IMG/VR virus record: IMGVR_UViG_3300032293_001694
Coordinates: 1 to 33,114 of that record
DNA: 33,114 bases
Direction: 5' to 3' (one strand)
Source: a virus
Shown here: one piece after another, positions 1 to 33,114 of the stretch
Numbering within the stretch: position 1 is the stretch's first letter
How the letters are laid out: each line of letters begins with the position of its first letter
The notes under the pieces: generated by a model
Database searches by the model: none
The model's input: the letters and a program-made list of their open reading frames with translations, nothing else
What the model was told of the DNA's origin: nothing
Made by a program: the position numbers and the translations under genes

Positions 1-2
1 CA

Positions 3-3000
3 GCGTATTATAATGGTGTTTATGGTAATGGAGGAGTAGTAACAAATGAGCAATTAACCGAAACAGTAGATTCAGTTAGTTGGGGGGCTAGAATGGCAGC
101 TGCTGTTGCAGTAGGAACTATTATTCCTAAACTTTCTAATAACAAAAAGAATGCAGTTTCCTTATTGGAAATGAATAAAACATTCTTAGGAGAGCAGACT
201 GTAGGACTTATTTCTTCATCATTCCCTAATTTAATTTATAGTTCATCTAAATGTGTTAGAGATGTTGGTTTAATTACTGATTGTGTTATTGTAGATTTAA
301 TCTATGGTGGTAACGAACAGGCAATTAATGCAGGTACATCTTATTATACAAATGCATATGGAAATGCATCTTTAGTTCCTGGAACTCAATTAACTGAGAC
401 AGTAGCGGGTATTCTATATGCAGGTGCTATTGCACAGAAAGTTTCCAAAGATGAATTTGTAACAAATACATTCGCACCTTGGTTCTCTCCATTTACAAAC
501 TATAATACAACTGTATATGTAGAGACTGGAACTTATGTAGAAGATAACCCAATTGTAATTCCTCCTGGAGTTGCAATTAAAGGTGATACACTAAGGCAAT
601 CATTATTATATGCTAAGAATGCTAGATTGGATTACTTCCATGTACATAGTTCGGATTATATAGATTCGGTAAGATTCTTAGATTTACAGAGACCAGCGTT
701 TGCTGTAGCTTTTCCTTCCGCTATAGTTGATTATACAATTGAAAGTGGAAAAATCAAAGACCCAATAATTAGATATTCTCCTATTGGTTATACATCTTCT
801 GTTAATATTATAGTAGAAGAGCCTGATTCTCCACCGGAAAGTGGTTCAATCAGAGCTGAATTTACACCTGTTATTTCAAATGGTAAAATCGTTGGATTAA
901 CTTATGTAAACTCAGGTAGTGGATATGTTTCCACAGAGAGACCTCACATCTCAGTTCCAGCTCCGGAAAATCAAAGACCATTCATTCAGGCATCTCCATA
1001 TGTTTGGAACTCATCTGCAATCACAGGACCATTTAACTTTAATGGTGAGAAAATTTCTGAATTAGTTCCACTTCCATATGATTTGGAAGATTTAGGTGTT
1101 GATAATACCGGTGCCGGTGGTGGTATGAGAGTGGATGGTAATTGTTGTAGAGAAGCTGCACCTCGTTCTCCACTTCGTTCAATGGTTGCGGCGGCATTTA
1201 CGCAAGTTAACCAAGGAGGACCTGGACACCACGTTTGTAATACGGGATACGCTCAGTTCGTATCTATGTTCACCACATATTGTACTTATGGATTTAAGAC
1301 ATCAGGTGGTGGTTTTGCAAACATTTCTAACTCCGTAATTGACTTCGGTTTACAAGGGGTTATATCAAAACGAAACTTTAAAGACACATATACAAACGCA
1401 TTAGTATTATCAGCTGGTACATCTACCGTTGCTGGTTTTAATGTGACAGTTCCTGGTAGTGGTTACACCGTTTCACCGGTTGTAACAATCTCAGGTGGCG
1501 GTGGTAGTGGAGCAAGTGGTTCTGCATTAATTACATCCGGACAAGTAGTAGCATTGAATTTAGAAGCAAGTGGTAGTGGATATACATCCGTACCATCAGT
1601 TTCTATTGCATTACCTGATACACCTGGAGGAATAAGAGCTGAGGCTACTGCAATACTTAGTGGTTTGGCTAATATATTTGTTAGAGTAACTGGTTCATTC
1701 CAGGGACAACAAAGAAATATTGACTTCTCATCTTTGATGAAGTTAAATGGTTCTAATTACTTAGTAACCGATATCAATACAACCGTAGAATCGGATGAAT
1801 TCTTTGTTGAAACATTCCCTGCAGTATTTTTCGTAAATGCAGGAGATAACGCTGATTTCTATCAATTATCAAACATATCAACGGGAGGTCTTGTATTAGA
1901 ATATGTTGGGGCCGGTATTACTTACAATGCGATTCCTGAATACGGTGGTATTCCGGACGCAGCGCAAGAAGTTGTAATGATTGAGCCTGGAAAAGTATTC
2001 GCGGTAACAATTGATAATAGAGGTAACTTAAAAGTTGGTAGATTCTTTAGAGTAGACCAATTGACAGGTGCGGTAACGATTGATGCGAATCAGTTCTCAT
2101 TATCAGGTTTATCTTCAATAGGACCTTTCAGAAGAAATGGTGTACCGGTGGGTATTGTAATTAATGAAGCATCTGATAACGATACTTTATTGAACTCACA
2201 AGGTTTACCTGGTAGAGATACCGTTCCTTCACAACAAGCGGTTAAAACGTATGTTGATGCAAGAACAATGCAAACGGGAGGATTAGATAATCAAATATTA
2301 GCTAAGAGTGGTTCTGCTGATTACGCAACAAATTGGAAGAAAACAATCGATACAATTGCGACAAACACACTAAGTGGTTCTAAAATTGTATCTCGTTCAA
2401 TTGGTTCTAATTTAATTGTAACACATTCATTAACTTCATTGGAAATATCCTCATCTACAATAGGATTGGGATTAACAGGAGCAAATGGCACACCAATCTC
2501 CGTAGTATTTGGTACACAATCAAATCAATCTACAGATGGTGCACAATTTACTGCATTCTCTCAAAGTGTTAGTGAATCGGTAAGATTTTTATTGGCTACA
2601 TCAGCAACAACCTCATCGAATACATTTGTAGGAAATCAAATTATTAGTGGTAATATATTAGTAACAGGTTCAGCAACCATTAAAAATGATTTAACTGTAT
2701 CGGGTAGTTTATTAATTACGGATACGGTTGCTTTAGGAGCAAATGTAAATATTAGCGGTAACTTATCAGTAACCGGTTCATCTACATTAAGTGGTGGGTT
2801 GGATGTATTTAGTTATGCAAATATACAAGCTCCATTAACTGCAAGTGGATTAAGATATCCAAATGTAAATAGTCAAGGGGCAGGTAAAATTTTAAGAAGT
2901 GATGGAGCAGGTGGAATCTTCTTTGGTTTCACAGATAGAACTTCAATTGGAATTGTAAATATAGGAAATGGTGGACCGATTACAAAAGGTACTCCATTGT

Positions 3001-6000
3001 ATATAAAAGGATTTGATGTTGGGACGGGGTTAACAATAGTTGGACCGGCTTCTTCATCTAGATTAGATAAAATGCCATCGGTTGGATTGGCAGCGGATTA
3101 TTTATTAGAAAGTGGTTCAGGTTCATTAACTGCATTAGGTATCTTAACAAACTATGATACAACTGCATTAACATCTGGACAACAATTATATGTTGGGCCT
3201 AATGGAGGCTTAACAACTGAATTACCTACGGGTTCATTCTATGTACAAAACATAGCGGTTGTTGGTAGAATCAATATCAACGATGGTGAATTATTAGTAG
3301 AACATCCTGGAACTTTCTACAGATTACCTAACCTTCCAAAAGATTGGATATGGTATGGTGGAGATGGTGGTGCAGCGGTTTCTCAATCATTAACTGGAGC
3401 AATTGCTTCTTATGAATTAGCGAGAACGGTTGTTGGAGATGAAACCCAAACAACAGGATGGTACGAAGGTGCATTAGTTGTTAGTGGTGGTATGGGGGTT
3501 GGTAAAGATATGGAAGTATCCGGTAACTTAACAATCTATGGTTCATTTGATGTAAAAGGACCCACTACGATTACTTCGATTACTGCATCAAACTTAGATA
3601 TCTCAGAAAATACAATTGCGGTGAGAGCTTTCTCTCCTGTAATTAGATTCGGTGGATTAATTGTATATGATTCAGGTTCTGTAGTAGGTGGAACTCCTCC
3701 AAATAACGTATATGCATCTGCATCAATATTCTATGATGGAGTAGATGATAATTGGGTAATTAGACAAAATGATGGTTTCTCTTCATCGGTAATGATTGGA
3801 GGACCTGTTTATGGTGGAGCATTAGGAAATGAAGAAGGTTTAGCTGCAGGAACTATTCCTGTTTTCCAATATACTGGAACTAACTTATCTGCATCTACGA
3901 TGACAGATAATGGGGATGTTGTTAGGTTAACAAAAGATTTATTAGTAACCGGTTCTATTGCAGGAAGATTAACGGGTTCAATAGAAGGAACATCGTTATC
4001 TAGATTTAACTCATTAAGTGCAACGGGTTCATTTAGTGGAAACGGATTCTTAACGGGTTCATTCACAGGTTCATTCACAGGTTCAGCGAATTTATCATTC
4101 CAAATAAGTGGTAGCACCGATGATGGTATTGATAACTTTATATACAGTGGTAGTCAAAACGCTGAGGTTAAATTAGCTACAGGCTCAGTTCACTTTTTAG
4201 ATGGTGTTAAGAAAAAGTTAAATACGGAATTAGTAATCAGTTCATCTGACCAAATAAGAGAGTTTGGATTTGAATTTAGTTCATCTGTTAACGCATTTAC
4301 TTCATCCACTAAAATAGAATTAGCTGGATTGAATTCATATACTTCTTCTCTTAAAACTGCAATATCTGCAAGTGGAAGTGATTTAATAGTACATGGTAAT
4401 TTAAGAGTAACGGGTTCTAAAACATTTATAGAATCTACTGATGTTAAATTTAAAGATGCATTCATTGAAATAGCTAGTGGAGCAATTGATTCTGCTGCAG
4501 CTGATGGAGCTGGATTATTCTTTAGTGGTGCGAACTTCTTCTTTAGTTGGTCACACCAATCACAGAGTATGAACTACAATAAAACTATCTACGTTGAAGG
4601 AAATGTAGAAGTTAGTGGTTCTGTAGATGGTACTAAGATTTCTCAATTTGCACCTGCACATAATACATTCTCTTCATCAATAAACGCATATACTTCATCA
4701 TTAAGAACTGCGGTATCTGAAAGTAATGGTGATTTGATTATATTCAACAACTTACAAGTTAGAGGTACTTTAGCTGAATTAAGAGTTGATAGATTACAAG
4801 TTAAGGATAAGCAAATTGAAATAAATAGTGGTTCTACAACTTCTGCTCAATCAGATAAAGCTGGTTTATTCATAAGTGGTGCTAATGTTAATTTCTATTG
4901 GGACCATCCTGAGCAGTATATGTACTTAGATAAAGATTTCACTATAAATGGTGATTTCAACGCAAGTACAATAAATGGTATTAACTTAACTGCATTTAGA
5001 AATGGAGTTAACCAAGCAACCGGTGCATTAGAAGTTTATTCTTCTTCATTGAAAAGTGCTATAACCGTTGTAGGAACAGGAGTTTCATCTGTAACAACTA
5101 TACAAGGTGATTTGAATGTATTGGGTACAACAACTCAATTACAAATCTCTGATTTAAAAATTGAAGACCGTTTAATTGAAATCGCTAGTGGTTCTACTAC
5201 ATCTGTTGCTGCAAACGGAGCAGGTTTATTCATAAGTGGTGCTAACTTATTCTTCTCTTGGTCAAACGCTGAGGGTAATATGAGATTGGGTAATAACTTA
5301 TTTGTAAATGGAGCAGTTACTTCATCAACGCTATTAGTATCACAAACATCATCACTTAATCATATTAGTGCAAGTGGGCAGATAAGTGCAAGTGGGTTGA
5401 TGATAATTGGTAATACTTCATTTAGAGGAGATGTTACATCAAGTGGAACTGTTTCCGCATCAGCATTGTATGTACAGAATGCTACTAATATAAATGGTGC
5501 ATTAGAAGTAGTTGGAAATATCGTAGGAAAGGAATACATCTCTGCTAGTAAGGGTATCACAGGTAGTGGTATTTGGTCAGCAGGTGAGATTAGAGGTCTT
5601 ACTAATACACAAATAGACGGAACTGCATTGATTATTGGTGCAACAACCGTAAGAAGTACAATTTCTGCGAGTGGAGCTATATCAGGTAGTGGATTACAAG
5701 TAAACGGAAACTTTAGAGTAACTGCAAGTTCTATTCATGATGGATTAGCGATATTTAATAATGATATATCCGCGAGTGGATATGTAAGTGCAAGTGGGTT
5801 AAGAATATACGGAGAAGGTAGTTTAGGAACATCATCATTCTGGGGACCAATTACAGGTTCTACCGCATGGTTCTCAAACAACTTAAGAGTAACAGGTTCT
5901 GTAACCGCATCAAATCACTTCTCAGCGAGTGGATTTGTAAGTGCATCGGCTTCCAACTTTAGAGGTGAAGTAAGTGCAACTGTTTATAAAGGAGATTTAC

Positions 6001-6980
6001 AATATAATGTAATTGCTGGTAGTGGTTTGAGTGGTTCGGTATTCCGTAACCAAATTGACACCACATTAGCAATTGATACACAGTCAGTTCATTTCCAATC
6101 AGGTTCTCAGCAGGCGGTTGTATCTTATATCAAAGGAGATGTATTAGTTGCATCCGATGGTACTGCTACAATTCAAGCAAATTCAATTGCTTTAGGAACT
6201 GATACAACGGGAGATTATGTTGCAAGTATTAACGCTGGTGCTGGTTTAACCGGTGGTGCGACAAGTGGTGAAGGTATTGCTCATACTTTAGCGGTAGGCG
6301 CAGGGGATGGTATTTCAGTTGCGGCTGATTCAGTTGCAATGAATACAGGTTCTGCACATTTCACTAATGGAGCTAGAGGTACAATTGCAGCGTGGATAAA
6401 TGGAGATGCTACAATCAATTCATCAACTGGATATTTGACAGTTAATATAGCTAATATCCCAAGAGTTGTAAATATAACAGGTGCAAGTAATCAAATTACC
6501 GTAAGTGGTATTATTGCAAATGGTGGTATGACTGCTTCATTGGCATTACCTCAGGATATTGGTACTACATCAAACGTAAGATTTGGTTCATTAGGTATCG
6601 GTGTAGCGGCGAGTGGTACAAGTGGTAGAATAGATGCGGCAAATGATATCGTAGCTTACTCTTCATCAGATAGAAGATTCAAAGAAAACATCAAAAATAT
6701 ACCAAACGCGTTGGCTAAGGTATTAAAAATAGGTGGATATGAATTCGATTGGATTTCAAACGTTGAATTACATGGACACGAAGGACATGATATTGGAGTT
6801 ATCGCACAAGAAATTGAGGAGATACTTCCAGAATTAGTTCAGACGAGAGAAAGTGGATATAAAGCGGTTAAGTATGATAAGTTAGTTGCACTTCTTATTG
6901 AAGGTATGAAAGAGCAACAAGTACAAATCGATAACTTAAAATCAGAAGTAGAAAATTTAAAAAGAGCAAGAGGGTTATAA
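3..6980 (+). CDS. Giant tail fibre/adhesin with C-terminal S74 intramolecular chaperone (5' end missing)
   Basis: The frame is open from base 3 through the first ATG (93), so the gene starts upstream; more than 2325 residues are visible. Counting from that ATG: residues ~1-110 form a repeat unit with a Cys-Arg-Asp and GGN signature; ~140-430 look like a right-handed beta-helix, including the NQGGPGHH and GYAQFVSMFTTYC stretch I recognise from marine T4-like fibres; ~270-510 hold three GSGY motifs; ~700-2100 are a long shaft of VTGS/SASG-type beta repeats containing a three-copy module. The end is a peptidase S74 chaperone: SDRRFKENI with the likely cleavage serine S2192, then GVIAQEIEEILPELV and a C-terminal coiled coil. 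In that family the domain drives trimerisation and then cuts itself off. It probably binds the host surface. The family call is strong; the receptor is unknown. Confidence 0.9.
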   Translation, partial: AYYNGVYGNGGVVTNEQLTETVDSVSWGARMAAAVAVGTIIPKLSNNKKNAVSLLEMNKTFLGEQTVGLISSSFPNLIYSSSKCVRDVGLITDCVIVDLIYGGNEQAINAGTSYYTNAYGNASLVPGTQLTETVAGILYAGAIAQKVSKDEFVTNTFAPWFSPFTNYNTTVYVETGTYVEDNPIVIPPGVAIKGDTLRQSLLYAKNARLDYFHVHSSDYIDSVRFLDLQRPAFAVAFPSAIVDYTIESGKIKDPIIRYSPIGYTSSVNIIVEEPDSPPESGSIRAEFTPVISNGKIVGLTYVNSGSGYVSTERPHISVPAPENQRPFIQASPYVWNSSAITGPFNFNGEKISELVPLPYDLEDLGVDNTGAGGGMRVDGNCCREAAPRSPLRSMVAAAFTQVNQGGPGHHVCNTGYAQFVSMFTTYCTYGFKTSGGGFANISNSVIDFGLQGVISKRNFKDTYTNALVLSAGTSTVAGFNVTVPGSGYTVSPVVTISGGGGSGASGSALITSGQVVALNLEASGSGYTSVPSVSIALPDTPGGIRAEATAILSGLANIFVRVTGSFQGQQRNIDFSSLMKLNGSNYLVTDINTTVESDEFFVETFPAVFFVNAGDNADFYQLSNISTGGLVLEYVGAGITYNAIPEYGGIPDAAQEVVMIEPGKVFAVTIDNRGNLKVGRFFRVDQLTGAVTIDANQFSLSGLSSIGPFRRNGVPVGIVINEASDNDTLLNSQGLPGRDTVPSQQAVKTYVDARTMQTGGLDNQILAKSGSADYATNWKKTIDTIATNTLSGSKIVSRSIGSNLIVTHSLTSLEISSSTIGLGLTGANGTPISVVFGTQSNQSTDGAQFTAFSQSVSESVRFLLATSATTSSNTFVGNQIISGNILVTGSATIKNDLTVSGSLLITDTVALGANVNISGNLSVTGSSTLSGGLDVFSYANIQAPLTASGLRYPNVNSQGAGKILRSDGAGGIFFGFTDRTSIGIVNIGNGGPITKGTPLYIKGFDVGTGLTIVGPASSSRLDKMPSVGLAADYLLESGSGSLTALGILTNYDTTALTSGQQLYVGPNGGLTTELPTGSFYVQNIAVVGRININDGELLVEHPGTFYRLPNLPKDWIWYGGDGGAAVSQSLTGAIASYELARTVVGDETQTTGWYEGALVVSGGMGVGKDMEVSGNLTIYGSFDVKGPTTITSITASNLDISENTIAVRAFSPVIRFGGLIVYDSGSVVGGTPPNNVYASASIFYDGVDDNWVIRQNDGFSSSVMIGGPVYGGALGNEEGLAAGTIPVFQYTGTNLSASTMTDNGDVVRLTKDLLVTGSIAGRLTGSIEGTSLSRFNSLSATGSFSGNGFLTGSFTGSFTGSANLSFQISGSTDDGIDNFIYSGSQNAEVKLATGSVHFLDGVKKKLNTELVISSSDQIREFGFEFSSSVNAFTSSTKIELAGLNSYTSSLKTAISASGSDLIVHGNLRVTGSKTFIESTDVKFKDAFIEIASGAIDSAAADGAGLFFSGANFFFSWSHQSQSMNYNKTIYVEGNVEVSGSVDGTKISQFAPAHNTFSSSINAYTSSLRTAVSESNGDLIIFNNLQVRGTLAELRVDRLQVKDKQIEINSGSTTSAQSDKAGLFISGANVNFYWDHPEQYMYLDKDFTINGDFNASTINGINLTAFRNGVNQATGALEVYSSSLKSAITVVGTGVSSVTTIQGDLNVLGTTTQLQISDLKIEDRLIEIASGSTTSVAANGAGLFISGANLFFSWSNAEGNMRLGNNLFVNGAVTSSTLLVSQTSSLNHISASGQISASGLMIIGNTSFRGDVTSSGTVSASALYVQNATNINGALEVVGNIVGKEYISASKGITGSGIWSAGEIRGLTNTQIDGTALIIGATTVRSTISASGAISGSGLQVNGNFRVTASSIHDGLAIFNNDISASGYVSASGLRIYGEGSLGTSSFWGPITGSTAWFSNNLRVTGSVTASNHFSASGFVSASASNFRGEVSATVYKGDLQYNVIAGSGLSGSVFRNQIDTTLAIDTQSVHFQSGSQQAVVSYIKGDVLVASDGTATIQANSIALGTDTTGDYVASINAGAGLTGGATSGEGIAHTLAVGAGDGISVAADSVAMNTGSAHFTNGARGTIAAWINGDATINSSTGYLTVNIANIPRVVNITGASNQITVSGIIANGGMTASLALPQDIGTTSNVRFGSLGIGVAASGTSGRIDAANDIVAYSSSDRRFKENIKNIPNALAKVLKIGGYEFDWISNVELHGHEGHDIGVIAQEIEEILPELVQTRESGYKAVKYDKLVALLIEGMKEQQVQIDNLKSEVENLKRARGL
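6..455 (+). repeat. 112-residue repeat unit at fibre N-terminal side
   Basis: Two copies of a YY-x5-YGN ... QLTETV pattern begin at 6 and 342, exactly 336 bp (112 codons) apart. Between them lie the KCVRDVGLITD and DLIYGGN motifs that end the unit. The first copy is entered from upstream, so more copies probably precede the window. The copies have diverged at the DNA level, so this is an old protein repeat and not a recent duplication. Confidence 0.7.
4267..5340 (+). repeat. Three tandem ~115-120-residue modules in fibre shaft
   Basis: Each module carries a YTSSL- or YSSSLK-like segment, a G(D/N)L.V.G strand, an (I/L)IEI.SG segment, then AGLF(F/I)SGAN followed by (F/Y)xW. The AGLF core coding segments start near 4512, 4863 and 5223, spacings of 351 and 360 bp (117 and 120 codons). 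Copies 2 and 3 share an identical 23-bp stretch (4863-4885 and 5223-5245), which suggests relatively recent duplication or gene conversion. Such modules probably set shaft length or present side domains. Confidence 0.75.
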
Positions 6981-6981
6981 G

Positions 6982-7995
6982 ATGTACGATGTTTATTTTA
7001 CCACAGGAATAGGTAAAATCAGTACGGGAGTAGATATTTGGGTAAACAACTGGTTGAGTGAAGTAAGTAAAGACTTAAGCACTCATCCAGTTTTACTTAT
7101 TTATAGAACTAAACCAACTGATTTTAATTTTGATATACCAATCGAACACTATTGGTATAATGATGAAACCGGAAATCACAGAGATATTTTTGAAGAAAAG
7201 TTTAGGGAGTGTAGGAGAGTTAATATATTACATGCTCACTACACTCCTTTGGAATTAATAGAAGAGAATAAAGATAAGATACATTCCTATATAATCCACA
7301 ATTGTTTAGATAAAGTTGTAGTAGAAACTGGGATAAGTGATTTACCATTTGGTTGGACTCCTTATTATTCTCAAAAGTGGGAAAGTGAAATACTATCATA
7401 TGCTAAAAACAAAGTATGGATAGGGTTGTATGAATTAAAAGGAGATAAGTTTGAAGGAGCAGTTAATATCCCATCGTATTATGAATTCACTCATAATAAA
7501 GAGTTATCTGATTCAAACTTTATAGGATTTACTGCGAGATGTGAGAGTAGAAAGAACCCACATTATTTAGACCAATTGGGAGGATTTATGTTTACTAATA
7601 TAAGAACCTTTCAGAAGACTTGGAAGCATACAACTGATATAAACTTTAAGAACTTAAAACAAATTCAATATGAAAGCCCATTTGAAGAAATATATTATGG
7701 TATGGATTGGGGTGTATCTCATTGTGCATTTTCTGCTGAGCCATTTGGGTTCTCCATATTTCAAAGTTTAGATTGGGGAAAACTACCGATTATATCAAAA
7801 GATTGGTGTAAGGATATACCTTATAAATTTAGAGCTGGTACTAAAGAAGAATTTAAAGATATTTATGATAGTATTGGGTATCTTACATATAAAGAGAAAA
7901 AAGAGGAGTTTGATAAATTTAAATATTTATTAGCACAACGTTTTGATACCAAACAAAATTGGAAGGAACAATTAACAAACTTATATAATGCCTAG
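6982..7995 (+). CDS. GT-B-fold (GT4-like) glycosyltransferase
   Basis: A 337-residue protein starting one base after the fibre stop codon. It reads like a two-lobed GT-B enzyme: an N-terminal lobe with the ILHAHYTP stretch (H84, H86), as in GT4 enzymes; a second-lobe start at GFTARCESRKN (residues 182-192), where GT4 members carry a phosphate-binding Arg and Lys; and EPFGFSIFQ at 253-261, matching the E-x7-E donor site with the second Glu changed to Gln. It has no signal peptide or membrane segment, so it is probably cytoplasmic. Its place between two surface-exposed virion proteins suggests it glycosylates one of them, but it could equally modify a host glycan or phage DNA. The last 8 bases overlap the next gene. 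The fold is fairly sure; donor and acceptor are unknown. Confidence 0.72.
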   Translation: MYDVYFTTGIGKISTGVDIWVNNWLSEVSKDLSTHPVLLIYRTKPTDFNFDIPIEHYWYNDETGNHRDIFEEKFRECRRVNILHAHYTPLELIEENKDKIHSYIIHNCLDKVVVETGISDLPFGWTPYYSQKWESEILSYAKNKVWIGLYELKGDKFEGAVNIPSYYEFTHNKELSDSNFIGFTARCESRKNPHYLDQLGGFMFTNIRTFQKTWKHTTDINFKNLKQIQYESPFEEIYYGMDWGVSHCAFSAEPFGFSIFQSLDWGKLPIISKDWCKDIPYKFRAGTKEEFKDIYDSIGYLTYKEKKEEFDKFKYLLAQRFDTKQNWKEQLTNLYNA

Positions 7996-9286
7996 AGTTC
8001 AGGGAGACAATTTAGAATTATCGAATTTAAAAGCAGCAACGGGTAATACGGCTACTTCTAACTACTCCATTGCTACTGCGGCAGGAACAACTACCGGTCC
8101 AATTGCATTTTCGGATTTCACAATAGATGCGGTGGGTTCAACTATATCAGGATTCACATATGTAAAGGAATCAACTGCGGAAACATTTAATATGAACTTT
8201 ACAAATGCGGGAACGCGTTTTTTAAGTAGGGTTGGTTCTCAATATAATAATTTCACATGGAGTTTATCAGTAGGAGCAGAGTTTACAATTCAATCTCTTC
8301 CTCCTTATAATCCATCTGTAACTGCGGCGGCGGTAGGTAATTCATCTACATTAGCTGCGCCAACTGCTAGAACCTTAACTGCAACATTTAGAGACCTTTA
8401 TAACGACCAGGCATCTAACTATAACGTAGCTATGACAAAAACCATTTACAATGTAGATGATTATGCTGGAGCTAGTGGATTATGTTTGCATTTAGATGAG
8501 ATGATTGAGATGTGGGATGGTACATTTAAGAAAGCAGGTGATTTAGTAGAAGAGGATGTTGTAAAAGCATATTTCCCTCCACATTTTCAACAAGTGGATG
8601 ATTTCAATTTTTATGATTGGGAATATTATACACCAGGAGGAATATTAGTTCCTGCTTATGTAAAAGATGTTGCATATACATTCGTAGATAGATGGAATAT
8701 AGTACGAACTACAAAGGGTGATGTTAGAGGAAATGGTGAACATCCTATGATGATATTTGATATAAACGAAGAAGTTTATAAATTCAAACCATTAGGATTA
8801 CTTCAACCTGGAGACAGATTAATAAAAGTATTGGGTGAGAACGAAATAGAGGAAGTAGAGATAATTGCGAATGAGGTACAATCATCCACATTAGAGGTTG
8901 TATCGATAGATGTTGAAGATGTGGATACATACATAGTAAATGGATTCGTTACCCACAATAAGGGTGCAAACTCTTTAGCGGGGTATTCTATATCAACCAA
9001 CCCAACTATATCAATTGCGGCGGCAACTATTGGAGGAGATGCATATAAGGCTTTAACTCTAAGTACCAATTCTGCGGTAGTATCTCCTGGTTCAACTGCG
9101 ATTACTGCAAACTATTCATATGATATACAAATAGCATCTGATAGTGGATTTGCAACTATATTAGCAACTTTCACTGCATATAGTTCTAATACTTTAAATT
9201 ATAAAACTGGGGCTACTATCTTTGCAAGAGCTAAAACAAATTTTGCAGGATTACAAAGTGGGTTCGGTTCAACTGCAACGGGATAA
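7988..9286 (+). CDS. Beta-rich virion/adhesin protein interrupted by a Hint (intein-like) domain
   Basis: A 432-residue protein overlapping the glycosyltransferase gene by 8 bases. Residues 1-165 are Ser/Thr/Ala-rich beta structure typical of phage decoration or fibre proteins. Residues 166-324 are a Hint domain, and 325-432 return to Ser/Thr/Ala-rich, Ig- or Fn3-like beta sequence. The two flanks resemble each other in composition, as expected of one structural protein split by the insert. Its place after the fibre and before the sheath suggests a tail or collar component, but I do not recognise the flanks. If the Hint domain cleaves or splices, the mature virion would carry processed products. 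Confidence 0.7.
   Translation: MPRVQGDNLELSNLKAATGNTATSNYSIATAAGTTTGPIAFSDFTIDAVGSTISGFTYVKESTAETFNMNFTNAGTRFLSRVGSQYNNFTWSLSVGAEFTIQSLPPYNPSVTAAAVGNSSTLAAPTARTLTATFRDLYNDQASNYNVAMTKTIYNVDDYAGASGLCLHLDEMIEMWDGTFKKAGDLVEEDVVKAYFPPHFQQVDDFNFYDWEYYTPGGILVPAYVKDVAYTFVDRWNIVRTTKGDVRGNGEHPMMIFDINEEVYKFKPLGLLQPGDRLIKVLGENEIEEVEIIANEVQSSTLEVVSIDVEDVDTYIVNGFVTHNKGANSLAGYSISTNPTISIAAATIGGDAYKALTLSTNSAVVSPGSTAITANYSYDIQIASDSGFATILATFTAYSSNTLNYKTGATIFARAKTNFAGLQSGFGSTATG
8483..8959 (+). other. Hint / bacterial intein-like domain (159 residues, no homing endonuclease)
   Basis: The block A-like start is Cys166 (CLHLDEMIEMWDGTF, then DLVEEDVV). A block B-like His (H252) lies in GNGEHPMM, where the usual TxxH reads NxxH. 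Blocks F and G are represented by DVDTYIVNGFVTHN, ending His323-Asn324. All residues for the N-S shift and Asn cyclisation are therefore present, but the +1 residue is Lys325 instead of Cys, Ser or Thr. This is the hallmark of bacterial intein-like (BIL) domains, which tend to cleave more than splice. There is no LAGLIDADG or HNH endonuclease; an extra acidic and aromatic segment (~195-230) sits between blocks A and B. Confidence 0.8.
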
Positions 9287-9300
9287 TAAAATAATATAAT

Positions 9301-9486
9301 ATGTTTAAGATAACAAAACAATTAGTGAGTGAAGGAACTGTAATCGAAAGGATTTATGTTTCCAAAGATTATACATTTGAAGGGATTGAGGTCTTCGAAA
9401 CAGAGGTGGAAGCTACAGAAAAGAAGGAAGAATTAGAAAGTTTGGATAATTTTGGTGCTAAATATAAGGTTACGGAAATATCCTAA
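9301..9486 (+). CDS. Small hypothetical protein (61 residues)
   Basis: A short acidic protein, FKITKQLVSEGTVIERIYVS at the start and a charged C-terminal half. It is not recognised. It lies 14 bases after the Hint-containing gene, with no promoter-like motif between them, so it is probably co-transcribed with it. It has no signal peptide, membrane span or cysteine. The alternating hydrophobic pattern (beta) followed by a Glu/Lys helix suggests a small folded alpha/beta protein. The coding call rests on its position in an otherwise gap-free plus-strand string and on the TATTTATA motif directly behind its stop. Confidence 0.6.
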   Translation: MFKITKQLVSEGTVIERIYVSKDYTFEGIEVFETEVEATEKKEELESLDNFGAKYKVTEIS

Positions 9487-9494
9487 TATTTATA
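9487..9494 (+). promoter_or_regulatory. TATTTATA motif, candidate phage promoter
   Basis: The 8-mer sits directly after the preceding stop and 32 bases before the next ATG. The same word recurs in seven other gaps of the window. No -33 TTTG box lies at the expected distance. A promoter role is inferred. Confidence 0.4.
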
Positions 9495-9526
9495 GATATA
9501 TACCATAATTAAAAACAAACTAAAAA

Positions 9527-9778
9527 ATGGAAAACAAACTGTTATCTCAAGATGAACTAAATGAAATAGTTCAGTTACGAAATGAATTTGCAAACGTCTT
9601 TGCAAGTATTGGTTCTATTCAATCGAGAATAAAAGAATTGGAAGAAGAGAACGAATCAAACTACACATCCCTTAAAGAAATTCAGAAAAAAGAGGAAGTA
9701 TTATTCGAAAAATTAAAGAATAATTACGGAGAAGGGAATATAGATTTGATTACCGGAGAATTTAAACCAATTCAGTAA
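9527..9778 (+). CDS. Small coiled-coil protein (83 residues)
   Basis: Residues ~5-70 are a continuous charged heptad-like helix (IKELEEENE, then LKEIQKKEEVLFEKLK). It is followed by a conserved-looking end, YGEGNIDLITGEF, which I associate with small phage proteins of unknown function that sit near tail genes. There are no membrane or signal features. It is flanked on both sides by TATTTATA motifs and lies immediately upstream of the sheath gene, so expression with the structural genes is likely. It may be a small structural or assembly factor; I cannot name it. Confidence 0.65.
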   Translation: MENKLLSQDELNEIVQLRNEFANVFASIGSIQSRIKELEEENESNYTSLKEIQKKEEVLFEKLKNNYGEGNIDLITGEFKPIQ

Positions 9779-9799
9779 TATTTTGGAAGTTTCTTTTGA

Positions 9800-9807
9800 T
9801 ATTTATA
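9800..9807 (+). promoter_or_regulatory. TATTTATA motif upstream of sheath gene
   Basis: It is part of TTTTGATATTTATATGGAGG, 35 bases before the sheath ATG. A GGAGG lies just behind it but about 30 bases from the start codon, too far to act as a normal ribosome binding site for it. A promoter role is inferred from recurrence. Confidence 0.4.
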
Positions 9808-9842
9808 TGGAGGAAATCTAAAAATTTTTAAATAAAGATAAA

Positions 9843-12176
9843 ATGGCAGAAAAAATTGTATCACCTGGAGTATTTACAAGAGAGAACGACCTTTCTTTTT
9901 TACCACAAGGTATATCGCAAATAGGAGCAGCGGTAGTTGGACCAACTGAAAAAGGACCAGCTTTCATCCCTACTTTAATAACAACACAGGCTGAGTATGA
10001 AAGTATTTTCGGTACTCCAAAAGATTACTACACAGGATATGCAGTTCAGAACTATCTAAGAGATGCTGGTGCTGTAACTGTTGTAAGAGTTGGTGGTATC
10101 GGTGGATACTCTCAAAAAGGTTCATTAGCAGTTGTTGCAAATGATGTTAGTACTGGAGTTAAACAAATTATTGCAGTATTGGCACATAGTTCATCTGCAA
10201 ATTCTTCATCATTTACTATAGCTAATAGTACATTAGTTGGTGCAGCTGAATTTGGAGTATTCTCTATTACAGGTTCTACGGCTCAATATAGAATGGATAT
10301 GAAAAAGAGTTCAGCCGATTCAATCGATGATGTATTAGGAACTTCACCTTCATTTAACAGACTGGCATACGCTTACAAATACTTTGACCATACTAAAACC
10401 GCGTTAGCATCTTCAACTATTGATGCTGATGTAGTTTTCGCATCGGATTCGGAAACTTTATCTGCACAAAACTTCACTGCTGATGCAAGTAATGCAAGCA
10501 CTCCATATATCCAATCTCAATTATACAACGGAACAACTAGATATAACTTATTTAGAATTCATACTATAGCTGATGGAAACACAGAAAACGTAAGATTTAA
10601 AGTTCAAATTTCTAACATTAAATCATCAAATGGTTCAGATTACGGAACATTCAGTTTAGTATTAAGAGCATTCGATGATACAGATAAGAGAAAATCAATT
10701 TTAGAACAATATAATAATTTAACATTAGACCCATCTTCTCCTAACTTTGTTGGAAGAAGAATTGGTGATAGAGATGTAACAATTGATGCAGTAGGTAAAA
10801 TTACTGAAACAGGAGATTACCAAAATAGAAGTAAGTTTATTAGAGTTGAAGTATCAACTACTACATATCCTGTAACTGCTATTCCTTTTGGACATGATAA
10901 GTATGAATTACCTGTTAATTGTATCGCAGCGGATTCAACTGATTTAACTTCGTTATTTCCAATTGTAAATTTCACATCGGCTTCATTTAGTTCATCAATA
11001 TTCTCAAGTGGATTTGATTTCGAAACTGCAATCGTAGCGGATAACAATAAAAACTATTTAGCTCCAATACCTGTAGGTGCTGGAAATGGTGCTAACTACT
11101 CTTTCGGTTTAGATAACCCTAAAGGAGTTACTTCATCCACAAGATATGGTTTAGGATTGAGTGCAGCTGAAACAACTGATTCAACTCAAACCGCAATGAG
11201 AAACTTCACTTTGGCTTTTCAAGGTGGATGGGATGGAATTGACCCAACTGTAACAATTAATAAGGGAGAAGATATTAGTGCAACGAATACACAAGGGTTC
11301 AATTGTGCAGCATCAACAACAAGTGGTTCAGTAGCTTATGCTAAAGCATTAAACGCTGTTCAAAACCCTGATGAATATGATATCAACTTATTAATCACTC
11401 CTGGTATTATCAGACAATATCATCCTTATGTAACAACTAAAGCAATTGATATTTGTCAAGAAAGAGAAGATGTATTCTACATCGCTGATTTTGCTGGAGC
11501 AAGTGCTACGATTTCGGAAGCAGTTGAGCAAGCGGCGGGAGAAGATACTAACTATGTAGCTACTTACTATCCTTGGATTAAAACTATCGATGTAAATACT
11601 AACAAATTAGTAGCAGTTCCACCATCAGTATTATTAGCAGGAACATTCGCACAGAACGATAGATTAGGGGCTGAGTGGTTCGCACCAGCTGGTTTAAACA
11701 GAGGTGGTATCGCAGGAGCAGTTCAAGTATTGAATAGATTAACTCAATCAGAGAGAGATACATTATACGAAGGAAAAGTAAATCCAATTGCAACATTCCC
11801 TGGACAAGGTATTAGTGCATTTGGACAGAAGACTTTACAAGATAAAGCATCTGCATTAGATAGAATCAACGTAAGAAGATTGTTAATTAACTTAAAGAAG
11901 TTTGTTGCATCTACTTCAAGATTCTTAGTGTTCGAACAAAATACGGCACAAACAAGAAGTAAATTCTTAAATACCGTAAACCCTTACTTAGAAGCAGTTC
12001 AACAAAGACAAGGGCTTTACGCATTTAGAGTGGTTATGGACGAGACAAATAATACACCAGATGTAATCGACAGAAACATATTACAAGGTTCTGTGTTTTT
12101 ACAACCTGCTAAGACAGCTGAATTCATCGTAATTGATTTCAACATCTTACCGACAGGGGCATCATTTAGTGTATAA
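9843..12176 (+). CDS. Contractile tail sheath protein
   Basis: A 777-residue protein with the classic sheath N-terminus: SPGVFTRENDLS, then GAAVVGPTEKGPAFIPTLI and a YFG-type domain with FGTPKDYYTGYAVQNYL and VTVVRVGG. The C-terminal domain is equally typical: INVRRLLINLKKFV, then FEQNTAQTRSKFLNTVNPYL, LYAFRVVMDETNNTP and AEFIVIDFNILPTGASF. It is T4 gp18-like and longer than T4's (~660 residues), with extra sequence in the middle (residues ~130-420), where sheath proteins carry variable surface-exposed domains. It polymerises around the tail tube and contracts on infection. The tube gene follows directly. The ATG is preceded by an A/T-rich leader without a Shine-Dalgarno sequence. Confidence 0.95.
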   Translation: MAEKIVSPGVFTRENDLSFLPQGISQIGAAVVGPTEKGPAFIPTLITTQAEYESIFGTPKDYYTGYAVQNYLRDAGAVTVVRVGGIGGYSQKGSLAVVANDVSTGVKQIIAVLAHSSSANSSSFTIANSTLVGAAEFGVFSITGSTAQYRMDMKKSSADSIDDVLGTSPSFNRLAYAYKYFDHTKTALASSTIDADVVFASDSETLSAQNFTADASNASTPYIQSQLYNGTTRYNLFRIHTIADGNTENVRFKVQISNIKSSNGSDYGTFSLVLRAFDDTDKRKSILEQYNNLTLDPSSPNFVGRRIGDRDVTIDAVGKITETGDYQNRSKFIRVEVSTTTYPVTAIPFGHDKYELPVNCIAADSTDLTSLFPIVNFTSASFSSSIFSSGFDFETAIVADNNKNYLAPIPVGAGNGANYSFGLDNPKGVTSSTRYGLGLSAAETTDSTQTAMRNFTLAFQGGWDGIDPTVTINKGEDISATNTQGFNCAASTTSGSVAYAKALNAVQNPDEYDINLLITPGIIRQYHPYVTTKAIDICQEREDVFYIADFAGASATISEAVEQAAGEDTNYVATYYPWIKTIDVNTNKLVAVPPSVLLAGTFAQNDRLGAEWFAPAGLNRGGIAGAVQVLNRLTQSERDTLYEGKVNPIATFPGQGISAFGQKTLQDKASALDRINVRRLLINLKKFVASTSRFLVFEQNTAQTRSKFLNTVNPYLEAVQQRQGLYAFRVVMDETNNTPDVIDRNILQGSVFLQPAKTAEFIVIDFNILPTGASFSV

Positions 12177-12189
12177 TTTCGATAACTGA

Positions 12190-12197
12190 TATTTATA
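12190..12197 (+). promoter_or_regulatory. TATTTATA motif upstream of tube gene
   Basis: It lies in the 36-base sheath-tube gap (GATATTTATATAA), 15 bases before the tube ATG. No -33 box fits. A separate promoter here would help meet the high copy number needed for the tube. Inferred. Confidence 0.4.
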
Positions 12198-12212
12198 TAA
12201 AAGAAATAAAAA

Positions 12213-12704
12213 ATGGCAGAAGTATTAGAATTTAACGAAATGTTTTATACCAATTTCGAACCTAAGATGAAAAACAGATTCATCGTAGAAATAGATGGTA
12301 TTCCTTCATACTTAGTAAAAGTGGCTAACAGACCTACAATTCAGTTTGAAACTGTAGTGTTAGACCATATTAACATTAAAAGAAAGTTAAAAGGTAAAGG
12401 TGATTGGCAAGATTTATCTATGACACTTTACGACCCAATTGTTCCATCTGGAGCACAAGCGGTAATGGAGTGGATTAGAACATCTCACGAATCCTTAACA
12501 GGTAGAGATGGATACGCAGAGTTCTATAAGAAAGATGTGGATTTCTATATGTTAGGTCCAGTAGGAGATAAGATTGAGCAATGGAAACTAAAGGGTGCAT
12601 ATATCCAACAAGCGAACTTCGGTGAGTTAGATTGGAGTAATGCTACAGACCCTGCAACAATCGAAATCACTTTGACTTACGATTACGCAATCTTAGAATT
12701 CTAA
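12213..12704 (+). CDS. Tail tube protein (gp19-like)
   Basis: 163 residues, the same length as T4 gp19. It shows the tube pattern FEPKMKNRFIVEIDGIPSYLV near the N-terminus, KRKLKGKGDWQDLSMTLYDPI in the middle, then W-I-R and DFYMLGPVGDKIEQWKLKGAY, ending in a beta strand ITLTYDYAILEF. Tube subunits stack as hexamers inside the sheath and conduct DNA. It sits between the sheath gene and a strong terminator, so sheath and tube form a short transcription unit separable from the chaperone and tape-measure genes. Confidence 0.93.
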   Translation: MAEVLEFNEMFYTNFEPKMKNRFIVEIDGIPSYLVKVANRPTIQFETVVLDHINIKRKLKGKGDWQDLSMTLYDPIVPSGAQAVMEWIRTSHESLTGRDGYAEFYKKDVDFYMLGPVGDKIEQWKLKGAYIQQANFGELDWSNATDPATIEITLTYDYAILEF

Positions 12705-12721
12705 TTACTAATTATAATATT

Positions 12722-12758
12722 AAAGGGGAAACAGAAATGTTATCCCCTTTTTTTGTTT
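12722..12758 (+). terminator. Intrinsic terminator after tube gene
   Basis: The stem AAAGGGGA (12722-12729) pairs with TCCCCTTT (12743-12750). It extends as AACA/TGTT past one bulged A and closes on a GAAA tetraloop (12734-12737). The descending arm runs into seven T (12748-12754), then G and four more T. Confidence 0.9.
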
Positions 12759-12777
12759 TGAAAATTTGTGATATATA

Positions 12778-12785
12778 TATTTATA
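12778..12785 (+). promoter_or_regulatory. TATTTATA motif upstream of gp26-like gene
   Basis: It lies in GTGATATATATATTTATATAC directly behind the terminator and 21 bases before the ATG. It is the only promoter-like sequence between the terminator and the gene, which strengthens a promoter reading. Confidence 0.45.
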
Positions 12786-12806
12786 TACAAACAATAAGTT
12801 ATTATT

Positions 12807-13568
12807 ATGGCAGAAAGCAATTACGATTTTCCAACGGAGGTTATAACACTCCCATCAGAGGGTAAAGCATACCCAGAATCAAACCCATTATCAAAGGGTA
12901 CAGTAGAAATTAAATATATGACGGCTAAGGAGGAAGAAATTCTTTCATCTCAAAACCTTATCAAAAAAGGAGTTGTTTTGGATAAGTTATTCGAATCCAT
13001 CATAGTTGAGAAAAGTATTAATATCGATGATATATTAATCGGAGATAAGAATGCAATTATGTTAGCTACTCGTATATTGGCTTATGGACCTAAATATGAA
13101 GTTGAAACATATGGTAATGGTGATGATAGAGAGACGGTTAGTATAGATTTAACCAGTATCAGAACAAAGGATATCGATTCTACTAAATTAAAAAGAGATA
13201 ACCGATATGAGTTCACAACCCCTTCTGGGAATAAATTAGTTATTAAACTATTAACTCATGGAGATGAGGGTAAAATAGACGCGGATATTAAAGCATTATC
13301 TAAGTTTAATAAAGGAGGAGTTAGTGCAGAATTAACAACTCGTTATAGATATATGATTCAATCTGTAGATGGTAAAGAAGATATGAAATCCATAACAGAT
13401 TTCATCAATAATAGATTTATAACTAGAGATACTAGAGCAATGAGAGAGTTTATTAAAGAAATCTCTCCGGATGTAGTTATGGAATATGAATACGAAGACC
13501 CTGAGACAGGAGAAAAGGAGGTACGTCCGATTCCAATGGGCGTAGGGTTTTTTTACCCTTCCCTCTAA
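12807..13568 (+). CDS. gp26-like baseplate/tail-assembly protein (short, unshifted form)
   Basis: 253 residues beginning with the pattern ITLPSEGKAYPESNPLSKGT, then EIKYMTAKEEEILSS, which I associate with the T4 gp26-type baseplate family. The C-terminal half is FTTPSGNKLVIKLLTHGDE and the end PIPMGVGFFYPSL. By position, between tube and tape measure, it occupies the slot where tailed phages encode tail-assembly chaperones made in short and frameshifted long forms. The frame stops at 13566-13568, only four codons after a run of seven T, while another frame continues with protein-like sequence. It probably binds or escorts tape-measure or baseplate components. The family call is moderate; the chaperone role comes from gene order. 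Confidence 0.75.
   Translation: MAESNYDFPTEVITLPSEGKAYPESNPLSKGTVEIKYMTAKEEEILSSQNLIKKGVVLDKLFESIIVEKSINIDDILIGDKNAIMLATRILAYGPKYEVETYGNGDDRETVSIDLTSIRTKDIDSTKLKRDNRYEFTTPSGNKLVIKLLTHGDEGKIDADIKALSKFNKGGVSAELTTRYRYMIQSVDGKEDMKSITDFINNRFITRDTRAMREFIKEISPDVVMEYEYEDPETGEKEVRPIPMGVGFFYPSL
13548..13554 (+). other. Candidate programmed frameshift site (T7 run, +1 or -2)
   Basis: The zero frame reads GGG TTT TTT TAC and stops at 13566. The frame open from 13546 to 13782 begins right at this homopolymer and has no ATG or GTG until 13717. Slipping +1 (skip T13554) or -2 (re-read two T) joins the frames and gives a ~324/325-residue product. A +1 shift at the CTC-TAA stop (13563-13568) is a less likely alternative that would give FFYPSLNYSVQLHNQ. 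A sequencing error in the T run would give the same picture. Confidence 0.65.
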
Positions 13569-13782
13569 TTATTCTGTTCAATTACATAATCAAATATTTG
13601 AATTATGTTATTATGGGAATGGATTTAATCAATCGGAGGTTTATAAGCTTCCGGTTCATTTGAGGAACTTTTATTATAAGAAATTAGCGGATGCTAAAAA
13701 AACTGAAAATGATAGTATGAAAAAACAATCAAATTCAGTAGGAAAACCAAAGACACCATCAAAAGTGAGAGTTAATAGATAA
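13555..13782 (+). CDS. Frameshift-accessed C-terminal extension of the gp26-like protein
   Basis: This frame encodes about 75 residues: TLPSNYSVQLHNQIFELCYYG, NGFNQSEVYKLPVHLRNFYYKKL, then a charged tail ending in VRVNR. The pattern (H-x2-IF-x3-YYG-x2-F-x4-VY-x-LP-x2-LR-x-FY) is what I recall from tail-chaperone/gp51-like phage proteins, and base composition matches the neighbours. It has no start codon of its own near the beginning and no leader, because the upstream coding frame runs into it. Its stop lies inside a terminator hairpin, consistent with a true gene end. It could be a separate gene starting at TTG 13660, but that would cut the conserved part away. Confidence 0.65.
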   Translation, partial: TLPSNYSVQLHNQIFELCYYGNGFNQSEVYKLPVHLRNFYYKKLADAKKTENDSMKKQSNSVGKPKTPSKVRVNR

Positions 13783-13796
13783 CTCTCATTTTTTTT
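13766..13796 (+). terminator. Intrinsic terminator overlapping the extension's stop codon
   Basis: The stem TGAGAGTT (13766-13773) pairs with AACTCTCA (13781-13788) around a 7-base loop and is followed by eight T (13789-13796). The TAA stop of the shifted frame (13780-13782) spans the loop and the start of the descending arm. Confidence 0.85.
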
Positions 13797-13803
13797 ATAA
13801 TGA

Positions 13804-13811
13804 TATTTATA
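13804..13811 (+). promoter_or_regulatory. TATTTATA motif upstream of small gene and tape measure
   Basis: It sits eight bases past a terminator and 21 bases before the next ATG (TGATATTTATAAG). It is the only candidate start point for transcription of the long tape measure-baseplate string. Confidence 0.45.
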
Positions 13812-13832
13812 AGAGTATAAACATACTTCAAA

Positions 13833-14090
13833 ATGAAATTAAAAGTAACAAAAGAAGAAAAAGCTAAGTTAACCGAAGTTCTTACCAAACATAAGGGTAT
13901 GAACGAAGGTATAATCAAATGGATTTTCAACAAATATCTTACAAATAAGATTAAGGGTGATAGTACAATTATGGGTAAACTTGCCGCAGCGGATAAAGCT
14001 ATGGATACCCTTAAGGATAGTATAGCTGATGTTGAAAGAAGAGGATTATATGTAGACCCTGAGCTTAAAAAACTGGTTGGTTTAAAATAA
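13833..14090 (+). CDS. Small helical protein before tape measure (85 residues)
   Basis: A Lys-rich, mostly helical protein (KEEKAKLTEVLTKHKGMNEG, then IIKWIFNKYLTNK and a LAAADKAMDTLKDSIAD helix). It ends RRGLYVDPELKKLVGL. It is not recognised, but small helical proteins of this type are common beside tape-measure genes. It has no membrane span. It is separated from the tape measure by only 17 bases, so the two are surely co-transcribed. Its ATG is preceded by an A-rich leader without a Shine-Dalgarno sequence. Confidence 0.7.
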   Translation: MKLKVTKEEKAKLTEVLTKHKGMNEGIIKWIFNKYLTNKIKGDSTIMGKLAAADKAMDTLKDSIADVERRGLYVDPELKKLVGLK

Positions 14091-14107
14091 ATTACATTAA
14101 TAAATAA

Positions 14108-16603
14108 ATGGCTGGACACGGACACGATAATAGTGGTGCAGAGAAAAGGAATGATTTAGAGAAGGAATATCAAGACCTTCTTAAAGTTAGCCAATCTCAG
14201 ATAGGTATTATGCAGCGACAGATGGATGCATATGCGGATAACTATGCGAATTTGACTCCGTTAGGAAAGAAGCACATTGACCAATTAAGAGAAGGTGAAG
14301 GGGTATTATCGGACCAAAAATCTATAGTAACTCAGATAAACAAATACAAAAAAGAGAGAAATTTTTTAGAAGGAAAATATAGAGATACTGGATTTAGTAT
14401 ATATTCCGATTTAAGTGCTCAGATGAAAATACAAATTGATACACTTAGTTTATTAAATAAGCGTATAAGTGCTATTCAGGCCGTAGGGGATGCATCAGAT
14501 TCCGCAGCAGAAAGTGTAAATGGGATTCTTACTGGGTTTGAGCATAATTTACATCACATTCCTTTATTAGGTGGAATGTTATCAAAAATAGCAGCAGGTC
14601 CAGTTCACCATTTACAACACGCTATAACAGAATCGGCAGGGGCATTTAAAGTTGGGTTTGGTAAAGCATTATCTGAAGGTAAAACTGGGTTTCAGGCTTT
14701 AAAAATGGCAGGTAGTAACGCATTTTCTGCATTAGGAATAGCGCTTAATCCGGTTGTGTTAGCTATAGCTGCAATAGGATTAGCGATAGGAATTGGATTT
14801 GCTAGAATGCATGAACTAGAAGGAGCGGCTACAGATTTTAAAGTTCAAACAGGTTTAGCAGGAGTTAACTTACATGATATAGAATCTACTATACATCATG
14901 CTCAAATGGGTATGTTAGATATAGGTGTAACCGCAGGGGAAATGAGTAAGGCGATGTCGGAGTTCACAAATGAATTCTCTGATTTATCGATACCGGCTGA
15001 ATCAACTGCAATGTCGGTTGCAATGATGTCAAAGCAATTTGGTGTGTTTGGTACGGAAGTAGCGGGTGTTAATAAACTATTCCAAAATATGGGAGGGCTA
15101 TCGGAACAGCAGGCTCAATATTTAGCGGGTTCAGTTGTTGAGATGGCTAATTTGGCTCAAGTGGCACCTGATACTGTAATCAAAGATATATCTCAGAATA
15201 GTAAGGAGATAATGTTGTATAATAGAGGAAGTGTAAAAGAGATTGCTAAGATGGCTGTAAATGCGGCTAAATTAGGAACTTCTATGAAAGAAGCGGCGGC
15301 AGTATCAGAAAAACTTTTAGATTTTGAAGATAGTATAACAAAAGAATTAGAATTAAGTGCTTTAGTTGGGAAAGATTTAAACTTTGCTAGAGCGAGAGAT
15401 TTAGCTTTCGCTGGAGATACGTTAGGAGCTCAGCAAGAAATGGTTAAGCAATTGGAAACAATGGGAGACCTGAGCCAATTAGATGCAATCACCAAAAGAC
15501 AAATAACAGAAGCAACAGGAATGGAAATGGATTCTTTGATAAATCAACAGAGAATTAGAAAACAATTTGGTACTCTGGATAAAGAAAGATTAGCAGCAGC
15601 AAATTCATTGATAGATTCAGGTAAAGATATAGCCAATGTAAGTGATGAAGAATTAGAGGCTCAAACTAAGAGAATGAAGCAACAGGAAAGTATGCAAGAC
15701 ACTATGGGAAAAATCGGAAATAGATTATCAGCAATAGGAACTGCTTTTGGGGATGTATTTCTTCCAGTAGGAACTGCTATGCTTGGTATATTAGATTCGA
15801 TAGTTAGTGTAGTGAGTGCGGTATTAGTTCCTGCATTTAAAGGATTAGGTTTTGTGCTTAAATATGCATTTATGCCTATAACTTGGGCAGTTCAGGGGCT
15901 TCAATGGATGGCTAACTTGATTAGAGAAAACGCTGTGGTATCAGGTACAATGGCATTAATATGGGCGGGGATTGATTTATCAATGAAAGGTAGTTTAATA
16001 AAAGCAGTTGCACTTAAAATTGAGAATATGGCTATAGCAGGTTGGAATGCGATTCAAGCGGGATGGGAGTTTGTTAAAACCGGACAAATGTGGGCACAGG
16101 TTACTGCAGCAGGCGCTAAAGTCGCAACTTATGCGGTAGAGTTTGGTAAAACAATTGCACAGGCGGGATTGAATATGTTTACAGGGGCGCTTAAGTTTTT
16201 CTCATTTTTAGGCCCATTCGCTATTCCTGCGGCAATTGCGGCAGCGGTGGGTGCAATGGCAGTAGGAAAATCTATGTTCGCCGCAGCGGGCGACGTTATG
16301 AGTCCTGCTGATGGTAAGACTAGAATATCAACTAAGGAAGGTGGTTTATTTGAACTATCACCTAATGATGATTTAGTTGCTGCACCTGGAGCAGTTGATG
16401 CAATGAATGGTGGAGGGGGAGTTGCAGTAGCAGGAGCAAATGGAGGAAGTGGGGCAATAGCAGGATTAGTTAATTCAATGATAACAGAGATAAGAGGATT
16501 AAGAACTGATTTAGCATCAGGGAAGGTTGCAGTTTATATGGATGGTAGATTGGTTACTGCACAGGTTGCTTCAACAGCGGCTAAAAACCCAGTAACTTCT
16601 TAA
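14108..16603 (+). CDS. Tail tape measure protein
   Basis: 831 residues. A coiled-coil N-terminus (residues ~15-130, LEKEYQDLLKVSQSQIGIMQ) leads into a hydrophobic segment at ~208-234 (ALNPVVLAIAAIGLAIGIGF). A long helical, Ala- and Met-rich body follows, then further hydrophobic stretches at ~549-600 and ~697-722. The C-terminus switches to Gly-rich sequence with VMSPADGKTRISTKEGG and FELSPNDDLVAAPG, the usual tape-measure ending. It sets tail length, is bound by chaperones during assembly, and its hydrophobic parts may enter the host membrane. It is about the same size class as tape measures of medium-length tails. It sits just behind the chaperone region and ahead of baseplate genes, as in other contractile phages. 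Confidence 0.9.
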   Translation: MAGHGHDNSGAEKRNDLEKEYQDLLKVSQSQIGIMQRQMDAYADNYANLTPLGKKHIDQLREGEGVLSDQKSIVTQINKYKKERNFLEGKYRDTGFSIYSDLSAQMKIQIDTLSLLNKRISAIQAVGDASDSAAESVNGILTGFEHNLHHIPLLGGMLSKIAAGPVHHLQHAITESAGAFKVGFGKALSEGKTGFQALKMAGSNAFSALGIALNPVVLAIAAIGLAIGIGFARMHELEGAATDFKVQTGLAGVNLHDIESTIHHAQMGMLDIGVTAGEMSKAMSEFTNEFSDLSIPAESTAMSVAMMSKQFGVFGTEVAGVNKLFQNMGGLSEQQAQYLAGSVVEMANLAQVAPDTVIKDISQNSKEIMLYNRGSVKEIAKMAVNAAKLGTSMKEAAAVSEKLLDFEDSITKELELSALVGKDLNFARARDLAFAGDTLGAQQEMVKQLETMGDLSQLDAITKRQITEATGMEMDSLINQQRIRKQFGTLDKERLAAANSLIDSGKDIANVSDEELEAQTKRMKQQESMQDTMGKIGNRLSAIGTAFGDVFLPVGTAMLGILDSIVSVVSAVLVPAFKGLGFVLKYAFMPITWAVQGLQWMANLIRENAVVSGTMALIWAGIDLSMKGSLIKAVALKIENMAIAGWNAIQAGWEFVKTGQMWAQVTAAGAKVATYAVEFGKTIAQAGLNMFTGALKFFSFLGPFAIPAAIAAAVGAMAVGKSMFAAAGDVMSPADGKTRISTKEGGLFELSPNDDLVAAPGAVDAMNGGGGVAVAGANGGSGAIAGLVNSMITEIRGLRTDLASGKVAVYMDGRLVTAQVASTAAKNPVTS

Positions 16604-16604
16604 T

Positions 16605-18620
16605 ATGGGAAAATCAATATTAGAACTTTTTGAAAGTAAACCGGTATCAAAGCAAATACCTCAAGATAAACCTACGAGTGGAACACCTCAGGAAGGTCAA
16701 TTTCTTATTGATAGAAATAATAAGGTAGGTGCTTTCTTTACTAGAATATTAGGAACGGGTGACCCATTAAGAGAAACCGCATTTGAGCAGGAAACAAATG
16801 GTAACAGAGTTAGAACATTTGTAAATCAAACTGCACTTTACGGAACTGATTTAATTAGAATAACTAACCAATCAACGGATGTAGTTGATGGTTTAAAAGC
16901 AGCTAAGACGAGTGAAGCTAATGCAAATTTAGTTGCTATATTAGATAATGCAAATAAGATAGAAGGTAATAGTGGATTTTTAGGAAAGGTAAATCGTTTT
17001 TTAGGGATACCACGAACAATTTACCCATCATCATTAAGAGCAAACCCAAAGTTCTTAGAAGCAGCACCTAGAAAACCGGAAACATTAGCTGAAATTAGAA
17101 AAGATGCAGCGGGTACTTTATTTGGTAGATACTTAAAAGATACCGGAACAGGAACTCCTCAGCAGGCATCTAAAAGAGTAATTGGTGGCGGATTAAGTTT
17201 AGCTAAAGGTGTTATTAGAAATGTATTAATTGGAAAGGAAAAAGTTGTACAGGTAACATCTGGTAGCTTAGATAATTTCAATCAAAAGTATTATTTTGGA
17301 AATACATATCAGGCATCAATGACAACCCAAACTACACCTGACTCAAAGAATACATTTGATATATCACTTAATTCACCTATATTTGGGTTTAATATTAAAG
17401 ATGGTAAATTTGGAAAAACAAGATTTTCAAATCAAAGTAGCTATGGATTTGAATTATCTTATACAACTGCCAATCAAAAGAAAGGTGAACCGACGCAAAT
17501 AAAATTATTATCAAGTTATAATACTTGGAAATCGGATGATACGTTAAAAATGATGGGCCCATATGATAGTGGGAAAGGTGGTGAGGTAAAAGATACACAA
17601 CTTGGTGGATTGCTTGTTTCAAGTTCTGCAATTTTAAATTTTTTAAAACCAAAAAGTTTAAACAGAGAGAATTGGCAAAAAGATAAATACACATTAGATA
17701 AGAATACTAAAACTATTACATCAGGTGGAAAAAGATATGATGAAACATTAGATAAGAGAAGAGGAATATCAACCGATAGAGATGTGTTAAACCAAACAGG
17801 TAGATTAACTGCTGGAGAATTAAATAGTGTTAAATTCAATGATAAAACATTAGTAAACACGGATTTTGCTCCACTTAGATTTAAAAGTGTATCGGATGGT
17901 TCAGCGGTTTATTTTAGAAGTATAGTAAGTGGATTCAACGAAACATTTTCTCCTTCATGGGAAGAGAGTAGAATGATTGGTTCACCATTTAGTTTTTACA
18001 CATATCAAAAGATAGAAAGAAAGTTAACTTTCAACATGAAGGTTTATGCAATGTCTCAATCCGAATTGGTGATGATGTGGAGAAGATTAGAATATTTAGC
18101 ACACTTAACATATCCAGCTTCATATTCAGCCGGTGGAGTTGTTCAACCTAATTTAGTTAAGTTTACATTTGGTAGTATCTATAACGATAAAGTTTGTTTT
18201 ATAGATGCATTAACATATTCTATTGAAGATGCTGAAAACCTTTGGGAAACAGGCGGAGGAAAAGTTAAAAACAAACGAGGTAGATACCTTTTTGATGGCA
18301 CTTTTTATAAAGATGCTACAAATTCAGGACCTACCTTAAGTACTACAACTGCGGAGGTATATGAAACTACTAGAGATAGAATAATGCAATCAGATGCACT
18401 ATCTACTAATTCAAAGTATGTAAACGAAATATATAGTAAAAAAGATAAAAAGACTAATATTCATACTGAAACTGATAGAGATACAGTTTCAACGGGTAAT
18501 TATAATATGGATGAATATAAACTACCTAAGATAATAAATGCGGCAGTTGGTTTGACATTTATTGAAAGTAGAAATGATACTACTGCTAATATTTACGGAT
18601 ATGGTAAACCTATAACATAA
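16605..18620 (+). CDS. Baseplate / tube-initiator-like structural protein
   Basis: 671 residues starting one base after the tape-measure stop (TAA-T-ATG). The N-terminal ~330 residues are Asn/Thr/Gly-rich and unrecognised. A C-terminal domain (~415-560) contains FKSVSDGSAVYFRSIVSGFNE, then PSWEESRMIGSPFSFYTYQK and the ERKLTFNMKVYAMSQSEL-MMWRRLEYLAHLTYP run. This beta-barrel plus helix pattern resembles tube-like proteins that connect tape measure, tube and baseplate (gp48/gp54 or XkdN/gpU types). The position immediately before a LysM-like baseplate protein and the hub supports that. It could also be a peripheral baseplate protein; the exact T4 equivalent is not determined. Confidence 0.6.
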   Translation: MGKSILELFESKPVSKQIPQDKPTSGTPQEGQFLIDRNNKVGAFFTRILGTGDPLRETAFEQETNGNRVRTFVNQTALYGTDLIRITNQSTDVVDGLKAAKTSEANANLVAILDNANKIEGNSGFLGKVNRFLGIPRTIYPSSLRANPKFLEAAPRKPETLAEIRKDAAGTLFGRYLKDTGTGTPQQASKRVIGGGLSLAKGVIRNVLIGKEKVVQVTSGSLDNFNQKYYFGNTYQASMTTQTTPDSKNTFDISLNSPIFGFNIKDGKFGKTRFSNQSSYGFELSYTTANQKKGEPTQIKLLSSYNTWKSDDTLKMMGPYDSGKGGEVKDTQLGGLLVSSSAILNFLKPKSLNRENWQKDKYTLDKNTKTITSGGKRYDETLDKRRGISTDRDVLNQTGRLTAGELNSVKFNDKTLVNTDFAPLRFKSVSDGSAVYFRSIVSGFNETFSPSWEESRMIGSPFSFYTYQKIERKLTFNMKVYAMSQSELVMMWRRLEYLAHLTYPASYSAGGVVQPNLVKFTFGSIYNDKVCFIDALTYSIEDAENLWETGGGKVKNKRGRYLFDGTFYKDATNSGPTLSTTTAEVYETTRDRIMQSDALSTNSKYVNEIYSKKDKKTNIHTETDRDTVSTGNYNMDEYKLPKIINAAVGLTFIESRNDTTANIYGYGKPIT

Positions 18621-18621
18621 T

Positions 18622-18900
18622 ATGAGATATAATAACGTAAAAATAAAAAGATTAGCAACAGGTAAAAAAGTGTTATCAACTATGATACCTCGTATTATTG
18701 AAAAGAGAGATGATGATATCTATATTATCACTCAAGAAACTGATAGGTTAGATTTACTTGCGCAACAATTTTATGGGGAAAGTAAATTATGGTGGATTAT
18801 TGCACAGGCGAATAATATAAATGGGGCTAATATAGGTTTAGATGGTGGAATTCAATTAAGAATTCCAAAGAATAAATTTTTGATAATAAATAATTTATAG
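18622..18900 (+). CDS. LysM-like baseplate protein (gp53/gpX type)
   Basis: 92 residues, joined to the previous gene by a TAA-T-ATG junction. The core is a LysM-like unit: YIITQETDRLDLLAQQFYGE, then SKLWWIIAQANNI and an IQLRIPKN end. This matches the small tail proteins (P2 gpX, T4 gp53) that carry a LysM fold and bind near the hub or wedge of contractile tails. The N-terminal 30 residues are basic and probably extend onto a partner. It lacks a signal peptide, so it is a virion part and not a secreted peptidoglycan binder. Gene order before the hub is the same as in many contractile injection systems. Confidence 0.8.
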   Translation: MRYNNVKIKRLATGKKVLSTMIPRIIEKRDDDIYIITQETDRLDLLAQQFYGESKLWWIIAQANNINGANIGLDGGIQLRIPKNKFLIINNL

Positions 18901-18904
18901 AATT

Positions 18905-20980
18905 ATGGCATTAGGTTTCCCTTGGTATAGAGGTATTGACTCTTATATAATAAAAGAATTAAATGCTAGGAAGAACCCACAGACGGTATCAGGTATGGTG
19001 CCTTGGATTCATGTTACATCTAATTTAGGTGGACAAAAGACTATATCGTCAGGCACATACGCGGATATAATAGGAGATTCATATAAACTTGATAAAGAAT
19101 ATGGATTTAGACCTTCTCCAATCATAACAGATTTTTCTGTAGATTTTTCACAAAGAGGAACTTTAAGAGCGGGAACGATAAAAATAAAATGTTTTACTGT
19201 AGAACAATATACAGATATTCTTAAATATTTTTTAGAGCCTGGTATTAGTGTATTCATTCAATGGGGATGGAATAAAACTGCAAGTGACGGTAGAACGGTA
19301 TACGCCATTGCTGCTAATTCAGGAAATGTAAATGGATACAATAGAAATCCGGATTTATTAAATACGATTAGAGCTAGTGCAAACGGATGTTACGATAATA
19401 TGGTTGGTATTATAACGGGTGGAGATAGTTCAATTGATGGTGAAAATTTTGAAGTTCAATGTAAGGTAACCACAATAGGTGAAGTTTTATTTAATTATAA
19501 TCAAGAAGTAGTAACATCGGATGCGGAAAAACCTAAACCAATTGCATATCAGTTAACCGATGCAAGTGGTAATCCTATTTCAGGTCCAAAATTAAACTGG
19601 TATTATTGTTTTAATCAGTTACCTGATGAAGTTAGAAACACCGGAGTTCAATCGTTGGAAGCTACATTTGGTAAAAAAAATTATAATGAATTTATTCATT
19701 TTATGGAAGATGTGATGGAGGAGGCTAAAACCGAAACTGCAAAGAATGGTTGGTTTACCGGTGATATAACATATAAAGGTGCGACATTCGAAGCATTGGA
19801 TTCGGAGAGTCCAGTAACACCAAAAAAATATATAAGTTTTAATGCATTTATTGAAATTTTAAATCAATCTAGAGTACAGATATCAGGTGGAGCGGCTGAT
19901 TTTAAGGTTAATATAACTGATACATATATAAGTTGTTTTCCTGGAATATGGTCAACTGATGATAGAATTTTTATACCAAATAAAGAATGTTATAATTATA
20001 TAGGAGAACAGGAATACTTTGTAAAAGCGGGAGGGAAAGTTGGTGGAACAATGGATACTTCAGTTGGAGGTATTAGTTTTCCTGGAGTAGATGGTGCAGT
20101 TACCGGTACTACTGTAACAAAAGGAAGTGAAACGATAACATTGGCAGCAAATACATTTGGTGATATAAGATGGGTATTTTTAGATTCCGAAGTTGTAGCG
20201 GAAGCATTACGAAACCAAACAAAACCAATCAAAGAAATATTAGATGGTGTATTGGATGTTATGGCAGAAGCAGTAGAAGGATTATGGTCGTTTCAGTTAA
20301 TAGAAAATCATGGAGAGTTAAAAATAGTAGATTCTAATTTAAGAAATACTGAAAAAGATAATGTTCATACATTTTCATTATCAGGAACTGATAGTGTATT
20401 TCTTACTGCAAAATTTGGAATGGATATATCAAAGGCAACTCAGTCTAAAATATATATGGAAAAATCAACTGGTTTAAAAAACCCTAATGAATTAACAGGA
20501 TTATTTTCAAATCAAATTGATAGTATATTAAAAAGACCAACGGTGACAACTCCTACTCAAACTCCACAAGCTGGTTCGGAACTAACCGATGCAAAAAAAC
20601 AAGGTTGGATTGATTTTAGAAGAAATGTGAGATTAGCGGTTAATCCCTCTCAAACAGGTACATGGAATATAGGAGATGGTAACTTAGATGAGTGGGCAGT
20701 GCCGGTAGCAGGATTAAATAAAAAATCATTCATAGACCAACTTAAAACATATATTACAAGTTTTGGAGTTGCATATACAGGTAGAACATTACCGGTAGAA
20801 TTTAGTTTTACTGTTTTGGGTATTAGTGGATTTAAAGTTGGTCATATGTATAGAGTAACTGGATTACCTGACCAATATAATAATAAAGGAGCTTTTCAAG
20901 TAGAAGAAATAAAACATGCTATAGATGCAGCAAAATGGACAACTGAAGTAATTGGGCACTATAGACCATTCAGTAAATAA
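18905..20980 (+). CDS. Baseplate hub protein (gp27/gpD-like)
   Basis: 691 residues. The N-terminal part has paired beta segments: FRPSPIITDFSVDFSQRGTL, AGTIKIKCFTVEQYTDILKY, then FLEPGISVFIQWGW, the typical start of gp27/gpD-type hub proteins, in which a tube-like domain is followed by insertions. The C-terminal ~110 residues (LPVEFSFTVLGISGFKVGHM, then YRVTGLPDQYNNKGAFQVEEI and KWTTEVIGHYRP) are the conserved closing strands of the same family. The middle (~200-560) is a large Gly/Thr-rich insertion. No lysozyme motif was seen. The hub would cap the tube and hold the spike. Placement after the LysM-like gene supports this; similarity was judged by eye. Confidence 0.65.
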   Translation: MALGFPWYRGIDSYIIKELNARKNPQTVSGMVPWIHVTSNLGGQKTISSGTYADIIGDSYKLDKEYGFRPSPIITDFSVDFSQRGTLRAGTIKIKCFTVEQYTDILKYFLEPGISVFIQWGWNKTASDGRTVYAIAANSGNVNGYNRNPDLLNTIRASANGCYDNMVGIITGGDSSIDGENFEVQCKVTTIGEVLFNYNQEVVTSDAEKPKPIAYQLTDASGNPISGPKLNWYYCFNQLPDEVRNTGVQSLEATFGKKNYNEFIHFMEDVMEEAKTETAKNGWFTGDITYKGATFEALDSESPVTPKKYISFNAFIEILNQSRVQISGGAADFKVNITDTYISCFPGIWSTDDRIFIPNKECYNYIGEQEYFVKAGGKVGGTMDTSVGGISFPGVDGAVTGTTVTKGSETITLAANTFGDIRWVFLDSEVVAEALRNQTKPIKEILDGVLDVMAEAVEGLWSFQLIENHGELKIVDSNLRNTEKDNVHTFSLSGTDSVFLTAKFGMDISKATQSKIYMEKSTGLKNPNELTGLFSNQIDSILKRPTVTTPTQTPQAGSELTDAKKQGWIDFRRNVRLAVNPSQTGTWNIGDGNLDEWAVPVAGLNKKSFIDQLKTYITSFGVAYTGRTLPVEFSFTVLGISGFKVGHMYRVTGLPDQYNNKGAFQVEEIKHAIDAAKWTTEVIGHYRPFSK

Positions 20981-20981
20981 T

Positions 20982-21368
20982 ATGGGAGCAGTAGAACAAT
21001 ATAAAAAATTAAAGAATAGTATTAAGATAAAAAATAGTATGCCCAGAGCACATTACCCAAAGCCATCTAATGAAGATTATATTAGAGGTATTATCAATAG
21101 ATATTTTATTCAACGAAGAGATACTCCTGGTTCAATAATAGTTGAAATAGATGCTCAAAGATTTAATGAATACACAAGTAGTGTTTACTATAAAGTAGTT
21201 TCACTTAAGTGGAGAATAAGTGGAAACTTAGAGGATACCTATACTAAACAGGGAGCTTTAATTCCGTCCGTAATACGTTCAAATCAAATGTCTATTAAAG
21301 AAGCAGAGAAAGAATTACCAGAGTTAAATTTGTATTTGGTTAACCCAAAACAATTTTACACATCTTGA
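20982..21368 (+). CDS. Small conserved-looking protein after hub (128 residues)
   Basis: The frame is open further upstream, but the ATG at 20982 gives the same TAA-T-ATG junction as the two genes before it, while an upstream TTG (20952) would overlap the hub gene by 29 bases. The protein starts with a Lys-rich helix and continues PRAHYPKPSNEDYIRGIINR and YFIQRRDTPGSIIVEID, then mixed alpha/beta sequence to NPKQFYTS. It has no motif I can name. As the last gene of the packed baseplate string it is probably a small baseplate or tail component. Confidence 0.7.
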   Translation: MGAVEQYKKLKNSIKIKNSMPRAHYPKPSNEDYIRGIINRYFIQRRDTPGSIIVEIDAQRFNEYTSSVYYKVVSLKWRISGNLEDTYTKQGALIPSVIRSNQMSIKEAEKELPELNLYLVNPKQFYTS

Positions 21369-21385
21369 TTAAAATCATAAATTTA

Positions 21386-21419
21386 TTTGGAAAAGTAAAC
21401 AATTTATCGTATATTTATA
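21386..21419 (+). promoter_or_regulatory. Bacteroidota-type promoter overlapping a TATTTATA motif
   Basis: TTTG (21386-21389), 20 bp, then TATATTTA (21410-21417), one base off the TAnnTTTG consensus. TATTTATA (21412-21419) overlaps the -7 box and ends 21 bases before the oxygenase ATG at 21441. Initiation would fall around 21422-21425. Confidence 0.65.
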
Positions 21420-21440
21420 GTTATAATAAACAACAAAGTT

Positions 21441-22217
21441 ATGTTCAAACATCTTACAGATTTAGAAGTCCAACAAATTACGTTTGATTGGCGATACAGA
21501 GGGTTTACAACCTTAGAATTACTTACCGAAGAAGAGTGTGATGAAATAAATGATGAGTTGGAAAGACTTCGTCAAGAGAGAAAGGGAACACTTACTCCAG
21601 ATGGTAAAGAGTGGGGAGAGTGGGACCCGTTTTCATACCCACATAAAATCTCAGAAAAAATAGAGAAACTTTTTGTTCACCCAAAGATTATCGAAGCGTG
21701 TTCGTACCTTATGGGTGGTGAAATTGTTGGTATGCAGACATGGTGTTACTTCAAACCACCTGGACAATTAGGTAGAGATATGCACCAAAATGCATTTTAT
21801 ACAGGATGTGGTCACAATGAGATTATCAATACTGCATTGGCATTAGATAATCACGATGCCGGTAACGGAGCAGTATGGAATTACGAAGGTTCACATAGAT
21901 TACCTACATTACCTATTGAGGTGGACGAGGAAAGAGCTAAAACTAATCCTAACTTTTGGAGAAACGAAAGAGGTAAACCTTGTATTATGCCAGAAGGACA
22001 CGATTTCCGTAAGGTAGAAGGAGTTCTTAAAAAGGGACAGGTAGTTCTACTTCACTCACATTGTGTGCATGGTTCAGAGGCAAATGATTCAAATAGATTC
22101 CGTAGAAATCTATTAGGAGGATACCTTAAAAGGGGAGCATACTTCAATCAGGGTTCACATATGAAGAGAGAACCAATTGAATTGCAACCTTTACAAGAAA
22201 AATATTGGAATTCTTAA
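21441..22217 (+). CDS. PhyH-like Fe(II)/2-oxoglutarate oxygenase with altered metal triad
   Basis: 258 residues of the phytanoyl-CoA dioxygenase type: GFTTLELLTEEECDEINDEL near the start, then YFKPPGQLGRDMHQ with the metal-site His at 115, GNGAVWNYEGSHRLP, and a distal HSHCVHGSEAND (H210) followed by R-x-RRN for 2-oxoglutarate. Relatives normally read H-Q-D-N; here it is H-Q-N-A, so the Asp of the HxD...H triad is Asn117. The enzyme may have weak, altered or no oxygenase chemistry. Viral relatives are implicated in modifying small molecules, nucleic acids or surface structures; no substrate can be read here. It has its own promoter and ends just before the polymerase gene. Confidence 0.8.
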   Translation: MFKHLTDLEVQQITFDWRYRGFTTLELLTEEECDEINDELERLRQERKGTLTPDGKEWGEWDPFSYPHKISEKIEKLFVHPKIIEACSYLMGGEIVGMQTWCYFKPPGQLGRDMHQNAFYTGCGHNEIINTALALDNHDAGNGAVWNYEGSHRLPTLPIEVDEERAKTNPNFWRNERGKPCIMPEGHDFRKVEGVLKKGQVVLLHSHCVHGSEANDSNRFRRNLLGGYLKRGAYFNQGSHMKREPIELQPLQEKYWNS

Positions 22218-22235
22218 AAATTTTTCGTATATTTG
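22205..22235 (+). promoter_or_regulatory. Bacteroidota-type promoter for DNA polymerase gene
   Basis: TTG (22205-22207), 20 bp, then a perfect TAnnTTTG (TATATTTG, 22228-22235). The -33 box lies inside the oxygenase coding sequence. The polymerase ATG (22242) is only 7 bases past the -7 box, so the transcript may have almost no leader. Confidence 0.8.
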
Positions 22236-22241
22236 TTTTCT

Positions 22242-23480
22242 ATGGTTTACTATGTAGAGAATAAAGATATCGCGATAAAGTTTATGGATGAATACACATC
22301 CAAAGACTCTGTTATATTCCCGCTATTCAAAAATAGAACAGAACACCCCATAGTCAATAAACTATTGGGTGTTTTTGTGTTTATAGGAGAACATTGTTGG
22401 GTGATAATGGAAGACCACAATGATTGTGTTCCGGTTAGTTTATCCATATTGGAGAGAAGTGATAGGGTTAAGTATATCTTTGATACTAAATGGTTCTTGC
22501 ATAAAACCAAAATTACAAATTGGAAAAGTGTAGATGTTTCATACCACTTAATGGAGTTTAAATCCTATGCGTATGATATGATATACCAATCTTTTACCAA
22601 CGGATATAGGGATAAAAGTGATATCTCATTCATTCCAATTGCAACTATTCTAAAAGGAGTTGTGGAGTTTGTTGTGGAGAACGCTAAGTACGCTAGAATC
22701 GATTCAAATGGTTTTGATAGATACAATGATTATACAATTCCATCGTTCCTTAGAATCGAAGCAAATGGTATTCCTACCACATATGGATATGAGTATTCTC
22801 TTTACAATAATTTTACCACAACAGGAAGACCTTCGAACACATTTGGAGGAGTAAATTATTCGGCTCTTAAGAAATCGGATGGTAGTAGAGATTTCATTGT
22901 TAGTAAGAATGGAGAATTGGTTCAATATGATTTTGATGGATATCACATCCGATTGATTGCAAAATTAATAGGAGAGCCGATGCCGGAAGGTTCTGCACAT
23001 GAATGGTTGGGAAGGCAATACTTTGGTAAGGATGAACTAACAGAAGAGGATTACTCTAATAGTAAAAAGATTACCTTCCAACAATTGTATGGTGGGATAG
23101 ATGTTCACAATTTGGAAATACCATTCTTTCAAAAAACAAATGATTTTATAACCAAACTGTACAAACAATTTATAGTTAATGGATTTGTTGAGACACGATT
23201 TGGGAAAAGGATACCATTTACTAAGATAGATAACCACAATGCTCAGAAGGTATTTAACTATTATTTACAGGCATTAGAAACAGAACAGAACGTTTTGTTG
23301 ATAACTCAGTTGAATATATTGTTGGAAAATTACAATACAAAATTGGTTCTTTATACATACGATTCGTTTTTATTTGATGTGGATTCGAATGAAATTGAAC
23401 TCTTATCCAAAATAGAGGAAGTTTTACATAGAATATCTCCTACAAAGGTAGATAAAAATTATAGTTACGGTAATATTTAG
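22242..23480 (+). CDS. Family A DNA polymerase, polymerase domain only
   Basis: 412 residues from ATG 22242; an in-frame TTG at 22233 is part of the promoter -7 box, so it is not the start. Before motif A runs TTTGRPSNTFGGVNYSALKK, DGSRDFIV. Motif A is DFDGYHIRLIAKL (D230), motif B KKITFQQLYGG (K275, F279, Y283), motif C LVLYTYDSFLFDV (D374). Both metal-binding Asp are kept, but the usual motif A Glu (steric gate) is His235 and the motif C HDE reads YDS. There are no exonuclease motifs: the first ~150 residues may be a decayed exonuclease-like domain. It is much shorter than Pol I (~930 residues) and is reminiscent of the split polymerase of Rhodothermus phage RM378, whose exonuclease is a separate gene. 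It is the probable replicative polymerase. Confidence 0.85.
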   Translation: MVYYVENKDIAIKFMDEYTSKDSVIFPLFKNRTEHPIVNKLLGVFVFIGEHCWVIMEDHNDCVPVSLSILERSDRVKYIFDTKWFLHKTKITNWKSVDVSYHLMEFKSYAYDMIYQSFTNGYRDKSDISFIPIATILKGVVEFVVENAKYARIDSNGFDRYNDYTIPSFLRIEANGIPTTYGYEYSLYNNFTTTGRPSNTFGGVNYSALKKSDGSRDFIVSKNGELVQYDFDGYHIRLIAKLIGEPMPEGSAHEWLGRQYFGKDELTEEDYSNSKKITFQQLYGGIDVHNLEIPFFQKTNDFITKLYKQFIVNGFVETRFGKRIPFTKIDNHNAQKVFNYYLQALETEQNVLLITQLNILLENYNTKLVLYTYDSFLFDVDSNEIELLSKIEEVLHRISPTKVDKNYSYGNI

Positions 23481-23484
23481 TATT

Positions 23485-24249
23485 ATGGATGCGATATCAG
23501 AATATAAAACGAACGGATTCCACTTTGGAACATTTGATGAAATTTTTACTAAAGAAGAAATTCAATTAATAAAGTTAGGATTTCAAAATATAAAATCTGC
23601 ATTTTCAAATGGAGATAATATTATTTGCAAAACTCAACATACCGGAGACCATCGATATCCATTTTACGATGGTGTAGAGACGTATAATCATCCTTATAAT
23701 GATATTAGTTTGATTGACGGATATATGAAAGAAAACAATTATACTTTATTCCAAAGATGGAAGCAATTAGATAATTGTGCAAACTATGAATTGAAACCCC
23801 AGCTAGAAGAGATATTCAGTAAAAACAAATATAATATCTTAGCCAAATTTTATCCAGAATTCACCTTTTTGAATGATGATATTAACATTGGAGGAGCAGG
23901 TACAATAGGGGTGTATGAAAAAGGAGATAAACAACCTCCTCATTTTGATGCAGGGAGTGAGAGAACTATATTTGGTATATTATATTATTTAACGGATGAA
24001 ACTGATTGGGATGAAGAAAGCGGTGGCGAATTTCTTATAAACTCAAATGGACTTAAAATATCCCCTACTTTTGGAAAATATGTAGTACTTGATTTTGTGG
24101 ACAATCTTTTAGAACATGAAGTGTTGGAATTAAAAAAAGACTATAGGAGATATATGGTCATATCATTCCCATCTGTAATAGATAATGGAAGTGAAAGAGT
24201 TAATAAATTTTTGGAAAAAAAGAGGAATTCGAATGTGTTTACAAGGTAA
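23485..24249 (+). CDS. Fe(II)/2-oxoglutarate oxygenase, prolyl-4-hydroxylase type
   Basis: 254 residues with an intact triad: H153-F-D155 in PPHFDAGSERTIFGILYYL, distal H211 in LLEHEVLE, and the 2-oxoglutarate Arg at 221/222 in DYRRYMVISF. Between them lies the ESGGEFLI strand and PTFGKYVVLDF, as in P4H-like enzymes. It starts 5 bases after the polymerase stop, so the two are co-transcribed. It is a different subfamily from the PhyH-like gene on the other side of the polymerase. Family members hydroxylate proteins, nucleic acids or small molecules; the substrate here is unknown. No signal peptide was seen. Confidence 0.82.
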   Translation: MDAISEYKTNGFHFGTFDEIFTKEEIQLIKLGFQNIKSAFSNGDNIICKTQHTGDHRYPFYDGVETYNHPYNDISLIDGYMKENNYTLFQRWKQLDNCANYELKPQLEEIFSKNKYNILAKFYPEFTFLNDDINIGGAGTIGVYEKGDKQPPHFDAGSERTIFGILYYLTDETDWDEESGGEFLINSNGLKISPTFGKYVVLDFVDNLLEHEVLELKKDYRRYMVISFPSVIDNGSERVNKFLEKKRNSNVFTR

Positions 24250-24323
24250 ATTGGTGACAAAAATCATACTAAGCAAAATATTTAATACTTATATAGGATA
24301 AAAAGTATAAAATAAATCGTTAG

Positions 24324-24719
24324 ATGAAAACACAGTTACTATGCACCTTTACTGATAAAGAAGTTTTGCAAGATGTATTACAGCAAATTAGAGAAAATTA
24401 TAAAATAGTATATAACTACATTTATATTCTACAGAATAAAACAAGCTTAGATGAGTTGTATATTACATATAATATTGATGTGGAATTTAGACCTAATAAG
24501 CAGTTACCTAATACCATATTAGTACATAGAAAGAAACAATCGAACACCCTATATACAATCAATGCTTTGAACCAACTAATTAAAGAGGAAAACGGAGGAG
24601 TATTGGATACCTCATTCTCTTTAGATTGGGATAAATTTAGAAATTGTATTATATTGACGGGTTTACAAGGAATTAGAAAAGTTCCTACAAGAATTTTTGA
24701 AAAGATAGAATTTAATTAA
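24324..24719 (+). CDS. Conserved-looking phage protein, unknown function (131 residues)
   Basis: The protein begins MKTQLLCTFTDKEVLQDVLQ and has an alpha/beta look, with a notable NTILVHRKKQSNTLYTINAL stretch and an end IRKVPTRIFEKIEF. I associate this pattern with small phage proteins near large structural genes but cannot assign a role. It sits after a 74-base gap in which only a weak promoter-like sequence is seen (TTG 24251, AATATTTA 24277; spacing too long), and five bases before the 1395-residue gene, so both are probably one unit. Confidence 0.7.
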   Translation: MKTQLLCTFTDKEVLQDVLQQIRENYKIVYNYIYILQNKTSLDELYITYNIDVEFRPNKQLPNTILVHRKKQSNTLYTINALNQLIKEENGGVLDTSFSLDWDKFRNCIILTGLQGIRKVPTRIFEKIEFN

Positions 24720-24723
24720 TCTT

Positions 24724-27700
24724 ATGGCAGATATTAAGAATATCATAAATGAGCTTTTATTAGAATTATCTGTAACCTATCCATTTCCTAATATGAAGGA
24801 TAGAGAGCAGGTTTTTGCTCTATTAGATATATGTGAGGAATTAGGATATGATTATCTTAAACCTCAATTAGAAGAGATGTTTCTAAATGAAGCAGAGGGA
24901 GAAGGAGAATCTAAATTATTTCCAGGTAAGTTTCACTTAGGAGGAGGGTTCTATTCATCTAAAAATGGTGGAGAAGCTGAACTTAAAAATGAAAAAGGAA
25001 ATCTTAGACCGGTAACTCCTGAAGAAAAAGCTAAATTTGATGCAAAGAGTGGTAAGGGTGAAGAACCTAAGCCTACCGATGAGCCTAAAAAAGACGAACC
25101 AACCGTAGAAAAACCGGCTGATAAACCTGACGAAAAACCAGAAACTCCAACCGGAGATAAACCTTCAGCGGAACAACCTGAAAAACCTGCCCCACCTCAA
25201 GCAAATCCAGAAGTAGAGAAAGTTAAGAAAGATGCAAAGGAAGACCCACAAAAAGTATTGAGTGACCCAAACGCTACTGCACAAAGTAAAGCTATGGCTA
25301 GAGCGTTTAAGGCACAGAAAGATACCGATAGTGCGGATACCGAAAATAGCCCTACTGAGGGTGATATAAAAACTAAAAGTGAGACGGTATCAAAGGGATT
25401 AAAAAATAGAAAAAGTAAAGGTGGTGAAGATTTAGATGTAGAAACTACTGAAAATGGTTCATTGATTATTGGAGTTGAACATGGAAAACGAAAGAAAAGT
25501 AATAAACAAACAATAGAACAAATAAAAACTTTACCTAAAGATACAAAAGTAATGTTTGTAGGTGAGGGTGGTATGAGTAAAGATGATAATGGTAATATTG
25601 AATTTGCCGGAGAACAAAATGAAATTAGAAATGCAGTAAAAGGACACTTTGATAGTGCAGAAGAAAGTAGTTGGGATGAAAACGCAGATGTATTGGATGA
25701 TAAATCACCTGTTTTTGATGAAGTAGCGAAATCGGTAGGTGGTAGTAAATCAAAAGCAAAAGCAGCCATATGGTCAAATATGTATGGACAAGATGGTCCT
25801 GATGAAAATATGACACCTGAAGATTATTTAGATGATGAAGGTAAGGAATGGTTAATAGACCAAGCAAAAAAAGGTGGAAGTTCGGAATTTGATGGTGATG
25901 TTGATTGGAATAACCTAACTGATGCACAACAAAAAGACCTTTATGAATTAAATTTTAGAGATGATGATGGATATGGTGAAACTGAAATATTTAAAGCTCA
26001 AGAAGCATACAACGGATTTCGTCAAAAAGAATTAGATAGAAAAATAAAAGAGGCAGAAGATGCTGGATACACAGTAATTGCACCGGTTGGAAACTCTCAC
26101 GTTGATATGTGGAGAAAAAGAAATAAAAAAAATGAATTCAAACCTGTAGAAGCAGATGAAGTATCAAACGAAATGCCTGATGCAGATAAAGAGATATTCA
26201 ATTCAAATGCGGAAGCACTTAGTGGATTACAACCTGCACAATTAGAACAATTCAATACTGATATAGACAAAGTTGCTAAGATGATTTCTGATGCGGAAGC
26301 TAAAGGCGAACCTGCACCGGATATTAATTTATGTGATATTACTATTCCTGGAACTAACTTATATTGTGATGATAATAAGGGAATACCTAGAGAAGAAATG
26401 CCTCAATTCAAAGGAAAGGCAGTAGAAGGTAGTAGAGCAGCGGGTATGGAAACTGACAAGGATGGGGAAGTAGATACAGAGCCTATATTCAGAGAAATGC
26501 TTAAGCAGAAGAACGTTAAAGTATTACAAACTAAAGTACCTGCAGATAAATTAAAAGCAACTCAAAAAGATTTAGTAGGTGGTAAGGTAATTGGTATGAT
26601 GGGAGCGTTGGAAAAAGACCCTACCAATCCAAAGATTACTGCACCAATATATGTGAGTAGAGATGGATATGTAATCGATGGACACCATAGATGGGCTGCA
26701 ATTGTAGCGTATAATGCTAAACATCCAGATGCACCGATTGAAATGAAATCAACGGTAATCGATATGGATATTAAAGATGCGATTCCAATGGCGAATAAGT
26801 TTGCGGAAGATATGGGAATTGCAGCTAAGAAAGCGGATGTTAAAGATGGGGAAGCACCAAAGGAAGAACCAAAAGTAACGGATGATAAAGTTGGAGCTAA
26901 GGCAACTACTAGTGGTGGAAAGAAATTATATCATATAGGAAATGGATATTACTCCGATTCACCTAATGGAGATGCTAAATATATTAGAGTAGAATCGGTT
27001 GTTAAAAACGCAATTGAAATTGATACCAAAAAATGGTGGAGATTATTATTTGAAGAAAATGTTAAAGCAACTGTAGATGGTGGAGAAGAAGGAGTATTTA
27101 AAGAAATTCCAAAAGATGATGTAGAAATAGCAACCGATGCTGCTAAGCAAGATGGTGATAGTTCTAATTCAACTGTAACACCTGTCGATGGAAATTGGGA
27201 AGAAAAAGCAATAAACCAATTGACTCAACCTAAATATGATAATTCAATCTTAGATGATAATCTTAAAAAATCGATTGCGGTTATTATAGGAAAAATGACA
27301 GCAGGTCAGGATTTAACGGATGAAGAAAAGCAAATTGCAAAGGATTACATAAAAATTGTTCAGTCCGGTGGAAAGGTTAAACTTTACGTTGCTGCTAAAA
27401 AGAAAGGAGATTGGCCACAAGGAGGATATGTTAAAGTAGAATTAGGGACGGGTAACTCTAAGAAAAAATGGGCAGATGAAGCAGCGGGAAAATATGATAT
27501 AACATCAGGGGCTTCATCACAGGGTGTGTTTGGTAAAAAACAAAATTCACCTGCAAAAACAAACCCAAAGCGAAAGAAAGCTAAAATAGAAGTCATTGAT
27601 GATAATACCATTATGTTCAATGGACAGAAAATGGAGAAATTACCAGTAATGACATTTGATGAGATAAAGGCTCAAATTAAATCGGAGAATCCTGGATTAA

Positions 27701-28911
27701 CAGATAAGGAATTAAGTAAAAAAGCAGCTATATTAGAAAAAAGAATCAGAAGATATAATGATAATATAGATGTATTTAAAGAAATTGCAGAAGATGGTGG
27801 AGGCGAATTTGAATATGTTGATTATGGTGATGTAGATACACCTGAAAATAGAGGAAAGGCTATACAAAATATGGCTAGTATATCTCTTGAATTTTTTAAA
27901 GAAAAATTAGGTGATAAAGCTGATTTACCTGAAAATAAATTAGTATTAGATTCATTAGAATCATTAAAAAAGTTTGAAGGTATTAATTTAGAAACGGATG
28001 AGGCGGCTAGAAAAGAGTATGAACAAATTTTATCGGATATAATTGTTCATATGACTAATAGTAAAGATTTCAGAGATGGTGTAGCTGATTTTGCGGAACA
28101 AAAAGTAGCAATGGAATTATTAGGTAAGGGATACCCTACCTATCTACCTTCGGATGAAGCGTTTAAAACCGCAGATGTGTTGGTGGCAAATCCAGCTGAG
28201 CTAAGTGATTTATCTGAAAAATCAAAATCACTACAATTACTTTATGTAACCTTAGAATTTTCAGGAGGTATAAGTGTTAAATATCAAGGCGGTGGAGCAG
28301 GTAATAGTGATGAAAAAGTAAAAAAGACTAGATTTAAAAATAACGAAACTAGAAAAAGAGTAAATGGGATGTTGGGTACATACGATACGATGTATCCTAA
28401 TGATAGAACTCCTCCTAATTTCCCACCTTCTCAGGAAAAATTAGATGAGTTAAATGCTACACATGAAGATAATAAAAAATGGGCTATTGAAAATGGTGTA
28501 GCTACTGAAGAAGAGCTTGCTAAAGCAGATGAATGGGCTGATAAGAGAATTGAAGCAGTATTTAAAACATTTTCTGCAAATGGAGTTGGGGATTGTATGA
28601 GTGATGACGAGAAGAATAGATTTAAAGAAAATATGAGAGCTTATTATAAAAACCAAAAATTAATGGAGGTTATCTATAATAATGATGCAGATTATACAAT
28701 GTTTGGTAATAGTAATCAAAAAATAAAAGTAAGTAAAGGTAAGGCAGTGGCAAATGAATCTGATACAGCTGATGGTGTTGAGGAGATTTGTTATATGAAA
28801 ATAAAAGATGATGTTGGATTTAATTATTCTAAACAAGGAGATTGTACTGTTGTAAAACCTTCAAACAGAAACCCATCTGAAATTCATTCTCATAAACCTT
28901 CTATAAAATAA
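24724..28911 (+). CDS. Very large multi-domain phage protein with ParB/sulfiredoxin-like motif
   Basis: 1395 residues. N-terminus (1-60): LLLELSVTYPFPNMKDREQV plus an acidic helix; ~66-80 FHLGGGFYSS; ~115-215 a Pro/Glu/Lys-rich linker; ~246-460 a domain with LIIGVEHGKRK, VMFVGEGG and a late VIAPVGNSHVDMW, loosely recalling TraB/ChaN-type spacing; ~535-575 CDITIPGTNLYCDDNKGIPR; ~590-700 a ParB-like domain with VSRDGYVIDGHHRWAAIVAY (D652, H654, H655, R656), the likely nucleotide-binding or catalytic site; ~733-757 a second LYHIGNGYYSDS motif; ~960-1395 a helical, unrecognised C-terminal part. It could be a virion-carried or capsid-associated polyprotein, possibly injected with the DNA. Only the ParB-like motif is a confident call; composition matches the neighbours. 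Confidence 0.75.
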   Translation: MADIKNIINELLLELSVTYPFPNMKDREQVFALLDICEELGYDYLKPQLEEMFLNEAEGEGESKLFPGKFHLGGGFYSSKNGGEAELKNEKGNLRPVTPEEKAKFDAKSGKGEEPKPTDEPKKDEPTVEKPADKPDEKPETPTGDKPSAEQPEKPAPPQANPEVEKVKKDAKEDPQKVLSDPNATAQSKAMARAFKAQKDTDSADTENSPTEGDIKTKSETVSKGLKNRKSKGGEDLDVETTENGSLIIGVEHGKRKKSNKQTIEQIKTLPKDTKVMFVGEGGMSKDDNGNIEFAGEQNEIRNAVKGHFDSAEESSWDENADVLDDKSPVFDEVAKSVGGSKSKAKAAIWSNMYGQDGPDENMTPEDYLDDEGKEWLIDQAKKGGSSEFDGDVDWNNLTDAQQKDLYELNFRDDDGYGETEIFKAQEAYNGFRQKELDRKIKEAEDAGYTVIAPVGNSHVDMWRKRNKKNEFKPVEADEVSNEMPDADKEIFNSNAEALSGLQPAQLEQFNTDIDKVAKMISDAEAKGEPAPDINLCDITIPGTNLYCDDNKGIPREEMPQFKGKAVEGSRAAGMETDKDGEVDTEPIFREMLKQKNVKVLQTKVPADKLKATQKDLVGGKVIGMMGALEKDPTNPKITAPIYVSRDGYVIDGHHRWAAIVAYNAKHPDAPIEMKSTVIDMDIKDAIPMANKFAEDMGIAAKKADVKDGEAPKEEPKVTDDKVGAKATTSGGKKLYHIGNGYYSDSPNGDAKYIRVESVVKNAIEIDTKKWWRLLFEENVKATVDGGEEGVFKEIPKDDVEIATDAAKQDGDSSNSTVTPVDGNWEEKAINQLTQPKYDNSILDDNLKKSIAVIIGKMTAGQDLTDEEKQIAKDYIKIVQSGGKVKLYVAAKKKGDWPQGGYVKVELGTGNSKKKWADEAAGKYDITSGASSQGVFGKKQNSPAKTNPKRKKAKIEVIDDNTIMFNGQKMEKLPVMTFDEIKAQIKSENPGLTDKELSKKAAILEKRIRRYNDNIDVFKEIAEDGGGEFEYVDYGDVDTPENRGKAIQNMASISLEFFKEKLGDKADLPENKLVLDSLESLKKFEGINLETDEAARKEYEQILSDIIVHMTNSKDFRDGVADFAEQKVAMELLGKGYPTYLPSDEAFKTADVLVANPAELSDLSEKSKSLQLLYVTLEFSGGISVKYQGGGAGNSDEKVKKTRFKNNETRKRVNGMLGTYDTMYPNDRTPPNFPPSQEKLDELNATHEDNKKWAIENGVATEEELAKADEWADKRIEAVFKTFSANGVGDCMSDDEKNRFKENMRAYYKNQKLMEVIYNNDADYTMFGNSNQKIKVSKGKAVANESDTADGVEEICYMKIKDDVGFNYSKQGDCTVVKPSNRNPSEIHSHKPSIK

Positions 28912-28943
28912 TTTGGAAATGTAAAATTTTCTTATTATCTTTA
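28912..28943 (+). promoter_or_regulatory. Bacteroidota-type promoter before Nmad1 gene
   Basis: TTTG (28912-28915) immediately after the preceding stop, 20 bp, then TATCTTTA (28936-28943). It is the same -33 and spacing as at 21386. The ATG follows 19 bases later. Confidence 0.7.
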
Positions 28944-28962
28944 CACTTATAAACCAAATGTT

Positions 28963-29319
28963 ATGACAATCAACTATAAGAACCCAGAAGTAGTAGCTCA
29001 AATTGAAGCTGAGTATCCGGAAACGACAGCGGAATACAAAAAGATTATGATAGAAGGATATGAAACCTTCTGTTTAAAACAATCTAATTACGGACCAGGA
29101 AATATATCCGTAGGAACATCATTAATTACCGAAGAGGAAAGAAAACTATCTCAAACGGGATTGTGGTTCAGAATGAATGATAAGATTCAAAGATTGAAAC
29201 AATTGGTGGTATTAGGAAAGCAGGATAATGTAGGAGAAGCAATAGATGATACCTATCAGGATTTATCTGTATATGGAATCATTGCACAATTAGTTAGCAG
29301 AGGAAAGTGGGCTAAGTAA
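28963..29319 (+). CDS. Nmad1 (DUF1599)-type protein
   Basis: 118 residues, close to the single-domain length of this family. Recognisable segments are FCLKQSNYGPGNISVGTSLI, GLWFRMNDKIQRLKQLVV and the helical VGEAIDDTYQDLSVYGIIA. DUF1599 was named nucleotide-modification-associated domain 1 because it occurs in phages and near base-modification genes; it is an all-helical domain, perhaps acting on nucleotides. It has a host-type promoter and is the first gene of a small accessory run; two Fe/2OG oxygenases lie 4-7 kb upstream. Its stop overlaps the next start (TAATG). Confidence 0.75.
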   Translation: MTINYKNPEVVAQIEAEYPETTAEYKKIMIEGYETFCLKQSNYGPGNISVGTSLITEEERKLSQTGLWFRMNDKIQRLKQLVVLGKQDNVGEAIDDTYQDLSVYGIIAQLVSRGKWAK

Positions 29320-29498
29320 TGACTTATATAAACATATACATACCTAAACTAAGTGAACTAAAAGAAAGATTAGCAGAGAATCCTAAGTTAATTGAATACT
29401 ATATAAAGTATGAAGGATGGACAGGAGATTCCGATTCAATTAATTTTTTAGAGGAGAAGGTAGAAGAATTTTTTAAAAATAAAAAGGAAACAAAATGA
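29319..29498 (+). CDS. Small ORF, 59 residues, translationally coupled
   Basis: It starts at ATG 29319-29321, overlapping the preceding TAA, and ends at TGA 29496-29498, overlapping the next ATG (ATGA). The product begins MTYINIYIPKLSELKERLAE, continues IEYYIKYEGWTGDSDSINFL and ends in a Lys/Glu helix. The double overlap, unbroken frame and similar composition make it a real gene, although it is short. The function is unknown; it is soluble by appearance. Confidence 0.7.
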   Translation: MTYINIYIPKLSELKERLAENPKLIEYYIKYEGWTGDSDSINFLEEKVEEFFKNKKETK

Positions 29499-29905
29499 AA
29501 GTATGGTTATGGAGGGCATTAGGCCTGTTATTTGTAGGTTGTGCTTATATCGGAGCTATTGTTCCTGGTGTTCCTATGACAACATTTGTAATTTTAGCCG
29601 CATGGGCATTTGCTAAGAGTTCACCAAAGTTAAATCATTGGTTACATACTCATCCTAAGTTCTCACCTTATCTAATTCGTTGGGAAGAGAAGAGTATCTA
29701 TCCAACAAAGGTTAAATGGATAATGGTCATCACTATGATTATCAGTTATACAATTCTATTATTTACACTGCATAAGCCAGCTGCCTTAATTGGTATAGGA
29801 GGATTTATGTTGTTTTGGATAGTGTGGGCATGGAGATTTCCAGGTTCAGAAGAAGAGTGGGAAAGAAGAAAAAAAGAAGGTAAAAAAATAGGTTGGATAA
29901 AGTAA
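29495..29905 (+). CDS. DUF454 (YbaN-like) membrane protein
   Basis: 136 residues with the DUF454 signature: a first hydrophobic segment LWRALGLLFVGCAYIGAIVP, then GVPMTTFVILAAWAFAKSSP and WLHTHPKFSPYLIRWEE. Two further membrane spans follow at ~75-95 and ~98-115, and a charged tail ends at GKKIGWIK. The family is common as an inner-membrane protein of bacteria with unknown function and is unexpected in a phage; it may have been taken from a host. Start and stop overlap or abut the neighbours as in the rest of the run. No amphipathic or lysis feature identifies it as a holin, though that cannot be excluded. Confidence 0.8.
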   Translation: MKVWLWRALGLLFVGCAYIGAIVPGVPMTTFVILAAWAFAKSSPKLNHWLHTHPKFSPYLIRWEEKSIYPTKVKWIMVITMIISYTILLFTLHKPAALIGIGGFMLFWIVWAWRFPGSEEEWERRKKEGKKIGWIK

Positions 29906-29934
29906 TTGTTTTCGTATATTTGTATATATTTATA
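29893..29934 (+). promoter_or_regulatory. Bacteroidota-type promoter plus TATTTATA motif
   Basis: TTG (29893-29895), 19 bp, then a perfect TATATTTG (29915-29922). TATTTATA follows at 29927-29934, 25 bases before the next ATG. The -33 box lies within the end of the DUF454 gene. Confidence 0.75.
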
Positions 29935-29959
29935 GGGGAATCCCAACTCCTTCCGTTTC

Positions 29960-30253
29960 ATGAAAAACCTACTACGCAAACTAATCTCATTTTTTACTCC
30001 TACACCTAAAGGAGAATTTCCTGCAACCCCAAACGGCTTCACCGCTGCTAAAAATTGGGCACAAAATCAACCACACCCATACTCAGAGAATTTAACTCTA
30101 TGGGAATCAATTTATTCTACTAACGATGATGGTTGGTGGACATTACAAAGAATCAACAAACACAAAAAATTACACGATGCTTACAAAAAATGTAAGGATA
30201 ATAAGGGGTGTAATGAATTGACTCTAAAAGAGTTAGAAGAAGAAATATTTTAG
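29960..30253 (+). CDS. Small hypothetical protein (97 residues)
   Basis: It starts MKNLLRKLISFFTPTPKGEF; the short hydrophobic start could be mistaken for a signal but is too brief and lacks a clear cleavage site. The middle is Trp-rich (AKNWAQNQPHPYSENLTLWE, then DDGWWTLQRINKHKKL) and the end acidic (LTLKELEEEIF). The Trp/His pattern hints at a nucleic-acid- or protein-binding surface, but I recognise no family. It has its own host-type promoter and stands alone before the ssb gene's 127-base control region. Confidence 0.65.
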   Translation: MKNLLRKLISFFTPTPKGEFPATPNGFTAAKNWAQNQPHPYSENLTLWESIYSTNDDGWWTLQRINKHKKLHDAYKKCKDNKGCNELTLKELEEEIF

Positions 30254-30259
30254 TAAAAA

Positions 30260-30284
30260 AATATTCAAAAAAGCTTGGAATATT
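30260..30284 (+). repeat. Inverted repeat over the ssb promoter -33 box
   Basis: AATATTC (30260-30266) and GAATATT (30278-30284) with an 11-base spacer that contains the TTG of the downstream promoter. No T-run follows, so it is not a terminator. It is a candidate operator; function is inferred. Confidence 0.4.
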
Positions 30285-30305
30285 CGATATATTAGTGTAT
30301 CTTTG
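30275..30305 (+). promoter_or_regulatory. Bacteroidota-type promoter for replication block
   Basis: TTG (30275-30277), 20 bp, then a perfect TAnnTTTG (TATCTTTG, 30298-30305). It heads the ssb-recombinase-exonuclease string, with a leader of about 70 bases to the ATG. Confidence 0.8.
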
Positions 30306-30323
30306 TTCTAAGTTTATTACTTG

Positions 30324-30339
30324 TAGATATTTATATCTA
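30324..30339 (+). promoter_or_regulatory. TATTTATA motif inside a perfect inverted repeat
   Basis: TAGATAT-TT-ATATCTA (30324-30339) contains TATTTATA (30328-30335), 45 bases before the ssb ATG and just downstream of the host-type promoter. It could be a second (late) start site or an operator; the data do not separate these. Confidence 0.45.
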
Positions 30340-30380
30340 TAAACTTAAACTTAATTTTTAAACCATAAAACAAATAAAGC

Positions 30381-31256
30381 ATGTCAACAAACATTGATGC
30401 AATCAGAGCCCGTCTGAACAAACTTCAGGGGACACAGAAAACGGCTGACTCACTATGGAAGCCAACAGTTGGTAAACACCAAATCCGTTTAGTACCTTAC
30501 AAATTCAACAAGGATATTCCTTTTATTGAATTGTATTTTCACTACAACATCAACAACAAATCCTATTTATCACCAGCTTCATTCGGAAGACCTGACCCTA
30601 TCGTAGAGTTTGCAGAAAAACTTAAGAGAATGGGTGGAAAGGATGATTACCGAGAAGCTAAGAAAATGGAGCCAAAATTGAGAACTTTTGTTCCCGTAAT
30701 CGTAAGAGGTCAGGAAAATGAAGGTGTTAAGTTTTGGGGATTCGGTAAAACTGTTTATCAAGAATTATTGGGTTACTTTGCTGACCCAGATTACGGCGAT
30801 TTATCTGACCCAATTAATGGTAGAGATATCGTTGTAGATTACGCAGCTGCGGAAGGTGGTGCATCTTACCCAACTACTACTATCAGAGTTAAACCTACAA
30901 CTACTAAGTTGCATGAGAATGATTCTAAGATTAGTGAGTTGATTGGTAACGAAAAAGAAATTACCACTATCTACTCAGAATTGTCATACGATGAGTTGAA
31001 GAAAATCTTAGAAAATTGGTTAGCTGGAAACACAACTGATGAAGGGGCACAATCTGCTACACAAGAAACACTTGTGGCTAAAACAGAAAAGAGTGTAAGT
31101 GATTCATTTGATTTCGATACAAAGCCTCACCAATTAGATGATGAGATTCCACAAACGGCTACTCAACAAGAGTTACCTTGGGATGAAACACCATCAACTC
31201 CTGTATCCAAAACAACTCAACAAGTTGCGGATGCATTCGAAGATTTATTCAAATAA
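30381..31256 (+). CDS. gp32-like single-stranded DNA-binding protein
   Basis: 291 residues, near T4 gp32 (301). Basic N-terminus (IDAIRARLNKLQ) as in the cooperativity region, then the OB-fold core with KHQIRLVPYKFN, ELYFHYNINNKSYLSPASFG, DPIVEFAEKLK, VIVRGQENEGVKFWGFGKTV and DIVVDYAAAEGGASYPTTTI. The last ~80 residues are Thr/Gln/Asp-rich and end in VADAFEDLF, the acidic tail type that recruits replication partners. The Cys ligands of T4's zinc site are absent (YLSPASFG in their place). It coats replicating or recombining ssDNA. Control looks elaborate, with a promoter and two inverted repeats upstream. The recombinase gene follows 16 bases later. Confidence 0.85.
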   Translation: MSTNIDAIRARLNKLQGTQKTADSLWKPTVGKHQIRLVPYKFNKDIPFIELYFHYNINNKSYLSPASFGRPDPIVEFAEKLKRMGGKDDYREAKKMEPKLRTFVPVIVRGQENEGVKFWGFGKTVYQELLGYFADPDYGDLSDPINGRDIVVDYAAAEGGASYPTTTIRVKPTTTKLHENDSKISELIGNEKEITTIYSELSYDELKKILENWLAGNTTDEGAQSATQETLVAKTEKSVSDSFDFDTKPHQLDDEIPQTATQQELPWDETPSTPVSKTTQQVADAFEDLFK

Positions 31257-31272
31257 TAACAAGTTATAAATT

Positions 31273-32391
31273 ATGGCAAAAACTGATTTAGCAGATATTC
31301 TGGTCGATAGTCTGAACAAGAAAAATAAAGACCAAAAAATCGCCTTCTTCTTAGATGATGATTCCGATGGAGCACCAACCAATGTAAATGGATGGATTTC
31401 AACCGGAGCAGCTATGATGGACGTTGCTATTTCTAATCGCCCGTATGGTGGAATACCTGTTGGTAGAATTACTGAAATCACAGGTTTGGAGCAGAGTGGT
31501 AAATCATTACTCTCTGCCCACATCTTAGCGGAAACTCAAAAGCAAGGTGGAGTTGCGGTATTGATTGATACTGAAACTGCGGTAAGTAGAGAGTTCTTTG
31601 ATGCAATTGGAGTAGATGTATCCAAACTTCTATATGTGAGTGTAGATACAGTTGAGGATATTTTTGAAACAATTGAAACAATCATTGAGAAAGTTAGAAC
31701 ATCTGACAAAGATAGATTAGTAACAATCGTTGTGGATTCCGTTGCGGCGGCTTCTACTAAGAAGGAAATGGAATCGGATTATGATAAAGACGGTTATGCA
31801 ACCGATAAAGCTATTATCATATCTAAGGCAATGAGAAAGATTACCAATGTAATTGGTAGACAGAAAATTGCAGTTATCTTCACAAACCAATTAAGACAAA
31901 AGTTAGGAGTAATGTTCGGTGACCCTTGGACAACGAGTGGTGGTAAGGCTTTAGCTTTCCACGCATCAGTTCGTTTAAGATTGAAGAACGTTGGTCAAAT
32001 TAAAACTAAAATTGGTACAACTGATAAAGTTGTAGGAATCTCAGTAAGAGCACAAGTGGTTAAGAACCGATTAGGGCCACCACTTCGTTCAGCAGATTTT
32101 GAAATCTATTTCGATAGAGGTATCGATAACTATGGTAGCTGGCTAACTGTATTAAAAGATAATAAGTTGGTTAAGCAAGGCGGAGCTTGGTATGAGTATG
32201 TAGATACTGATTCAGGTGAAGTTATTAAATTCCAATCTAAGGATTTTATTGTAATGATGCAAGAAAAACCTGAGTTAAGAGACCAAATTTATAAAAAGAT
32301 TTGTGAGACGACTATTCTTCAATATAAAAAGGATACATACGATATTGAGGCAATGGAAGTTGATACAAATTTACCAAACGAAGTAGAATAG
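31273..32391 (+). CDS. RecA/UvsX-family recombinase
   Basis: 372 residues. Walker A is GLEQSGKS (71-78), followed by VAVLIDTETAVSREFF, a Walker B strand VTIVVDSVAAAS, the L1-like segment around KEMESDYDKD, then KIAVIFTNQLRQKLGVMFGD and PWTTSGGKALAFHASVRLRL, which carries the L2/DNA-binding region. The pattern lies between bacterial RecA and T4 UvsX, in the phage size range. It forms filaments on ssDNA coated by the gene's upstream partner and drives strand exchange and recombination-dependent replication. It overlaps the next gene by one base (TAGTG). Confidence 0.92.
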   Translation: MAKTDLADILVDSLNKKNKDQKIAFFLDDDSDGAPTNVNGWISTGAAMMDVAISNRPYGGIPVGRITEITGLEQSGKSLLSAHILAETQKQGGVAVLIDTETAVSREFFDAIGVDVSKLLYVSVDTVEDIFETIETIIEKVRTSDKDRLVTIVVDSVAAASTKKEMESDYDKDGYATDKAIIISKAMRKITNVIGRQKIAVIFTNQLRQKLGVMFGDPWTTSGGKALAFHASVRLRLKNVGQIKTKIGTTDKVVGISVRAQVVKNRLGPPLRSADFEIYFDRGIDNYGSWLTVLKDNKLVKQGGAWYEYVDTDSGEVIKFQSKDFIVMMQEKPELRDQIYKKICETTILQYKKDTYDIEAMEVDTNLPNEVE

Positions 32392-33114
32392 TGAATAACA
32401 AATACAAGAATTTATTAGATGAAGTAAATTTGGAACATACCACTAAACACCTTAGAACTAGAAATTCTAAGGTGTTATTTGTGGATGGTTTAAATATGTT
32501 CTTCCGTTGTTGGAGCACAAACCCAACAATGAACGAAGATGGAGAACACACCGGTGGTATGGTTGGATTCCTAAAATCATTGGGAGCAGTTATACGCCAG
32601 GAAAACCCTACTAGAGTAGTAGTAATATTTGATGGTAAGGGTGGTTCGCAAAAAAGAAAAGAAGTATTCTCAAATTACAAAGCGGATAGAAAAGTTAAAT
32701 TCAGAGTCAATCGTCAGTATGCTGATATGATGAGCGAAGAAGATGAGCAAGTAAGTTTGAGAAGGCAATTGAGTTCATTGGCTAACATCTTAGGTGTATT
32801 GCCGGTAACTACAATGATTTATGATAACATAGAAGCAGATGATGTAATCGGTTATTTAGCTAAACAAGTTATTAAAGAAGATGAAGGAGCATTAATTCTT
32901 TCATCGGATAAAGATTTCCTACAATTAGTTTCGGATAATATCCAAGTTTGGAATCCATTGAAGAAACAAAAAATTGATAAGGATAAATTAAAAGAATTAT
33001 ACGGAGTTCACGATGAAAACTTTATATGGTATAGAGTAATGGATGGTGATAAATCCGATAACATAGATGGTGTAAAAGGATGCGGATTAAAAACACTTCT
33101 TAAAAGATTACCTG
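32391..33114 (+). CDS. 5'-3' exonuclease (FEN/RNase H type), 3' end beyond window
   Basis: A GTG at 32391 overlaps the recombinase stop (TAGTG) and opens a frame of 241 codons to the window edge. Motifs: VLFVDGLNMFFRCW (first metal Asp), VVVIFDGKGG, NIEADDVIGYLAKQ (acidic cluster), ALILSSDKDFLQLVS and the helix-hairpin-helix start GDKSDNIDGVKGCGLKTLL. This is the T4 RNase H/T5 flap nuclease layout: it removes RNA primers and 5' flaps, a role that here complements a polymerase without its own 5' nuclease. An internal ATG exists (codon 38) but would remove the first metal-binding Asp, so GTG is preferred. Confidence 0.9.
   Translation, partial: MNNKYKNLLDEVNLEHTTKHLRTRNSKVLFVDGLNMFFRCWSTNPTMNEDGEHTGGMVGFLKSLGAVIRQENPTRVVVIFDGKGGSQKRKEVFSNYKADRKVKFRVNRQYADMMSEEDEQVSLRRQLSSLANILGVLPVTTMIYDNIEADDVIGYLAKQVIKEDEGALILSSDKDFLQLVSDNIQVWNPLKKQKIDKDKLKELYGVHDENFIWYRVMDGDKSDNIDGVKGCGLKTLLKRLP

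What the first reader, a model, noticed from the sequence alone, without database searches (positions are those of the whole stretch)
24724..28911. 1395-residue mosaic protein: repeated LYHIGNGYY-type motif, ParB-like motif and an unassigned GVEHG/GEGG/GNSH domain
Seen: FHLGGGFYSS (~66) and LYHIGNGYYSDS (~735) bracket the middle of the protein; DGHHR (652-656) is a ParB/sulfiredoxin-like core; residues ~246-460 place GVEHG, VGEGG and VGNSHVDMW in an order like TraB/ChaN-type enzymes. Inference: a multi-enzyme virion-carried or early protein whose active sites are linked by a Pro/Glu-rich tether. No single known phage role explains all parts.
Basis: partly seen in the sequence, partly recalled or inferred. 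Interest (0 to 1): 0.7.

Follow-up and report, generated by a model that had tools for sequence, protein, structure and literature searches.

The report
Phage cargo polyprotein with swappable enzymes
A T4-like phage of an aquatic, Bacteroidetes-phage-like lineage encodes one long protein that looks like a string of interchangeable enzymes, probably loaded into the virus head, cut apart by the head protease and injected with the DNA; it extends a known class of injected phage proteins with a new enzyme domain and a new-looking way of processing.

Summary
It is a mosaic of independently exchanged modules: leader (1-56), short tag, Pro/Glu/Lys linker, a TraB/ChaN/Ere-superfamily-like domain (222-470; GxxH, E, R and GxxH invariant in 40 homologues; model pLDDT 90), a ParB/Srx-like DGHHR domain (475-712), a second leader-like unit (735-777), and a C-terminal domain (850-1395; no known fold found, invariant E...D...SVK suggests a PD-(D/E)XK nuclease). 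Relatives whose flanking genes are 95-100% identical carry TraB-like or C-terminal alleles only 25-32% identical; more distant phages share the TraB-like module at 75-90%. The 'repeated motif' is two related elements, each at a fixed distance from an (L/I)-x-E sequence, the known cleavage motif of T4 prohead protease gp21. Relatives encode gp21 and gp23, and several modules exist as separate leader-bearing genes. Best reading: a head-packaged, prohead-protease-processed polyprotein of injected effectors, a new variant of 'polyvalent proteins' and T4 Alt/IP cargo. Module exchange is shown; the folds of two modules are supported; packaging, cleavage and all enzyme activities are inferred.

The parts
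24724..28911 (+). mosaic cargo ORF, 1395 aa
   Evidence: 37 homologous loci
24724..24891 (+). leader 1, residues 1-56, ending LNE
   Evidence: conserved N-terminus of the baseplate-locus mosaics; 95-96% identical in L013/L017
24883..24894 (+). putative gp21 site 1: L54-N55-E56|A57
   Evidence: (L/I)xE 11-26 aa before HLGGG[FY]YS in 33 distinct contexts; T4 gp21 motif from PMC9026906
24892..25038 (+). post-cleavage tag 1 (residues 57-105, FPGKFHLGGGFYSS...GNLRPVTPEEK)
   Evidence: second copy inside L003, L006, L009/L010, L012
25036..25386 (+). Pro/Glu/Lys-rich linker, residues 105-221
25387..26133 (+). TraB/ChaN/Ere-superfamily-like domain, residues 222-470; H253, E281, R433, H459 invariant
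26146..26859 (+). ParB/Srx-like domain, residues 475-712, D652-G-H-H-R656
26926..27054 (+). internal unit 2: LYHIGNGYYSDS...WWRLLFE, residues 735-777
27046..27057 (+). putative gp21 site 2: L775-F776-E777|E778
   Evidence: [LI]FE at this place in 35 of 37 distinct contexts (others LFN, LFK; read by eye)
27055..27159 (+). post-cleavage tag 2, residues 778-812 (ENVKATVDGGEEGVFKEIPKDDVEIATDAA...)
   Evidence: conserved after the LFE site
27271..28908 (+). C-terminal domain, residues 850-1395; candidate PD-(D/E)XK nuclease, E1125, D1151, S1184-V-K1186 invariant
24324..24719 (+). 131-aa syntenic gene directly upstream, probably co-transcribed; TACTTATA at 24286

Best explanation
The gene encodes a cargo polyprotein of the phage head. 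An N-terminal leader (1-56) targets it into the prohead core, as capsid-targeting propeptides do in T4. On maturation the T4-like prohead protease gp21 cuts after L-x-E at E56|A57 and E777|E778, giving a leader peptide, a product with TraB/ChaN/Ere-like and ParB/Srx-like domains (57-777), and a C-terminal product (778-1395) that may be a PD-(D/E)XK-type nuclease. The products leave with the DNA and act early in the cell (likely on host or rival nucleic acid or on nucleotides, and through a hydrolase whose substrate is unknown). Leaders, sites and tags act as joints at which modules are exchanged between phages. Shown: ORF, conservation, module exchange, predicted fold of the TraB-like domain, gp21/gp23 in relatives. 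Inferred: packaging, cleavage, injection, activities.
For: Module exchange: L017 and L037 have flanking genes 95-100% identical to the window but TraB-like 31% and C-term 25%; L013 TraB-like 97% but C-term 25%; L001 C-term 84% but ParB 57%; L024 TraB-like 90% with SSB 59%; module order is swapped (PARB before TRAB) in 27 of the distinct proteins. Processing units: five other tag types have (L/I)xE within 40 aa upstream in 44 of 44 distinct contexts, at near-fixed distances, against 8-30% at random places; the YYSD-type unit has an LxE downstream in 36 of 36 (null 38%). T4 gp21 motif is L/I-X-E (PMC9026906) and gp21 trims Alt and IPI-III (PMC9958956). PF03420 gp21 in 8 of 13 and PF07068 gp23 in 10 of 13 related records; their gp23 has LLDE|A or LLSE|A at the expected place. 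Separate genes: C-term L129 with its own leader ending SLCE, TraB-like L086/L088 (leader ending ILKD), ParB-TraB L082 with leader LLKE. The TraB-like module also sits in a head-operon mosaic upstream of TerL. A ParB homologue lies inside 'structural protein 5' of phage Epa33. TraB-like fold: model pLDDT 90, pTM 0.86; EreC first in Foldseek; H253-E281 spacing 28 equals EreC H50-E78, and R433 and H459 parallel R261 and H289.
Against: No proteomics: packaging and cleavage are untested. L-x-E is short, so sites occur by chance (also inside the TraB-like domain, IKE near 441). Two of 37 contexts have LFN or LFK at site 2; L086/L088 leaders end in LKD; immuto gp23 has IVSE. Contexts are related, so the counts are not independent. 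The window is a fragment without head genes. TraB-like structural matches are weak (Foldseek E 0.74; VIA Z 8.3 over 182 residues, rmsd 5.7). The C-terminal model found no fold match. No metalloprotease module in this copy.
Confidence: 0.62

Rival explanations
1. A polyvalent protein injected whole: it is packaged and injected as one chain, the L-x-E sequences are incidental, and the enzymes act while tethered.
For: N4 virion RNA polymerase and some plasmid polyvalent proteins are transferred uncut (PMC5512222); P1 DarB carries an N-terminal capsid-targeting signal (PMC9024508).
Against: L-x-E recurs at fixed distances from the tags in unrelated modules, and modules also exist as separate leader-bearing genes.
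Confidence: 0.2
2. A baseplate- or tail-associated multi-enzyme protein (cell-entry device), since the gene lies downstream of the baseplate genes.
For: Gene order sheath, tube, hub, tape measure, baseplate, then this gene.
Against: Between it and the baseplate genes lie oxygenase-like and polymerase genes, and SSB and UvsX follow; the same TraB-like module sits in a head-operon mosaic in L026-type phages; T4-like alt genes also lie by baseplate genes yet encode a head protein (PMC5512222); no lysozyme or peptidoglycan domain found.
Confidence: 0.08
3. A non-virion early or middle protein made in the cell after infection (host takeover or counter-defence); leaders and L-x-E are unrelated to gp21.
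For: Its neighbours SSB, UvsX and exonuclease are replication genes; small stand-alone ParB-like relatives occur in Aeromonas phage 65 and Vibrio phage Bakedbeans outside head operons.
Against: Same leader and L-x-E design in head-operon genes between TerL and gp23; a one-mismatch copy of a putative promoter element shared with sheath and tube genes lies upstream.
Confidence: 0.1

Closest known systems
Polyvalent proteins of phages and conjugative elements (Iyer et al. 2017, PMC5512222)
   Same: One polypeptide with disparate enzyme domains, ParB/Srx-like domain, near virion genes, strong mosaicism; relatives add HExxH-like and nucleotidyltransferase modules.
   Different: No TraB-like domain is mentioned in that paper's main text; its proposed processing is by an embedded zincin peptidase, here by the head protease at L-x-E; this copy has no zincin.
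T4 Alt and internal proteins IPI-IPIII (capsid-targeting sequence plus gp21 cleavage)
   Same: Short leader ending in L/I-x-E, T4-like gp21 and gp23 in relatives; alt-like genomic position near baseplate genes.
   Different: T4 proteins are single-cargo with one leader; here several modules with repeated internal leader-like units in one chain.
Phage P1 DarA/DdrB/DarB and SPN3US ejection proteins
   Same: Large head-packaged antirestriction or ejection proteins; several trimmed by a prohead protease (SPN3US, PMC10052503) or thought to be processed (P1 DarA, PMC9024508).
   Different: Apart from the protease itself, the reported SPN3US substrates lose N-terminal propeptides only; no cassette exchange with tags described there.
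Tiki/TraB/ChaN/EreA enzymes (PF01963, PF04187, EreC)
   Same: GxxH ... E ... R ... GxxH order and H-E spacing of 28 as in EreC.
   Different: About 8% identity to EreC in the structural alignment; G, not E, three residues before the first His; substrate unknown.

Membership tests
Polyvalent proteins | several domains of disparate activity in one polypeptide | tested here: met
   TraB-like, ParB/Srx-like and a third domain in one ORF; the activities themselves were not tested
Polyvalent proteins | phage gene in the vicinity of late/virion genes | tested here: met
   downstream of sheath, tube, tape measure, baseplate
Polyvalent proteins | injected with the DNA | not testable with these tools
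   needs virion proteomics
Head-packaged cargo processed by T4-like gp21 | leader ending in L/I-x-E | tested here: met
   LNE at 54-56, LFE at 775-777
Head-packaged cargo processed by T4-like gp21 | gp21 and gp23 in the same phage lineage | tested here: met
   in relatives, not in the window itself:
Head-packaged cargo processed by T4-like gp21 | cleaved in the prohead | not testable with these tools
   no proteomic data
Tiki/TraB/ChaN/EreA superfamily | GxxH, Glu and second GxxH motifs in order, invariant | tested here: met
Tiki/TraB/ChaN/EreA superfamily | shared fold / significant profile match | tested here: inconclusive
   EreC rank 1 in Foldseek but E 0.74; VIA Z 8.3 to a Tetrahymena complex IV chain, probably the TraB-family subunit of PMC10060162, chain identity not verified; Pfam TraB 0.048, ChaN 0.03, not significant
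ParB/sulfiredoxin superfamily | active-site DGHHR-type motif | tested here: met
   invariant in 22 sequences; the weak PDB hits, 1vk1 and the free serine kinases, centre on it
ParB/sulfiredoxin superfamily | significant profile match | tested here: inconclusive
   ParBc_2 best E 0.064; phrog_2859, unnamed, E 7e-19
PD-(D/E)XK nucleases | core fold and E...D...(E/D/S)xK | tested here: inconclusive
   E1125, D1151, S1184, K1186 invariant in 21 sequences whose identity to the window goes down to 21%; one member weakly hits PDDEXK_11 (0.068); no fold match

The most novel reading that the evidence does not exclude
A DNA-phage counterpart of RNA-virus polyproteins: one late gene strings several injected enzymes together, each preceded by its own leader, L-x-E site and tag, and the head protease releases them inside the capsid, while the repeated joints let phages swap effectors like cassettes. 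A TraB/ChaN/Ere-type hydrolase would be a new kind of injected phage effector.
Probability: 0.5. Interest if true: 0.8.

Novelty: new variant of a known kind. Interest (0 to 1): 0.6.

Why it matters
If true, it shows how a T4-like phage can load and release many different enzymes with one kind of targeting signal, gives a simple sequence rule (leader, L-x-E, tag) for finding many uncharacterised injected proteins in aquatic phages, and adds a TraB/ChaN/Ere-type enzyme to the list of early phage weapons.

Tried and rejected
Whole-protein Pfam (nothing) and PADLOC (nothing). PDB profile searches for TraB-like and C-term modules (only chance-level hits). Fold search of the C-terminal model in PDB and BFVD (no confident match), so no fold is claimed. 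TraB-like module in 84,980 bacterial and archaeal genomes: 111 pattern matches, no homologue by tblastn, so a recent bacterial source is not seen. Simple tandem repetition of the LYHIGNGYY motif: rejected, BLAST finds no internal repeats; the two motifs have different positions relative to L-x-E. T4-type late promoter TATAAATA on the coding strand: not enriched. Literature search for TraB with phage virions: nothing relevant.

Full report
Observation. Pfam finds nothing in the whole protein; PHROGs finds only phrog_2859, unnamed, at residues 534-704 (E 7e-19).

Setting. The window is a 33-kb virus record, probably a fragment, with T4-like genes: sheath, tube, hub and tape measure upstream; SSB, UvsX and exonuclease downstream. 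By sheath, the nearest cultured phages include Microcystis phage Mel-JY01 and Flavobacterium phage immuto. Immuto has the same order (family-A polymerase fragment, 131-aa family gene, SSB, recombinase, exonuclease), with only a 172-aa protein, gp003, where the mosaic lies here. The host of the window is not known; signal peptides in related records look Bacteroidetes-like (inference).

Relatives and modules. Four IMG/VR scans gave about 200 loci. Profiles of three modules show architectures TRAB-PARB-CTERM (20), PARB-TRAB (16), TRAB-PARB (11), PARB-TRAB-CTERM (10), PARB-CTERM (5) and single modules. Identity by module and by flanking gene shows exchange directly: L017 and L037, with flanking genes 95-100% identical to the window, carry TraB-like alleles of 31% and C-terminal alleles of 25%; L013 differs only from unit 2 on; L001 has a near-identical C-terminus (84%) with diverged ParB (57%); L024 has TraB-like 90% with SSB 59%. 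The modules are under purifying selection. Of 19 records searched, 16 hold exactly one TraB-like module, either in the baseplate-locus mosaic, in a second mosaic upstream of TerL in the head operon, or elsewhere.

Processing units. The HLGGG[FY]YSS element follows an (L/I)xE by 11-26 residues in 33 distinct contexts (the remaining 27 of the 60 matches have none upstream and are mostly the other type); other mosaics use different tags, also just after (L/I)xE, in 44 of 44 contexts against 8-30% at random places. The YYSD element precedes an [LI]FE by about 40 residues in 35 of 37 contexts, the two others having LFN and LFK. Contexts are related by descent, so these are not independent trials; the argument rests on near-fixed spacing across unrelated tags and modules. 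T4 gp21 cuts after L/I-X-E (PMC9026906) and trims Alt, IPI-III and gp23 (PMC9958956). Relatives encode gp21 (8 of 13 records) and gp23 (10 of 13), and their gp23 carries LLDE|A or LLSE|A (LISE|A in Mel-JY01) some 20-25 residues before the conserved GVALPLVR stretch. Some modules also occur as separate genes with a leader: C-terminal domain in L129 and L121, ParB-TraB in L082, TraB-like alone in L086 and L088 (leader ending LKD).

TraB-like domain. The 40-sequence alignment keeps GxxH (250-253), GEGG (280-283), E297, N430, R433 and GxxH (456-459). The model is confident (pLDDT 90.1, pTM 0.86). Foldseek's first hit is erythromycin esterase EreC, though at E 0.74; VIA-align's best three rows are one Tetrahymena complex IV chain (Z 8.3, 182 aligned, rmsd 5.7), and that complex is reported to contain a TraB-family subunit (PMC10060162; that the chain is this subunit was not verified). 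Pfam TraB and ChaN are among the weak hits of members. EreC's catalytic H50, E78, R261 and H289 (PMC7979712) are matched in order by H253, E281, R433 and H459, with the same H-E spacing of 28.

ParB/Srx-like domain. DGHHRWAA is invariant; weak PDB hits centred on it are 1vk1 and free serine kinases; Pfam ParBc_2 is a weak hit. The nearest annotated homologues are in giant virion proteins of F116-like phages (Epa33 structural protein 5) and in small stand-alone proteins of Aeromonas phage 65 and Vibrio phage Bakedbeans. ParB-like domains in comparable proteins are DNases or nucleotidases (PMC5512222).

C-terminal domain. Model pLDDT 85, pTM 0.78, no fold match. E1125, D1151 and S1184-V-K1186 are invariant although identity to the window falls to 21%, a pattern seen in PD-(D/E)XK nucleases (from general knowledge). 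I give this assignment about 0.4.

Judgement. Module exchange 0.97; TraB/ChaN/Ere superfamily 0.85; ParB/Srx superfamily 0.8; head packaging with gp21 processing about 0.62; nuclease at the C-terminus 0.4. The kind (injected multi-enzyme phage protein) is known; the TraB-like domain, the head-protease joints between modules and the cassette exchange make it a new variant.

Noticed in passing
9487, 9800, 12190, 12778, 13804, 21412, 29927, 30328 (+ strand): TATTTATA: 8 of 9 exact copies lie in the 1322 intergenic bases, just upstream of sheath, tube, hub and other genes; also upstream-biased in several relatives and in immuto. Candidate phage promoter element; a one-mismatch copy (TACTTATA, 24286) precedes the 131-aa gene and the mosaic.
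   Followed up: partly
L081:7960-7990, L084:1195-1215, L085:7960-7990, L095:7960-7990: ParB-like frame ends at GAAAAAAAAAAG followed by TAA or TAG; the TraB-like domain continues in the -1 frame, while L082 and L096 are fused in frame at the same A10G run. Possible programmed -1 frameshift or transcriptional slippage; assembly error or internal restart not excluded.
   Followed up: partly
L026:5847-11855 and similar L020, L023, L027, L028, L034: Head-operon mosaics upstream of TerL combine a cytidylyltransferase-like domain (PF01467, 1e-7), the TraB-like module, an HExxH-like motif (LHEITHQIL) and a ligase-like EKTDG motif, with L/IxE between parts.
   Followed up: partly
records behind L104, L082, L013 and 16 others: 16 of 19 records have exactly one TraB-like module, never two, although two carrier genes exist.
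   Followed up: no
7988-9286: ORF with a Hint/intein-like stretch (SGLCLHLDE ... NGFVTHNKG) in a structural-gene context.
   Followed up: no
21441-22217 and 23485-24249: Two putative 2OG-Fe(II) oxygenase-like genes flank a family-A polymerase fragment (22233-23480) between baseplate and cargo genes.
   Followed up: no
L024, L006, L026 and others: about 150-aa module (GSGVKNFFSG...GGLAHG.AAFGKH...): A shuffled module with long hydrophobic helices recurs in many mosaics but is absent from the window copy.
   Followed up: no
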